A stretch of DNA of 53,999 nt from Bacteroidales bacterium (GTDB lineage Bacteria; Bacteroidota; Bacteroidia; Bacteroidales; PUMT01): the NCBI GenBank assembly GCA_007133565.1, contig SLMM01000115.1, positions 1 to 53,999 of the forward strand, read 5' to 3'. This document shows positions 1-53,999 of this stretch, one piece after another. A program made the position numbers and the translations under genes. The notes beneath the pieces are model-generated. The model saw only the letters and a list, made by a program, of their open reading frames with translations. It was not told the DNA's origin and searched no databases. Within the stretch, counting starts at the first letter, position 1. Each line of letters opens with the position of its first letter.

Positions 1-578
1 ACCGCGACCCATCCGGGGTTCTCGCCCGAAAAAGAGAATGACCTCACATTGTCATATGTTGTCTCCTCATCACTATGGAGGTCTATCAGCGTCATCTTAT
101 TGGCGGGGGCATCACCGCGGCCTGCCCTCTCCTTCTCCTGTTCGGTGGGAAAGACCGTAAAGGCCATAAACCTGGTATCATGGCTGAATGCTATTGCATT
201 CCAGGCACTGCCACCGGTCTCGCCAATCGGAAAGCTCTTTTTGATATCGCTTGTGGTGCTTTGCAGAACCAGTTCCGAATTGCCCTTGTTGGGGCTGTAC
301 CAGTATGCAAACCAGCTTCCGTCATTTGAAATGGTGACCGAGCCGCCATGGATATATTTCCAGCCGGCAACATCCTGCCAGCGCACAGGCCGCGGTTCTT
401 CAGATGATGCATCATCCTGATCCCGGCTGAAAGTAACTGTTTCGCCGGTATTATGATACAGGGGTGCGGAAACTTCAGGTAAGTTTGACCCGGCCGCCTG
501 GAAAAAGCTGGTCGCCGAAAGGCCAATGATCAATGCGGGGATGATTATCCCCCGGAAAATGATTTTAAACAGGTCCAT
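1..578 (-). CDS. Secreted S9-type peptidase, N-terminal part (partial)
   Basis: This gene reads leftwards from an ATG at 578 and runs off the window, leaving about 192 codons. The N-terminus has a short basic start followed by a hydrophobic stretch (about residues 8-28, IIFRGIIIPALIIGLSATSF), which fits a signal peptide. Downstream are segments such as VTISNDGSWFAYWYSP and AIAFSHDTRFMAFTVFP, spaced like blades of a beta-propeller of the WD40-like/TolB type found in front of prolyl-oligopeptidase (S9) catalytic domains. The catalytic Ser-Asp-His part is outside the window, so the peptidase assignment rests on the propeller-like repeats and length only. It is divergent from mtnA. A TolB-like binding protein is the main alternative. 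That a coding gene is present is fairly certain; its function is less so. Confidence 0.6.
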   Translation of the reverse strand, partial: MDLFKIIFRGIIIPALIIGLSATSFFQAAGSNLPEVSAPLYHNTGETVTFSRDQDDASSEEPRPVRWQDVAGWKYIHGGSVTISNDGSWFAYWYSPNKGNSELVLQSTTSDIKKSFPIGETGGSAWNAIAFSHDTRFMAFTVFPTEQEKERAGRGDAPANKMTLIDLHSDEETTYDNVRSFSFSGENPGWVA

Positions 579-744
579 TTGTATGATATTTTGTTAGGAT
601 AATATTGCTGTATTGAGCCGTATAGTCACAGGCGGTTAATTGAATTACCAGGTAAAAGTATAAAAAATGCCGGCCCGGGATAAATAAAAAATGTTAAACA
701 TTATCCGGAGAGATCAGGTTATGTGGTAATTTTTTTCAGTTCAC

Positions 745-752
745 TATATTTA
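745..752 (+). promoter_or_regulatory. Putative mtnA promoter -7 element
   Basis: TATATTTA lies 22 bases before the mtnA start codon and matches the Bacteroidota -7 consensus TAnnTTTG at all but the last base. No good -33 TTTG was found, so confidence is limited. Confidence 0.35.
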
Positions 753-774
753 CGGGAAATTATAACACCGGCAG

Positions 775-1929
775 ATGAGGGTTAACGGTAAGCATTACCG
801 CTCCATATGGGTTAAGGAGGATGATGACAGGGTTATCAGGGTTATTGATCAGAGATTTCTCCCGCACAGGTTTGTTATTGAAGATCTGCGTACTTCCGGA
901 GAGGTTATCACTGCCATCAGCGATATGCATGTGAGGGGTGCCGGACTTATCGGGGCTGCTGCCGGTTACGGGATGTACCTGGCTGCGCTGGAAGCTCCGC
1001 AGGATGGGTCATTCGACAGGTTCATGGCTGATGCTGCACGAAGGCTGAAGGCGGCAAGGCCTACTGCCGTGAACCTGTCATGGGCAGTTGACAGGCAGTT
1101 ACGGGCGTTGGAATACGGGAAAACGGCGGCCGGGAAAATCTCAGTTGCATTTGAGACGGCACGTGAAATTGCCTCAATTGATATTGACACGTGCAGGAGG
1201 ATAGGGGAGTACGGGCTGAAGATCATTGAGGAGATGAGCAGGAAAAAAGGTGGAAAAACAGTGAACATACTTACCCATTGCAACGCCGGATGGCTCGCAA
1301 TGGTCGATTACGGGACAGCCACGGCCCCTGTTTATGCAGCTTTTGAAAAGGGTGTCGATGTCCATGTATGGGTGGATGAGACCCGCCCCCGGAACCAGGG
1401 TGCCGCGCTTACCGCATGGGAGCTGGAACAGCAGGGGGTGCCCTGCACCATAATTGCCGATAATGCAGGCGGGCACCTGATGCAGCACGGGATGGTGGAT
1501 ATGGTGATCGTAGGCACCGACAGGACGACCATTGCGGGTGATGTCGCAAACAAGATAGGAACCTACCTGAAAGCGCTGGCCGCCCGTGACAACAACATAC
1601 CCTTTTACGTGGCCCTGCCCTCATCATCGATAGACTGGGAGATTGAAGAGGGGCTTTCGGAGATACCAATTGAAGAGAGGGATGGTGATGAAGTAAGGTA
1701 CATTGAGGGTCTCTGCGACGGGGAGATAAAGAGGGTGTTGCTTACCCCTGAAGGAAGCAGGGCGTCAAACTATGGTTTTGACGTAACGCCTGCCCGCCTG
1801 GTAACAGCCCTTATAACAGAAAGGGGGGTATGCAAAGCCGGGAGGAAGGAGATTTTAAGTCTTTTCCCCGAAAGGGAAAAAATAGGTCCGCCTCCGGCCA
1901 CAGATAAGACCAGGGGTTCTGACGAATAA
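775..1929 (+). CDS. mtnA: S-methyl-5-thioribose-1-phosphate isomerase family protein
   Basis: The predicted enzyme converts the aldose 5-methylthioribose-1-phosphate to the ketose 5-methylthioribulose-1-phosphate in the cytosol, a step in salvage of methylthioadenosine or 5'-deoxyadenosine. The 384-residue protein has the family pattern: MHVRGAGLIGAA (51-62), LTHCNAGWLA with probable catalytic Cys169, VWVDETRPRNQGAALTAWEL (199 onward), and VIVGTDRTT with probable catalytic Asp249, followed by GDVANKIGTY. The usual MxVRGAPAIG and GADRI motifs are slightly altered (AGLIG, GTDRT). Ribose-1,5-bisphosphate isomerase and eIF2B-like relatives are the alternatives, but the DETRPRxQG stretch favours the MtnA branch. 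A class II aldolase gene follows after 37 bases, probably in the same transcript. No mtnK, mtnN or the remaining methionine-salvage genes lie in the window. Confidence 0.88.
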   Translation: MRVNGKHYRSIWVKEDDDRVIRVIDQRFLPHRFVIEDLRTSGEVITAISDMHVRGAGLIGAAAGYGMYLAALEAPQDGSFDRFMADAARRLKAARPTAVNLSWAVDRQLRALEYGKTAAGKISVAFETAREIASIDIDTCRRIGEYGLKIIEEMSRKKGGKTVNILTHCNAGWLAMVDYGTATAPVYAAFEKGVDVHVWVDETRPRNQGAALTAWELEQQGVPCTIIADNAGGHLMQHGMVDMVIVGTDRTTIAGDVANKIGTYLKALAARDNNIPFYVALPSSSIDWEIEEGLSEIPIEERDGDEVRYIEGLCDGEIKRVLLTPEGSRASNYGFDVTPARLVTALITERGVCKAGRKEILSLFPEREKIGPPPATDKTRGSDE

Positions 1930-1966
1930 ATGGGAGGATTAGTTTTATCAGATTTCTGCAGGTAAA

Positions 1967-2560
1967 ATGGATGAAGGTTATATAAAATTCAATTGCCGCT
2001 GGATAGAAGCGGGGCCTGTGCCAGGACATAAGGTAGATGAACTGAATATATGGCGGGACAAGCTTTATGAGATGGGGCTTATAGGGGTGTACGATAACGG
2101 TATCGGGTACGGGAATATCAGCATCAGGGCGGCGGGCCACACATTTATCATCACCGGGTCTGCAACTGGTGCATTAAGCAGGTTGAATGAAAACCATTAC
2201 GTGCTGGTGAATGATTATGACCTTTTGGGAAACAGCCTGACCTGTACAGGGCCGGTGAGGGCATCGTCTGAGTCGTTATCTCATGCGGCAATTTATGAAT
2301 GCTCAGCGCAGGCCAATGCGGTCATCCATATACACAGCCAGGCTATGTGGGACAGTCTGATCAATAAGATCCCCACTACCTCAGAAGAGGTGCCGTTCGG
2401 CACTCCTGAAATGGCTGATGAGATAAGGCGGCTGTTCAGGGATACCGGCGTTGCTGAAACAAAGATACTGGTAATGGGAGGCCACAGGGAAGGGATCATC
2501 TCTTTCGGTGAAACACTTGACGAGGCCGGCCGGGTGCTGCTGGACAAATCGTGCCGATAG
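1967..2560 (+). CDS. Class II aldolase/adducin family protein (possible Ald2- or MtnB-like)
   Basis: This 197-residue protein has the class II (zinc) aldolase fold pattern: GYGNISIR (48-54), TGSATG (63-68), SSES with probable catalytic Glu102, and the metal ligands His121 and His123 in AVIHIHSQ plus His173 in GGHREGIISFG. All expected zinc ligands are therefore present. Family members split or dehydrate phosphorylated ketoses such as fuculose-1-phosphate, rhamnulose-1-phosphate or methylthioribulose-1-phosphate. Its position directly after mtnA suggests that it acts on the MtnA product, either as an aldolase releasing DHAP plus a 2-carbon aldehyde (DHAP shunt) or as a MtnB-type dehydratase. 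That choice is inference; the fold assignment is firm. The gene ends 56 bases from the 3' end of convergent tadA. Confidence 0.8.
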   Translation: MDEGYIKFNCRWIEAGPVPGHKVDELNIWRDKLYEMGLIGVYDNGIGYGNISIRAAGHTFIITGSATGALSRLNENHYVLVNDYDLLGNSLTCTGPVRASSESLSHAAIYECSAQANAVIHIHSQAMWDSLINKIPTTSEEVPFGTPEMADEIRRLFRDTGVAETKILVMGGHREGIISFGETLDEAGRVLLDKSCR

Positions 2561-2616
2561 CTGAAGTACAGGCAGGGTTTAAGTATTGGGGCAGGTTACC
2601 GCCTGATGCGGACTGG

Positions 2617-3063
2617 CTACCGTTTGTTGCGGAAGAACTCCCTGAGCAATACGGCGCACTCCTGTGCCATTACCCCTGTTATGATCTCTGTCCTGGGGTG
2701 GAGCATGTTTTTGTTGGTAAGGGTAAAGCCCAGCTTTTCATCGTCTGCACCCCATACAATCTTCCCGATGCGTGTCCAGTATGCAGCTCCGGCGCACATT
2801 GTGCAGGGTTCAAGGGTTACATACAGGGTGCAATCGTTGAGGTACTTGCCTCCGAGATAGCCTGATGCCGCGGTGAATGCCTGCATCTCGGCATGGGCCG
2901 TGGTGTCGTTCAGTGTCTCGGTAAGGTTGTGCGCCCGGGCTATTATCATGTTGCTGCTTACGATAACGGCCCCTACGGGGACCTCATCCCGCTCCGCAGC
3001 CTTTTCAGCCTCCTTCAGGGCCTGTTTCATGAAATATTCATCTGAAAAAACTGGTGTGTCCAT
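2617..3063 (-). CDS. tadA: tRNA-specific adenosine-34 deaminase
   Basis: TadA deaminates the wobble adenosine (A34) of tRNA-Arg(ACG) to inosine. The 148-residue protein has the cytidine/adenosine deaminase signature: HAE at 57-59 (zinc ligand His57, proton shuttle Glu59) and PCTMC at 86-90 with two further zinc cysteines, in the context TLEPCTMCAGA. The ATG at 3063 (MDTPVFSDEYF) was chosen over a start 21 codons upstream because a TAnnTTTG -7 element sits at 3124-3131, so the longer start would fall within or before the transcription start. The length then matches the usual 150-170 residues. It is divergent from aspS and convergent with the aldolase gene. Confidence 0.93.
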   Translation of the reverse strand: MDTPVFSDEYFMKQALKEAEKAAERDEVPVGAVIVSSNMIIARAHNLTETLNDTTAHAEMQAFTAASGYLGGKYLNDCTLYVTLEPCTMCAGAAYWTRIGKIVWGADDEKLGFTLTNKNMLHPRTEIITGVMAQECAVLLREFFRNKR

Positions 3064-3123
3064 ATATCGCCGTTTTTCTGCATTAGTGTTTAAATTGTTT
3101 TGGGTGGCGGTAAAAGGCAAGTG

Positions 3124-3156
3124 CAAAAATATTCTTAATTTAGCAAACTAACCAAT
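3124..3156 (-). promoter_or_regulatory. tadA promoter
   Basis: On the minus strand TATTTTTG (3131-3124) matches the Bacteroidota -7 consensus, with ATTG (3156-3153) 21 bases upstream as a -33 element. The start codon at 3063 is about 60 bases downstream. It lies back to back with the proposed aspS -7 element. Confidence 0.5.
3136..3143 (+). promoter_or_regulatory. Putative aspS promoter -7 element
   Basis: TAATTTAG matches TAnnTTTG except for one base and lies 22 bases before the aspS ATG. The -33 element is not clear. It is separated from the tadA -7 element on the other strand by only four bases, so the two promoters cannot both be occupied at once. Confidence 0.35.
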
Positions 3157-3165
3157 TATTGCTTT

Positions 3166-4929
3166 ATGTACAGGACACATACCTGCGGAGAGCTTAATAT
3201 GCAGCATGCCGGGAAGGAGGTGGTCCTTAGCGGATGGGTGCAGAGATCGCGCGACCTTGGAGGCATGACCTTTATCGACCTGAGAGACCGCTACGGGATA
3301 ACCCAGCTTGTTTTTAACATGGAGACGGATGCCCCGCTTTGCCAGGAGGCCAGGAAACTTGGGCGGGAGTTTGTAATCCGGGCATCGGGCGAGGTACGGG
3401 AACGGTCGAACAAGAACCTGAAGATACCAACTGGCGAGATCGAGATAGAGGTAAAAAAACTTGATGTGCTGAATCCGTCAAAGTTGCCGCCGTTTACCAT
3501 TGAAGACGATACTGACGGGGGTGATGAGCTCAGGATGAAGTACAGGTATCTGGACCTGCGGCGCAACGTGATGAAAAACAGCCTGGAGCTGCGGCACCGG
3601 ATGGCAGGGGAAATTCGGAAGTACCTTGACCAGCAGAAATTCATTGAGATAGAGACTCCTGTAATGATAAAGTCAACCCCCGAAGGCGCCAGGGATTTTG
3701 TGGTTCCCTCGAGGATGAACCCCGGCCAGTTCTATGCCCTGCCGCAGTCGCCCCAGATATTCAAGCAGTTGCTCATGATATCCGGGTATGACAGGTACTA
3801 CCAGATAGTTAAGTGTTTCAGAGACGAGGATCTGAGAGCCGACCGGCAGCCTGAGTTCACGCAGGTGGACTGTGAGATGGCTTTTGCCGGACAGGAGGAT
3901 GTGCTGAATACTTTCGAGGGACTGGCAAAACATCTTTTCCAGAAAATCAAGAACATAAGTTTTAACGGGCCCTTTCCGAGGATAACATTTCAAGATGCAA
4001 TGGAAAGGTACGGGACCGACAAGCCTGATATCCGTTTTGGCATGGAGCTGTTTGAGCTGACGGAGCTGACACGGGGCCATGGTTTTCCCGTGTTCGATGA
4101 TGCGGAGTATGTAGGGGGCATAAATGCTGAAAATTGTGCCGGTTTTTCGCGCAAGCAGATTGATAACCTGATTGAATACGTGAAAAGGCCGCAGATCGGG
4201 GCCAAAGGAATGGTCTGGGTGAAATGGAATGAGGACGGGTCAGTCAGATCGTCGGTCGACAAGTTCTATGATGAAGCCGCCCTGGGCAAATGGATCGAAA
4301 AGGCGGGGGCGAGGAAGAGCGATCTTTTGCTTATACTTGCAGGAAACCGGGTGGATACACAGGAGGCTTTGTCGGAGCTCAGGCTTGAGATGGGGCGAAG
4401 GCTGGAGCTGGTGAAGGATGACGAATTTGCTCCGCTGTGGGTGGTTGACTTTCCGCTTCTTGAGTGGGATGAGGAGACAAAGCGTTTCTATGCCATGCAC
4501 CATCCTTTCACTTCACCCCGGCCCGAAGACATACCCCTTCTTGACAATGATCCGGGTGCGGTATGCGCCAATGCATATGACCTGGTGATAAACGGGGTTG
4601 AGATCGGTGGGGGATCGGTGCGGATCCATGACGGCAAACTTCAGAAAAAGATGTTTGAAACGCTCGGCTTCACTTATGAGCAGGCAACTGAGCAGTTCGG
4701 GTTCCTGACGGAGGCCTTTGCCTACGGGGCTCCGCCACATGCCGGGGTGGCTTTTGGCTTCGACAGGTGGGTGGCCGTTTTTGCCGGATCGGATTCGATC
4801 AGGGATGTGATAGCATTCCCTAAAAATAATGCAGGGAGGGACCTGATGATAGATTCTCCCTCTGCTCTTTCGGCCGAACAGCTCAGTGAGCTCAGGCTTA
4901 AGATTGAAAAACAGGATCCCGGTAAATGA
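3166..4929 (+). CDS. aspS: Aspartate-tRNA ligase
   Basis: This class II aminoacyl-tRNA synthetase charges tRNA-Asp with aspartate. The 587-residue protein begins with the OB-fold anticodon-binding domain ([10 protein letters not shown], then [20 protein letters not shown]). The catalytic core carries motif 2 ([19 protein letters not shown]) and motif 3 ([21 protein letters not shown]) near the C-terminus, with the bacterial GAD insertion domain between them. Length and domain order are those of bacterial-type AspRS. I cannot tell from sequence alone whether it is discriminating or also charges tRNA-Asn. The ATG at 3166 begins exactly at the conserved N-terminus. The next gene starts 106 bases on, after a possible hairpin. 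Confidence 0.97.
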
Positions 4930-4940
4930 ACGGCAGGATA

Positions 4941-4979
4941 GCCTGATGGTAATGAAAATCGGCCGGGCCGTCATCAGGC
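4941..4979. other. Inverted repeat after aspS
   Basis: GCCTGATG (4941-4948) is repeated in perfect inverse at 4972-4979, enclosing a second small GC-rich palindrome (CGGCCGGGCCG). It could fold as a hairpin in the aspS 3' region, but no T-run follows, so an intrinsic terminator is unproven. Confidence 0.3.
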
Positions 4980-5035
4980 CATAAAGGGCCTGGCGAATAA
5001 ACAACTTACATTCAGCAAAATAAAAATTTCAGATT

Positions 5036-6193
5036 ATGGACAGCGGACGTCGCAAGTTTTTCAAATTGTTTGCTGCCGGCAGCCTGGGCGCCGGCCTCAC
5101 TCCCGTTTTCCCCGCTTCGCTTTCGGGTATTGCACCGGATCAACCGACTGAAACAAATATTGCCGATGCGCTGAAGTACCCGCGCAATGAAAATTCAATG
5201 CCGGGTAAATATCCTGGCAGGGTGGTGAGGGTTGACGATGAGAAATCGATATCAGACGGTACCATCAATGAAGAGGCGGTATACAACATGCTTGACGGAG
5301 GCATGCGGAATTTGGGAGAATGCAATGATGTTAGGGACGCCTGGAGGCAGTTTGTCAACCCGGGTGAAAAAGTAGGGATCAAAGTTAACCCTATCGGGGG
5401 AAAACTGCTTTCAACAAGCCATGCGCTTGTAAAATCTGTTATTTTACAGCTTGAGCAGTCAGGCATTGCCAGGGAAGACATAGTGATCTTTGACCGGCGC
5501 ATGCAGCAACTCAGAGATACCGGGTTTACTCCTGAAAATTATCCCGGCATTGCCATTGCGGGCACTGAGCATGTTGATGAAAGCGGCTCGTATTATGATG
5601 AGAACGGTGAACTGTACAGCCTGTCGCTGATTGACAGGGACTGGTACTACTGGGCGGACTGTGAAATGGAATATGATGATTACATGCTGCCCTTCATGGT
5701 GAACCAGGGCAAATATTCATATTTTTCCAAAATAGTGACACAGCAGCTTGACAAGATCATCAACCTCCCCATAATGAAAAATGCCGGCGCCTCGCTTACA
5801 TTGTGCCTCAAGAACCTGGGCTACGGCGTTATAACCAATACCAGCAGGCTGCATGCAACCCTGTGGGCAGAAACCTCGGCACAGGTGTGTGCCTTCCCGC
5901 CGGTCCGCGACAAGGTGGTCCTGAATATTGCCGACGGCATAAAGGGATGCTATGACGGGGGGCCGGGTGCCAACCCGCAGTTCTTCACCGATTACAAAAT
6001 GCTGCTTTTAGGTACAGACCCCGTTGCAATGGATGTTGTCGGATATGACATTATTATCGGGAAACGGATTGAAATGGGCAGGCAGTCCGGGTTTTTTGAT
6101 GTGGGGATGCAAAAGATGGAGCTTGCAGCCGGTTACGGGCTTGGGGTAGCGGACAGAGACAGGATTGACCTCAGGACAATAATCCGGAGCTGA
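5036..6193 (+). CDS. Tat-exported DUF362 domain protein
   Basis: The 385-residue protein begins MDSGRRKFFKLFAAGSLGAG, a twin-arginine (Tat) type signal with the RR pair at residues 5-6 and a following hydrophobic stretch, so it is probably exported folded. The rest reads as the DUF362 family (VGIKVNPIGG, IVIFDRR, INLPIMKNAGASLTLCLKNLGYG, DPVAMDVVGYDII). Members of this family often carry or sit beside iron-sulfur domains, but I see no ferredoxin-type cysteine cluster here. The biochemical role is not known to me. The gene is followed after 15 bases by a DUF6599-like secreted protein, and the two are probably co-transcribed. The family call is sound; function is open. Confidence 0.8.
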   Translation: MDSGRRKFFKLFAAGSLGAGLTPVFPASLSGIAPDQPTETNIADALKYPRNENSMPGKYPGRVVRVDDEKSISDGTINEEAVYNMLDGGMRNLGECNDVRDAWRQFVNPGEKVGIKVNPIGGKLLSTSHALVKSVILQLEQSGIAREDIVIFDRRMQQLRDTGFTPENYPGIAIAGTEHVDESGSYYDENGELYSLSLIDRDWYYWADCEMEYDDYMLPFMVNQGKYSYFSKIVTQQLDKIINLPIMKNAGASLTLCLKNLGYGVITNTSRLHATLWAETSAQVCAFPPVRDKVVLNIADGIKGCYDGGPGANPQFFTDYKMLLLGTDPVAMDVVGYDIIIGKRIEMGRQSGFFDVGMQKMELAAGYGLGVADRDRIDLRTIIRS

Positions 6194-6208
6194 AATAAAA
6201 TTGTGGTT

Positions 6209-7132
6209 ATGATTAAAATGTATTGCTTGATTTTTCTGTGCAGTCTCTTATTCGGGTCTTCGGGGACTGCTGTTGTTGCTAAAGGGGTTGCAGAAAGGCC
6301 GGACGGATTGTTTTTTTGTCAGCCGGAAATTGTTACAACGGCTACTCCGGACGGTAAAATAGCCGATATGCCGGTAATGTCTCCTTCCGACCTTCCCGGC
6401 GCTGTAATTTCAAGAAGTGAGATCTATGTGGGCGGTTCGTTGTGGGGACTAATAAACGGGGCTGCCGATCTTTATTATGAATACGGGTTTGACAGGATGG
6501 CGCTCCAGGATATCGGGTGGGAAGGGGAGAATTTCAGGCTTGAGCTTTACCGGATGGACAGCCCCCTTGCGGCTTACGGAATATTCTCGGTATCGGTTCA
6601 CGGTTGTGAAGAGGGCGGGCCGGTCAGCACGGGATATTGCATAAACCGGTTTCAGTACCAGCTCTATTCCGGTAATTATTACCTGTCGCTTATAAATTAT
6701 TCAGGCAGCGACAAAGCCCGTGAGCTTTCGCTGAAGATTGCAGAACTGGTTGCAAACAGGACAGGAGGGGCTGCGGCTGTGCTGCCCGGGTTGTTCGTCA
6801 GGCAGCCTTTTGAAGTTAATGCTGATGGCATAAGGCTGATCAGGGGTATTATCGGGGTAAGGAATATAGTGCCAGGTATAGCGCACCTTTTTGATGAAGC
6901 AGATGATTTTGAGATATGGCACCTGGGTATTGCCAGCGATTCCGGGCAGCAGGAGATATTGCTGCTAAAATCGCCGGGGCCGCATCCGCTGCCCGAAGCC
7001 GCTGCAATTACAGAAGGGTTGAGCATGGCAGGTTATGCCGTACGTGAAGCAGATGGCCAGGTTGTTGCAGTGATGTCTGATGATTTTGTTGAGAGCAATG
7101 AATTGCTTGACCGGATAATCATCCTGCTTTGA
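6209..7132 (+). CDS. DUF6599-like secreted protein
   Basis: The 307-residue protein starts with a signal-peptide-like hydrophobic segment (residues 3-24, ending near VVAKG). The body contains GGSLWGLINGAADLYYEYGF and FRLELYRMDSPLAAYGIFSV, a pattern I associate with DUF6599 proteins, whose function is unknown. No catalytic motif is apparent. The ATG at 6209 was preferred over a GTG two codons upstream; a further ATG at 6218 would also leave the signal peptide intact. It lies 15 bases after the DUF362 gene on the same strand, which suggests a shared exported process. The gene ends 16 bases from the 3' end of convergent miaB. Confidence 0.7.
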   Translation: MIKMYCLIFLCSLLFGSSGTAVVAKGVAERPDGLFFCQPEIVTTATPDGKIADMPVMSPSDLPGAVISRSEIYVGGSLWGLINGAADLYYEYGFDRMALQDIGWEGENFRLELYRMDSPLAAYGIFSVSVHGCEEGGPVSTGYCINRFQYQLYSGNYYLSLINYSGSDKARELSLKIAELVANRTGGAAAVLPGLFVRQPFEVNADGIRLIRGIIGVRNIVPGIAHLFDEADDFEIWHLGIASDSGQQEILLLKSPGPHPLPEAAAITEGLSMAGYAVREADGQVVAVMSDDFVESNELLDRIIILL

Positions 7133-7148
7133 ACTGAACAGCAGGGAT

Positions 7149-8546
7149 TCAGATAACCGGGCCTGCGGCCACGCCTATAAGTGTAGCCGGTGTTGAACTG
7201 TTGATATTTACCTTTACATATTCACCGGGCTTAAAGCTGCCGGCCGGGAACACCACCACCTTGTTCTGCGAGGTGCGGCCAAACAGTTCGCCGGCCGATT
7301 TTTTGGAGGTCCCTTCAACAAGCACCTCAAAGTTCCTGCCAATGTCGGCCTTCTTGCTCCGGGCCGACAGTGTACCCTGCAGCTTTATTATCTCTGTCAG
7401 CCTCTGCGACTTCACATCATCAGGCACATTGTCAGTCAGTTTCTTTGCAGCAGCGGTGCCGGGCCTTTCTGAATATTTGAACATAAAGGCAAAATCATAA
7501 CCCACCTCCTGCATCAGAGACAATGTCTGGCGGTGATCATCATCGGTCTCGCCGGGGAAGCCGGTAATAATATCTGTTGAAATAGCGCAGCCGGGGATGA
7601 TCCTGTTTATAGCATCAATCCTCTCCAGGTACTCCTCCCTGGTGTATCCACGGTTCATCAGCTTCAGGATCCGGCTGCTGCCGGACTGTACCGGCAGGTG
7701 GATATGCCGGCATATATTGGGGTTTCCGGCAATGGTCTTCAGAAGGTCGTCGCTGATGTCCCTTGGGTGTGACGTGGAAAACCTCATCCTTATCCCCGGA
7801 TGCCTGCGGGCTGCCATCTCTAGCAATGCGGCGAAACCGGTTGTTGAACCGTCACCCTCCTCCCATTTGTAGGAATTTACATTCTGCCCCAGAAGGGTTA
7901 CTTCCCTGTAGCCTTTTGCTGCCAGCCCGTCAACCTCCCTGATTATCGATTCAGGGTTTCTGCTGCGTTCCCTGCCGCGGGTATAGGGTACAACACAATA
8001 GGAACAGTAATTGTTGCAGCCCCTCATTATCGAAACAAAGGCCGACACCTTGTTTTTGTGATACCTTACGGGACTGATGTCGGCATAGGTCTCCTCCCGG
8101 CTGAGCAACACATTTATAGCCTTCTGTCCGGTACCTGCCTCTTCCAGAAGCGCAGGCAACTCCCTGTAGGCATCGGGCCCGATCACCAGATCGACCAGGT
8201 GTTCTTCTTCAAGGAGCTTCTCCTTGAGCCTCTCAGCCATGCAGCCTATGATCCCTACCAGCAGGGCTGGTTTTTTTTTCTTCATCTGCCTGAAGACCTC
8301 AAGCCTGCCCCACACCCTCTGTTCTGCGTTCTCCCTGATGGAGCATGTATTGATAAGCACTATGTCGGCATGCTCCGGCTCTGAGGTATATGCAACACCG
8401 TTATCCTGCATGACAGAGACCACCACCTCCGAATCACTGACGTTCATCTGGCAGCCGTATGTCTCTATATAGAGCTGCCGGCTACCCGGCGAAGTAAGCA
8501 ACCCTTCTTGCGGGTTGGTTGATATTTTTTGGTTTTTCAAAGGCAC
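7149..8546 (-). CDS. miaB: tRNA-2-methylthio-N6-dimethylallyladenosine synthase
   Basis: MiaB is a radical-SAM methylthiotransferase that adds the 2-methylthio group to i6A37 in tRNAs reading UNN codons. The 465-residue protein shows the UPF0004 domain with cluster-binding Cys32, Cys68 and Cys102 (YGCQMN, NTCSIREN, GCMAERL), the radical SAM motif CNNYCSYC (Cys177, 181, 184) followed by VVPYTRGRERSR, and a C-terminal TRAM domain (about 400-455). YGCQMNVSDSE and the TRGRE stretch favour MiaB over MtaB or RimO. The only plausible start is a GTG at 8546, 43 bases downstream of a strong promoter at 8589-8619. It is convergent with the DUF6599 gene and divergent from yebC. Confidence 0.95.
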   Translation of the reverse strand: MPLKNQKISTNPQEGLLTSPGSRQLYIETYGCQMNVSDSEVVVSVMQDNGVAYTSEPEHADIVLINTCSIRENAEQRVWGRLEVFRQMKKKKPALLVGIIGCMAERLKEKLLEEEHLVDLVIGPDAYRELPALLEEAGTGQKAINVLLSREETYADISPVRYHKNKVSAFVSIMRGCNNYCSYCVVPYTRGRERSRNPESIIREVDGLAAKGYREVTLLGQNVNSYKWEEGDGSTTGFAALLEMAARRHPGIRMRFSTSHPRDISDDLLKTIAGNPNICRHIHLPVQSGSSRILKLMNRGYTREEYLERIDAINRIIPGCAISTDIITGFPGETDDDHRQTLSLMQEVGYDFAFMFKYSERPGTAAAKKLTDNVPDDVKSQRLTEIIKLQGTLSARSKKADIGRNFEVLVEGTSKKSAGELFGRTSQNKVVVFPAGSFKPGEYVKVNINSSTPATLIGVAAGPVI

Positions 8547-8588
8547 GTGTCAAATCCTGATTGTGATAACCGGTTTGGAAGATCTGTG

Positions 8589-8619
8589 CAAAGTTACATC
8601 TTGCGGGTTGAATTACAAA
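8589..8619 (-). promoter_or_regulatory. miaB promoter
   Basis: On the minus strand TTTG (8619-8616) and TAACTTTG (8596-8589) are separated by 19 bases, an exact match to the Bacteroidota -33/-7 pattern. The miaB GTG start is 43 bases downstream. Confidence 0.65.
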
Positions 8620-8696
8620 GCAGTGGTAGTGTTATGAGGATCAATGCATCCGTGCTGTAGAATTCGATGATGACAGCCGGAAAGTGATATCCCGGT

Positions 8697-8729
8697 ATTG
8701 GTAAAAAAAAAGGAAATAAATTATATTTG
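8697..8729 (+). promoter_or_regulatory. yebC promoter
   Basis: ATTG (8697-8700) and TATATTTG (8722-8729) are separated by 21 bases and match the Bacteroidota promoter pattern. The position places the transcription start just before the ATG at 8748 and rules out the longer open frame that begins within the -7 element. Confidence 0.6.
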
Positions 8730-8747
8730 TTAAAAATAGAACAACTT

Positions 8748-9494
8748 ATGTCAGGACACAGCAAATGGTCGACCATCAAAAGGAAAAAGGGGGCGCTTGA
8801 TGCCAAAAGGGGCAAGATTTTTTCCCGTATTGTAAAGGAAATAGATGTTTCAGTACGCGAAGGAGGGCCTGATCCCGAGGCCAACCCGAGGCTCAGGCTT
8901 GCCATTGCAAATGCCAAGGGTGTCAATATGCCCAAGGATAATATTGAGAGGGCGATCAACAAGGCAGATAAGGATCCTTCAAACTTGCAGGAAATGACTT
9001 TCGAAGGATACGCACCCAACGGGGTTGCCGTATTTATTGAATGCCTGACCGACAATCACCTGCGAACGGTAGGCAGCATAAGGGCGATCTTCAACAAAAG
9101 AGGCGGCAGCCTTGGAACCCACGGCTCGCTGGGGTTCCTCTTCGACCGTAAGGGGATGATAACAGTGCCTGAGGATAAGATAGATGATACCGAAATGTTT
9201 GAACTTGAGGTGATAGATGCCGGGGCGGAAGACATCGAAATAAATGAGGAGGTCTACTATATTACCACTTCGATGGAGGACTTCGGCAAGGTTCGCAAGA
9301 AAGTTGAGGAGATGGGTGTCGAGCCCGAAAATGCTGAACTGAGGCGCATTCCCAATGACCTCAAGCAGCTCGGTGTAAACGATGCGGTCAGGGTATTGAA
9401 GATCATTGAGGAGTTTGAGGATGACGACGACGTGCAGAACGTATGGCACAACCTTGATGTTACTGATGAGGTGGCAGAGGCCCTTGAGCAGTAA
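8748..9494 (+). CDS. yebC: YebC/PmpR family protein (TACO1 family)
   Basis: The 248-residue protein starts MSGHSKWSTIKRKKGALDAK, the family hallmark, and continues with EGGPDPEANPRLRLAIANAK, GTHGSLGFLF and a C-terminal domain rich in acidic residues. The family includes transcriptional regulators (PmpR) and proteins linked to translation through polyproline stretches (the mitochondrial TACO1 branch); which applies here cannot be read from sequence. The ATG at 8748 was chosen because the open frame seven codons longer begins inside the promoter -7 element and the conserved N-terminus starts at this Met. It is divergent from miaB. A small GNRA-type hairpin lies about 60 bases after the stop. 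Confidence 0.95.
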   Translation: MSGHSKWSTIKRKKGALDAKRGKIFSRIVKEIDVSVREGGPDPEANPRLRLAIANAKGVNMPKDNIERAINKADKDPSNLQEMTFEGYAPNGVAVFIECLTDNHLRTVGSIRAIFNKRGGSLGTHGSLGFLFDRKGMITVPEDKIDDTEMFELEVIDAGAEDIEINEEVYYITTSMEDFGKVRKKVEEMGVEPENAELRRIPNDLKQLGVNDAVRVLKIIEEFEDDDDVQNVWHNLDVTDEVAEALEQ

Positions 9495-9553
9495 TCCTGG
9501 CAGGGGGGACCGGCATACCGGCTTCCCTGGATTTAGCCCGCTGCTCCGTTCAC

Positions 9554-9569
9554 TTCCCCGAAAGGGGAA
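9554..9569. other. Small perfect hairpin between yebC and abgT
   Basis: TTCCCC-GAAA-GGGGAA forms a six-pair stem with a GNRA-type loop between two convergent genes. No T-run follows on either strand, so it is at most a weak terminator. Confidence 0.3.
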
Positions 9570-9663
9570 AAACTATTACCTGAGGCTGACCGGCAAAATC
9601 TGTTTTTAATGAGTGCATAACGGCTCAGGTTTCCGGCCGGGTTTCTGTCAGGCGACCCCGGTT

Positions 9664-11208
9664 TTACTGGATAAAGATCGGCCCGTCAGGACCGAGCGGA
9701 ATTCCCAGGTAAACCCAGAGTACCATAAGCAGCGTCCAGAATATTGTAAGGAATATGGTGTATGGCAGCATGGTAGAGATTATGGTGCCTATGCCGTATC
9801 GCTCGTCATATTTCTGGGCGAAGGTAACGATGAGGGCAAAGTAGCTCATCATGGGTGTTATCAGGTTGGTGAGCGAATCTCCTATCCTGAAGGCCGCCTG
9901 CGTAATGCCCGGATGGTAAGGGTTGTCGAGCAGCATCAGCATTGGTATGAATACCGGTGCGATTATGGCCCATTTGGCTGATGCACTTCCCATGAAAAGG
10001 TTAATGAATGCCGAGAGAAACACGAAGGCGACGATCAGCATCGGGCCTGTAAAACCTATATCCCTCAGTCCGCTAGCCCCCTTTATCGCGATGATCAGCC
10101 CCAGGTTGCTGTGGTTGAAGAAATAGACAAACTGGGCAGCGAAGAAAACCAGTACTATATAGCCTCCCATACCCGACATTGACTTAATGATGTGCTTCAT
10201 CAGGTCCTTGTCGTTTTTGATCGTACCTGTAATACGGCCGTAAACCAGGGCGGGGATGAAAAAGAAGAGCAGGATGCCGATTATGATGCCGTCAAATAAG
10301 GGAGAGTGAAGTACGGAGCCGGTTTCAGGATCCCTGAGCAGTCCGTTCTCAGGTACTACTGTAAGGGCCATCAGTACCACGAAGATCAGCGTTGATATGC
10401 CGGCCCACCTGAGGCCCTTCCGTTCTTCGCGGGTGAGCTGCTGGATGGCGAATTTCTCGGTGGTTCCCTCGTATTTGCCGAGCCTTGGTTCAACAACCCT
10501 GTCGGTTACCCATGTCCCCACGAACAGCACCACGAAGCTTGAGGCGATCATGAAATAGTAGTTGACAGCGGGGTTGACCACCATGTCGGGAATGATAAGC
10601 TGCGCCGCCGAGGTAGATATGCCGGCAAGAATGGGGTCAACCGAGCCTATGAAGAAGTTGGCTCCAAATCCGCCGCTCACACCACAGAAGGCTGCGGCCA
10701 GCCCGGCCATGGGATGCCTGCCCAGCGCATGGAAAAGCATGGCGCCAAGCGGGATTAGGATCACGTAGCCTGCCTCCACTGCCAGTCCGCTTATTATCCC
10801 CGCAAGCACAATAGCCATCGTGATAAGCCTTGGAGGGGCGCTGAGCACGAGCGACCTGATCATTACCGCGAAGAGCCCGCTTCCTTCAGCAAGCCCGATA
10901 CCCACCATTACGACAAGCACGTAACCCAGGGGCGGAAACCTCAGGAAATTGGGCAGGATATTGGTGTATATCCACCTTATTCCGTCGCCGCTCAGCAGGT
11001 TGTTGACGGTAACAACAGTCCCGTCAACAGGATGTACGGCAGATGTACCCAGCCAGTATGTGAGGGTTGACAGCAGGATGACTGTCAGCGCCAGAAGGGC
11101 GAAAATGGTTGCCGGGTGGGGGAGTTTGTTTCCTATTATTTCAATATAGTCGAGCGACCTGGTAAAGGCCCTTGAAATGACTGCCCGGGTTCTTTTAAGA
11201 AAGCTCAT
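9664..11208 (-). CDS. abgT: AbgT family transporter
   Basis: This 514-residue inner-membrane protein has many hydrophobic segments, the AbgT-family stretch NKLPHPATIFALLALTVILL near residue 27-46, a conserved middle region (CGVSGGFGANFFIGSVDPIL), paired re-entrant-like regions, and DSLTNLITPMMSYFALIV towards the C-terminus. Characterised members import p-aminobenzoyl-glutamate or export p-aminobenzoate and sulfonamides, driven by ion gradients. Substrate and direction cannot be told here, and no abgA/abgB hydrolase genes lie nearby. It is monocistronic, convergent with yebC and divergent from a LEA-type lipoprotein gene. The ATG at 11208 (MSFLKRTRAV) gives a basic cytoplasmic N-terminus and normal length. 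Confidence 0.9.
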   Translation of the reverse strand: MSFLKRTRAVISRAFTRSLDYIEIIGNKLPHPATIFALLALTVILLSTLTYWLGTSAVHPVDGTVVTVNNLLSGDGIRWIYTNILPNFLRFPPLGYVLVVMVGIGLAEGSGLFAVMIRSLVLSAPPRLITMAIVLAGIISGLAVEAGYVILIPLGAMLFHALGRHPMAGLAAAFCGVSGGFGANFFIGSVDPILAGISTSAAQLIIPDMVVNPAVNYYFMIASSFVVLFVGTWVTDRVVEPRLGKYEGTTEKFAIQQLTREERKGLRWAGISTLIFVVLMALTVVPENGLLRDPETGSVLHSPLFDGIIIGILLFFFIPALVYGRITGTIKNDKDLMKHIIKSMSGMGGYIVLVFFAAQFVYFFNHSNLGLIIAIKGASGLRDIGFTGPMLIVAFVFLSAFINLFMGSASAKWAIIAPVFIPMLMLLDNPYHPGITQAAFRIGDSLTNLITPMMSYFALIVTFAQKYDERYGIGTIISTMLPYTIFLTIFWTLLMVLWVYLGIPLGPDGPIFIQ

Positions 11209-11392
11209 CTGTTATGGTTTACGGTTTATCGTTTTCGTGTTTACGGGTTATGAAAATACCTCGTGACTGTTTTCGTCGCAAATTAACAATATCGGCGATA
11301 TTATTTCAAAAAAATTTGAGATACGGATAAAGCTTTTTTAAAACAAAAAAAAATGCTTATTTTGAAAACCTAAATTGCTAATCTCAGGATAC

Positions 11393-11854
11393 ATGAGGGT
11401 GAACTCCTTTTTACTGGTCATTTTTTCAGCAATGGTGCTTGTTTCATGCACCGGCCTGGAGGGCATAGAGGTAGGTGAAATCGAAGACATAAACTTCAAC
11501 AGGGTTGCCGACCGGTCAGTTGAGTTCGAGGTGCTGATGCCTATCGAGAATCCTTCCGGATTGCGGTTCAGGATTGTCGATGTTGACCTCGATGTGTATA
11601 TTAACGATGAGCACCTGGGAAAAATAAGAAATGTAGACAATGTGCTTATACCCTCCAGGTCTTCTGAGCTATATACTTTTCCTTTGAAGGTTGAATTTGC
11701 CAATATCCTGCGGGGAGCTGTATCTATGTTCAATTTTTTTCTCGACAGGAAGGCCCACATTGAAGTAAAAGGAGAGATAAGGGTCAGGTCGTTTCCTTTC
11801 GCCAGGAGCATACCGGTAGAAGAGAAAACTATCCTGCATATGGACCGCCCGTAA
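11393..11854 (+). CDS. LEA type 2 family lipoprotein
   Basis: The 153-residue protein begins MRVNSFLLVIFSAMVLVSCT, a lipoprotein signal with the lipobox LVSC and lipidation Cys20. The mature part (INFNRVADRSVEFEVLMPIEN, VDLDVYINDEHLGKI, IPSRSSELYTFPLKVEF) has the alternating strand pattern of the LEA14/water-stress (LEA_2) domain. Such proteins are common in Bacteroidota and mostly lack a known role. The ATG at 11393 was chosen over a TTG six codons upstream because it opens the signal peptide. It is divergent from abgT, with the SPOR gene 170 bases downstream on the same strand. Confidence 0.8.
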   Translation: MRVNSFLLVIFSAMVLVSCTGLEGIEVGEIEDINFNRVADRSVEFEVLMPIENPSGLRFRIVDVDLDVYINDEHLGKIRNVDNVLIPSRSSELYTFPLKVEFANILRGAVSMFNFFLDRKAHIEVKGEIRVRSFPFARSIPVEEKTILHMDRP

Positions 11855-12024
11855 CTTTAGCAACAATATCCCGGTAGCGGGATACATTACCTGTGAAGGG
11901 TGCCGTTTGGAATTTAAGCTGGTAAATGTTTATTTTGCACTTTCTGGCCATAGTTAGATAAAAAACCGGATATTGACCATTTAGCCGGTTAAACCATATT
12001 TACAACAGCAGGTTAAATAAATAT

Positions 12025-12462
12025 ATGAAACTATTACCGATTTTAATTTTACTATTGATGTCATGTCTGCACCTTTATGGCCAGCCGGTTACCGATGTAG
12101 AAATTGACCGGGGCGAAAAGAGGGGCAGGTTGGTCTTGAACCAGGATGAGCGAATTGATGAGCTGGTGAAGCGGCATATCGAGATTAACAGAAGAGAGGA
12201 GGGTATGCCTGGTTACCGGATCAGGATTTTTTCGCAATCCGGGCAGGCTGCAAGGCAAAATGCTACCATGGCAAGGGCAGAGTTTTTCAACAAATATCCT
12301 GATGCAGAAACTTACCTGGATTACGATCCGCCCAATTTCAGGGTATATGTCGGCGACTTCAGGACAAGGAGTGAAGCTCTCAGGATGCAGAGGAAGATAA
12401 GAAATGATTACCCTTACTCTTTTATCGTGAGTAGCCGCATCAATCTACCCCCTCTGGATTAA
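12025..12462 (+). CDS. SPOR domain protein, exported
   Basis: The 145-residue protein has a signal peptide (MKLLPILILLLMSCLHLYGQ). The MSC at 12-14 could be a lipobox, but a cut after LYGQ is as likely. The C-terminal part (about 63-135: GYRIRIFSQSGQAARQNATM, then FRVYVGDFRTRSEALRMQRK) fits a SPOR domain, the fold that binds denuded glycan strands of peptidoglycan at division septa. It probably acts in the periplasm, tied to cell-wall turnover; the dcw cluster lies 4 kb away but is not contiguous. The middle region is charged and probably flexible. The domain call is reasonably firm, the cellular task is inferred. Confidence 0.8.
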   Translation: MKLLPILILLLMSCLHLYGQPVTDVEIDRGEKRGRLVLNQDERIDELVKRHIEINRREEGMPGYRIRIFSQSGQAARQNATMARAEFFNKYPDAETYLDYDPPNFRVYVGDFRTRSEALRMQRKIRNDYPYSFIVSSRINLPPLD

Positions 12463-12565
12463 CAGAAGCTTTGCTGTTGTTTGTATTCACTGTTTCAGGA
12501 GGCCGTACCGGCGATTTTACAGGGTTTGGTATCGGCGGATGTGTGTCAATTTGAAATTATCCTGT

Positions 12566-12573
12566 AAATTTGT
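12566..12573 (+). promoter_or_regulatory. Putative promoter -7 element of the PurF-like gene
   Basis: TAAATTTG matches TAnnTTTG exactly and lies 22 bases before the start codon of the amidophosphoribosyltransferase-like gene. A correctly spaced -33 element was not found. Confidence 0.4.
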
Positions 12574-12595
12574 AGCTTCAAAATAAATATGCCAG

Positions 12596-14497
12596 ATGTC
12601 CGATATTATCAAGCACGAATGCGGCATTGCCCTGATAAGGCTTTTAAAACCATTTGAATATTACCGGGAAAAATACGGAACATGGAGATACGGCCTCGAC
12701 AAGCTTTACCTCTTGATGGAAAAACAACACAACCGCGGACAGGATGGCGCAGGTGTTGTAAGCATTAAATTTGATCTTTGCCCGGGCAAACCATACCTTT
12801 TCAGGCACCGGTCAAATTCCCAGTCACCAATAAACGATGTGTTTGGTTCGATAACTGAACATCTAAACAAGGTAGGAGACAAAAATCCGGATCTGCTTGA
12901 TGATCCTGCATATGCAAGGGAAAATATCCCCTTTGCCGGCGAGATATACCTCGGACACCTCCGGTACGGAACTTTCGGCAACACAAGTATTAATCATGTT
13001 CACCCGGTTATGCGTGAAAACAACTGGAAGTCGCGTAACCTGGTTCTTGCAGGCAACTTTAACCTTACCAATACCGATGAACTATTCAGGAAACTGATAG
13101 ATTTGGGTCAGCATCCGAAAGCATATTCAGATACAGTAACTATCCTCGAAAAGGTCGGGCATTTTCTTGATGAGGAAAACCAGAATCTTTTCAGGAAATA
13201 CAAGAACGAAGGTTATACCAACCGCGAAATAAGCGGACTAATTGAAAAAAATCTTGATGTGCACAAGGTGCTGGAGGTTTCTAGCAAGGATTGGGATGGC
13301 GGTTATACTGTTGCTGGAATTATTGGTCACGGAGACACTTTTGTTGCACGGGATCCCTGGGGAATACGCCCCGCATTCTATTATTATGACGACGAGGTTG
13401 TAATTGCCGCATCTGAAAGACCGGTCATCCAGACAGTAATGAACGTACCTGTAAATTCGGTTAAGGAGCTTGAGCCGGGTAATGCTTTACTTGTGAAAAA
13501 AGATGGCAGGATAATCAACAGGATGATAAGGATGCCATATGAGCGTACCTCCTGCTCATTTGAGCGTATCTATTTCTCCAGGGGAAGTGATGCCGATATT
13601 TACAGGGAAAGAAAAATGCTGGGAGAATTGCTTACCCCGCAGATACTTAAGGCAGTTGATTATGACCTGCAGCATACGGTCTTTTCCTATATACCCAATA
13701 CTGCCGAATCAGCCTTTTACGGAATGATAAAGGGAATTGAAGACTACATGCTGGAAGAGAAGACAAGGCAAATTATTGATGCAGGAGATAAGCTTTCGGA
13801 AAAGGAGATCGCCGGGCTGATTGCTGCCAGGCCAAGAGTTGAAAAGATAGCAATAAAAGATGTCAAGCTCCGGACTTTTATTTCTCAGGAGAAGGCCAGG
13901 GATGATCTTGCCGGGCACGTTTATGATATTACATACGGAACCATAAACGAAGGTATCGACAACCTTGTTATTATTGATGACTCAATTGTACGCGGAACTA
14001 CACTCAGAAAGAGCATTTTAAGGATACTTGACAGACTGGGGCCCAAAAAAATTGTAATAGTCTCATCGTCTCCGCAAATACGCTATCCTGACTGCTATGG
14101 AATCGATATGACCAAACTGACCGATTTTGTTGCCTTTGATGCTGCCATCGCGTTATTAAAGGAAACCGGCAGGCATAAGGTCATAAATGAGGTTTACCGC
14201 TTATCAAAAGAACAGGAGGGTCAACCCATGGAAAAGATTGTCAATTACGTTAAAGAGATATATAAGCCATTCTCGCCAGTCGATATATCAGATAAAATCG
14301 TGTCACTGCTAAAACCGCCTGATATTAAGGCTGAAGTGGAAATTGTTTACCAGACGATTGAAAATCTTCATAAAGCCTGCCCAAATGACAGAGGTGACTG
14401 GTATTTTACAGGGAATTATCCTACACCCGGGGGGAATAAGGTGGTCAATACCTCATTCATAAATTATATAGAATCACGTAACCGCAGATCCTACTGA
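12596..14497 (+). CDS. purF: Long amidophosphoribosyltransferase (PurF-family)
   Basis: The 633-residue protein combines a class II glutamine amidotransferase (Ntn) domain with a phosphoribosyltransferase domain. The putative nucleophile is Cys9 in IKHECGIALI, so about eight residues would be removed if it matures like other PurF enzymes. QHNRGQDGAG and YLGHLRYGTFGN belong to the glutaminase domain, and VIIDDSIVRGTTLRKS (about 458-473) is the PRPP-binding loop. PurF makes 5-phosphoribosylamine from PRPP and glutamine, the first committed step of purine synthesis. It is about 130 residues longer than E. coli PurF, with extra sequence within the glutaminase domain and at the C-terminus. Bacteroidota often have such a long form beside a canonical one, so it may be a paralog with an altered role. 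It is convergent with glsB (34-base gap). Confidence 0.82.
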   Translation: MSDIIKHECGIALIRLLKPFEYYREKYGTWRYGLDKLYLLMEKQHNRGQDGAGVVSIKFDLCPGKPYLFRHRSNSQSPINDVFGSITEHLNKVGDKNPDLLDDPAYARENIPFAGEIYLGHLRYGTFGNTSINHVHPVMRENNWKSRNLVLAGNFNLTNTDELFRKLIDLGQHPKAYSDTVTILEKVGHFLDEENQNLFRKYKNEGYTNREISGLIEKNLDVHKVLEVSSKDWDGGYTVAGIIGHGDTFVARDPWGIRPAFYYYDDEVVIAASERPVIQTVMNVPVNSVKELEPGNALLVKKDGRIINRMIRMPYERTSCSFERIYFSRGSDADIYRERKMLGELLTPQILKAVDYDLQHTVFSYIPNTAESAFYGMIKGIEDYMLEEKTRQIIDAGDKLSEKEIAGLIAARPRVEKIAIKDVKLRTFISQEKARDDLAGHVYDITYGTINEGIDNLVIIDDSIVRGTTLRKSILRILDRLGPKKIVIVSSSPQIRYPDCYGIDMTKLTDFVAFDAAIALLKETGRHKVINEVYRLSKEQEGQPMEKIVNYVKEIYKPFSPVDISDKIVSLLKPPDIKAEVEIVYQTIENLHKACPNDRGDWYFTGNYPTPGGNKVVNTSFINYIESRNRRSY

Positions 14498-14531
14498 GAC
14501 ATTATTGGCCAGGATAATTCACGGGGAAATG

Positions 14532-15479
14532 TCAGTGCCTTTTCCTGATGAAGTATTTTACCCTCTGGTATGTGGAAACATGCCTGTTAACCTTCTTTTC
14601 ATACAGGTCACTCATGGTGATCATAATACCTGTCTCTTCAACGTTTCCGAATGATTCATTTATTACAGTCCCGAACACCTTCATTGAAGGTGAGAGATTC
14701 ATGTATGCATTGATCAGCGGCGGGATCACCTCGGAGTGGTTCCTGACGTACTGTGACAGTGCCTTGTAATCTTCTTTGTAATCGTTCCATTTGAATGTCT
14801 CTTCAAGCCTGGGTATGTCCATATTAAGCTCCAGGGGGGCTTTAGGCCTGACGAGGTCGTCAGTGTCGGGGAAATATTTTTGGAGGAAAAAAAGAATCAG
14901 GTTCCTGGCTTCCTGGTTAAAGCGCCGGTACATGGTTACCTTGCCAAAGAAATATTTCATCTTCGGATTGTCAACCATTATCGCGCCAAGACCATCCCAC
15001 AGGTTGTCAAGAGCAAACAGTCCTTTTCTTGCCCTGGCTGTGGACTGGTATGCTGGTTGTACAAAAGAGCGTCCAAGTTCAATAAGAAAGGGCAGATAAT
15101 TGGTTACGAACTCGTCAGAAAACCTGAATAGCCTTGATGTGGCAAACCTTTCAACGTTAACGGGTTTATCTGCCGGGGGGATGTAAAACCGGTAACCACC
15201 AAGTATTTCCCGGTGTTTTGGATCCCAGACTATTAGTTGTTTATAGGGTTCATCTGATGTGTCGTATCCATCAAGATCAACTTTCTTTCCCGTACCTCCT
15301 CCGGCCCGCCTGAAACTTAGCTCCCTTAACCTTCCGATTTCAGAAATGATGTTCGGCGAATCGAAATGGTCGACAATATAAAGCTCATTGCCGGCATTGT
15401 TTGTCTTTCTGACAAACTTCGATGGACTAAGTTCTTCCTCGATTTTATCCGGGCTAACCGGAGCGATTATCGGTTCCAT
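14532..15479 (-). CDS. glsB: GNAT-fold N-acyltransferase, GlsB-like (glycine lipid synthesis)
   Basis: The 315-residue protein looks like the OlsB/GlsB-type acyltransferases of the GNAT/hemolysin-like group, which join a 3-hydroxyacyl-ACP to the amino group of an amino acid (glycine in Bacteroides GlsB) to start aminolipid synthesis. Supporting segments are FVRKTNNAGNELYIVD near the N-terminus, REILGGYRFYIPP, LIELGRSFVQPAYQSTARAR and GLFALDNLWDGLGAIMVDNP. The gene follows a PlsC-type acyltransferase gene on the same strand, the same pairing as glsB/glsA in Bacteroides. The ATG at 15479 (MEPIIAPVSPDKI) was chosen; a GTG at 15524 would add 15 residues and cannot be excluded, since TATTTTAG at 15548-15555 could serve as a -7 element for either. 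The substrate amino acid is inferred, not seen. Confidence 0.68.
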   Translation of the reverse strand: MEPIIAPVSPDKIEEELSPSKFVRKTNNAGNELYIVDHFDSPNIISEIGRLRELSFRRAGGGTGKKVDLDGYDTSDEPYKQLIVWDPKHREILGGYRFYIPPADKPVNVERFATSRLFRFSDEFVTNYLPFLIELGRSFVQPAYQSTARARKGLFALDNLWDGLGAIMVDNPKMKYFFGKVTMYRRFNQEARNLILFFLQKYFPDTDDLVRPKAPLELNMDIPRLEETFKWNDYKEDYKALSQYVRNHSEVIPPLINAYMNLSPSMKVFGTVINESFGNVEETGIMITMSDLYEKKVNRHVSTYQRVKYFIRKRH

Positions 15480-15642
15480 ATAAGAAGCAATGGTTAGTGT
15501 TTCCGGTTTATTTTTTGTTATCACAAAAAACTGCCTGCACCGGACTGCTAAAATAACACTTTTTTCGAACGGATGTTAAAAAAGGTCCGGAAAACTTTGT
15601 GCATGTTATTTTGTTTGCCCAGGGCTGATGAAGTTTTTATCC

Positions 15643-16479
15643 TCACGTTGGTCCAAGCCGGTATACCTCTGACCTTACCTCTTCCGCCCACCTGGCAAGC
15701 GGTTTGGATTTGTCGAAACGGCTCCATGGAATCGGTTTGCCAATCGTTACAGTTATTTTCTGCCCGCTTTGCCTGAACATTTCATCAGGCAGGTAAAACA
15801 TCTCTATATTGGCTTTGATACCCAGATTTTTACGCAGATTCGCAAGTCGGTAGAAGAACCTGGAGTTTTTCCCTTCAAAATGCACAGGGACAATATCCCG
15901 GTTGAAATCGATCGCCTTTTTAATAAAGTTTTTCTTCCATTCAAGATCGGTTATAACCTTTCCCTTTTTTCTCGAACAGATACCCGCAGGGAAATACAGT
16001 ACCTGGTAGTCTGAACTGTACAGCTCTTCTATTTTCTTAACGTATTCGGCTGACTGGCGTCCATGTTTGTTTACAGGCACGAAAACAGGTTCAAGGTTCC
16101 TCAGGTTGAGAAGCAGGTCGTTTACAATGAATTTTACCTTTTTATGATATTTACCGATGATATCCAGAAACACCATCCCGTCGAGTCCCCCAAGGGGGTG
16201 GTTTGAAACAAAAATGTACCTGCCCCTGAGGGGTATATTTTCTTCTCCCCTTACAGTGTAGTCGATACCCATATGCTCAAGGATCACCTTTATGAAGTCC
16301 AGGCCGTATTTATCACTAAACCTTGCCAGGGCTTCGTTTATTTCATCCTGGTGTATGGTTCGCTTAATATAACTCAGTATGAAGCCCGGCAGCAGTTTAT
16401 ACAAACGCGGGTTTTTGTTCCGAAAAATCGCGTCTACATCTATTTTTACGGGATCCTGCCCGTTATTCTGTTTGGTCAT
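15643..16479 (-). CDS. glsA: PlsC-type O-acyltransferase, GlsA-like
   Basis: The 278-residue protein has the lysophospholipid acyltransferase signature in VSNHPLGGLDGMVFLD (91-106). His94 and Asp100 are separated by five residues (HX5D) rather than the canonical HX4D, as in the hemolysin-like/OlsA-type branch. Further family blocks are NLEPVFVPVNKHGRQS and YFPAGICSRKKGKVITDLEW. In Bacteroides GlsA adds a second acyl chain to N-acyl-glycine to give glycine lipid; an O-acyltransferase of phosphatidic acid synthesis is the alternative. It is the first gene of the pair, 163 bases ahead of the glsB ATG, and is divergent from mraZ with about 145 bases between the two start codons. Confidence 0.7.
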   Translation of the reverse strand: MTKQNNGQDPVKIDVDAIFRNKNPRLYKLLPGFILSYIKRTIHQDEINEALARFSDKYGLDFIKVILEHMGIDYTVRGEENIPLRGRYIFVSNHPLGGLDGMVFLDIIGKYHKKVKFIVNDLLLNLRNLEPVFVPVNKHGRQSAEYVKKIEELYSSDYQVLYFPAGICSRKKGKVITDLEWKKNFIKKAIDFNRDIVPVHFEGKNSRFFYRLANLRKNLGIKANIEMFYLPDEMFRQSGQKITVTIGKPIPWSRFDKSKPLARWAEEVRSEVYRLGPT

Positions 16480-16505
16480 TGGTAAAGGAAAATGCTTTGT
16501 AACTG

Positions 16506-16513
16506 TAAAAATA
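16506..16513 (-). promoter_or_regulatory. Putative glsA promoter -7 element
   Basis: Minus-strand TATTTTTA matches TAnnTTTG except for the last base and lies 27 bases before the glsA start. No properly spaced -33 element is seen. Confidence 0.3.
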
Positions 16514-16521
16514 GTAAAGAA

Positions 16522-16540
16522 TTGATAAAAAAGTTATCAA
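16522..16540. promoter_or_regulatory. Perfect 7-bp inverted repeat between glsA and mraZ
   Basis: TTGATAA (16522-16528) and TTATCAA (16534-16540) are perfect inverse copies with a five-base spacer. The element sits between the glsA -7 and the MraZ boxes, where a repressor or activator site could act on either gene. No binding protein can be named from sequence. Confidence 0.35.
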
Positions 16541-16541
16541 C

Positions 16542-16581
16542 AAAGTGGCGAAAAATGGGGTAAAGTGGTTTAAAGTGGATA
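16542..16581 (+). promoter_or_regulatory. MraZ-box array upstream of mraZ
   Basis: Four direct repeats lie at exact 10-base intervals: AAAGTGGCGA (16542), AAAATGGGGT (16552), AAAGTGGTTT (16562) and AAAGTGGATA (16572). Three copies of AAAGTGG are identical and the second differs at one base. MraZ autoregulatory sites described in E. coli (TGGGN repeats, five-base spacers) and Mollicutes (AAAGTG[G/T] repeats) have the same core and the same 10-base helical phasing. The array lies about 45 bases ahead of the mraZ start, where bound MraZ would control the whole dcw transcript. Confidence 0.75.
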
Positions 16582-16623
16582 TTTTTTTTTATTTTTACCT
16601 ATTAAGATTTAATTGTAAGCAGT

Positions 16624-17085
16624 ATGGCAACGTTCATTGGTGATTATACATGCAGGATTGATGCAAAGGGCAGGGTTATACTCCCCTCGGCATTTAAAAA
16701 GCAGATGCCCTCTGCAGCCAATGATAAATTCGTGGTTAAGAAGGATGTCTTTGAAAAATGCCTTGTATTGTTCCCTATGGACGAATGGGACAGGCAGAAC
16801 TCGATCATCCGCTCAAGGATAAATCCCTACAACAGGGAGCACAGCCTTTTTCTGCGGGGTTTCTATAAAGGAACAGCAGAGGTGGTTCTTGATGCCAGCA
16901 ACAGGATACTCATACCTCGCCGGCTCCTGGATCAGGTGGGAATTGACACCGAAGCTGTACTTGCAGGGCAGGACGGCAAGATAGAGATCTGGAGCAAGTA
17001 TTTATATGATGAACAAGCAGGTGAGGCAGACAATTTTGCGGCACTTGCAGAAAAAATTATGGGTGACCCTGAAAGAAATACATAA
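16624..17085 (+). CDS. mraZ: Transcriptional regulator MraZ
   Basis: The 153-residue protein carries two SpoVT/AbrB-like MraZ repeats: DYTCRIDAKGRVILPSAFKK (about 7-26) and GTAEVVLDASNRILIPRRLL (about 82-101). MraZ forms a ring-shaped oligomer that binds direct repeats upstream of its own gene and controls the dcw operon. Such repeats are present at 16542-16581. It is the first gene of the cluster, and rsmH starts 3 bases after its stop. The ATG at 16624 opens the conserved MATFIGDYTCRID start. Length is normal for the family in Bacteroidota. Confidence 0.96.
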   Translation: MATFIGDYTCRIDAKGRVILPSAFKKQMPSAANDKFVVKKDVFEKCLVLFPMDEWDRQNSIIRSRINPYNREHSLFLRGFYKGTAEVVLDASNRILIPRRLLDQVGIDTEAVLAGQDGKIEIWSKYLYDEQAGEADNFAALAEKIMGDPERNT

Positions 17086-17088
17086 GCC

Positions 17089-17991
17089 ATGGTTTACCAT
17101 AAACCTGTTCTTTTGAAGGAGAGTGTTGACGGATTAAATATCCGTCCGGGAGGGACTTATGTGGATCTTACTTTCGGTGGTGGCGGACACTCACGGGAAA
17201 TACTTTCTCGTTTGGATAGTGGAAGGCTCCTGGCTTTTGATCAGGATGCGGATGCTGAGGCAGAAGCCATGAAGATTTCTGACAAGAGGTTCATGTTCAT
17301 AAGGAGCAATTTCAGCTTTTTCCGCAACTTCCTCAGGTATCACAAAATTAACCTGGTAGACGGCATAATGGCCGATCTGGGTATTTCATCGCATCACATT
17401 GATGACCCGGAACGCGGTTTCTCTTTCAGGTCTCACAGCGTTCCCGATATGCGCATGAACAGAAATTCAGGGATAACTGCCATTGATGTTCTCAATAATT
17501 ACAGTTTAGAAGACCTGGAGCGGGTACTAGTTATGTACGGTGAGGTGCCCGGTGCGGAAAAAGTGGCCCGGGCAATAGTTCAGCGGCGCGAAGAAAAGCC
17601 GTTTCACGGCATGGAAAGCCTTCTGGGGGCCGTTTCCGGATTTGCTCCCCGCCGTCAGGAGAGCAAGTATCTTGCCCGGATATATCAGGCATTGAGGATA
17701 GAAGTTAATAATGAACTGGAAGTTTTAAAGCAGATGCTTTTACAGGTGCTGCTAAGCTTAAGGAAAGAGGGCCGGCTTGTGGTTATATCCTATCATTCAC
17801 TGGAGGACAGGATGGTAAAGAATTTCATGCGAACGGGAAAGCCGGAAGGCAGTCTTGACAAGGATTTCTTTGGCAATCCTCTTGTACCTTTCCGTCTTGT
17901 AACAAGAAAGGTTATAGTACCGGATGACTCTGAGATAAGGGAAAACAGCAGGGCAAGAAGTGCTAGGCTCAGAATAGCAGAACGTAATTAA
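17089..17991 (+). CDS. rsmH: 16S rRNA (cytosine1402-N4)-methyltransferase
   Basis: RsmH (MraW) methylates N4 of C1402 in the 16S rRNA decoding site using SAM. The 300-residue protein has the N-terminal YHKPVLLKESVDGL signature, the SAM-binding stretch YVDLTFGGGGHSREIL (24-39), GIMADLGISSHHIDDPERGF, and the C-terminal ISYHSLEDRMVKNFMR. All are standard for the family. It sits between mraZ and ftsL as in most bacteria. The following 143 bases before ftsL form the only sizeable gap within the cluster. Confidence 0.97.
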   Translation: MVYHKPVLLKESVDGLNIRPGGTYVDLTFGGGGHSREILSRLDSGRLLAFDQDADAEAEAMKISDKRFMFIRSNFSFFRNFLRYHKINLVDGIMADLGISSHHIDDPERGFSFRSHSVPDMRMNRNSGITAIDVLNNYSLEDLERVLVMYGEVPGAEKVARAIVQRREEKPFHGMESLLGAVSGFAPRRQESKYLARIYQALRIEVNNELEVLKQMLLQVLLSLRKEGRLVVISYHSLEDRMVKNFMRTGKPEGSLDKDFFGNPLVPFRLVTRKVIVPDDSEIRENSRARSARLRIAERN

Positions 17992-18134
17992 CTTAAAGCA
18001 TACGATGGTTGATTTTAAGCATGAAACGCCCATGAGCTTACGCACACAAAATGATCAGATGTGACATTCATAGATTGAAAAGCAGTTTATCCGTATGATT
18101 AATTCCTAACATATAGTTAAACAGGTTGCTAACT

Positions 18135-18521
18135 ATGCTTTATACAGATGAAAACGAGTTTACTGACACCGGAACTGACAGGAACAGGGAGACGGGCAGC
18201 TCTTCTTTCAGGGGATTTCTGGATGGCAGCGTATTGACCAGGGATTTTGTAATCAGGCAATTGCCTTTCATAATATTCCTGACAATTCTTGCAATTCTTT
18301 ATATTGGGAACCGCTATCATGCCGAAAAGCTTGTGAGAAGGAGTAGTGAGCTGCAGACTGAAATGAAGGAACTCCGTGCTGAAGCAATAACGGTCTCGGC
18401 CGAGCTCATGCATTTGAGCCGTCAATCAGAGGTACTGAAACTGTTGGAAAAGAACAATCTTGACCTTGCAGAATCTGTTGAGCCTCCTAAAAAGATTGTT
18501 GTTGGCAGAATAAGAAGATAA
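18135..18521 (+). CDS. ftsL: FtsL-like division protein (Bacteroidetes type)
   Basis: The 128-residue protein has a charged cytoplasmic N-terminus, one membrane segment (about 45-60, PFIIFLTILAILYIG) and a C-terminal heptad-like stretch (RRSSELQTEMKELRAEAI) typical of FtsL. It would form the divisome subcomplex with FtsQ (and FtsB) in the inner membrane, helping activate FtsW and FtsI. The FtsL_bacteroid family normally sits here, between rsmH and ftsI. The ATG at 18135 (MLYTDENEF) was chosen over a TTG three codons earlier. It ends 3 bases before ftsI. Sequence identity to other FtsL proteins is low, so position and topology carry the call. Confidence 0.85.
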   Translation: MLYTDENEFTDTGTDRNRETGSSSFRGFLDGSVLTRDFVIRQLPFIIFLTILAILYIGNRYHAEKLVRRSSELQTEMKELRAEAITVSAELMHLSRQSEVLKLLEKNNLDLAESVEPPKKIVVGRIRR

Positions 18522-18524
18522 GTC

Positions 18525-20645
18525 ATGTCAGTAAAGAAAGATATATTGTGGAGGGTTGCACTGATATATTTCGGTATACTCCTCTTTGCATTGGGCATTA
18601 TTGGCAAGACCCTTTATATCCAGTTTGTTGAAGGTGGCATGTGGCAGGATAAGGCAAGCCGGATGACAATAAGGGACATCACAATAGAGCCTAACAGGGG
18701 CGACATATATGCATCCGGTAACCGCCTGCTTGCTACTTCAATGCCATACTACGAGATAAGGATGGACCTGAGGGCAGCCGGACTGACCGACAGGTTGTTC
18801 AATGAAAACATCGATCACCTTTCCAGAGCCCTTGCAGAAATGTTCGGAGAAAAAAGTGCCGCTGCATGGAAGGCAGAATTGGTTCAGGCCCGCCGGGAAT
18901 GGAAAAGGTTTCACTTAATTGGCCGAAGAGTATCTTTTGACCAGCTCAGGGAGTTAAGAACATTCCCTCTTTTCAGGCTTGGACAGAATACCGGGGGACT
19001 GATTGTTTTGCAGGACAACCAGCGAATTCAACCTCATGGAAACCTTGCATCCAGAACAATCGGATATACTACAAGAGGAGAGACAGGCACCATAGTGGGG
19101 ATCGAAGGTGCCTATGACCAGCAACTCAGGGGTGTGGAGGGACTCAAGCTTATGCAGAGAATATCGGGCAATGCATGGATGCCTCTGAATGACAGGAATG
19201 AAGTTGAGCCGCGTGATGGAATAGATGTTGTTACAACTATTGATATAGATATTCAGGATGTTGCCACGAACGCGCTGTTGAGGCAGCTGATGACTCACAG
19301 GGCAAACCATGGCACCGCAATACTCATGGAGGTGCAGACAGGAGATATAAAGGCAATTGCAAACCTGGAGAGGAACAGCAGGGGAGGCTACTCTGAAACC
19401 TATAACTATGCTCTGGGAGAAAGCACCGAGCCTGGTTCAACTTTTAAATTAATGTCTTTGCTGGTTGCATTACAGGATGGTTACATCAGGTTGGAAGACA
19501 GTATAGATACAGGATCCGGAGAGATATACTTTTTTGATCAGCGAATTACAGATGCAAGAAAAGGAGGATACGGGAAAATAACCGTTCGGGAAGTTTTCGA
19601 ATTATCTTCAAATGTAGGCGTAGCAAAACTGATAGACAGGTTTTATCGGGGCAGGGAGCAGGAGTTTATTAACCGTCTTTACGGGATGAGCCTGAATCAG
19701 AAGACAGGCGTAGAGATACGCGGAGAGGGCCGGCCCGAGATAAAGCATCCCGGCGACAGGTTGTGGTCAGGGGTGTCATTACCGATGATGTCTATAGGAT
19801 ATGAACTGAGAATGACGCCCCTGCAGATACTGACTTTTTATAATGCTATTGCCAATGACGGCGTGATGGTCAGGCCTAAGTTCGTATCCGCTCTCAAGCA
19901 TCATGGCAACATTGTTGAAGTTATACCTGCCAAAGTGATCAATCCTTCAGTCAGTTCTCCCCAGGCAATAAGAAGCGCCAGGAAAATGCTGGAAGGTGTT
20001 GTTGAAGCGGGTACTGCCACAAACCTGAAAAATGCAAATTACCAGATTGCGGGAAAAACAGGCACGGCACAGATTGCCCACGACAAATACGGTTATGTAA
20101 GTGATTCAGGTGTGAGTTATCAGGCATCATTTGTTGGTTACTTCCCGGCTGACAATCCAAGGTACTCCTGCATCGTAGTGGTAAATTCGCCTTCCAACAA
20201 CATATATTACGGCAACATTGTAGCCGGGCCCGTCTTCAGGGAGATTGCCGATAAAGTGTATGCAACCAGCCTTGATATGCATGACCCGCTGGTTGCAAAC
20301 AGACAGGTGGTTTATGACCCGCCATTTTCCAAATCCGGAAATATCAGGGATTTGGAGCTGCTGTTCAATTACTTCGGGGTTCCAAGCATGAACAATGGCG
20401 ACCCGGCCGAATGGGTAACTACCACAAGGAGAGATTCTTTTGTGGAGATGAGGGGGAGAACAGTGCCTGAAGAGGTAATACCCAATGTAGTTGATATGAC
20501 ACTTAGTGATGCTATCTATCTGTTAGAGAACAGGGGGCTTGTTGTGGAAGCCAGGGGCAGGGGCAAGGTAAATGCCCAGTCTGTTCTGCCCGGAACACCG
20601 GTTACTGCCGGCCGGAGAATAGTCCTTGAAATGAGTATTAATTAA
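18525..20645 (+). CDS. ftsI: Peptidoglycan D,D-transpeptidase FtsI (PBP3) with PASTA domain
   Basis: This septal transpeptidase cross-links peptidoglycan with FtsW. The 706-residue protein has a single N-terminal membrane anchor (about 9-29), a penicillin-binding dimerisation domain beginning near IEPNRGDIYASGNRLLAT, and a transpeptidase domain with the active-site SxxK in EPGSTFKLMS (Ser near 305), an SxN in ELSSNVGVAK (near 360) and KTGTAQ (near 510). A C-terminal PASTA domain (about 645-706, VIPNVVDMTLSDAIYLLENR) is present, as is common in Bacteroidota. Its TAA stop overlaps the murE ATG by one base, so the two are translationally linked. Confidence 0.96.
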   Translation: MSVKKDILWRVALIYFGILLFALGIIGKTLYIQFVEGGMWQDKASRMTIRDITIEPNRGDIYASGNRLLATSMPYYEIRMDLRAAGLTDRLFNENIDHLSRALAEMFGEKSAAAWKAELVQARREWKRFHLIGRRVSFDQLRELRTFPLFRLGQNTGGLIVLQDNQRIQPHGNLASRTIGYTTRGETGTIVGIEGAYDQQLRGVEGLKLMQRISGNAWMPLNDRNEVEPRDGIDVVTTIDIDIQDVATNALLRQLMTHRANHGTAILMEVQTGDIKAIANLERNSRGGYSETYNYALGESTEPGSTFKLMSLLVALQDGYIRLEDSIDTGSGEIYFFDQRITDARKGGYGKITVREVFELSSNVGVAKLIDRFYRGREQEFINRLYGMSLNQKTGVEIRGEGRPEIKHPGDRLWSGVSLPMMSIGYELRMTPLQILTFYNAIANDGVMVRPKFVSALKHHGNIVEVIPAKVINPSVSSPQAIRSARKMLEGVVEAGTATNLKNANYQIAGKTGTAQIAHDKYGYVSDSGVSYQASFVGYFPADNPRYSCIVVVNSPSNNIYYGNIVAGPVFREIADKVYATSLDMHDPLVANRQVVYDPPFSKSGNIRDLELLFNYFGVPSMNNGDPAEWVTTTRRDSFVEMRGRTVPEEVIPNVVDMTLSDAIYLLENRGLVVEARGRGKVNAQSVLPGTPVTAGRRIVLEMSIN

Positions 20646-22129
20646 TGGCCACAGTTGTGCGGAGACTTGAAGAGTTGCTGAGAGAAGTTGACTGTACCGG
20701 TATAAAAGGAGATGCCGGCATAATTGCAGCGAGCCTGGAATTTGATTCCCGCAGGATCTCTCCAGGAAGCATATTTTTTGCAATCAGGGGCACAAGCTAC
20801 GACGGCCATAATTTTATAGAAGATGCTGTGTCGTCAGGTGCGGTTGCGGTAATTTGTGAAAGGCTTCCCGGTAAACTGAAACTGAAAGTGTGTTATGTGC
20901 AGGTGCCAGATAGCGCTGAAGCTCTTGGTATTATGGCATCGGAATACTACGGCAATCCGTCACGCAGACTCCATCTGACGGGAATAACAGGCACAAATGG
21001 CAAAACCACTATTGCAAACCTGCTGTTCAGGCTCTTTACAGCAATGGGCCATGGCTCCGGACTTATATCAACGGTTGGTTATCAGATTAATGACAGGAAA
21101 ATTCCGGCTACCCATACAACCCCCGATCCGGTCACTATTAACAGGCTGCTTTTTGAGATGAACGAAGATGGTTGTGAACATTGCTTTATGGAGGTGAGCA
21201 GCCACGCAGTTGTTCAGAAAAGAATCAAAGGCCTGCATTTTGCCGGAGGGATATTTACCAACATAAGCCATGATCATCTTGACTATCATAATACCTACGA
21301 TGATTATTTAAAGGCTAAAAAGAAATTCTTTGATGACCTTGACCATAAGGCTTTTGCACTGGTAAACAAGGATGACAGGAACTCAACGTTCATGGTGCAG
21401 AATACAAAGGCAATGGTAAAAAGCTATGGCTTAAAAACGATGGCTGATTTCATGGGCAGTATTGTTGAAAAGGATTATTCGGGTATGTTGCTCGAAATAG
21501 GCGGCAGAGAGGTCTTCGTCAAATTTATAGGCAGCTTCAATGCTTCCAATATTCTCGCTGTATATGCCGGGGCAGTTTTGCTTGGTGTTGGCAGTGATGA
21601 GCCCTTAAGGATAATCAGCACACTCACTCCTGTGGAGGGGCGTTTCGAAACGATCCGTTCGGATAAAGGGGTTACGGCTGTTGTGGATTATGCACATACA
21701 CCTGACGCACTCGAGAATGTAATAAATGCAATTCTGCCGATGCTTCCTAACAGATCAAAACTCATAACAGTTACCGGTGCCGGCGGTGACAGGGATAAGG
21801 TTAAACGGCCGGTTATGGCAGCTATTGCTGTTAAAAACAGCCACCAGGTAATTCTTACATCGGATAATCCGCGTTCGGAAAATCCGGACGCAATTATTAA
21901 TGATATGCTTAAGGGAATTGATAAGTCTGACATTTACAAGGTGCTTTGCATAAGCAACAGACTGGAGGCAATAAAAACTGCCTGCCGGATGGCGCAAAAA
22001 GGGGATTTTGTTCTGGTAGCGGGGAAAGGACATGAAACTTACCAGGAGATTGAGGGAGTCAGACACCATTTTGATGACCGAGAGGTGATAAGGTCAACCT
22101 TTTTTAATAAAAACAAAACAACAGGGTAA
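20645..22129 (+). CDS. murE: UDP-MurNAc-tripeptide synthetase (meso-DAP type)
   Basis: MurE adds the third amino acid to UDP-MurNAc-L-Ala-D-Glu in the cytosol. The 494-residue protein has the Mur ligase ATP-binding loop [15 protein letters not shown] (near residue 116-130), [14 protein letters not shown], and in the C-terminal domain [10 protein letters not shown] with DNPR near residue 407. DNPR is the signature of meso-diaminopimelate-adding enzymes, in contrast to lysine-adding ones. That agrees with a Gram-negative wall. One-base overlaps (TAATG) join it to ftsI before and mraY after. Confidence 0.97.
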
Positions 22130-23379
22130 TGTTGTACTATTTTTTTGATTGGTTGCAGGAGGTTGATTTTCCGGGGGCGGGGATTTATTATTATATCTCC
22201 TTTCGTGCCTCAATGGCGATTATTTTATCCCTTGCAATTTCTCTGTTGTTCGGCAAGCGGATAATATCTTTCCTTCAGAATAAGCAGATTGGTGAAACAG
22301 TACGCGACCTGGGTATTAAAGGGCAAATGCAGAAAAAAGGAACTCCCACAATGGGAGGGCTTATTATACTCATGTCGACAATAATACCTACACTTCTTTT
22401 CGGTAATCTGACCAACATCTATATTATCCTGATGCTGGTTACTACTTTCTGGCTGGGTATTGTGGGTTTTGCCGATGATTATATAAAGGTATTTAAAAAG
22501 GACAAGGCGGGACTTAGCGGAAGGCTTAAGATATTGGGGCAGGTAGTACTGGGTTTGATAGTCGGGGTGACTATGCTGGTTAGCGATGACATAATAGTAC
22601 GTGAGAAAACCGTGATGCCCGAAGCAGAAACAAGGGTTGAACCGGTTGAGGAAACCGGCATGCCTCCAAGGCACCATGAGTTTGTTACAAGGGATGTCAA
22701 GAACACCAAAACAACAATACCTTTCCTTAAACATAATGAGTTTGATTATGCCTACCTTTTGTGGTTTCTGGGCGACAAAGCCGTAAAATGGAGCTGGCTG
22801 GTGTTTATTCCCTGCATAATATTGATCGTTACGGCAGTATCCAACGGGGCAAATATGACTGACGGACTTGACGGACTGGCAACTGGCTTGTCAGCCATCA
22901 TCGGGACCACCCTGGGTATTCTTGCGTATCTCTCAGGTAATATAATATATTCAGACTATCTGAATATTATGTATATACCCTATACCGGCGAAATGGTAAT
23001 TTATATGGCGGCATTTGTGGGTGCCATGGTAGGCTTTCTGTGGTACAACTCCTATCCGGCGCAAGTCTTTATGGGCGATACGGGGAGCCTGTCGATTGGC
23101 GGAATAATTGCCGTGTATGCTATTCTTATAAGAAAGGAACTGCTAATACCTGTTTTGTGCGGGATCTTTTTTGTCGAAAGCCTCTCGGTTATTATCCAGG
23201 TAAGCTGGTTTAAATATACTAAGAAGAAGTATGGTGAGGGAAGGCGGGTGTTCAGAATGGCTCCCATTCATCACCACTATCAATTGAAGGGTTATCCTGA
23301 ACCGAAAATTGTTATGCGGTTTCTGATAGTTGGTATTTTGCTGGCAGTTATTTCGGTTGTAACATTAAAAATAAGGTAG
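22129..23379 (+). CDS. mraY: Phospho-MurNAc-pentapeptide translocase MraY
   Basis: MraY transfers phospho-MurNAc-pentapeptide onto undecaprenyl phosphate, making lipid I at the inner membrane. The 416-residue polytopic protein carries [13 protein letters not shown] (69-81), the catalytic Asp pair in GFADDYIKV (113-121), [15 protein letters not shown] and the histidine cluster in [12 protein letters not shown] near the C-terminus. It is about 55 residues longer than E. coli MraY. The excess lies at about residues 152-220, between two membrane segments, and is rich in charged residues and prolines; this enlarged loop is seen in other Bacteroidota. It overlaps murE by one base, and murD follows after 14 bases. 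Confidence 0.97.
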
Positions 23380-23393
23380 AAAAATTATTGCTG

Positions 23394-24731
23394 ATGAGCA
23401 GGAGGATTATCATACTGGGAGGGGGAGAGAGTGGCACGGGGGCAGCTGAACTTGCCTGCAAACAGGGCTTTGATGTTTTTATATCCGATTCCGGAGAACT
23501 TAAACCCATATACAGGGAAAGGATAAGAAACATGAATGTTGAATGGGAAGAGGGCCGACACCGTGATGACCTGCTCACAGGAGCTGATGAGGTAATACTT
23601 AGCCCGGGGGTTCCATTCACCTCTCCGGTTGTTGTTGAAGCCAGAAAGGCAGGAATACCTGTCATCTCTGAAATTGAATTTGCATCAAGGTATACCTCTG
23701 CGGTTTTGATAGGTGTTACCGGAAGCAACGGCAAAACCACAACGGCCTCGCTTATATACCACATAATGAAAAAAGCCGGTCTGAATGCCGGACTTACCGG
23801 GAATGTGGGGGCCAGTTTCGCCGGCATGGTCGCCTGCGCTGACCATGATTATTACAGCATTGAACTGAGCAGCTTCCAACTTGAGGGAATTGCTGACTTC
23901 AGGCCTGATATTGCCGTTCTCCTGAATATTACACCTGATCACATGGACCGCTACGGTAATGATATAAAGAGGTATGCTGATGCAAAGTTTATGATAGCGG
24001 CAAATCAGAGGAGTGATGATGCACTTGTCTGGTGCAGTGATGATGCGTTAACAGCTCGTGAAATTCAGACACGCAATATCAACGTGCGCTCATATTCATT
24101 CTCTCAAAGGACAATTACAGGTCAGGCTGCATACATAGAAAATGAAAGAGTTATCATATCAACGCAAAACAATACAATAGAAATGACACTGGAAGAACTA
24201 TCACTCAAAGGCAGACATAATGTTTACAACTCCATGGCTGCCGGTATAGCCGGCCAGCTGCTTCGTATCAGGAAAGAGGTAATACGCGACAGCTTGTCAG
24301 ATTTTCAGGGAATAGAACACAGGCTTGAACCCGTGTTAAGGGTTCATGGTATCGACTTTATAAATGACTCCAAGGCCACTAATGTCAATTCAACCTGGTA
24401 TGCTTTGGAGAGCATGACCAGGAAGGTGGTCTGGATTGCAGGCGGAATAGATAAGGGCAATGATTACTCGGAGCTGAGAGAGCTTGCAGGTGAAAAGGTA
24501 CGGGCGCTGATCTGCCTTGGCAATGATAACTCAAAATTGCTGAAGGCTTTCAGTGGTATAGTTCCTACAGTTGTAGAGGCCTCATCAATGGATGAGGCGG
24601 TCAGATCGGCTTATTATCTTGCCAAAAATGGCGATACTGTATTGCTTTCACCTGCTTGTGCAAGTTTCGACCTTTTCGACAATTTCGAGGATCGCGGCCG
24701 TCAGTTTAAAAATTGTGTTAAGAACCTATAG
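23394..24731 (+). CDS. murD: UDP-MurNAc-L-alanine:D-glutamate ligase
   Basis: MurD adds D-glutamate to UDP-MurNAc-L-Ala. The 445-residue protein opens with a Rossmann-like loop (IIILGGGESGTGAAELA), followed by the ATPase loop GVTGSNGKTTTASLIYHI (near 105-122), VLLNITPDHMDRYGN, and the C-terminal FINDSKATNVNSTWYAL, which is typical of MurD. The ATG at 23394 (MSRRIIILGG) was chosen over a TTG two codons upstream. It is followed by ftsW after 6 bases. Confidence 0.96.
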   Translation: MSRRIIILGGGESGTGAAELACKQGFDVFISDSGELKPIYRERIRNMNVEWEEGRHRDDLLTGADEVILSPGVPFTSPVVVEARKAGIPVISEIEFASRYTSAVLIGVTGSNGKTTTASLIYHIMKKAGLNAGLTGNVGASFAGMVACADHDYYSIELSSFQLEGIADFRPDIAVLLNITPDHMDRYGNDIKRYADAKFMIAANQRSDDALVWCSDDALTAREIQTRNINVRSYSFSQRTITGQAAYIENERVIISTQNNTIEMTLEELSLKGRHNVYNSMAAGIAGQLLRIRKEVIRDSLSDFQGIEHRLEPVLRVHGIDFINDSKATNVNSTWYALESMTRKVVWIAGGIDKGNDYSELRELAGEKVRALICLGNDNSKLLKAFSGIVPTVVEASSMDEAVRSAYYLAKNGDTVLLSPACASFDLFDNFEDRGRQFKNCVKNL

Positions 24732-24737
24732 GCAGGT

Positions 24738-25910
24738 ATGACCGGACTATTCAGATATCTTAAGGGTGACAAGGTGATATGGGCGCTTATCATCTTTCTT
24801 TCAATTTTTTCACTGCTTGCGGTATATAGTTCGACCGGAACCCTTGCATACCGTTTTCAGGGGGGCAACACGGCCTATTATATTTTAAAGCACTCTTCAA
24901 TAATGCTGATAGGCCTGGTTATCATTTTTTTAACCCATATGGTACCCTACAAATTCTATTCAAGGCTTTCCCAGCTCTTTCTCTTCGCCTCGGTCATTTT
25001 GCTTATTATTACATTGTTAATGGGTACCACAATAAACGAGGCATCAAGATGGCTTACCCTTCCCGGCCTCGGATTTACCATGCAAACCAGCGATTTTGCC
25101 AAGCTTGCGCTGATAATGTACCTTGCCAGGGTACTGTCGCGTACGCAGAATGAAATCAGGGAGGACGGGGATTCATTCATGAAACTTCTGGTTCCTGTTC
25201 TGATTATTTGCGGCCTGATAATGCCTGCCAATCTGTCAACTGCCTTTATATTGTTTGCAACCTGCATTATACTTATGTTCATTGGCAGAGTGAGGGCCCG
25301 GTATCTATTCGGACTTGTAGGGGCCGGACTGGTGTCGTTGTCCTTGTTTGTTGCCATAGCTATGTATAGCCAGTCAGAGGGAAGACTTGGCACCTGGCGT
25401 AACCGGATCGAAAGTTATGTAACAAAGTCAGGTGAAGGAAATTACCAGGTTGAGCAGTCAAAAATAGCCATAGCAACAGGCGGAATTTTAGGTAAGGGGC
25501 CAGGTAACAGTTCGCAGAGGAACTTCCTGCCTCATCCCTATTCGGATTTTATCTACGCCATAATTATAGAGGAATACGGCCTGGCAGGCGGGATAGCTGT
25601 CATGTTCCTTTACCTGTGGCTGCTTTACCGTGCAGGCCTGATCGTGCGGCGAAGTTCCCGCACCTTTCCTGCATTTCTTGCATTCGGTCTGGCACTTAGT
25701 ATCGTGATCCAGGCTATGATAAACATGGCCGTGGTGGTTAACATATTGCCTGTTACCGGCCAGCCTCTCCCACTGGTAAGTATGGGAGGTTCGTCACTTG
25801 TTTTTACCAGTATAGCTCTGGGGATAATTATAAGTGTAAGCCAGGGTGTATTGAAGCAGGACACCGTTGGAGAAGAAAATGCAATTCCAGATGAGCGGCA
25901 GGAGGATTAA
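24738..25910 (+). CDS. ftsW: SEDS glycosyltransferase FtsW
   Basis: FtsW polymerises lipid II into glycan strands at the septum, paired with FtsI. The 390-residue membrane protein has about ten hydrophobic segments. Family features include YRFQGGNTAYYILKH in the first large loop, INEASRWLTLPGLGFTMQTSDF, the extracellular GNYQVEQSKIAIATGGILGK stretch, and PHPYSDFIYAIIIEEYG with the conserved Asp thought to be important for catalysis. In RodA the equivalent motifs are similar, but the position in the dcw cluster between murD and murG identifies FtsW. Its last 20 bases overlap the start of murG. Confidence 0.96.
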   Translation: MTGLFRYLKGDKVIWALIIFLSIFSLLAVYSSTGTLAYRFQGGNTAYYILKHSSIMLIGLVIIFLTHMVPYKFYSRLSQLFLFASVILLIITLLMGTTINEASRWLTLPGLGFTMQTSDFAKLALIMYLARVLSRTQNEIREDGDSFMKLLVPVLIICGLIMPANLSTAFILFATCIILMFIGRVRARYLFGLVGAGLVSLSLFVAIAMYSQSEGRLGTWRNRIESYVTKSGEGNYQVEQSKIAIATGGILGKGPGNSSQRNFLPHPYSDFIYAIIIEEYGLAGGIAVMFLYLWLLYRAGLIVRRSSRTFPAFLAFGLALSIVIQAMINMAVVVNILPVTGQPLPLVSMGGSSLVFTSIALGIIISVSQGVLKQDTVGEENAIPDERQED

Positions 25911-27000
25911 AATATTGATCTGTGGTGGTGGTACCGGTGGCCATGTATTTCCGGCCATCGCAATTGCTGATTCTATCAGGGAGATAGACAGAAATACTGA
26001 TATTCTTTTCGTCGGGGCAAGGCATAAGATGGAAATGGAGCGTGTACCTGCTGCAGGTTACTCAATTATAGGTCTACCCGTGAGGGGATTTCAGAGAAGG
26101 GTTACATTAAAAAATGCCGGTTTTTTCTTTAACCTGCTTGCCAGCATGGTGAAATCGCGGGCAATTCTGAAAGACTTCAGGCCTGATGTGGTTGTTGGCG
26201 TGGGAGGTTATGCCAGCGGACCAGTTGCGCGTGCAGCTGTTTCAAAAAATATCCCGTTGCTTATACAGGAGCAGAACTCATATGCCGGTGTTACCAACAG
26301 GATTCTTGCACGGCATGCGGAGAAGATATGTGTGGCGTGGGATGGTATGGATAAATATTTTCCTGCTGATAAAATAGTTCTTACTGGAAACCCCGTGAGA
26401 AAAGGGATTGGTAATTTATCCGGCCGGCGTGCAGAAGCTGTCGACAGGTTTGGCCTTATGGGCAACGGAAAAGTCTTGCTGGCAACCGGGGGCAGTCTCG
26501 GGGCGGGCAGCATTAACCGCAGCATTTTTGAAAATTTTGAGTTGATCGCTGAAAGCGGTATAGAACTGATTTGGCAGACAGGCAAGATTGATTATGAGAA
26601 GGCTTTGGCCCTGGCATCAGGATCCGGTGTCAAGAGTGTCAATGTCCATGCGTTTATCAATGATATGGATCTGGCATACGCCATAGCCGATGCAGTAATC
26701 GCAAGGGCCGGAGCTATTACGGTAAGCGAGCTTTGTGTTGCAGGAAAGCCTGCATTGCTGGTGCCCTCTCCGAATGTTGCAGAGGATCATCAGACAAAAA
26801 ATGCGATGGCACTTGTTGAAAAAGATGCTGCTGTTATGATACCCGATAATTTAGCCCATGAAAAGCTGGTCAGGGAGGCAGTTGACCTTTTAGGTAATAA
26901 TGACAGGCTTAACAGGCTCAGCAGCAACATTTCAACTCTGGGCCGTACCGGAGCTGCCAGGCAGATAGCAGAAGAGATATTCAAACTAGTAAAAAGATAA
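25891..27000 (+). CDS. murG: UDP-GlcNAc:lipid I N-acetylglucosaminyltransferase
   Basis: MurG converts lipid I to lipid II at the cytoplasmic face of the inner membrane. The 369-residue GT-B enzyme has the glycine-rich loop ILICGGGTGGHVFPAIAIAD at the N-terminus, VVGVGGYASGPVARAA, QEQNSYAGVTNRIL, LATGGSLGAGSINRSI and the UDP-GlcNAc binding stretch IARAGAITVSELC followed by LVPSPNVAEDHQTKNA. The ATG at 25891 (MSGRRIKILICGG) places the start close to the conserved loop; ATG codons at 25879 and a TTG at 25867 are possible longer starts. Every option overlaps the end of ftsW, which suggests coupled translation. Confidence 0.95.
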   Translation: MSGRRIKILICGGGTGGHVFPAIAIADSIREIDRNTDILFVGARHKMEMERVPAAGYSIIGLPVRGFQRRVTLKNAGFFFNLLASMVKSRAILKDFRPDVVVGVGGYASGPVARAAVSKNIPLLIQEQNSYAGVTNRILARHAEKICVAWDGMDKYFPADKIVLTGNPVRKGIGNLSGRRAEAVDRFGLMGNGKVLLATGGSLGAGSINRSIFENFELIAESGIELIWQTGKIDYEKALALASGSGVKSVNVHAFINDMDLAYAIADAVIARAGAITVSELCVAGKPALLVPSPNVAEDHQTKNAMALVEKDAAVMIPDNLAHEKLVREAVDLLGNNDRLNRLSSNISTLGRTGAARQIAEEIFKLVKR

Positions 27001-27007
27001 TGTTTTG

Positions 27008-28405
27008 ATGGCAGGTAAGGCAGATATGGTTTATTTTGTTGGAGCCGGCGGGATTGGCATGTCGTCGCTTGCCAGGTATTTCAATTATCTGGGCAAAAAA
27101 GTGGCCGGTTACGACCTTACCTGCACACCACTTACCCGCAAGCTTGAATATGAGGGGATAGAGTTAACCTATACCGATGATGTAAATACAATTCCCACTT
27201 ACTTCAGGGCTGGCGGACCCGGGACGGATAAACTTGTCGTATATACCCCGGCAATTCCCGCCAGCAACCATATCCTGCGATGGTTCCGCTCTAATGGATA
27301 CAACCCCGTAAAGAGGTCAAAGCTCCTTGGTGAACTTGCTAACCAGGGCCGAGGCGTTGCAGTTGCCGGAACGCACGGCAAAACTTCGGTGTCAACCCTT
27401 ATTGCTCATCTGCTAACCCAAATGCCCGGCGGATGTAATGCCTTCCTTGGTGGTATTTCCAGAAATTACGACAGTAACCTGCTGGTATCTGAAACCAGTG
27501 ACATTTATGTCGTGGAGGCTGATGAATATGACAGGTCTTTCCTTCAGCTTTTTCCTTCCGTTGCGGTTATAACATCAATGGATCCTGATCACCTTGATAT
27601 ATATGGCAATTATGAGGAGATGGCCAGGGGATTCTCCGGGTTTGCCGGACAGGTAAAAGAGGGTGGTACGGTCATATGCAAAAAAGGGGTCCCGCTGATG
27701 CCTCCCGCCGGAGGTAGTGCTGGCTACCTGTCTTATGCTGTTGGATCCGGTGCCGATTATTATGCCGAGAACCTCAGGATGGACAGTGACGGAACAACAC
27801 TTTTTGATCTTGCAGTTCCCGGAAACAGATACAGTGATTTGAAACTTGGTGTGCCCGGCCGTTTTAATGTTGAAAATGCTGTAGCAGCGGCGGCCGTTGC
27901 ACTGACTTGCGGTATGGAAGAAGCCGGTATAAGGAAGGGGCTCCTGAGCTTCAGTGGGATCTACAGGAGGTTTGACATACGGATCAACAGGCCGGGGTGT
28001 GTTCTTATAGATGATTATGCCCATCATCCTGCAGAGCTGACCGCCTGCATAACTGCTGTAAGGGAGATTTTTGGCCAGAGAAAGATTACAGGTGTATTCC
28101 AGCCACATCTCTATACACGTACCCGCGATTTTGCATCAGGGTTTGCTGAAAGCCTTGAAAATCTTGATGAACTGGTGTTGCTTGATATATATCCCGCCCG
28201 GGAGGAACCGCTCAGGGGGGTCACATCACGCCTGATTTATGAAAAGGTCAGGATGAAGAATAAGGTAATGTGCGGCAGGGAGGATCTGCCCCTGGTTATC
28301 GGAAAGATGGATACCGATGTTGTCATTACGATGGGCGCCGGTAATATCGATGCAATGGTTGAACCTGTAATGAAAGTGTTGTTGTCAAAATATTCAGGAA
28401 TATGA
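27008..28405 (+). CDS. murC: UDP-MurNAc:L-alanine ligase
   Basis: MurC adds the first amino acid, L-alanine, to UDP-MurNAc. The 465-residue protein has YFVGAGGIGMSSLARYF at the N-terminus, the ATP loop VAGTHGKTSVSTLIAHLL, VVEADEYDRSFLQL and VLIDDYAHHPAELTA, all standard Mur ligase blocks and specific for MurC/Mpl; length and context favour MurC. The ATG at 27008 was chosen over a TTG one codon upstream. The last four bases overlap ftsQ (ATGA). Confidence 0.96.
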   Translation: MAGKADMVYFVGAGGIGMSSLARYFNYLGKKVAGYDLTCTPLTRKLEYEGIELTYTDDVNTIPTYFRAGGPGTDKLVVYTPAIPASNHILRWFRSNGYNPVKRSKLLGELANQGRGVAVAGTHGKTSVSTLIAHLLTQMPGGCNAFLGGISRNYDSNLLVSETSDIYVVEADEYDRSFLQLFPSVAVITSMDPDHLDIYGNYEEMARGFSGFAGQVKEGGTVICKKGVPLMPPAGGSAGYLSYAVGSGADYYAENLRMDSDGTTLFDLAVPGNRYSDLKLGVPGRFNVENAVAAAAVALTCGMEEAGIRKGLLSFSGIYRRFDIRINRPGCVLIDDYAHHPAELTACITAVREIFGQRKITGVFQPHLYTRTRDFASGFAESLENLDELVLLDIYPAREEPLRGVTSRLIYEKVRMKNKVMCGREDLPLVIGKMDTDVVITMGAGNIDAMVEPVMKVLLSKYSGI

Positions 28406-29193
28406 AAAGGCTTTGGATAATAGTTTTCTGGATTGGCGTTTTTACTTACCTGATTGTTGTATCAGGGTTTATTTCGTCGAGGCAGAATACCCGGATATGT
28501 GAAAGGATTAATGTTGCCATAACTGACAGCCTGTACAACAGATTCGTATCACAGGACGATATAATGGATATGCTGCTTGAAACCCACTTTGATCTGCTCG
28601 GTTATCCGATGGGCGCAATAAACACCCGCGAACTTGAGCATATGCTGCGGTCAGAGCCGTTCATCAAAAGAGCCGAGATCTATAAGACAGTGAATGGGGC
28701 ACTGAATACCGATATAGAGCAACGTCGACCTATCCTTAGGGTAATTAATCGTCAGGGTGAAAGCTATTATATTGATAATGAAGGGGTAATGCTGCCACTG
28801 TCAGATAAATTTACCAGCAGGACACTTGTTGCAAACGGGCACATTTCCGAACCTTTTATCGCGGGTAGTGCCAGGTCCGTATTTGAAGCCGGCGAACAGT
28901 CCGCTCGACGAGACAGGGTGATACTCGACCTTTATGAACTTGCCCTGTTTATATCAGGTTCAGAATTATGGAGCGCACAGATAGCACAAATATACGTCAA
29001 CAATAAATATGAATTTGAACTGATTCCAAGGGTTGGTGCCCATGTAATAATTCTGGGCGATGCCTCAGACTATGAAAAGAAGTTCAGGAAACTCGAGGCG
29101 CTTTATTTTTACGGGCTCAACAACAAGGGGTGGAACAATTATGAAATAATCAACCTTAAATATGAAAATCAGGTAGTTTGTACTAAAAGATAA
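28402..29193 (+). CDS. ftsQ: Cell division protein FtsQ
   Basis: This 263-residue protein has a short cytoplasmic start, one membrane segment (about 5-25, WIIVFWIGVFTYLIVVSGFI) and a periplasmic region with a POTRA-like part (ITDSLYNRFVSQDDIMDMLL, then INTRELEHMLRSEPFIKRAE, IEQRRPILRVINRQGESYYI). FtsQ links early divisome proteins with FtsL and FtsB. Sequence conservation is low, but topology, the ELEHMLRSEPFIKRAEIYK and RPILRVIN stretches and the place between murC and ftsA make the call solid. The start overlaps murC by four bases; ftsA follows after 4 bases. Confidence 0.93.
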   Translation: MKRLWIIVFWIGVFTYLIVVSGFISSRQNTRICERINVAITDSLYNRFVSQDDIMDMLLETHFDLLGYPMGAINTRELEHMLRSEPFIKRAEIYKTVNGALNTDIEQRRPILRVINRQGESYYIDNEGVMLPLSDKFTSRTLVANGHISEPFIAGSARSVFEAGEQSARRDRVILDLYELALFISGSELWSAQIAQIYVNNKYEFELIPRVGAHVIILGDASDYEKKFRKLEALYFYGLNNKGWNNYEIINLKYENQVVCTKR

Positions 29194-29197
29194 TATT

Positions 29198-30517
29198 ATG
29201 GGCAAAGAGAACAAAGTAATCGCAGCCATCGATATCGGAACAACAAAAATAGTTTCTATTGTTGGCAGAAAAAACGAAAAGAACAAGCTCGACATATTGG
29301 GATTCAGCAAGGCTGAGTCGAGAGGCGTCAAGCGAGGCACAGTTCTGAACATTGAAGATACGGTCAATGCAATCAAAAAGACTGTTGACGATGTGAAGCA
29401 ACAGACCGGCATTCCCGTGTCGGAGGTTTTTGTCGGTATAGCAGGCCAGCACGTGAAAAGCATAAGGAACCGTGGTTATATCAACAGGGACTCATATGAC
29501 GAGGAGATTACAAGGGATGATATTCATGCCCTTGTTGATGATATGTTTAAGATACCTATTGACGTGGGTGAAGAGATAATCCACGTTCTGCCGCAGAGCT
29601 TTATTGTCGATAATGAGCATGATATAAAGAACCCGGTTGGGATGAACGGCAAACGTCTGGAAGCCAATTTCAATATAGTGATCGGACAGGTCAGCTCTGC
29701 CAGGAACATTGAAAAGTGTGTAAGCCGGGTGGGATTAAGAGTAAGGGACCTTATACTTGAACCGCTTGCTTCTGCTGAGGCAGTGCTTACCGACGATGAA
29801 AAAGAGGCAGGTGTTGCCCTGATTGACATTGGCGGCGGCACAACCGATCTGGCAGTTTATTACGACGGGATAATCCGCCATACGGCAGTGATTCCTTTCG
29901 GGGGTAACGTAGTTACCGAGGATATTAAGCAGGGTTGTTCAATACTTATGCGTCAAGCTGAGCTTCTTAAGATTCAGTTTGGCTCGGCACTTGGAGATAT
30001 AGCGCCCGACGACAAGGTAGTTACAATACCAGGTATAAGCGGCCGCGAACCCAAGGAGATATCATTCAAGAACCTTGCTTATATAATACAGAGCAGGATG
30101 GAAGAGATTATAGATGCCGCATCTTTTGAGATAGAAAATTCCGGATTCTATGACCAGCTCAGCGCAGGTATTGTGCTTACCGGCGGAGGTGCCCTGCTTA
30201 CGCATCTTTCACAGCTTGTTAAATTCCGGACCGGACTGGATGTGCGTGTTGGGTCGCCCAATGAGCATCTTGCAGGCGATCCCGACGATGAGATTAACCA
30301 CCCGATGTACTCTACGGCAGTCGGTTTGATATTAAAGGCATATGAACATATTGAAGTTGAGGGGAAAGAGATTATGGCCCAGGATGAAGAGCCGGCGGAA
30401 GTATCAGATACGCGGCCTGCATCCGAAAAGAAGCAGGCAAGGATTAAGAGCACACTGATTGACCAGCTCAAGCACGGCATAAGCAAGATATTTGAAGAAG
30501 ATGATATAAAAATGTGA
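29198..30517 (+). CDS. ftsA: Cell division protein FtsA
   Basis: FtsA is an actin-like ATPase that tethers FtsZ to the membrane. The 439-residue protein shows the phosphate-1 loop IAAIDIGTTKIVSIVG near the N-terminus, the 1C-domain region around GRKNEKNKLDILGFSKAES, the phosphate-2 loop VALIDIGGGTTDLAVYYDG (near 205-223) and the adenosine motif GIVLTGGGALLTHL. The C-terminus (LIDQLKHGISKIFEEDD) could form the amphipathic membrane-targeting helix. The stop is 23 bases before the ftsZ ATG. Confidence 0.96.
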   Translation: MGKENKVIAAIDIGTTKIVSIVGRKNEKNKLDILGFSKAESRGVKRGTVLNIEDTVNAIKKTVDDVKQQTGIPVSEVFVGIAGQHVKSIRNRGYINRDSYDEEITRDDIHALVDDMFKIPIDVGEEIIHVLPQSFIVDNEHDIKNPVGMNGKRLEANFNIVIGQVSSARNIEKCVSRVGLRVRDLILEPLASAEAVLTDDEKEAGVALIDIGGGTTDLAVYYDGIIRHTAVIPFGGNVVTEDIKQGCSILMRQAELLKIQFGSALGDIAPDDKVVTIPGISGREPKEISFKNLAYIIQSRMEEIIDAASFEIENSGFYDQLSAGIVLTGGGALLTHLSQLVKFRTGLDVRVGSPNEHLAGDPDDEINHPMYSTAVGLILKAYEHIEVEGKEIMAQDEEPAEVSDTRPASEKKQARIKSTLIDQLKHGISKIFEEDDIKM

Positions 30518-30540
30518 TATTCAGACAAAAATTGAACAAT

Positions 30541-32016
30541 ATGTCAGAAATAATGAATTTTGATCTTCCGGTTGAACGTTCCTCCATCATAAAAGTTGTT
30601 GGTGTTGGCGGAGGCGGCAGCAATGCTGTAAACCACATGTTCCAGCTGGGTATTAAAGATGTAAATTTTGTGATTTGCAATACAGATTCCCAGGCATTGC
30701 AAAACAGCCAGGTACCTGTCAGGATCCAGCTTGGAGAGTCACTTACCGAGGGCCGCGGTGCGGGTAATAAGCCTGAGATAGGTAAACAGGCCGCGATAGA
30801 GAACCTGGATGATGTTATTGAGGCCCTTTCGGGGAATACAAAGATGGTCTTTATTACTGCCGGCATGGGAGGGGGAACGGGGACCGGTGCGACTCCCGTA
30901 ATTGCCCGTGCAGCCAGGGAAATGGGGCTTCTCACGGTGGCCATTGTCACCATACCCTTCAGGTTTGAGGGCAAGGTGCGCATCAACCAGGCTATTGATG
31001 GCATCAATGAGCTGAGGTCGCATGTAGACTCGCTTCTGGTTATAAATAATGAGAAGCTTCGGGAAGTATACGGCGACCTTAAGATAAGCGAGGCCTTTGC
31101 AAGGGCTGATGATGTGCTTACTGGCGCTGCAAAGGGCATTGCAGAGATAATAACGGTTCATGGCCATGTAAATGTCGATTTTGCCGATGTGCATACCGTA
31201 ATGTCGAACAGTGGTGTTGCAATATTGGGCTCCGCGCAGGCAGAGGGGGAAGATCGTGCTATCAGGGCCGTGCAGGCAGCTATTTCTTCGCCACTGTTGA
31301 ACAACAACGATATCAGGGGCGCCGGCAACATTTTGCTTAACATTACCTCGGGAGTTGATGAAGTGAGTATGGATGAAGTAGGTGAGATTACCGATTTTGT
31401 TACTGCTGAGACAGAATCGAGCACCAACATAATTTGGGGTACATGCACGGAAGCATCTCTGGATAAAAAAATTTCAGTCACCATCATAGCCACCGGTTTC
31501 GAATCCAGCTCAATACCAGAGCTCTATTCCCGCACAAGGGAGGTGGAAAAGCTCAAACTTGTCGATTTCCCTTCGCCCGATAAAGATTCTGTTGTGGGAG
31601 GATTTACCGTCAGGGATAAAGGCAGGAAATCACCTAATTCGCCGGATTTCGATAAACTGCAAAGGACTATTGAATTCGATATAAAGGGATCAGGGAAAGA
31701 TGTATATTCGCTAGATGATGAAGGTTCTCCGGGTGAAGACCTGTCCGGCCTTTCTGCACAGAGGACCGGCGAGCGTGTATCCAGGCTGAAGGAGACAGGA
31801 AGCAGGCTCAGGGAGAAAAACTATCTTAATGTCAATGAGAAGGAGGAAATTGAGGAGATGGAGAGACAACCTGCATTTGAGAGAAAAAAGATTAACATTA
31901 ACCTTTCAAAAAAATCTTCAGGTAACCCTGTAAGCCGCTACACCCTTTCAGATGAGGGTGAAAATGGCCCCAGGCTACGTGCCGATAATGGTTACCTGCA
32001 CGACAATGTTGATTAG
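30541..32016 (+). CDS. ftsZ: Cell division protein FtsZ
   Basis: FtsZ is the tubulin-like GTPase that forms the Z ring. The 491-residue protein has VVGVGGGGSNAVNHM (19-33), the tubulin signature GGGTGTG (110-116), IPFRFEGKVRINQAIDGI and a long variable linker after about residue 320. It ends with NGYLHDNVD, a C-terminal tail that I associate with Bacteroidales FtsZ and that probably contacts FtsA. The linker is charged and long, as in relatives. The ATG at 30541 (MSEIMNFDLP) was chosen over a start nine codons upstream that would overlap ftsA by four bases. It is the last gene of the cluster, convergent with nadB. Confidence 0.97.
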   Translation: MSEIMNFDLPVERSSIIKVVGVGGGGSNAVNHMFQLGIKDVNFVICNTDSQALQNSQVPVRIQLGESLTEGRGAGNKPEIGKQAAIENLDDVIEALSGNTKMVFITAGMGGGTGTGATPVIARAAREMGLLTVAIVTIPFRFEGKVRINQAIDGINELRSHVDSLLVINNEKLREVYGDLKISEAFARADDVLTGAAKGIAEIITVHGHVNVDFADVHTVMSNSGVAILGSAQAEGEDRAIRAVQAAISSPLLNNNDIRGAGNILLNITSGVDEVSMDEVGEITDFVTAETESSTNIIWGTCTEASLDKKISVTIIATGFESSSIPELYSRTREVEKLKLVDFPSPDKDSVVGGFTVRDKGRKSPNSPDFDKLQRTIEFDIKGSGKDVYSLDDEGSPGEDLSGLSAQRTGERVSRLKETGSRLREKNYLNVNEKEEIEEMERQPAFERKKININLSKKSSGNPVSRYTLSDEGENGPRLRADNGYLHDNVD

Positions 32017-32071
32017 AACTCTGCAATGCCCCGGAAGACCGGCAACCGGGCACATTGTATGAAAGCTAAGA

Positions 32072-32090
32072 AGGAAGTGTTTCACTTCCT
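32072..32090. terminator. Hairpin between ftsZ and nadB
   Basis: AGGAAGTG and CACTTCCT form a perfect eight-pair stem with a three-base loop, and the nadB stop codon is inside it. It lies between two convergent genes and could end both transcripts, but there is no clean T-run on either side. Confidence 0.4.
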
Positions 32091-33647
32091 GATATAATGG
32101 CATCCTGCCGGACTGCTGTTGCGCAGTGCTGCAGCCACTATCAGTTGAGAGCTGACCACGGCATTGCGCAGCTCGATAATCTGCCTGTTGATTATTGCGC
32201 TTTTATAGAATTTCATGATGCGGTGGGCATAATAGTCAAGGTCTGCCTCAGCCCGCGCCAGTCCCCGTTCCGTTCTTATAATGCCGGCGTAATTCCACAT
32301 TGTATACTGGATAGCCCTCATGTCCTGTTCAATAAGCAATGGGTCGAATGCTTCGGCATTAGGCGGATTTTCCCAGTCGGGTATATTGTCATACCTTTTT
32401 TTACTTATCACATTTCGGTTCCCGGCTATTGCTTCGGCGGCGGACTTGCCCCAGAGAAGGCCTTCCAGCAGTGATGCCGATGCCAGCCTGTTGGCTCCAT
32501 GAAGCCCTGTACAGGTTACCTCACCCACAGCTCTCAAATTCTTCAGAGATGATTTTCCGGTTCTGTCAGTTTTTATACCCCCGCAAAAGTAGTGTGCTGC
32601 CGGTGTAATGGGTATGGGTTCCTTAGTAATGTCTATACCGCCCCCCCGGCAGGTTGAATAAATTTTTGAGAACCTCTTTTCAAGAGGTGAGCTTCCCTTA
32701 TAATATCCTGCAATGTCAAGAAGCATATATTCCTTACCCGTTTTGCAAATCATGTCGTATACTGCTCTTGAAACAACGTCCCGGGGTGCCAGGTCGCCCA
32801 TCTCGGAGTAGTCCTTCATAAATTCCCTGCCATCATGGTCCTTAAGTCTGCCTCCCTCGCCTCTGAGGGATTCCGATATGAGGAATCTTTTTATGTCTTT
32901 GTGAAACAGGCAGGTGGGGTGAAACTGTATAAATTCGGCGTTGATTATGTCGGCTCCGGCACGGTGTGCCATGCTTATTCCGTCACCGGTTGCAGCAACC
33001 GGGTTGGTGGTGTGGTAGTAGAGGTTGCCTGTACCTCCGGTGGCCAGGATGATGTTTTCGGAGAAGAATGTATGGATATCCCCTGTTAAGTTATTGAGAG
33101 CATACACTCCCATCACTTCTCTTTCACGGTAGACCTCCTGGGGGTCCCTTGAGTGGTGGTTATTGGTTATAAGGTCTATTGCGGTATAATCTGCAAGGAA
33201 TTCAACCCCTCTTTTTTTTGCGTAGTCTATGAGTGAATCCTCAATCTTATCGCCGGTATGATCTTCATAATGAACAATTCTCCTCTTGCTGTGGGCGGCC
33301 TCTTCGGTATAATCAATCTTACCTTCCTCTGATTTGCTGAACTGTATGCCAACCTCGTCAACAAGGAAATCAAACACAAGGCGCGGACCTTCTTTTACAA
33401 AAAAGTCTACAGCTTCAAGGTTGTTATATCCGGTACCGGCCCTCAGAAGATCATTCTGCAGCAGTGCGGCCGAGTCACCATCCTTTGATGCGATTATGCC
33501 TCCCTGTGCATAATATGTATTTGTTTCACTGATTTTTGCTTCTTTTGTCATTACCAGAACATTTATCCCTGCTTTGCGGAGATAAATGGCACAGGTTAAA
33601 CCTGCCATTCCTGATCCGATAACCACTGCATCATAATAATGTCTCAT
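32082..33647 (-). CDS. nadB: L-aspartate oxidase
   Basis: NadB oxidises L-aspartate to iminoaspartate with FAD, the first step of de novo NAD synthesis. The 521-residue protein has the FAD loop VVIGSGMAGLTCAIYLRK (8-25), NTYYAQGGIIA, ILATGGTGNLYYHTTNPVAATGDG, and GLHGANRLASASLLEGLLWG, which together identify the NadB branch of the fumarate reductase flavoprotein family. Length is normal. The start overlaps the nadC stop by four bases (ATGA), so the two genes are coupled. nadA is not in the window. The 3' end lies within a hairpin shared with convergent ftsZ. Confidence 0.96.
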   Translation of the reverse strand: MRHYYDAVVIGSGMAGLTCAIYLRKAGINVLVMTKEAKISETNTYYAQGGIIASKDGDSAALLQNDLLRAGTGYNNLEAVDFFVKEGPRLVFDFLVDEVGIQFSKSEEGKIDYTEEAAHSKRRIVHYEDHTGDKIEDSLIDYAKKRGVEFLADYTAIDLITNNHHSRDPQEVYREREVMGVYALNNLTGDIHTFFSENIILATGGTGNLYYHTTNPVAATGDGISMAHRAGADIINAEFIQFHPTCLFHKDIKRFLISESLRGEGGRLKDHDGREFMKDYSEMGDLAPRDVVSRAVYDMICKTGKEYMLLDIAGYYKGSSPLEKRFSKIYSTCRGGGIDITKEPIPITPAAHYFCGGIKTDRTGKSSLKNLRAVGEVTCTGLHGANRLASASLLEGLLWGKSAAEAIAGNRNVISKKRYDNIPDWENPPNAEAFDPLLIEQDMRAIQYTMWNYAGIIRTERGLARAEADLDYYAHRIMKFYKSAIINRQIIELRNAVVSSQLIVAAALRNSSPAGCHYIRK

Positions 33648-34477
33648 TTTTTTTCTTTTAGACTGAAATCAAAAGCTTTTATCGAGGAGGTGATTGTGCC
33701 GGCAGAAATATATCCAACTCCAGTTGATGCTGCACCCGGAATCCTTTCTGGTGTCATATTTCCTGATGCTTCTGTTTCGCATTTACCGTCAATAAGTCTG
33801 ACGGCTTCTTTCATCGTGGCATTGTCCATATTGTCAAGCATGATTCTGTCAACTTCACATTCCAGGGCTTCTTTAACCTCCTCAAGATTTCTTGTTTCTA
33901 CCTCAATAAAATACCTGGTTCCCCATTTCTTTCTCACCATGCTAACTGCTTTGGTAATTCCCCCGGAGGCATCAATATGGTTATCCTTTATCATTACCAT
34001 ATCGTAAAGGCCCATCCGGTGGTTTCTTCCCCCACCGCACCTGACGGCATATTTCTGCAATTCCCTGAAACCCGGTATTGTTTTCCGGGTATCGAGGATA
34101 ACAGCGCTGCCGGCTGCTTCCTGCACATAAACGGCTGTTTGCGTTGCTGTTGCCGACAACATTGAAACAAAATTGATGGCTGTTCGCTCTGCCTTCAGTA
34201 TGGACCCAACATTGCCGCTGACTTCAGCAATCAGATTGCCCGGACTGATGGGCTCCCCATCACTGAAGAAACGAACAACCTTTATATTCTCATCAACTTT
34301 ATTCATTACTCTTGCAAAGATGTCTATCCCGCAAAGGATACCGCTGTCTTTCGACACAAGTCCGAAAAGATATTCTCCTGATTCGAATATTGCATCTGAA
34401 GTTATGTCGCCTTCATTTCCTATATCTTCTTTGAGTGCTATCTCTATCAGAAGGTCAGTATCTGAGGATCTGAGCAT
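33644..34477 (-). CDS. nadC: Nicotinate-nucleotide pyrophosphorylase (carboxylating)
   Basis: NadC condenses quinolinate with PRPP to nicotinate mononucleotide, releasing CO2. The 277-residue protein contains LKEDIGNEGDITSDAIF near the N-terminus, LDTRKTIPGFRELQKYAVRC, GGGRNHRMGLYDMVMIKDNHI and VEVETRNLEEV-type residues (IEVETRNLEEVKEALE), as in the type II phosphoribosyltransferases of this family. It is the promoter-proximal gene of a nadC-nadB pair. The proposed -7 element at 34513-34520 overlaps the terminator of the upstream ppiD gene. Confidence 0.96.
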   Translation of the reverse strand: MLRSSDTDLLIEIALKEDIGNEGDITSDAIFESGEYLFGLVSKDSGILCGIDIFARVMNKVDENIKVVRFFSDGEPISPGNLIAEVSGNVGSILKAERTAINFVSMLSATATQTAVYVQEAAGSAVILDTRKTIPGFRELQKYAVRCGGGRNHRMGLYDMVMIKDNHIDASGGITKAVSMVRKKWGTRYFIEVETRNLEEVKEALECEVDRIMLDNMDNATMKEAVRLIDGKCETEASGNMTPERIPGAASTGVGYISAGTITSSIKAFDFSLKEKK

Positions 34478-34512
34478 GGTTATTATGTTTTTGCCAATAC
34501 CAGTTAATGATG

Positions 34513-34542
34513 CTAAAGTAAAAAAAATGCGGTTAATACAAG
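34513..34542 (-). promoter_or_regulatory. Putative nadCB promoter
   Basis: Minus-strand CTTG (34542-34539) and TACTTTAG (34520-34513), 18 bases apart, approximate the Bacteroidota -33/-7 pattern. The nadC ATG is 36 bases downstream. The -33 would lie in the loop of the ppiD terminator hairpin. Confidence 0.4.
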
Positions 34543-34551
34543 TTTAACCGC
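34521..34551 (-). terminator. Intrinsic terminator of the ppiD gene
   Basis: On the minus strand GCGGTTAA-ACTTGTA-TTAACCGC forms a perfect eight-pair stem with a seven-base loop (34551-34529), followed directly by A and eight T residues (34528-34520 region). It starts 29 bases after the ppiD stop codon. This is a textbook Rho-independent terminator. Confidence 0.75.
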
Positions 34552-34579
34552 ACCATAAAGTACCTTCAGAAGTTATATC

Positions 34580-36682
34580 CTAGAAGAATTTGTGTCTGTT
34601 ATCCTTCACGTTGGATTCCTCTTTAAGGGCTTCAAACGCATCAAAATTCACCCTTGCCCTTTTGGCACCCGACAGATTCCTCCTTTCGGCATCAATATCT
34701 CTTTCATCAGGAATATGAACTGAGGTCACCTTCAGCACATATACACCATTTTCTCCTTTAACGGGAGATGAGATAATACCGGGCTCGGTGTAGAGGGCAG
34801 TGGCTATAAGCCGTGGTTCAATGCCGGCTCCGGGTACCGAAAATGATGAAAAACGTATATTTTGCGCCTGCTCTGGCTGTGTGTTAAGGTTTGTTGCAAG
34901 CTCCTCAAAATTATCTACTTCCGATATTTGTTCCTCAAGCCTTGAGGCTATAATCTCGCCTTTTCTCTTTCTGATAAGGATTGATTCGATTTGACTGCTT
35001 ACCTCCTCCAGGGGCTGATATCCTTCCTGTCTTACTTTGGTGAGTGCAGCAATAATAAACCTGTCTTCAATTTCGAGAATTGGTGAGATTGAGTTTTCCC
35101 GTGCTTCATATGCCCACCTGACAAGTTCCCTGGCCGATTCAAGTCCGGGAACACCCCTGTCACCAATAAGAACGTTGTTTGCCATACGAATAGAAAGACC
35201 TTCCTCTTCTGCTCCCTCGAGAAATCTTTCGTAGGTGTTGTATTGTCCGGCAAAACGGCTTGCCCTTGTAAATATTCGCTGGTAAGTGGCTGAACTTGGC
35301 GTTACCTCACGTGCAAGCGTTGCATAACGGACTTTTTTCGTCTCCCTGGCGCGATCGGTTACCTGTACAATGTGAAATCCGAACTGGGTCTCAACAATAA
35401 AGAATTCGCCCTGCCTTGCAGAGAATACGGCATCATTGAATTCGGGCACCATCATTCCTTCCGGGAACCACCCAAGGTTTCCGCCTTCAAATCTGGTTCC
35501 CATATCGTCTGAGTATTGCATTGCCATCATCTCGAAATTCTCACCTCTTCTGGCCACTTCCAACAGGCTGTCAGCCCTGTTGCGTGCCTGCTGATAATCC
35601 AGCTCCTGCCCGGGTTGGATAAGTATATGCCTTGCTCTTACCGAGTCAGGAACGAAATTGACCTCAGTAAGGCGTACAAGTTTATAAGTGTTGTCTTCAA
35701 AATATGGACCGTATATGTCGCCGGGACTGCCATTAAAAAGAAAATCCGCTATAGTTTCTGGCAGATCTTCGTAGCTGTGGTTGCGCTGATCGTATGGTAT
35801 ATCAGAATTCAGACTGATAAACTGCCTTACCTCTTCAACTTCAGCGAACTCCTCCTCCATGCTTTCTATCCACTCCCGGGCCTGCAGGTTATCCTCCTCC
35901 GACGGGGTAATGTCAAAGGCCACGTATTCTATGTCTCTTGATGCTGCTTGCCTGAAGTCACTCCTGTTCTGACGGTAATAGCGACGTATATCTGAAGTAG
36001 TTATATTAACCAGGCTGTCGTGTACCGTATTGTAGCGCTGAACAATAAATTCAAAATCGACGCTTTTATTGTTCTCCTCCCATGCATTGTCTGCCTGAAG
36101 CGAAGTGACATACAGTCCTTTGCCAAGCAGGTTGTTGTATTTGGTCATTGCTCTTTCCCTGACTATTTCCCTTTCAACATAAAGCCAGTAGGCACGCTGT
36201 TGTCCGGTCGGGTCCTGGTTCATCGTTCTCAGGAACTGGATGACCGCCGACTGGTCGAAAGTACCGGTTGCGGGATCGGTAAAAAGCTGGCGTACAATGG
36301 GGTGAATATTGGCGCCCTGTATCATGTCAAACAGCTCTTCTGAACTAACCTCTAGCCCCAGTCTCCCGTATTCTTCCTCCATTATGATCTCCCTCAGCAG
36401 CGACTGCCATGCTTCTTCAAGTATCATCTCATGTGTTTCCGTATCAAGTGCAGTCTGCCCTGTGTTTAGCATATAGATCTCTGTAAGCTGATCAACTTTT
36501 TGCTGGAATCTCTCAAATGAAATTGATTTTCCCGCTATTTCGGCTATTTCGAATTGCCTGTTGGTAAACAGTGACGGGCCCGAACCCAGGATGTCTCCAA
36601 GTATGAACGCGAACAAAGCCAGCCCTATCACTACAGTCACCAGCACTCCCGCACGATTTCTGATTTTTTCCAGTGTTGCCAT
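34580..36682 (-). CDS. ppiD: PpiD-like periplasmic peptidyl-prolyl isomerase/foldase
   Basis: The 700-residue protein has one N-terminal membrane anchor (about 13-33, GVLVTVVIGLALFAFILGDIL), a SurA_N/PpiD-type chaperone region (SISFERFQQKVDQLTEIYML, EAWQSLLREIIMEEEY) and a parvulin (PpiC-type) rotamase domain (RARHILIQPGQELD, then GGNLGWFPEGMMVPEFNDAV and FHIVQVTDR). Such proteins assist folding of exported and outer-membrane proteins. The remaining C-terminal part is helical and probably part of the chaperone cradle. It belongs to the envelope block after the TPR gene but is bounded by intrinsic terminators on both sides, so it is probably transcribed on its own. Confidence 0.92.
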   Translation of the reverse strand: MATLEKIRNRAGVLVTVVIGLALFAFILGDILGSGPSLFTNRQFEIAEIAGKSISFERFQQKVDQLTEIYMLNTGQTALDTETHEMILEEAWQSLLREIIMEEEYGRLGLEVSSEELFDMIQGANIHPIVRQLFTDPATGTFDQSAVIQFLRTMNQDPTGQQRAYWLYVEREIVRERAMTKYNNLLGKGLYVTSLQADNAWEENNKSVDFEFIVQRYNTVHDSLVNITTSDIRRYYRQNRSDFRQAASRDIEYVAFDITPSEEDNLQAREWIESMEEEFAEVEEVRQFISLNSDIPYDQRNHSYEDLPETIADFLFNGSPGDIYGPYFEDNTYKLVRLTEVNFVPDSVRARHILIQPGQELDYQQARNRADSLLEVARRGENFEMMAMQYSDDMGTRFEGGNLGWFPEGMMVPEFNDAVFSARQGEFFIVETQFGFHIVQVTDRARETKKVRYATLAREVTPSSATYQRIFTRASRFAGQYNTYERFLEGAEEEGLSIRMANNVLIGDRGVPGLESARELVRWAYEARENSISPILEIEDRFIIAALTKVRQEGYQPLEEVSSQIESILIRKRKGEIIASRLEEQISEVDNFEELATNLNTQPEQAQNIRFSSFSVPGAGIEPRLIATALYTEPGIISSPVKGENGVYVLKVTSVHIPDERDIDAERRNLSGAKRARVNFDAFEALKEESNVKDNRHKFF

Positions 36683-36790
36683 TTGATTGTGTCAGATTAT
36701 ATTTTTTTTCGTTTTTTGAGCTACGAAGATAATAATTTATAAAGTTATAAAAGAGCCGCATTACTATTATTCACCATTCTTAAAGTAAAG

Positions 36791-36823
36791 TATAATAAAA
36801 AGAGCTGCGGTTTCCGGCAGCCC
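36791..36823 (-). terminator. Intrinsic terminator of the TPR gene
   Basis: On the minus strand GGGCTGCCGG-AAA-CCGCAGCTC forms a strong stem (one bulged C, one G-U pair) followed by TTTTTATTAT. It begins 45 bases after the TPR-gene stop codon and precedes ppiD. Confidence 0.7.
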
Positions 36824-36867
36824 TTTCCGTTATGAATACCCGGTATAGGTTTATAAAATGAGGTTTA

Positions 36868-38223
36868 TTACCTTCTTGCCCTTATCCGGGTTGTTTCGTT
36901 TATCCAGCACCCCACGGTATAGGTATCTCCTTCCTGGTAGCCGTGAAAGAATATTGTTTCGTTGTCAGGGAAATAGATCCGGTAGGTTTCGATTAACCTG
37001 TCGGCTTCTGCTGTAAGTGACGGGTCTGCCCTTTTAGCCTCATTGAACCTGTCGACCGCAGCCCAGTATACCGTCCTGTTTTTGAATTCGGCATCTTCTT
37101 CACCGGCAAAACAGTTACTTTCAGATGCGTACAATGTGCCTATGTGGATGTGTGCACGACCCAGTGAGGGGTTTTCATTAAGCGCCTGGCGTGCATACTG
37201 GCGGGAGAGCTGCTTGTCTCTCTTGACCTGGTTGGCAATAATTGCAAGTTCCAGGTAATAGTTTGCACGTTCTTCGGGGTTGTCCTGGATCTCAACAGCC
37301 TCCGTGAGGTACTCTACTACCTTTTCGTCATTGTTCCTTGCCCTGTACATGGCCGAGATACTTATGGCCGACTGCGGGGTTGGATCCAGGACATAAAGCT
37401 TTTCCGAAATTGCAAGATAGAGGTCAGAGTCAGTACACCCGGCATTGGTTAGCATGTCATTGACCTTGTTGAGAAGGTCTACGTCCTCAGGTGAAGCATA
37501 TACCTGGTCTGAAAACAGTTCAATCAGTGCATCACAGTCTGCCGCACCGCTGTCGGCAAACAGGCCTTCTACCATTTCACGTGCCTGGATAAGCTGGTCG
37601 CTCTGTGATTTCTCAAGTGCCTTGTCAATAACTTCAGTAAGCCAGGTATAGGTCTCAATTACATGCTCGCTGTCAACCAATCCGGAAGCATATTTTCCGA
37701 CGGTTACCGTCATATAGGTTGCAATAACAGCCTGTGAAGGGTCATTGCCCGACAGCCTGATCGATTCGGTCAGTGCCTCATAGCCCTGGCCTGCCTCATT
37801 AATATTACGGTTGTGCCTGAAATAAAATAACCCTTTTCTGCCCAGCACATTGCCCGGATCACCAAAATTGGAGCCTTCATAAGCCTCCATCCTCTTGTCG
37901 AACATCATCATTGCCGTATCCAGATATGCGTTCCTTACTTCTTCGGTTTCGGCAGTTTCGATCATATGGCTGAGTATGGTCTCTCCCCAGATATAGATGT
38001 TCCTGGACGATCTTGGAAACTCATCAATGAGCAATCTCCAGAAATCCATTGCATCTTCGTAATTCTGCTGCCTGTAACGATCGCCAAAGAGAGAGATGTT
38101 TCTAAGTGCCCTGATGCTGTCCTCCGGTGTTTCACCAAACCTGCCCGGTTGTGCCAGGGCATCAGCCTGGCCTGACATTGCCAGGAGCAGGACCACCATA
38201 CCTTTGATCATTAAATTTCTCAT
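36868..38223 (-). CDS. Exported tetratricopeptide-repeat protein
   Basis: The 451-residue protein has a signal peptide (MRNLMIKGMVVLLLAMSGQA, cut near ALAQ). The body is helical, with TPR-like units such as NYEDAMDFWRLLIDEFPRSS, GQGYEALTESIRLSG and SRQYARQALNENPSLGRAHI, and four cysteines in the C-terminal half. It probably acts as a periplasmic scaffold; no enzymatic motif is visible. A similar TPR protein is common in this gene neighbourhood in Bacteroidota, near lptC and ppiD, which hints at an envelope-assembly task (inference). It has its own promoter at 38264-38296 and a terminator after it. Confidence 0.75.
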   Translation of the reverse strand: MRNLMIKGMVVLLLAMSGQADALAQPGRFGETPEDSIRALRNISLFGDRYRQQNYEDAMDFWRLLIDEFPRSSRNIYIWGETILSHMIETAETEEVRNAYLDTAMMMFDKRMEAYEGSNFGDPGNVLGRKGLFYFRHNRNINEAGQGYEALTESIRLSGNDPSQAVIATYMTVTVGKYASGLVDSEHVIETYTWLTEVIDKALEKSQSDQLIQAREMVEGLFADSGAADCDALIELFSDQVYASPEDVDLLNKVNDMLTNAGCTDSDLYLAISEKLYVLDPTPQSAISISAMYRARNNDEKVVEYLTEAVEIQDNPEERANYYLELAIIANQVKRDKQLSRQYARQALNENPSLGRAHIHIGTLYASESNCFAGEEDAEFKNRTVYWAAVDRFNEAKRADPSLTAEADRLIETYRIYFPDNETIFFHGYQEGDTYTVGCWINETTRIRARR

Positions 38224-38263
38224 GGTTCTATATTATTGAATTAAAATTTCCGGAAAATTGCGA

Positions 38264-38296
38264 CAAATATAAAAATCTATATTAAAAATTAACAAA
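38264..38296 (-). promoter_or_regulatory. Promoter of the TPR gene
   Basis: Minus-strand TTTG (38296-38293) and TATATTTG (38271-38264) are 21 bases apart and match the Bacteroidota consensus. The start codon lies about 40 bases downstream. Confidence 0.6.
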
Positions 38297-38440
38297 TCTT
38301 CTGGTTATTTATTACATCATATACTATTTGTACTTTTCCCTACAGAAAAATCATCAAAACCTGTGCCAAAGAGTTGCCTGTATATCGGTTTGCAATTCTA
38401 GTATATTGCATGACAATTTGTTACTGAACTGTTTTTAATA

Positions 38441-38472
38441 CAAAGGTACAACTATTGCGTTAGTTTTGCAAT
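38441..38472 (-). promoter_or_regulatory. Second, distal promoter-like element upstream of the TPR gene
   Basis: Minus-strand ATTG (38472-38469) and TACCTTTG (38448-38441) are 20 bases apart. It would start a transcript with a leader of more than 200 bases before the TPR gene. The 307-base gap 38224-38530 holds these two promoters; I saw no gene, terminator or riboswitch in it. Confidence 0.4.
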
Positions 38473-38530
38473 ATATCCAGCGGGAAATTTTCTCTTTTTT
38501 GGCATATCAACCCAATAATAACCCGGATTG

Positions 38531-39805
38531 TCAATCTTTTTCTTCTTCTTTTTCCAGTTTAAGGTTAACAAGTTCAATCCTTGTCTTGCTCATTTTAAGG
38601 ATCTCGAATGTAAAGGGTGCGATTACCAGTTTCTGGTTTGTTTTGGGAATGCTTTCATAATGGTAGATAATAAATCCAGCAAGTGTTTCGTAGTCATCCG
38701 TCTTTGGGATGCCCAGGTTGTATTTGTCGTTGAGGTAATCTGTCTCAAACCTTCCCGAGAAAATGAACTCATTATCGGATAGCTGTTTCTCTTCAAGATC
38801 TACGGTATCATGTTCGTCTTCTATCTCGCCGAATATCTCTTCCATTATATCCTCAATGGTTACCATTCCTGCTGTTCCACCGAATTCATCCACTACTACT
38901 GCAACACTCTTCTTCTCCTTGATAAAGAGGGATAGCAATTTGTGAGCTACCATTGTCTCAGGTACTATAATGATGCGATTGAGCATAGACCTGATGCTTT
39001 TGGGGTTCTTGAAGAAATCTTTCGAATTTATGTACCCGATGATGTTGTCGATTGTGTTCTTGTATATGAGTATCCTTGCATAACCAGTCTCAATAAAACT
39101 TTGCTTGACCTCTTCTATAGGCGTATTTATTTCGAATGCTGCAATCTCGGGCCTCGGGACCATGCACTCGCGCAATTTGACCGTAGAAAAGTCCAGCGCG
39201 TTCTGAAAAAGTTTGATATCATTCCTGAGGTTATCCTCTTCCTCCATTTCAATCCGGCTCTCCCTGACAAAATGATCCAGGTCCACCTTTCCAAATACGT
39301 TTCTTTTGTCATCTTCTGATACGTCTGTGCCCAGCATGTATTTCATCAAAAAATTGCCAATACCTATAATGCTTTTACTTACCGGATAAAGAACTATATA
39401 AAAGAACATTACCGGGAATGACAATGCATTTAGCACAAGATTTGGCTTAAGCCTGAATATGGCCTTTGGCAGGAATTCGGCAGTGATAAGTATCACAATG
39501 GTGGCAATGACGGTTTGTATTATAAAAACGGTAAAGTCTGATGCTATGAACCGGTGTATCTGTGGCTCAAGCACAACTGCCATTGTTATTCCATAAACAA
39601 CCAGGGCTATATTGTTTCCCACAAGCATGGTGGCGATATACTGGCCGGGATTTTTTGCAAAGAGAGATGTAACTCTTGATGTGAAGGTGCCCTGTTTCTT
39701 TTCAAGTTCGAGCCTGAGCTTGTTTGCTGATATGAATGCGATCTCCATGCCTGAGAAGAAGGCCGAGAACAGAAGGCTTACCAGGATGACTGCCAATGCA
39801 CTCAT
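38531..39805 (-). CDS. GldE-like CNNM/CBS-domain membrane protein
   Basis: The 424-residue protein has an N-terminal DUF21/CNNM membrane domain (about 1-150, several hydrophobic segments, LLFSAFFSGMEIAFISANKL), a CBS-domain pair (about 195-320, including MVPRPEIAAFEINTPIEEV and VAVVVDEFGGTAGMVTIEDI) and a C-terminal CorC/HlyC domain. Relatives include magnesium/cobalt efflux proteins and GldE, a gliding-motility-linked protein of Bacteroidota. The DUF21-CBS-CorC order is clear, the physiological role is not. It follows a small membrane protein gene after 10 bases and is the last gene of the coaX-to-GldE run before a 307-base gap. Confidence 0.85.
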   Translation of the reverse strand: MSALAVILVSLLFSAFFSGMEIAFISANKLRLELEKKQGTFTSRVTSLFAKNPGQYIATMLVGNNIALVVYGITMAVVLEPQIHRFIASDFTVFIIQTVIATIVILITAEFLPKAIFRLKPNLVLNALSFPVMFFYIVLYPVSKSIIGIGNFLMKYMLGTDVSEDDKRNVFGKVDLDHFVRESRIEMEEEDNLRNDIKLFQNALDFSTVKLRECMVPRPEIAAFEINTPIEEVKQSFIETGYARILIYKNTIDNIIGYINSKDFFKNPKSIRSMLNRIIIVPETMVAHKLLSLFIKEKKSVAVVVDEFGGTAGMVTIEDIMEEIFGEIEDEHDTVDLEEKQLSDNEFIFSGRFETDYLNDKYNLGIPKTDDYETLAGFIIYHYESIPKTNQKLVIAPFTFEILKMSKTRIELVNLKLEKEEEKD

Positions 39806-39815
39806 GGGATAAGTA

Positions 39816-40004
39816 CTAATCTTTGCGGGATTTTCTGAGGTTTCTTCTGTAAATATACATTAAAAGTGATACAAACATGATCACAAAAAACATAATGCTC
39901 TCTGAAAAGCCTGCCTGATGCCAGTTATATATCCCGGCCAAAAGGCTTAGCCCCGCAAGACTGAGCCACACCAGCTCAAGTATATGAATAATGCTCCTTT
40001 GCAT
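39816..40004 (-). CDS. Small two-helix membrane protein
   Basis: The 62-residue protein has two probable membrane segments (about 8-26 and 34-51) and a basic C-terminal tail (YRRNLRKSRKD), so both ends probably face the cytoplasm. It is unlikely to be a shadow because the frame lies snugly between lptC and the GldE-like gene (41 and 10 bases away) and nothing else is encoded there. Similar small proteins often stand at this spot in Bacteroidota. I cannot assign a function. Confidence 0.65.
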   Translation of the reverse strand: MQRSIIHILELVWLSLAGLSLLAGIYNWHQAGFSESIMFFVIMFVSLLMYIYRRNLRKSRKD

Positions 40005-40045
40005 ATTGTTTTTTCTCAGTGTTGTAAGTTATAAATACGGTCAGG

Positions 40046-40636
40046 TTAATCGTCATCTATATAAATTGTTCCCTGGATCTTTTTGATTTTCCACCGGGTA
40101 AAAGTCTCATCAGCTTCAAATCCTTCACCCATTATCACTTCATTAGGCCGTGTCACCCTTACATAGCTTTCTGAATAGATGGTCCTGTTCCTTTCATCCC
40201 AGAAAAGCTGTTCAGTATTAAGGATCTCGCCCGCCTGGTTGATGACCACCACGCTGTCCTTGGCCTCCCACAGGTCCTTTTCGGCGTAATATATGGCATA
40301 CCTGCTTTCAAGCTGTGATTCAACATTGCCTTCCCTGTCAAAAAATTCGGCGAAAACACCTGAGGGAAATTCAGTATAGTCTTTATTAAGTGTTGAATAC
40401 CTGTGTATTTCAGGTGCCTGAATACTGAGGCGCAGCCTGGCTGAATCGGTATACCTTATTTCGGCATTTATCATCGACTGGCTGGGCATAAGAGTATCCT
40501 GGGATAACGCTTTGATCACCTCGATATCATTTTCACAGGAAAGAATTGCAATACATACCGACACGGTAAATAATGCCCTGATTGCCGCATTGCAAATAGT
40601 ACCTGTTCCGGTTGCTCTCAATGTCTCAGTTTTCAT
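40046..40636 (-). CDS. lptC: LPS transport protein LptC (lipoprotein type)
   Basis: LptC is the inner-membrane/periplasmic link between the LptBFG extractor and the LptA bridge in lipopolysaccharide export. The 196-residue protein starts with a hydrophobic segment ending in a lipobox-like AILSC (Cys34), so it may be lipid-anchored rather than membrane-spanning, as often seen in Bacteroidota. The mature part contains AEIRYTDSARLRLSIQAPEI, YTEFPSGVFAEFFDREGNVE, and YAEKDLWEAKDSVVVINQAGEI followed by ERNRTIYSE, the repeated short strands of the LptC/OstA fold. lptA and lptBFG are not in the window. Confidence 0.85.
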   Translation of the reverse strand: MKTETLRATGTGTICNAAIRALFTVSVCIAILSCENDIEVIKALSQDTLMPSQSMINAEIRYTDSARLRLSIQAPEIHRYSTLNKDYTEFPSGVFAEFFDREGNVESQLESRYAIYYAEKDLWEAKDSVVVINQAGEILNTEQLFWDERNRTIYSESYVRVTRPNEVIMGEGFEADETFTRWKIKKIQGTIYIDDD

Positions 40637-40726
40637 TTGTTCTTTCCTGTAATCTGCGGCCTGGAGTTATCCTGTTTACCGGGGCCGGGATCATTCAGCC
40701 GCAGGACTGACAAGGGTTGTTACTCG

Positions 40727-41995
40727 CTATTCATACCTTCGCTGGTGGAACCAGAAATCGTAAAGCGAAAGGCTGATGTTGAACATTATGTAGTTTTCCT
40801 GGATCAGGTTGAAATCTCTTGTTCCCCTTCGGCCGATGTCAACAGAAAAGTTAAATGTTGAACGTGTGTTGCCATATGGTATACCCATACCGATTGTAAT
40901 ACCATAGTCCTTCAACTGGTGGCCCCTGAGCTTGAGGTAGGTGTCTGTGTAATGGAAGCCCAGGCGATAGTGGACCCTTCTCCAGATGCTTCTGAAGTCA
41001 GTGTAATCGGGTGTATATTGCGCACCTATATTGAATGATGCACTGTTCGCCAGCGAATCCTGCTGCTGATCCAGAAAACTGGTTTCAGCCCATTGATGGA
41101 TACTGTAATCGGCTCCCACAAGGAACTTGTTATCTCTTCCGAAAGTAAAACCTGCCCCGTACCTGGCAGGAAGCTCAATATGGCTTGCAGCGGCTACGTA
41201 ATTGTGCACGGTATCCCTTGCCTGACCGGCTGCTGTTGTTAACTCATTAATTATTAGCCAGTCCTGATCAGTTTTCAGTGGGGTTTTGTTTTCGTATATC
41301 ATTCCAAGGGTAAAACGATAGTCTTCCAATATCCTGGTCGAGTATTGCATTCCATAACGGAAATGGAGATCTCCTACGATCGCCCTGGATTTGCTTCTGA
41401 CAGAAAAAGTTCTGTCAGATTCAGGAAAGATCAATTCCCTGGATTGGTTCAGCGCTCCGAACATATAGGAAATGTTTACCCCGGCAGAAAGGTTGTCTGT
41501 TATCCTGACTGCATTACCCAGGAAAAACTGGTTAATGCCACCGGATCCTTCATAATAATGCTCTGACTGCTCGGCCAGGTCAACATCAATAATCTTGTAG
41601 CCCATCTGACTGTAAGGAACCAGCCCTATATTTGTTTTCCACCATTTCGAAACAGGAAACCCTATTGCCAGGTGGCTCAGGGTTATATTGTTTACATTGT
41701 GTGTTCCTTCAGATCCTCTTAGCTGCATGGTGTTGCCCGCTACTCCGGTTGAGAATATAAATGACATGGTGTCCTGCACGCCTGCTGCTGCCGGGTTCAT
41801 ATAATTTATATGATTAGCTTCCCTGAGGCCGTAGCCAATTCCCCCCATGCCCTGGTTACGCCCAAACCCTTCTCTTGCTATGTCTCCTATTCCAAAACGT
41901 GAATAGGGCGAGTAGGAGTTGTTTTGTGCCTGAACTCCCGTGAAAATTATAAAAGCAGAAAAAACCAGTATAAAATATTTACTTTTTGCTGACAT
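40727..41995 (-). CDS. Outer-membrane beta-barrel protein, FadL/PorV-like
   Basis: The 422-residue protein has a signal peptide (residues 1-23, cut near VQAQ) and starts the mature chain NNSYSPYSRFGIGDIAREGF. The sequence is rich in alternating aromatic strands and ends YDFWFHQRRYE, compatible with a barrel. The pattern (GLREANHINYMNPAA, then GIGYGLREA) recalls the OMPP1/FadL and PorV-type outer-membrane proteins, but no specific substrate can be inferred. Its start overlaps coaX by 17 bases, so the two are translationally coupled, an odd pairing of cofactor synthesis with an envelope protein that is nevertheless typical of Bacteroidales. Confidence 0.75.
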   Translation of the reverse strand: MSAKSKYFILVFSAFIIFTGVQAQNNSYSPYSRFGIGDIAREGFGRNQGMGGIGYGLREANHINYMNPAAAGVQDTMSFIFSTGVAGNTMQLRGSEGTHNVNNITLSHLAIGFPVSKWWKTNIGLVPYSQMGYKIIDVDLAEQSEHYYEGSGGINQFFLGNAVRITDNLSAGVNISYMFGALNQSRELIFPESDRTFSVRSKSRAIVGDLHFRYGMQYSTRILEDYRFTLGMIYENKTPLKTDQDWLIINELTTAAGQARDTVHNYVAAASHIELPARYGAGFTFGRDNKFLVGADYSIHQWAETSFLDQQQDSLANSASFNIGAQYTPDYTDFRSIWRRVHYRLGFHYTDTYLKLRGHQLKDYGITIGMGIPYGNTRSTFNFSVDIGRRGTRDFNLIQENYIMFNISLSLYDFWFHQRRYE

Positions 41996-42713
41996 TGTAT
42001 TTTAATATTGTATTTAACCCTGTAAATATCAGGTCAGGATCTACAAAGATGGTGCTTTTTACCTTTTTATCAAAGTATCCTGCATCTCCGCCGGTAAAAA
42101 TTACTACCGGATCACTGAACTTTTTGCCTATTATCCTTATGTAAGATTCAATTTCAAAAAGAATTCCATTCATCACTCCCCACGCAATAGCATCTTCGGT
42201 GTTTCGGGCTATAAGCCCTGTTTCATGACCCGGGCCAACCAGCGGGAGCCTGTCTGTAAATTCGTTCAGAGCTTTGAACCTCATGGTTATTCCCGGGGAT
42301 ATGTTACCACCCAGGTATCTTCCCTTTTTATCTACGACGTCGATTGTAACAGCCGTTCCGGCATCAATTACCAGAACGTTTCTGCCAGGGAATTTATTAT
42401 GGGCACCTGTAATAGCTGCCAGCCGGTCCTTACCCAGTGTCTCTCTGGAATGGTATAGGTTTTTAACCGGAACAGCCGTGTTATTGTCCATTACAAGTAC
42501 AAACGGAAAGCTCTCCCTGAGCTGTCTTTCAATTGAACAGGTTCCTGCTCTGACCGAACACATAATAACGTTTTGGATTCCAGGCCATCCGGATTTAATT
42601 TTATTTATTTCTTCAACCTCCGTACCGGTCCACCTGCTCCTCACGGCTATGTCCCCACCCCGGAACAGGGCAGACTTCACTCCCGAGTTGCCAATATCAA
42701 TGCAGAGGTTCAT
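41979..42713 (-). CDS. coaX: Type III pantothenate kinase
   Basis: CoaX phosphorylates pantothenate, the first step of coenzyme A synthesis, and is insensitive to CoA feedback. The 244-residue protein shows the ASKHA phosphate loop MNLCIDIGNSGVKSALF at the N-terminus, TLGKDRLAAITGAH (GxDR motif), VLVIDAGTAVTIDVVD, GGNISPGITMRFKAL and the C-terminal IFTGGDA, all of the type III family. It is the first gene of the minus-strand envelope block and is divergent from the small porin-like gene at 42999. The 285 bases between their starts contain one clear -7 element for the rightward gene. Confidence 0.95.
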   Translation of the reverse strand: MNLCIDIGNSGVKSALFRGGDIAVRSRWTGTEVEEINKIKSGWPGIQNVIMCSVRAGTCSIERQLRESFPFVLVMDNNTAVPVKNLYHSRETLGKDRLAAITGAHNKFPGRNVLVIDAGTAVTIDVVDKKGRYLGGNISPGITMRFKALNEFTDRLPLVGPGHETGLIARNTEDAIAWGVMNGILFEIESYIRIIGKKFSDPVVIFTGGDAGYFDKKVKSTIFVDPDLIFTGLNTILKYNVSKK

Positions 42714-42871
42714 AAATAAATCAATATAGTTAAATCACTGGTCAAAATGTTGAAGATCCTGTCATTGCCGGTTAATCTGCATAAAGCAGGTTAATTAAGC
42801 TAATAATTCAATTCCGATGGAACCCCGGATAAACGAATCCACAAAAATATAAAGTTATACTTAAATTTTTA

Positions 42872-42879
42872 TACTTTTG
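42872..42879 (+). promoter_or_regulatory. Putative promoter -7 element of the small porin-like gene
   Basis: TACTTTTG is an exact TAnnTTTG match. It would give a leader of about 110 bases before the ATG at 42999. A clear -33 element was not seen. Confidence 0.4.
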
Positions 42880-42998
42880 CCTTTTCTGCCGGAGCCCGCG
42901 GCTATTGAGGCAGGTGCGAAGAGGTTCAGACACCAGGTGAACAGGAAGTCAAAGGAAGCGGTTTAATGGCAAACCACAAAATTATTAACGATAAAAAA

Positions 42999-43487
42999 AT
43001 GATCATGAAGAAGCGGTTTTTATTATTGGCAGCGGTTATTACCCTGATTGCCGGTTCGGCCCCGGCATCCTACGGCCAACTTTACGATACCGGTATCGGT
43101 GCAAGACTCGGTTTTTTCAACGGGCTGACTGTAAAGCATTTTTTGCAGGAGGATCGGGCAATTGAGGGAATACTTTCAAGCAGTGTAAGATGGCAGGGGT
43201 TAATAGTAACCGGTCTTTATGAATTCCAGCGTCCATTCCCTGATGTTGACAACCTGGAGTGGTTTTTCGGAGGAGGTGTACATGTTGGTGTCTTCCAGGA
43301 AGGCAGGTACCGGGATACTGATGTAACCAGCCTTGTAGGAATCAGCCTTATTGCTGGTGTTGAGTATACATTCGAAGAGTTTCCTTTTTCGGTCAGCCTT
43401 GACTGGAAACCGGCCTTTAACATCCTGGGCCGGTATGACTGGTGGGGTGACCAGGTTGCCTTGTCGGTAAGATATACTCTCAGGTGA
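42999..43487 (+). CDS. Small exported porin-like protein
   Basis: The 162-residue protein starts MIMKKRFLLLAAVITLIAGS, a signal peptide cut near ASYGQ, and then has short alternating strands (YDTGIGARLGFFNGLTVKHF, GLIVTGLYEFQRPF, WFFGGGVHVGVF, GVEYTFEEFPFSVSLDWKPA) ending in QVALSVRYTLR. This looks like a small eight-stranded outer-membrane barrel of the OmpA/OmpX-like kind, with a terminal residue pattern suited to barrel assembly. The ATG at 42999 was chosen because the signal peptide begins there; the longer frame from 42966 adds a polar, unlikely N-terminus. It is convergent with the YD-rich protein, with only four bases between stop codons. Confidence 0.7.
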   Translation: MIMKKRFLLLAAVITLIAGSAPASYGQLYDTGIGARLGFFNGLTVKHFLQEDRAIEGILSSSVRWQGLIVTGLYEFQRPFPDVDNLEWFFGGGVHVGVFQEGRYRDTDVTSLVGISLIAGVEYTFEEFPFSVSLDWKPAFNILGRYDWWGDQVALSVRYTLR

Positions 43488-43491
43488 CACT

Positions 43492-44463
43492 CTACCTGAA
43501 AAAACTGTAATCATATTTATAAAGTACCCGGAAGCTGTAGGTTGCATAATAAGTGGCAACACTCTGCATATTACCCAGGTTGTCATAAGAGTATTCCCTG
43601 GAGGAGTATTTGCCGGAGTTTTCATTATACCATGATTCTTCGATAACCCTTCCAAGGTCGTCATAAATGTATTTTCTTGTAACAGTTTCACGTCCCTGCC
43701 GGTCCACTCTGACGACTTTTGTTAACATGCTCTGGGCATAAAAAAATATTTTCCTGTACTGCATCTGGTCTTCCTGGAAGTGCCTCTCGGCCGTTTTAAG
43801 TCCCCCATCATAAGAATATTCAACTTTGCGTTTCAGGTTTCCGTTGTTATCGTAATATGATTCAGTCAGAAGGTTGCCACTGTTGTCGTTGATCAGGTAT
43901 ATTTTTTCTTTTACTATACTGCCGGGAAGAATAACTGATATGGCTGTTCTGTTTCCGTCGTAGACAAATATCCTTTTTTCCTTCAGGTTCCCGCCTGCAT
44001 TATAATGGATCTCTGCCGGTCTTCCATCGCTGTTCAGTCGATATTCATTACGGTAATCACCTATTCCATCAAAACCCCATTCGGCAATCCGGTTGCCATT
44101 TTCGTCGAAACTGGTCATCCTGCTATATGTCAGCCTGTTGTTACGGCTGTCATAAACCAGGTATTCAATCCTGTTACCGTTACTGTCGAACCGGCTGGTA
44201 ACCTTTCTTGATTCTTCGCCCTGCGAATTGTAGGTGATCTCTTCAACCTGAAAACCATCGTTGTCATATCTGGCTGTAAGGCTAATGGTCCCGTTTTCGG
44301 CAGGTTTGCTGTTAATTACCGGATGGTTCCACTCAGTGATGGAACTGATACGGTTTGCCCTGATCTGGTCATCATCCAGTCTGGAAATATTGCTTTGGGC
44401 CTGAAGGGCTCCAACCCCTGTCAATAAAGCAAAGCAGAGAAACATCACCAATTTGTTAAACAT
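43492..44463 (-). CDS. Secreted YD-repeat-like protein
   Basis: The 323-residue protein has a signal peptide (MFNKLVMFLCFALLTGVGAL, cut near LQAQ). The mature chain is built of about a dozen units of roughly 20 residues with a Y-x-x-x-G-N core: SRFDSNGNRIEYLVYD, TSFDENGNRIAEWGFD, RLNSDGRPAEIHYNAGGN, SYYDNNGNLKRKVEYSYD, YIYDDLGRVIEESWYNENSG, YSYDNLGNMQSVATYYA. This resembles the YD repeats of RHS/teneurin shells and similar MORN-like repeat proteins, but there is no RHS core, no toxin tip and no autoprotease motif. It probably forms an extended beta structure in the periplasm or on the cell surface. Function unknown. Confidence 0.72.
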   Translation of the reverse strand: MFNKLVMFLCFALLTGVGALQAQSNISRLDDDQIRANRISSITEWNHPVINSKPAENGTISLTARYDNDGFQVEEITYNSQGEESRKVTSRFDSNGNRIEYLVYDSRNNRLTYSRMTSFDENGNRIAEWGFDGIGDYRNEYRLNSDGRPAEIHYNAGGNLKEKRIFVYDGNRTAISVILPGSIVKEKIYLINDNSGNLLTESYYDNNGNLKRKVEYSYDGGLKTAERHFQEDQMQYRKIFFYAQSMLTKVVRVDRQGRETVTRKYIYDDLGRVIEESWYNENSGKYSSREYSYDNLGNMQSVATYYATYSFRVLYKYDYSFFR

Positions 44464-44546
44464 CTGTTTTACCGGTATAGTTACAGCTTTACTGCTTTTA
44501 CTCTGCTTTCCTTTTTTTTGTTACATTCTGATGCATGTATAAGAAT

Positions 44547-44582
44547 GCCTGTTTGCTTAGACTTGCCGGCAGGAAAACAGGC
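44547..44582 (-). terminator. Hairpin after mfd
   Basis: GCCTGTTT (44547-44554) and AAACAGGC (44575-44582) are perfect inverse arms enclosing a second small palindrome (TGCCGGCA). On the minus strand the stem follows the mfd stop by 26 bases and is followed by ATTCTTAT, a weak T-rich tract. It is a plausible terminator for mfd. Confidence 0.45.
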
Positions 44583-44608
44583 GATACATAGCCTTGGGTA
44601 AGCAATAT

Positions 44609-47600
44609 TTAAAGGTGCATTTGCTGTTCAAGCTCCTTAAGATGTTTGAGTGCTTTCTCAACCGAACCAACCTTTTGGATGGTCAGTGTAAGTTTATTCC
44701 TGCTCTCCTTTAATTTGTAAAGTTTTTGTTTCTGAATTGATTCAATAATTCCCAAGAAGAGTGGTGACTTGTAATAGGGAGAATTTTGGTTCTGAATGAA
44801 GAATATTACCATCTGTCCGTTTCTGAGTGCGATTTTTTCAAACCCCAGACTTATCGCCTTTTGCCTAAGCCTGACTACATCCAGCAATTCCCTGGTCTGT
44901 CGGGGAAGGGCCCCGAACCGGTCAGTCAGGTCAGCCTCAAAGCCGGCAAGAGCCTTCTCATCGGAAGTATTGTCAAGTATCCGGTATAGTCTGATGCGTT
45001 CACTGTTGCCGGGAATGTAATCATCGGGGAAAAGCAGCTCCAGGTCGGTGTCAATATGGCAGTCCGACACATACCTGCCTACCGTTTCAGGTTGAGAATC
45101 CTGCCTGCTGAACACACTGCTGAACTCGGTTTCACGCAGTTCCCTTACAGCTTCATCGAGAATTTTATGGTATGTTTCGAAACCAATGTCGGCAATAAAA
45201 CCGCTTTGCTCCCTTCCAAGAAGGTTGCCGGCACCCCTTATATCCAGGTCCTGCATCGCAATATTGAAACCACTGCCCAGGTCAGAGAACTCTTCGATTG
45301 CCTTTAGCCGTTGTCTTGCTTCGCGGGTAACGGACTGGGGCGGGGGGACAAGCAGGTAGCAAAATGCTTTTTTATTTGAGCGGCCAACTCTACCCCTTAA
45401 TTGATGCAGGTCGCTGAGTCCGAAATGATGCGCATTGTTGATAATAATGGTATTGGCATTTGGGATATCAAGCCCGGATTCAATAATGGTTGTGGAAACT
45501 AGCACATCATATTTGCCTGATATAAACCCCAGCATTATGCTTTCCAGCCTGCTGTTCTCCATCTGTCCGTGAGCTGTGACAGTACGGAGTCCGGGACATG
45601 CCTTGCGTATGACTTGCTCAATATCGTCAATGTTACGAACTTTGTTATGGATAAAAAATACCTGTCCGCCGCGATCTGTTTCATACTCTATTGCCTCCCT
45701 TATTATTTCAGTATCAAATCTTTCCAGGCGTGTTTTGACAGGGTGCCTATTGGGTGGGGGTGTGTTGATAATTGCAAGATCCCTGGCTCCTGAGAGGGAG
45801 AACTGAAGTGTGCGTGGAATTGGGGTTGCCGTAAGGGTGAGTGTGTCAACATTAAGTTTCAAATTTTTAAGTTTCTCCTTTATTGCCACCCCAAATTTTT
45901 GTTCTTCGTCTATTATCAGGAGCCCCATATCCCTGAACTTTACATCCTTGCTGATTATTCTGTGCGTGCCGATCAGAATGTCTATCTTACCCTCAGCCAG
46001 CCGGCCGATGATCTCTTTTTGCTTTTTTGATGATCTGAAACGGCTAAGGTGCTCAATAGTGCAAGGAAAATCCCTGAGCCTGTCTGTAAAGGTGTTATAA
46101 TGCTGCAAGGCGAGGATGGTTGTGGGAACAAGTACTGCTACCTGCTTGCTGTCGGCAACTGCTTTAAAAGCCGCCCTGATTGCGACCTCAGTCTTTCCGA
46201 AACCGACATCCCCGCATACAAGCATATCCATGGGCGTGCCGGATTCCATCTGGTCCTTGACCATATTGGTTGCTTTGAGCTGATCGGGGGTGTCTTCATA
46301 AATAAATGATGCTTCAAGTTCCTTTTGCAGGTATGAATCGATCGAAAACCTGAAGCCTTTCTCCATTTTCCTCCTGGCATAGAGAGATATCAGCTCTCTT
46401 GCCATATCCTTTACCTTACCTTTGGTTCTTTCTTTAACCTTTTGCCATGCTGCAGAGCCAAGCTTGTGTATTTTGGGCGGTTCACCCTCTTTGCCTTTGT
46501 ATTTGGATATCCTGTGCAGGGAATGTATGCTGACATATAGTGTATCATTGTTTTTGTAAACGAGCTTTAAGGTTTCCTGTATTCTGCCGTTAACCTCAAT
46601 TTTTTCCAGTCCACCGAACTTGCCGATACCATGGTCAATATGCACAACATAATCGCCCGGCTTAAGATCATTCAGTGTTTTAAGGTCAACAGACTCCTTC
46701 CTTTTGAATCCCTCTCTCAGCCTGAACCGGTGATACCGTTCAAATATCTGGTGGTCGGTATAACAGCATATCCGGAGGTCGTGATCGGAGAAACCCTGGC
46801 AGAGCCCTGAAAGGACTGGGTTAAAAGGAACCGGGCCATATATTTCGGCAAATATCTCTTTCAACCTTTCAAACTGTTTTTCGTTTTCAGAGAATATGTA
46901 ATTGGTGTAGCCTTTTTCACTGTTGGCTGCAAGTGTTTCGGCCAGTAATTCGAAATTTTTGTTGAAAGCTGGTTGCGGAGAGGTCCGGAAATCTATTGTA
47001 TGCCGGACGTCAAAAAATGCTTCCTGCCCTGTTTCAATAACCGGAAACTGTTTCATATCCTTAACTATATCATCCCGGCAGGCAAAAAGATCCTTTTTTT
47101 CAAAATAGTTGCCTGAAAATCCATCGTTACAGGCGTCAGCATCAACCGAACTGAAAAACTCCTCAATTTTGAAAAGGGATCTCTCAGTATCTTTTGTCCA
47201 TATCAGGGTGCTTTCGTCAAGCAATGAAAATAGTGATCCCATCTTACCCGGTTTCCCGGGTACGGGACTGCCAACTCTTGTATCGGGTATGATAGTTACA
47301 GAGTCAACTTTTTTCTCGGAAATCTGTGTTTCTATATCGAAGTACCTGATCGATTCAACCACATCGCCGAAAAAATCTATGCGGCAAGGCCTGTCATCAG
47401 AATATGAAAACACGTCTATAATCCCTCCCCTTACAGCAAATTCGCCGGGTTCATATACGAAATCCGTCTCCCTGAACCCGTATTCAACCAGAACCTCTGA
47501 CAGGAAACTGAGCGGGATGGTCTCTCCCTGATGAAGCTGAATACTAACCCTCATCAGATCCTCTTTGGCAATAACTTTCTCAAACAGGGCCCCGGGATAG

Positions 47601-47968
47601 GTAACTATCGCAACCGGCCCTCCTCCGGATGACAGGTGACTAATCACCTCAGTCCTTTGTATCATCCCTGCAGGGTCTGTCCGCCCCGCATCCAGCGACC
47701 GCCTGAATGAAGAAGGAAAAAACAGGATCTTTTGCTTTTTGCACAGGGCTTCAAGGTCATTGAAAAAATATGCGGCCTCCTCTCTGTTGCCAAGCAGAAA
47801 AAGAATGCTGTCCGGTGTTTTTCTCATCACGGCAGCTGCAACCATTGAATTTGAGGAACCTGCCAGCAATCGAAGATGGCACCTGGCCGGCTCATCACCC
47901 CTAAGCAGCTCCATGAGTTTCGTAACGCACGGATGCGAGTTGTAAATATCTACAGGATTATCGTGCAC
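44609..47968 (-). CDS. mfd: Transcription-repair coupling factor
   Basis: Mfd removes RNA polymerase stalled at DNA lesions and recruits UvrA. The 1,119-residue protein has the UvrB-like N-terminal region (SILFLLGNREEAAYFFNDLE onward), a CarD-like RNA-polymerase interaction domain starting near residue 435 (LKPGDYVVHIDHGIGKFGG), and the RecG-like helicase motor with Walker A GDVGFGKTEVAIRAAF (about 584-599), Walker B-type LIIDEEQKFG, and LTATPIPRTLQFSL. The C-terminal D7 domain is present. Translation starts at a GTG (47968), 30 bases after a TAATTTTG -7 element; an ATG 18 codons further on is an alternative. It is a single-gene unit, divergent from lysC. Confidence 0.96.
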   Translation of the reverse strand: MHDNPVDIYNSHPCVTKLMELLRGDEPARCHLRLLAGSSNSMVAAAVMRKTPDSILFLLGNREEAAYFFNDLEALCKKQKILFFPSSFRRSLDAGRTDPAGMIQRTEVISHLSSGGGPVAIVTYPGALFEKVIAKEDLMRVSIQLHQGETIPLSFLSEVLVEYGFRETDFVYEPGEFAVRGGIIDVFSYSDDRPCRIDFFGDVVESIRYFDIETQISEKKVDSVTIIPDTRVGSPVPGKPGKMGSLFSLLDESTLIWTKDTERSLFKIEEFFSSVDADACNDGFSGNYFEKKDLFACRDDIVKDMKQFPVIETGQEAFFDVRHTIDFRTSPQPAFNKNFELLAETLAANSEKGYTNYIFSENEKQFERLKEIFAEIYGPVPFNPVLSGLCQGFSDHDLRICCYTDHQIFERYHRFRLREGFKRKESVDLKTLNDLKPGDYVVHIDHGIGKFGGLEKIEVNGRIQETLKLVYKNNDTLYVSIHSLHRISKYKGKEGEPPKIHKLGSAAWQKVKERTKGKVKDMARELISLYARRKMEKGFRFSIDSYLQKELEASFIYEDTPDQLKATNMVKDQMESGTPMDMLVCGDVGFGKTEVAIRAAFKAVADSKQVAVLVPTTILALQHYNTFTDRLRDFPCTIEHLSRFRSSKKQKEIIGRLAEGKIDILIGTHRIISKDVKFRDMGLLIIDEEQKFGVAIKEKLKNLKLNVDTLTLTATPIPRTLQFSLSGARDLAIINTPPPNRHPVKTRLERFDTEIIREAIEYETDRGGQVFFIHNKVRNIDDIEQVIRKACPGLRTVTAHGQMENSRLESIMLGFISGKYDVLVSTTIIESGLDIPNANTIIINNAHHFGLSDLHQLRGRVGRSNKKAFCYLLVPPPQSVTREARQRLKAIEEFSDLGSGFNIAMQDLDIRGAGNLLGREQSGFIADIGFETYHKILDEAVRELRETEFSSVFSRQDSQPETVGRYVSDCHIDTDLELLFPDDYIPGNSERIRLYRILDNTSDEKALAGFEADLTDRFGALPRQTRELLDVVRLRQKAISLGFEKIALRNGQMVIFFIQNQNSPYYKSPLFLGIIESIQKQKLYKLKESRNKLTLTIQKVGSVEKALKHLKELEQQMHL

Positions 47969-47997
47969 CGCAAACTGTTCAGGTTGGTTTTAGGCTG

Positions 47998-48005
47998 CAA
48001 AATTA
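47998..48005 (-). promoter_or_regulatory. mfd promoter -7 element
   Basis: Minus-strand TAATTTTG matches TAnnTTTG exactly, 30 bases before the GTG start of mfd. The -33 element is not clear. Confidence 0.45.
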
Positions 48006-48130
48006 ACTATTTTGGACGGAAATGTTTCCAGGCTCACATTTCTGATCCCGCGGCAGTTATTCAACCGGTTGGCGGCTATGCCAGGCGTGGCATTATGAAT
48101 ACTGGCAGTGTGAAATAATAATGATTTGGA

Positions 48131-48138
48131 TAACTTTG
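48131..48138 (+). promoter_or_regulatory. lysC promoter -7 element
   Basis: TAACTTTG matches the -7 consensus exactly and lies 27 bases before the ATG at 48166. It also shows that the ATG at 48121, upstream of the element, cannot be the start. Confidence 0.55.
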
Positions 48139-48165
48139 CATCAGGTTTTAGAAATATTTCGATTT

Positions 48166-49419
48166 ATGTTGGTTTATAAATTTGGCGGTGCATCAGTAAG
48201 CTCTGCATCAGCAATTGAGAATCTTACAGCCATTGTATCGGAGAGAGATGGGGAACTGGTTATGGTTGTGTCGGCTTTCGGCAAGATAACAAATGCGCTG
48301 GAGGAAGTTCTTGACTGCTGGTACCGTGGCAGCGATGAAAGATTCACCCGGTTGCGCACTATAAAGGAGTATCATGAAGATATCATAAGGTCATTTTTCG
48401 GCACATGCGACAACCTTGTTATGAACGATTTCATAATAAGGACATCTGCACTTGGGGACATGCTCAGGGAGAGCCCGTCAGGAGATTATGATTATGATTA
48501 CGACCGGCTTGTAAGTTTTGGCGAGCTGGCTTCGACCAGGATTGTCAGTGCATGTCTTGAATCAAGAGGGATCCCCTCTTTCTGGGCTGACGCCCGTGAA
48601 TGGCTGATAACCGATAACATCCACAGGGAGGCAAATGTTGATTTTAACCTTTCGGCCAGGAGGCTCAGGAATGTTGTTTCGGAGGCTGGGGGCAGGGTGT
48701 TGGTTACACAGGGGTTTATAGGCGGAACAGTTGACGGCGCTGCAACTACCCTTGGCCGGGAAGGGTCTGACTATACCGCAGCCATAGCAGCAAATCTTCT
48801 CGATGCAGGCAGTGTTACAGTCTGGAAGGATGTACCGGGGATCCTTACTGCCGACCCGCTTTATTATCCCGGTGCTGAAAAGCTTGATGAGATTTCATTC
48901 CATGAAGCAATAGAGTTGTCCTTTTACGGAGCAAAGGTTATTCACCCCAAAACCATCAAACCGTTGCAAAATAAGGATATACCGCTTTATGTAAAGTCTT
49001 TTGCCGATCCCGGCGGGACAGGTACCATTATTCACGGCAATGCTGCTTCTTCAGTGCTCAAGCCGGTACTTATCGTCAAAAAGAAACAGATGCTGGTATC
49101 CCTAACACCGAAAGATTTTTCATTTATTGTGGAAGAATGTCTCAGCCGTATATTTGCCGTTTTTTTCAGATACCGTACTAAAGTAAATCTAATTCAACAT
49201 TCTGCCATCAGTTTTACTATTTGCATGGACAACTGCGGTCCATTTGTAAGCAGGCTGCTTGATGAACTGAAAGAGGATTTCAGGGTTCTCTATAACGATA
49301 ACCTTGAACTGGTAACCATAAGGCACTACACGGAATCCATCATCGGGAAACATCTATCGGGACGCAAAGTGCTTGTCGAACAGCGAAGCCGCAACACTGT
49401 TCAGTATGTTGTTAAATAA
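48166..49419 (+). CDS. lysC: Aspartate kinase (monofunctional)
   Basis: Aspartate kinase phosphorylates L-aspartate, the first step towards lysine, diaminopimelate, threonine and methionine. The 417-residue protein begins MLVYKFGGASVSSASAIENL, the amino-acid kinase signature, and has VTQGFIGGTVDGAATTLGREGSDYTAA-type residues (GFIGGTVDGAATTLGREGSD), VTVWKDVPGILTADPLYYP and SFYGAKVIHPKTIKPLQ. A C-terminal ACT-like region follows (about 300-417), so feedback control is likely. There is no homoserine dehydrogenase part. The ATG at 48166 was preferred because the promoter -7 lies just upstream. Its last eight bases overlap the end of the convergent dehydrogenase gene. Confidence 0.94.
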   Translation: MLVYKFGGASVSSASAIENLTAIVSERDGELVMVVSAFGKITNALEEVLDCWYRGSDERFTRLRTIKEYHEDIIRSFFGTCDNLVMNDFIIRTSALGDMLRESPSGDYDYDYDRLVSFGELASTRIVSACLESRGIPSFWADAREWLITDNIHREANVDFNLSARRLRNVVSEAGGRVLVTQGFIGGTVDGAATTLGREGSDYTAAIAANLLDAGSVTVWKDVPGILTADPLYYPGAEKLDEISFHEAIELSFYGAKVIHPKTIKPLQNKDIPLYVKSFADPGGTGTIIHGNAASSVLKPVLIVKKKQMLVSLTPKDFSFIVEECLSRIFAVFFRYRTKVNLIQHSAISFTICMDNCGPFVSRLLDELKEDFRVLYNDNLELVTIRHYTESIIGKHLSGRKVLVEQRSRNTVQYVVK

Positions 49420-50359
49420 TCCGTCCGAAACTTGAGATTATTTTTGCTGCCATTACTTCGGCAAGCCTTTTGTTCGATTCGTGCGTCCAGCCTGCAATGT
49501 GCGGGGTCAGCAGCACCCTGGGGTGTTCAATAAGAAACTGGTAGTGGTCAGGTAGATTTTTACGGTGAAGTTCCTCAAAACTTGATTTCTCATATTCAAG
49601 AACATCAAGCGCAGCTCCCCTGACTTTCCCGGTCCTGAGATTATCAACAAGATCAGATGTATTGATTATCTTACCCCTTGACACGTTTACAATGAAAATA
49701 TTTCGCCTGAAACGTTTCAGGAAAGAGTCATCGACCAGATTCATGGTTTCAGAAGTAAGCGGAACGTGCAGACTGAGGATGTCGCACTCTTCAAAAAGGT
49801 CGTCCATTACCGATTCGGTCACGTACTGGTCTGAATAATCAAATTGGTACTTGTCGTAAGCAAGCATCCTTGCATTAAATCCTGACATGCACCTTGCAAA
49901 ACACCTTCCTGTATTACCGTATCCAATTATTCCTATGGTTTTACCCATAACTTCAATCCCCCTGTTTACCTCCCTGAACCATAGCCCTCTTCTTACCTCA
50001 TCATTGGCTTTGCATATATTATTAATAAGTGCAAGCAGCATGCCTGCTGCATGTTCGCCAGTTGCATCCCGGTGTCCTTCAGGCGCATTAAAGCAGACGA
50101 TATTTCGCGACCGGGCAAAATCAACATCAATATTCTCGAGTCCGCTTCCCACCCTGCCGATGAACTTGAGCTTTTCTGCATTTTCCAGCAGTTTCCTGTC
50201 AAGTGGGAACCTGCTCCTGATTACAATTCCGTCGTAAAGGTGAATTGTTTTTTGCAGGAGCCTGAGGGTGATCTCGGGCCTGTAGTCACAGTCAATCCCG
50301 GCTGCAGTCAGTCTCTCAGGCAGGATTGGATGGGTGGAATCTATAAAGAGCACCTTCAT
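49412..50359 (-). CDS. D-2-hydroxyacid dehydrogenase (3-phosphoglycerate dehydrogenase-like)
   Basis: The 315-residue protein has the D-isomer 2-hydroxyacid dehydrogenase layout: RVGSGLENIDVDFARSRNI, EHAAGMLLALIN, the NAD-binding loop IGIIGYGNTGRCFAR, SLHVPLTSETMNLV, IVNVSRGKIINTSDLV, ALDVLEYEKSSFEEL and LTPHIAGWTHES. Catalytic Arg, Glu and His are therefore all present. It lacks the C-terminal ACT domain of long SerA enzymes, so the substrate may be 3-phosphoglycerate (serine synthesis) or another 2-oxoacid. The ATG at 50359 was used rather than a TTG two codons upstream. It is last in a five-gene operon and overlaps convergent lysC by eight bases. No serC lies nearby. Confidence 0.88.
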   Translation of the reverse strand: MKVLFIDSTHPILPERLTAAGIDCDYRPEITLRLLQKTIHLYDGIVIRSRFPLDRKLLENAEKLKFIGRVGSGLENIDVDFARSRNIVCFNAPEGHRDATGEHAAGMLLALINNICKANDEVRRGLWFREVNRGIEVMGKTIGIIGYGNTGRCFARCMSGFNARMLAYDKYQFDYSDQYVTESVMDDLFEECDILSLHVPLTSETMNLVDDSFLKRFRRNIFIVNVSRGKIINTSDLVDNLRTGKVRGAALDVLEYEKSSFEELHRKNLPDHYQFLIEHPRVLLTPHIAGWTHESNKRLAEVMAAKIISSFGRII

Positions 50360-50380
50360 TGGCAATCATAATTTACAAGT

Positions 50381-50917
50381 TCATTTCCGGTCAAAAAACG
50401 GGTTCTTGGAGGTGGCAGACAACGGGATACCATAGGCGATCCGTATATCGGAATCAAATAACCCCATTTCCATTGCTGCCTGTCCGATTGTATACATGAT
50501 CCTGTTATCGGCCCTTTGATCAGTACAGACCGAGACGGCCGAACCCACTGCAATGCCAAGGTCGCCTGTGTTAAACACGCAGGGTATATCAGGATGTTCA
50601 TTTTTTTCATCGCATCCTGAAAAACCGCACATACCGCATTTTTTAAGCCCGATTGACTTTATCCTGGTCCCTATAAGCACAACCACAGGGCAATCAAGTA
50701 TGTTACCGGCATCCCTTTCGAAAAAGGGAACGTCATATTCTGCTGCTGTTTCTTTCATTTTTCCGGCCAGTGAAGAGATAGTATCTCCTTCGGCGATCTT
50801 TATCTCGAAGGTGTCAATACCGCGTGCCTTGGGTGCCGTTCTTGCGGCTATCACCATTTTTGCGGCAACCTCTCTGAGACCATTTGCCAGAATTCTTTTT
50901 TCATCTGTAACGCTCAT
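50381..50917 (-). CDS. DUF2148 cysteine-cluster protein
   Basis: The 178-residue protein has the DUF2148 (ferredoxin-domain-like) pattern: a helical N-terminus (ANGLREVAAKMVIAARTAPK), VVVLIGTRIKSIGLKKCGMC, cysteines at 94, 97, 102 and 113 in CGMCGFSGC and IPCVFNTGDLGIAVGSAVSV, which could hold an iron-sulfur cluster, and a C-terminal GIPLSATSKNPFFDR motif. The biochemical role is not known to me. It sits six bases after the lipoprotein gene and 21 bases before the dehydrogenase gene, so it belongs to the same transcript. The cysteine spacing, not a tested property, is the basis of the cluster proposal. Confidence 0.8.
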   Translation of the reverse strand: MSVTDEKRILANGLREVAAKMVIAARTAPKARGIDTFEIKIAEGDTISSLAGKMKETAAEYDVPFFERDAGNILDCPVVVLIGTRIKSIGLKKCGMCGFSGCDEKNEHPDIPCVFNTGDLGIAVGSAVSVCTDQRADNRIMYTIGQAAMEMGLFDSDIRIAYGIPLSATSKNPFFDRK

Positions 50918-50923
50918 CTCTTT

Positions 50924-51454
50924 TCAATTTAGGGTTATCAGGAAGGCGGGTTTATACCCCCTTATATTACCATCTGTATCGTATACTTCGTAACCGAGTG
51001 AAATGGAGTTGACCCGTTTCTCCATTCTCAGGTTTTCTTCATCAAAATACCACTCTTCAGAGAACTGAAGCATGCCGATGTTATCTCTGCTGAATTCAGG
51101 ATCACTTTCAAGCCTGGCTACATCGCGCACCGACATAACCTCCATAGTAAAGTAGTCATACGGTATAAGCTCCCCGCGGTATACTGCATTAAATATAATA
51201 TCTACCAGTCCCTCCCGGTTAAGGTTCCTGAGGCTCTGTTCAGCCCACAAGTCGCTTGCATTCGGGTTTTTCACAATTACATCGTATATTACCGTATCGG
51301 CTATAACAGCTCCATCAAGAGGTGTCCTTTCAACCTGAGGGGGGCGTTGTTCAGGGATTCCGTTCCCGCATGCTGAAATAAATAACAGGGGCAGGAAGAG
51401 AAGTGTTGGAGCAAGGACCCTGGTAATTTTTTCTATAAGTTCTGAATATCCCAT
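50924..51454 (-). CDS. Lipoprotein, distantly GldN/PorN-like (tentative)
   Basis: The 176-residue protein has a lipoprotein signal (ITRVLAPTLLFLPLLFISAC, lipidation Cys29). The mature part reads NPNASDLWAEQSLRNLNREG, DIIFNAVYRGELIPYDYF and EEWYFDEENLRMEKRVNSIS, an order of short motifs (an internal 'F..V..G.I..Y.Y' and a later 'WYFDE...' followed by a strand) that recalls GldN/PorN, ring components of the type IX secretion system. No other gld, por or spr genes lie here, so this may be an orphan paralog or only a chance likeness. It lies 14 bases after pyrC and six before the DUF2148 gene. The reading frame and lipobox are firm; the family is a guess. Confidence 0.55.
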   Translation of the reverse strand: MGYSELIEKITRVLAPTLLFLPLLFISACGNGIPEQRPPQVERTPLDGAVIADTVIYDVIVKNPNASDLWAEQSLRNLNREGLVDIIFNAVYRGELIPYDYFTMEVMSVRDVARLESDPEFSRDNIGMLQFSEEWYFDEENLRMEKRVNSISLGYEVYDTDGNIRGYKPAFLITLN

Positions 51455-51468
51455 GGCTGATATAGAAT

Positions 51469-52818
51469 TTAGCGGTTAAATGTGATTTGCCTGCCTTTGG
51501 CCTGCCGGTCGATTGAACCGTTTTCGAATACCACATTACCGTTCACGATGGTATGGGTGAGTCGTGTGCTGAAGGTAACGCCATCCATTGGAGACCAGCC
51601 GCATTTGTATATAATGTTTTTCTTCCCGACTGTCCACTGTGAATCCATATCAACAATGGCCATGTCGGCGAAATACCCTTCTCTGATGAACCCCCGCCTG
51701 TCAATATTGAAAATTGTTGCAGGGGCATGGCACATACGGCTAACCATCTTTTCAACGGTCAGCTTTCCCTGTTTAACCAACTCAAGCATTGCAGGCAATG
51801 CGTGCTGAACCATTGGTGCGCCTGACGGCGCCCTGAAATAAGATTCCGATTTCTCATCCAGGGTATGAGGGGCATGGTCGGTTGCCACTACATCAATAAC
51901 TCCTTCATCCACCGCTTTAACAAGGGCTTCCCGGTCAGCCCGCCTTTTGATCGCAGGGTTCCATTTTATCCTGGTTCCAAGCCTGGCATAATCTGACTGA
52001 TCAAACCAGAGGTGGTGCACACAGGCTTCGGAGGTAATCCTCTTTCTTTCAGAAGAGGTAAGGGATTCAAAAAGCTTCAGCTCTCTTGCAGTGCTTATAT
52101 GCAGTACATGGAGGCGTGTACCGTATTCCCTTGCCAGTTCAACAGCGTGTGAGGATGAAAGCCAGCATGCCTCTTCACTCCTTATTGCAGGGTGCATTAT
52201 CATGGGGAGGTTTTCCCCGTATTTTCTCTTATGAGCCAGGATGTTTGCCTGTATGGTTTTTTCATCTTCGCAGTGAACAGCTACCGGTATTTTAACTCCG
52301 GCAAATATGGCCCTCAGGGTAGCCTCGTCGTCTACCAGCATATTGCCGGTCGATGAGCCCATGAAGACCTTAACGCCGCAGACTGTTGCGGGGTCGGCTT
52401 CCTTAAGCTGACTAATGTTATCATTAGTTGCGCCAATGTAGAATGAGAAATTTGCATATGAGCTGCGGGAGGCGATCTGTATCTTTTCGTCAAGGAGAGC
52501 ACTGGTGGTTGTCGGCGGGTTGGTATTTGGCATCTCCATGTAAGAGGTGATTCCCCCCGCAACCGCAGCAGCCGATTCTGTTGATATGTCAGCTTTATGT
52601 GTAAGCCCCGGCTCCCTGAAATGCACCTGGTCGTCTATTATGCCCGGGATCACAAGGTTTCTGCCTGCATCAATGATCCGGGGAGTTTCATCTTCCGCGA
52701 AAGCGGGCACATCTTCAAGGGATATCTTCTCAATAAGCCCGTTTCTGCAAAGGATATGGCCGTGAAGTGTCCTGTTGTCGCTGACAATGGTTGCATTTTT
52801 TATGAGGAGTGCCTGCAT
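51469..52818 (-). CDS. pyrC: Dihydroorotase (class I-like, QxH variant)
   Basis: PyrC cyclises carbamoyl-aspartate to dihydroorotate in pyrimidine synthesis. The 449-residue amidohydrolase has VIPGIIDDQVHFREPGLTHK (57-76), GGITSYMEMPNTNPPTT, VFMGSSTGNMLVDDEATLRA, and ATDHAPHTLDEKSESYFRAP near residue 305. The first metal-binding histidine of the usual HxH pair is a glutamine here (Gln64, His66), a change I recall from other Bacteroidota dihydroorotases. The other conserved histidines and the Asp of DHAPH are present. It follows the Dpm1-type gene after 27 bases. Allantoinase and hydantoinase relatives are less likely given the REPG and TSEACVHHLWFD stretches. Confidence 0.88.
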   Translation of the reverse strand: MQALLIKNATIVSDNRTLHGHILCRNGLIEKISLEDVPAFAEDETPRIIDAGRNLVIPGIIDDQVHFREPGLTHKADISTESAAAVAGGITSYMEMPNTNPPTTTSALLDEKIQIASRSSYANFSFYIGATNDNISQLKEADPATVCGVKVFMGSSTGNMLVDDEATLRAIFAGVKIPVAVHCEDEKTIQANILAHKRKYGENLPMIMHPAIRSEEACWLSSSHAVELAREYGTRLHVLHISTARELKLFESLTSSERKRITSEACVHHLWFDQSDYARLGTRIKWNPAIKRRADREALVKAVDEGVIDVVATDHAPHTLDEKSESYFRAPSGAPMVQHALPAMLELVKQGKLTVEKMVSRMCHAPATIFNIDRRGFIREGYFADMAIVDMDSQWTVGKKNIIYKCGWSPMDGVTFSTRLTHTIVNGNVVFENGSIDRQAKGRQITFNR

Positions 52819-52845
52819 GTCGGATTAAATAATTGAAACATCTTA

Positions 52846-53595
52846 TTATCTGTGAGACGGCCTGGCACAGCCGTAATTTCTGAAAAAACTTTTAAATTTC
52901 ATAATAATTACCCCCCATAATGCTTCGTTGAATATACCCCCTGTCATCTTTGAACTACCATGACGGCGCTCGGTAAAAATTATGGGAACCTCGGTAATCT
53001 TATAGCCGAGTTTCCAGACTGCGAATTTCATTTCGATCTGGAAGGCATAACCTTTGAAAGTTATCTTGTCGAGGTCAACTGACTTAAGCACTTCAGACCT
53101 GTAACACTTGAAGCCTGCTGTTGTGTCTTTTACTTTCATGCCTGTTACAAGACGAACATAGGCCGATGCAAAGTATGACATGAGAATTCTGCCCAGTGGC
53201 CAGTTCACGACGTTGACTCCTGAAACATATCTTGAGCCTATGGCAAGGTCGGCGCCGCCTTGTGCACAGGCGTCATGGAGTGCTGGCAGGTATGCAGGAT
53301 CGTGGGAGAAATCGGCGTCCATCTCAAATACATAGTCATAATCTCTGTCAATGGCCCATTTGAAGCCTGTGATATATGCCGTGCCCAGGCCCATCTTACC
53401 CTTTCTTTTAATGATGAACAGCCTGCCGGGATAGCTAATGGATAGTTTCTCCGACTCATCTGCAGTGCCGTCGGGTGAGTTGTCGTCAACTACAAGGATA
53501 TGATAACCGTTGCTGAGGGCAAATATTGACCTGATTAATCGTTTAATATTTTCGATTTCATTGTAGGTAGGTATGATTATCAGGCTTTTTACCAT
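52846..53595 (-). CDS. Dpm1-type polyprenol phosphate glycosyltransferase
   Basis: The 249-residue GT2-family protein has SLIIIPTYNEIENIKRLIRS at the N-terminus, ILVVDDNSPDGTADE, the metal-binding DxD in FEMDADFSHDPAYL and YVSGVNVVNWPLGRILMSYF, then VPIIFTERRHGSSKM. It resembles polyprenol monophosphomannose synthases (Dpm1), which move mannose from GDP-mannose to a lipid carrier on the membrane for protein O-glycosylation or envelope sugars. A C-terminal membrane segment is not obvious, so it may be peripheral. The ATG at 53595 (MVKSLIIIPTYNE) was chosen; a TTG at 53643 gives an unsupported 16-residue extension. It is the first gene of the five-gene operon ending at 49412. Confidence 0.85.
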   Translation of the reverse strand: MVKSLIIIPTYNEIENIKRLIRSIFALSNGYHILVVDDNSPDGTADESEKLSISYPGRLFIIKRKGKMGLGTAYITGFKWAIDRDYDYVFEMDADFSHDPAYLPALHDACAQGGADLAIGSRYVSGVNVVNWPLGRILMSYFASAYVRLVTGMKVKDTTAGFKCYRSEVLKSVDLDKITFKGYAFQIEMKFAVWKLGYKITEVPIIFTERRHGSSKMTGGIFNEALWGVIIMKFKSFFRNYGCARPSHR

Positions 53596-53618
53596 AACTG
53601 TGGTTACTGTTTCGATGA

Positions 53619-53626
53619 CGAAGATA
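53619..53626 (-). promoter_or_regulatory. Putative promoter -7 element of the dpm1-pyrC operon
   Basis: Minus-strand TATCTTCG differs from TAnnTTTG at one base and lies 24 bases before the Dpm1-type start. No matching -33 element was found, so support is weak. Confidence 0.3.
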
Positions 53627-53733
53627 TTACAATCTGCAGTCAAACGGAAGCAGCAGCGGTAATTTTTTAAGTAATCGGTGCTGGTTGCGCCCTGAGTTGT
53701 TGATAAATTTATGCGTTAATGGGCTACCATAAA

Positions 53734-53764
53734 TTGCGGGATTAATAAAAAAGCACTATCTTTG
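53734..53764 (+). promoter_or_regulatory. rRNA-type promoter P1
   Basis: TTG (53734-53736) and TATCTTTG (53757-53764) are 20 bases apart and match the Bacteroidota -33/-7 pattern. It points out of the window towards the proposed rRNA operon and is followed by a second, nearly identical promoter 106 bases on. Confidence 0.5.
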
Positions 53765-53839
53765 CATTCCCTTCTGGTGGTATTGAGTAAACCATTTTTA
53801 GGCATCTGCAAGGAAGGCGAAAATTTTCACCCGATTTTT

Positions 53840-53870
53840 TTGGAAAGCCGAAAATAGTTTTTATCTTTGC
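53840..53870 (+). promoter_or_regulatory. rRNA-type promoter P2
   Basis: TTTG (53840-53843) and TATCTTTG (53863-53870) are separated by 19 bases, an exact consensus match. The -7 is followed by CA as in P1. Together the two form a tandem arrangement typical of strongly expressed rRNA operons. Confidence 0.6.
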
Positions 53871-53999
53871 AGTCACTAAAAAAAAGGAATATATCCGGAG
53901 GGTTTGTTTTGGATTTTTTTAGGGTTTTTTTATGATATTTTTGTAAAGTTCTTTGAAAAGGTTGAAGAGTACAATTTAAGAACCAAGAATTTTTTTGAG
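53871..53999 (+). other. Probable rRNA operon leader with boxA-like element
   Basis: No gene is encoded here. The stretch is very AT-rich and contains AGTTCTTTGAAA (53947-53958), which matches the boxA antitermination element seen in Bacteroidota rRNA leaders (AGTTCTTTGACA). The order tandem promoter, AT-rich leader, boxA near the end of the window is what precedes 16S rRNA genes in this phylum. The 16S gene itself is outside the window, so this is inference. Confidence 0.55.

Follow-up and report, generated by a model that had tools for sequence, protein, structure and literature searches.

A recurrent DUF362-DUF6599 gene pair encodes a predicted exported protein of LarA-like fold and its putative partner

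The closest known counterparts of the protein reported here belong to the family of LarA, the racemase that uses the nickel-pincer cofactor NPN. In LarA, two histidines are catalytic, a lysine tethers NPN and a histidine binds the nickel, and in two solved relatives, LarASp and LarABw, an asparagine takes the place of the second histidine, His174 (PMC12611868, as far as the available sections of that paper go). The accessible parts of another paper assign both DUF362 and DUF2088, the LarA domain, to Pfam clan CL0471 (PMC11770544). It is also the only source in which we found DUF362 alongside LarB, LarC and LarE, where it serves as an outgroup. DUF362 has further been described together with Fe-S domains (excerpts of PMC5742341 and PMC7955657). 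Our literature searches found no work naming DUF362 as an NPN enzyme, no mention of twin-arginine signals in studies of lactate racemase or nickel-pincer enzymes, no mention of DUF6599 under that name, and no report of an aldo-keto reductase with a Tat signal and a ferredoxin domain in Bacteroidetes.

We analyzed a stretch of 53,999 nucleotides from a Bacteroidales bacterium (contig SLMM01000115.1, assembly GCA_007133565.1), hereafter the window. Two adjacent genes on its + strand encode a DUF362 protein of 385 aa (gene 1, 5036..6193) and a DUF6599 protein of 307 aa (gene 2, 6209..7132). The gap between them is 15 bases with the ATG at 6209 as the start of gene 2, and 9 bases with the alternative GTG at 6203. 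A first-pass annotation of this DNA had described the adjacency, a twin-arginine signal and the lack of a ferredoxin-type cluster in gene 1, and a DUF6599 assignment for gene 2; all four descriptions stood up. Gene 1 matched Pfam DUF362 (PF04015) with an E value of 7e-15 and 56 bits (cut-off 24), a match that covers only profile positions 97-200 of 200, that is, the C-terminal half. Its N-terminus, MDSGRRKFFKLFAAGSLGAG, carries by eye a twin-arginine motif, RRKFFK, followed by a hydrophobic stretch (Tat signal region, 5036..5128, + strand), and TatC is encoded in the same genome. Neither a CxxCxxC motif in the translation, inspected by eye, nor an Fe-S domain in Pfam was found for gene 1. Gene 2 matched Pfam DUF6599 (PF20244) with an E value of 3.9e-16 and 59.6 bits (cut-off 27) and is, judged by this profile match, a divergent yet genuine member of the family; its leader looks Sec-like and has no lipobox, both by eye. 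The NCBIfam search returned no model for either gene. The pair is preceded by a gene for a class II tRNA synthetase, by eye aspS, and followed on the opposite strand by one of radical-SAM/TRAM type, by eye miaB. L084, the closest named relative, is 93 percent identical in DUF362 and 69 percent in DUF6599, and both genes are under purifying selection in this comparison (dN 0.033 and dS 0.52 for DUF362; dN 0.20 and dS 1.09 for DUF6599). DUF362 is far the more conserved of the two, with a mean column identity of 59 percent against 29 percent.

A contig scan with an alignment of the window's DUF362 subfamily gave 218 relatives, the best 80 of which were analyzed. A DUF6599 ORF lies directly downstream in 74 of these best 80, at offsets of -146 to 285 bases with starts uncorrected, and the adjacency is therefore far beyond chance. 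Three more loci (L111, L123, L141) have DUF6599 0.6-5.1 kb downstream, past other genes. We read these intervening genes as insertions, because each differs. In the remaining three, the contig ends 88-196 bases past the DUF362 gene. The record titles of the 80 loci name Bacteroidota and Ignavibacteria/Melioribacteraceae, with one that says no more than 'bacterium', and the scan includes the cultured relatives Prolixibacter bellariivorans and Carboxylicivirga; the pairing seen in the first-pass annotation extends beyond one genome. We looked for a conserved wider operon in the same 80 loci and found none: the flanking genes vary, and the next commonest neighbour (trxB by eye) occurs in 16 of the 80, many of these loci being short.

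By script pattern, the RR motif is present in 77 of these best 80 of 218 orthologues, and by eye also in L103; the two orthologues without it, L157 and L160, look Sec-like. Whole-genome samples were drawn from the window's own phylum (296 genomes) and order (198 genomes), and there five of 25 evaluable orthologues (L012, L013, L014, L016, L022) have no RR motif and likewise look Sec-like. The contig scan and the genome samples are not independent, because some contigs are common to both (L157 is the contig of L012). TatC was present in 12/12 genomes tested, including the five whose orthologue is without the motif, which speaks against a cofactor inserted before export. Consequently, the suggestion of the first-pass annotation that the Tat signal implies a bound cofactor is weakened, and we rejected a redox function deduced from Tat alone because some orthologues have no RR motif.

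DUF6599 was found in 14 of the 296 phylum genomes and in 37 of the 198 order genomes, in 35 of the latter over the cut-off. We placed 60 of the 62 DUF6599 places on a tree made with a quick method. A same-strand DUF362 or aldo-keto reductase neighbour accompanies 53 of these 60 genes: window-type DUF362 in 26, other DUF362 in 15 (type b in 11, upstream; type c in 4, downstream) and an aldo-keto reductase in 12, leaving 7 with none of these. Three of the 12 aldo-keto reductases were run against Pfam, and all three had a C-terminal Fer4-type match, two of them over the cut-off. Most partner genes carry the RR motif; the exceptions are L012, L013, L014, L016, L022 and L075, and the motif was also not seen in L072 and L081, whose genes are cut by contig ends.

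The tree divides by partner type into three groups: a window-type group (28 rows, starred, with 2 orphans inside), an aldo-keto reductase group (15 rows, starred, 3 orphans) and a group with other DUF362 partners (17 rows, support 90, not starred, 2 orphans). Partner type changes three times on the tree, the minimum possible for four types. With orphans scored as a fifth state the tree takes 10 changes; shuffling gave 30.3 on average, and 0/200 shuffles were as low. The branching order inside the groups is unsure, because some long branches meet (a warning of the tool). DUF6599 gains a partner rule: its genes stand with those of predicted exported enzymes, which come in two unrelated folds. 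The window's own genome holds a second DUF6599 gene, between two RR-motif aldo-keto reductases (L164:6951-10313, contig C104). At another locus, tandem DUF6599 genes, one of 572 aa, stand behind a DUF362 gene (L190:5009-7635). In one metagenome contig, a DUF6599 domain is in frame with a TonB-dependent receptor (L154:4894-7353), possibly as an artefact. When the receptor portion was compared by phmmer with the ORFs at the 80 loci (best 80 of 218), L154 itself was the only match, and the fusion, a single case, was set aside as a general feature.

Next to these gene-order results stands the predicted structure of the DUF362 protein. An AlphaFold2 model computed with 44 orthologues reached a pLDDT of 88.5 and a pTM of 0.87, with residues 1-34 unsure. 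In VIA-align, its eight top entries scored Z 14.2-15.7 over 208-220 residues, and the next unrelated chain scored 5.3; seven of the eight are titled lactate/malate racemase or LarA-like, the other being 4nar, and the match to 6d6z has Z 15.7 and an rmsd of 3.2 over 209 residues. The first eleven Foldseek matches were LarA-family structures and 4nar (E 8.1e-6 to 5.7e-3), the best LarA-like one at E 8.1e-6 and probability 1.00. Normalised by the length of the model, the TM-scores against LarA chains are low (0.29-0.40), because only one LarA domain is covered and the domains are displaced. Model residues 65-351 align, and in seven of the eight top chains the match runs up to residues 261-286 of 393-452; about 40 of the 385 residues are left past the matched region, and there is no C-terminal LarA domain. 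We confidently predict from this model that the DUF362 protein has the N-domain fold of LarA. For the question of function, the fold would point to a LarA-type hydride-transfer/isomerase scaffold, where the first-pass annotation had thought of a redox or binding step.

Sequence comparison adds less to this kinship. Lar_N (PF09861) was not among the Pfam matches of gene 1 up to E 1, and profile-profile comparisons of DUF362 with LarA sequences were not significant (E 0.34, 0.022 and 0.071); two of the three alignments obtained, not significant themselves, place the same His-Lys-His in register. The homology of DUF362 and LarA rests on the fold and the Pfam clan because the profile comparison was not significant. 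PDB searches with single proteins and with profiles gave nothing usable, and for DUF6599 no trustworthy PDB sequence match. Within DUF362, the profile of the window's protein matched that of types b and c with an E value of 1.1e-18 over 131 columns.

Asn249 (codon 5780..5782), Lys259 (5810..5812) and His273 (5852..5854, all + strand), together with Asp153-Arg154-Arg155 (DRR153-155), are invariant in 44 sequences of the window subfamily. Among 47 rows of other DUF362 types, which count one gene twice (L035 and L223), a K-x-H motif, a Lys ten residues after its His and a His at least 13 further on are invariant, and the place of Asn249 is His in 47/47. The 15 LarA-type sequences of our samples have His163, Lys173 and His189, the first spacing being ten as in DUF362. 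Lys259 and His273 would match the NPN-tethering Lys and the Ni-ligand His of LarA by spacing, from which the equivalence of the residues is read, and Asn249 would take the place of His174 on the same count. The D-x-T-R motif of LarA reads, by eye, I-K-V-N-P here.

The likeness to LarA comprises a predicted N-domain fold, a Lys and a His at near-equal spacing to the cofactor ligands, and an Asn for His174, as the available sections of PMC12611868 give for LarASp and LarABw. Unlike LarA, the window's protein has no C-terminal domain and no Pfam Lar_N match, has an export signal, and has DUF6599 as its neighbour in place of LarB, LarC and LarE, nine of 12 pair genomes being without LarC and LarE. 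With other DUF362 proteins it shares the C-terminal half of the PF04015 profile and the profile match to types b and c; it differs from them in the Asn that replaces the His of K-x-H, in the window-type DUF6599 group as its partner and in having no Fe-S motif.

Our model, which we lean towards, is that the pair forms one module of a periplasmic LarA-fold enzyme and a separately exported, dedicated DUF6599 partner. It builds on the family calls, the recurrence of the pair, the partner-specific DUF6599 groups, the LarA-like predicted fold and the conserved residues, all of which were computed here. The DUF362 protein would be a single-domain relative of the LarA N-domain, folded in the cytoplasm and exported by Tat. 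Its active site would centre on the invariant Asp153-Arg154-Arg155 motif together with Asn249, Lys259 and His273, and the enzyme would probably isomerise, or oxidise or reduce, a small hydroxy or sugar acid. DUF6599, exported unfolded by Sec, would come together with the folded enzyme in the periplasm and no earlier, serving there as a subunit for docking, tethering or feeding it. With one protein leaving by Sec and the other by Tat, a chaperone role for DUF6599 before export is unlikely, as far as leaders judged by eye can tell. For the pair we infer co-transcription, a physical complex, export in life, and the reaction and its substrate. The joint extracytoplasmic function proposed in the first-pass annotation has gained support from recurrence across many genera and from the partner-specific groups, with a physical interaction as its putative part. 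Counting against the module, 7 of the 60 DUF6599 genes stand without such a neighbour, of which the window-type group contains two, and some DUF362 orthologues have no Tat motif. Two uncharacterised families become a testable pair.

The predicted structure of DUF6599 bears on an alternative in which the roles are reversed. Its AlphaFold2 model (pLDDT 88.7, pTM 0.80) resembles, in residues 52-186, the extracellular domain of PknH (VIA-align Z 13.1, rmsd 2.7, 123 residues). The same N-terminal half is also like TiME (Z 10.6) and, less clearly, RseB/MucB (8.5-6.6) and TP0453 (8.2-7.6), where matches with Z near or under 8 may reflect a common arrangement, as the tool notes. In the 41 sequences compared, Ala122 and Gly124 never vary, and Gly84 (40), Pro193 (40) and Leu78 (39) hardly do. 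What DUF6599 would share with these domains is the predicted fold of residues 52-186; it differs from them in a second half that the matches leave uncovered and in the linkage of its gene to predicted exported enzymes. On this alternative, the function would centre on DUF6599, which might be a periplasmic sensor or a lipid or ligand binder, and the exported enzyme would have the accessory task of modifying the ligand of DUF6599. DUF6599 is indeed the constant member while the enzyme varies, the PknH, TiME, RseB/MucB and TP0453 likenesses suit such a role, and there is one fusion of DUF6599 with a TonB-dependent receptor. However, DUF362 is the far more conserved protein, the receptor fusion is one metagenome contig and may be an artefact, and the fold matches carry no functional information, those with Z near or under 8 possibly reflecting a common arrangement. 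We regard this alternative as unlikely, if worth keeping in mind.

DUF362 genes of other kinds occur at loci for NPN synthesis. DUF362 was found at 11 of 41 LarC loci in the order and phylum samples, ten times directly beside LarC; the LarC fragments of G311 and G437 were left out of the 41. The order sample has an RR-motif DUF362 directly beside LarC at 8 of 22 loci (L258, L259, L261, L262, L264, L265, L266, L275), and one at L267, about 5 kb from LarC, was not counted. The phylum sample has DUF362 at 3 of 19 LarC loci. In two of these, G141 and G145, a longer DUF362 gene immediately precedes LarC, LarE and LarB, among apparent polysaccharide genes. In the third, G066, DUF362 is followed by two ferredoxin-type genes with weak likeness to NapH and NapG, and these by LarC, LarE and LarB; the DUF362 leader, ERKDFLK, is without RR. 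The three phylum loci are L221, L222 and L223 (two genes off in L223), and most of the 11 have LarE and/or LarB close. A profile from 15 sequences found no LarA at the DUF362-LarC loci at E up to 1e-10. DUF362 occurs in 18 of 20 LarC genomes versus 26 of 276 others in the phylum sample, and in 21 of 24 versus 76 of 174 in the order sample, a co-occurrence that shared lifestyle or ancestry may partly explain. Since DUF362 genes lie at 11 of the 41 LarC loci, part of DUF362 may be NPN enzymes, and the genes beside LarC at L258, L259, L261, L262, L264-L266, L275 and L221-L223 are candidates. These results indicate DUF362 as a family of LarA-like proteins, some encoded beside nickel-pincer cofactor genes without a recognisable neighbouring LarA. 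In genome G119, which had no DUF362 and no Lar_N match, aldo-keto reductases (L227:3-986 and L227:4674-5645) flank a LarC-LarE-LarB operon.

Tentatively, DUF362 might be a sister family of LarA that includes exported enzymes with a Lys-tethered nucleotide cofactor, a joint reading to which we give little weight. An equally doubtful part of it is that the cofactor would be NPN in the members beside LarB, LarC and LarE, and in the window subfamily a scavenged NPN or another cofactor held by Lys and His and served by DUF6599. If true, the DUF362 members beside LarBCE would be extracytoplasmic nickel-pincer enzymes; to our knowledge, none is known so far.

For the window subfamily itself, a stricter version would make the DUF362 protein a periplasmic NPN racemase or epimerase, with NPN tethered by Lys259 and nickel bound by His273, loaded in the cytoplasm ahead of Tat export. 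The predicted LarA-like fold, the kept Lys and His, the DUF362 genes at 11 of 41 LarC loci and the Asn for the second His found in NPN enzymes (available sections of PMC12611868) are consistent with it. Moreover, LarC, LarB and LarE lie together (L224:7770-10578, contig C65) in the window's own genome, which is 91 percent complete and gave no Lar_N match in a profile search, and the pair is somewhat commoner in LarC genomes of the phylum sample (3 of 20 versus 9 of 276, Fisher p 0.039). Against it, LarC, which is over the cut-off in 20 of 296 phylum genomes, is so in just three of the 12 with the pair (G000, G014, G172), and LarE in the same three; the nine LarC-less pair genomes have a listed completeness of 99-100 percent. 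Of the 15 pair genomes in the order sample, two have LarC, namely G000 and G333, which belong to the window's genus. The orthologues without RR, I-K-V-N-P in place of D-x-T-R (by eye) and the absent LarA C-domain also speak against this version. LarC absence alone does not exclude every LarA-like enzyme, because five of the nine LarC-less pair genomes (G031, G035, G124, G176, G263) encode Lar_N proteins that carry the complete residue set. Lar_N proteins with His-Lys-His were seen at L212, L214, L215, L217 and L218, in genomes without LarC over the cut-off. Because LarC and LarE are missing in nine of 12 sampled pair genomes and some orthologues have no Tat motif, NPN is probably not the cofactor of the window subfamily, and we consider the racemase or epimerase version distinctly improbable.

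That gene order is merely stable, without shared function, is the least credible explanation: same-strand adjacency in close relatives could be inherited order, but the flanks vary while the pair is kept (next neighbour in 16 of the best 80 of 218, many loci being short), the three loci with other genes between still have DUF6599 nearby, and DUF6599 proteins outside the window-type group have other DUF362 types and aldo-keto reductases as partners.

Elsewhere in the window, at 775-2560, an IF-2B family gene adjoins a class II aldolase gene; it looks like mtnA, and we presume that the two are perhaps a methylthioribose salvage pair.

Follow-up and report, generated by a model that had tools for sequence, protein, structure and literature searches.

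A candidate composite control site in the dcw promoter of class Bacteroidia, joining a MraZ operator array to a DnaA-type box

Results

Genes and repeats at the head of the dcw cluster

The window, a stretch of 53,999 nucleotides from a Bacteroidales bacterium (GenBank assembly GCA_007133565.1, contig SLMM01000115.1), carries mraZ followed by rsmH (mraW) and, as judged from translations, further dcw genes (Table 1). The gene that the first-pass annotation had placed behind a repeat array is a genuine mraZ. Its product is 30% identical to E. coli MraZ and contains both D-x-x-x-R signature motifs (D13-R17 and D90-R94), which are invariant among 12 homologues, and solved MraZ structures are on record. 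The MraZ scan itself used an alignment of closer homologues, the 12-member alignment being too diverse. The four repeats described in the same annotation are present as claimed, with three exact copies of AAAGTGG and one single-mismatch copy at steps of exactly 10 bp. They immediately precede mraZ, where the dcw cluster begins, with 45 bases between the end of the array and the start of the gene, and show the hallmarks of a MraZ operator, namely direct repeats, a GTG core, a period of about 10 bp and at least three units. The annotation had likened the repeats to known MraZ sites of two types; the Mollicutes AAAGTG[T/G] site is the better fit, and TGGG of the E. coli type is found in unit 2 only.

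Table 1. Features of the mraZ promoter region, in window coordinates.
Feature	Position	Strand	Basis or remark
glsA-like acyltransferase gene, divergent	15643..16479	-	shares intergenic region with array; not tied to box
A-tract flanking the box, conserved	16527..16532	+	columns -14 to -10 of the 77-locus alignment
DnaA-type box TTATCAACA	16534..16542	+	abuts array, last A common to unit 1; conserved in class
MraZ operator unit 1, AAAGTGG (7/7)	16542..16548	+	sequence; kept at the same place in relatives
MraZ operator unit 2, AAAATGG (6/7)	16552..16558	+	sequence; close relatives repeat the G-to-A change at position 4
MraZ operator unit 3, AAAGTGG (7/7)	16562..16568	+	sequence
MraZ operator unit 4, AAAGTGG (7/7)	16572..16578	+	sequence
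Probable -7 promoter element TATTTTTA, Bacteroidota type TAnnTTTG/A	16590..16597	+	position after last unit, conserved
mraZ, presumed reader of the array	16624..17085	+	NCBIfam MraZ, 2e-37
rsmH (mraW), second gene of the dcw cluster	17089..17991	+	NCBIfam TIGR00006, 4.6e-92

Counted alone, the heptamer shows no enrichment in the window (6 observed vs 9.1 expected), which would suit an origin of the repeats by chance or as a compositional product of an AT-rich promoter. The departure from chance lies instead in the in-phase arrangement of the units: the four-unit array scores 27 of 28 matches, whereas dinucleotide shuffling of the entire window, repeated 20 times, never gave more than 19; no second site in the window scores 24 or more on the four-unit pattern. 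The exact pair AAAGTGGnnnAAARTGG has a single genome-wide occurrence, at this array. It is likewise genome-unique and located at the mraZ promoter in four further genomes; in a fifth, the copies at mraZ carry one mismatch. As the array is also restricted to a period of 10 and kept throughout the phylum, the probability of a chance origin is vanishingly small, and we consider it ruled out by conservation.

The array is conserved across the phylum and lost together with mraZ

A mraZ gene was present in 51 of 60 relatives and in 186 of 198 genomes of the phylum. When the regions upstream of mraZ were aligned, as the first-pass annotation had proposed, the 10-bp array proved to be kept in nearly every relative across the phylum. 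With a lax definition (300 bases), all loci but one in the order had an array of 10-bp period before mraZ (order, 48/49; remainder of the class, 41/41; other classes, 48/48). A strict definition (150 bases), the only one for which the counts were compared with shuffles, gave 39/49, 38/41 and 35/48, respectively, with a shuffle value of about 1. Arrays of at least three units have a period of 10 in 65 loci, and periods of 8, 9, 11 and 12 in one. The array was also found in 77/77 loci of a set built from titled records, which partly overlaps the first locus set and in which the closest members are Bacteroidales metagenome assemblies.

Natural knock-outs are provided by 19 genomes of the order that have rsmH but no mraZ before it. 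An array of at least three units is present in none of these (0/19), as compared with 56/73 of the mraZ-bearing relatives, and a weak unit pair occurs in 2/19 (shuffle mean, 1.2). Because the array is conserved and is lost where mraZ is lost, we assign it at the sequence level as a MraZ operator, and the four repeats taken alone almost certainly represent one. Conservation of this operator in the phylum, which the first-pass annotation had put forward, is thus supported both by the array before mraZ across classes and by its absence where there is no mraZ. MraZ is known to bind such repeats and to regulate its own operon (PMC7761207, PMC5138195, PMC8475190 and works cited there); binding has been demonstrated in Burkholderia (PMC7761207) and, as reported in PMC8475190, in Mollicutes.

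Several mraZ loci have individual peculiarities. In three of them the array lies ∼180 to 270 bp before the mraZ start, a distance that makes an insertion or a different start codon likely. In eleven Flavobacteria-like loci mraZ apparently starts with TTG, a weak start codon, and in three members of the phylum the mraZ open frame spans 240 to 350 amino acids vs the usual 150 to 190.

A DnaA-type box adjoins the first repeat

Across class Bacteroidia a 9-mer, TTWTNMACA, adjoins the array. Most loci place it at an offset of -8 or -9 from unit 1, so that the box and the first unit adjoin or, as is usual, have one base in common. In the window's order the 9-mer that abuts the array reads TTATCAACA or TTATTAACA, and sister lineages have TTATCCACA or TTTTCCACA there or close by, in either orientation. 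The latter two are the textbook DnaA box. Exact matches to TTWTNCACA occur in sister lineages; the box of the window, TTATCAACA, is not such a match and has A at position 6, as is found in this order, and for this reason we call it DnaA-type rather than a canonical DnaA box. Within 70 bp 5' of the array, TTWTNMACA was detected in 41/47 loci of the order, 30/41 of the rest of the class and 4/48 of other classes, with shuffle values of 3.7, 2.4 and 2.4, respectively, and the box is present in 77/77 loci of the titled set. The first-pass annotation is supported on the operator but was incomplete: it missed both this conserved box, joined to unit 1, and the fact that the operator is unusually placed with respect to the promoter.

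The rigid offset from unit 1 is what would be expected of one protein's footprint, and TTATYAACA could on that ground serve MraZ as an outer half-site or as a sequence to wrap, the whole region being a MraZ operator only. We regard this as very improbable. The box is kept in 12/19 of the mraZ-less relatives, where mraZ and the array are gone (all inverted; shuffle value, 2.4), and it is therefore not a MraZ half-site. Against the same reading stand its occurrence in inverted orientation, its enrichment at dnaB and dnaA promoters (see below) and its absence beside the MraZ array in other classes (4/48; shuffle value, 2.4) and in E. coli.

We also considered whether the box could serve the divergent glsA-like gene and rejected this as the main reading. 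A glsA-like divergent neighbor was found in 0/27 of the class loci examined; since the neighbor at that place differs in those loci, the box goes with the dcw side. Two further occurrences were noted. A second copy of TTATCAACA lies at 53698-53706 of the window, ∼55 bp ahead of a minus-strand glycosyltransferase gene, and is probably due to chance, and one genome has adjacent TTATCCACA and TTATTCACA sites ∼180 bp upstream of mraZ.

The operator precedes the probable -7 element in Bacteroidia

Among loci with a TAnnTTT[AG] element, its start falls 10 to 13 bp past the last unit in 41/44 loci of the order and in 28/29 of the rest of the class; in other classes none was found at that place. In those classes TTGAC is located 25 to 37 bp before the first unit in 32/48 loci. 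The operator of Bacteroidia thus sits just upstream of the -7 element, whereas in E. coli and in other classes of the phylum it is downstream of the -10 element. Because the -7 element follows the array here and the repeats follow the promoter elsewhere, Bacteroidia have the operator on the opposite side of the core promoter; its placement sets them apart from other classes, with the operator sequence itself unchanged. A sigma-70 scan found no forward promoter and a search of Rfam gave no match, and we therefore do not propose a leader RNA.

A site upstream of the -7 element is a place where activators can also sit, and MraZ reportedly plays different roles in distant organisms (PMC7761207), so that the array could be an activator site of MraZ rather than a repressor operator. 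We consider this rather unlikely. The last unit ends 10 to 13 bp before the -7 element, over -33, so that a ring bound there would be expected to block the polymerase. Moreover, MraZ acts as a repressor in E. coli, and its loss in M. genitalium leads to higher dcw transcripts (as reported in PMC8475190).

The box at replication genes and the DnaA recognition helix

TTWTNMACA is enriched upstream of dnaA (40 vs 12.5) and of dnaB (41 vs 3.8), and in the window's own genome a stretch of ∼45 bp ahead of dnaB holds three TTTTNAACA-type boxes. In Flavobacteria-like complete genomes, TTATNMACA-type pairs ∼20 bp apart precede the HU gene at five loci and dnaB at another four, the gene names at these loci coming from reading translations. 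These box pairs look like a replication regulon. At the dnaA loci of several Flavobacteria-like genomes there are few or no boxes. Clusters of five or six TTWTNCACA boxes in two genomes may be replication origins. In the window's own genome, four paired-box sites were inspected as possible origin markers and rejected, as one pair falls within a coding ORF and 0/4 are part of a larger box cluster.

The recognition helix of DnaA reads DHATV in 29/30 genomes of the order, as it does in those Flavobacteria-like genomes that have TTATYAACA; of the genomes with TTWTNCACA, most have DHSTV or DHTTV instead. Three genomes are exceptions. The residue at the varying position is Thr435 in E. coli DnaA. 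Because few independent families contribute, this apparent covariation of the helix with the box sequence is suggestive only.

The departure from the classic consensus at position 6 in this order would be accounted for if the box were read by another regulator of replication and division genes. Such a reader is unlikely given that exact TTATCCACA and TTTTCCACA occur in sister lineages, that the targets dnaA, dnaB, HU and mraZ are the content expected of a DnaA regulon and that the box covaries in part with the DnaA recognition helix. From these comparisons of sequence, we think that DnaA probably reads the box joined to the array.

Discussion

Taken as a whole, the region is quite likely a composite control site of the dcw cluster in which an autoregulatory MraZ operator is joined to a DnaA box. 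The MraZ ring would set neighboring subunits on the successive 10-bp units and cover the -33 region immediately before the -7 element, and RNA polymerase would thereby be kept off the promoter, with repression of mraZ-rsmH and of the division and wall genes behind them. From the arrangement of operator and promoter we infer that MraZ likely covers -33 and represses its own operon. If TTATCAACA is a DnaA box, its junction with the first unit means that DnaA could bind beside MraZ, in cooperation or in competition with it, and so tie dcw expression to the replication initiator. We hypothesize, with good comparative support, that DnaA positioned next to MraZ modulates the repression.

An operator of this type on its own is of an already known kind; what is new is the fused DnaA-type box and the shifted position of the operator. 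In the open-access literature searched, we found no earlier report that places a DnaA box in the mraZ promoter of Bacteroidota or describes its fixed fusion to a MraZ operator. The coupling of replication to division genes in bacteria is an old question, on which little was found for Bacteroidota. If the proposal is true, the replication initiator and the regulator of the division cluster act side by side in an arrangement that is kept across a whole class and open to a direct, simple test, and dcw expression would be linked directly to chromosome copying via DnaA. At its broadest, and at a little under even chance in our estimate, the proposal would make the dcw promoter of class Bacteroidia a built-in DnaA/MraZ switch with fixed spacing, through which division and cell-wall genes respond directly to the replication initiator, and would have the DnaA box drifted to TTATYAACA in much of the class, along with a change from Thr/Ser to Ala in the recognition helix of DnaA.

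Comparison with known systems

The E. coli mraZ1p promoter resembles the window in having GTGG repeats at 10 bp directly before mraZ and a homologous MraZ. It differs in that the repeats follow a TTGACA...TAAACT promoter, as read from the sequence, whereas those of the window precede the -7 element, and no DnaA-type box is found in the 150 bases before E. coli mraZ. The Mollicutes AAAGTG[T/G] site (Fisunov 2016, cited in PMC8475190) has the same core, the same direct repeats and, like the array here, is the sole occurrence in the genome; it belongs to a different phylum, and the passages of PMC8475190 on this site mention no adjoining DnaA-type box. The MraZ site of Burkholderia cenocepacia likewise consists of four 7-nt repeats with 3-nt spacers but lies downstream of the -10 element and overlaps the transcription start (PMC7761207). 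As for DnaA boxes in promoters, such as those of dnaA autoregulation, the likeness is in the motif, TTWTNMACA being close or equal to TTWTNCACA, and in its location at replication-gene promoters; the box described here is set apart from them by the A at position 6 in this order and by its fusion to a MraZ operator at a fixed distance.
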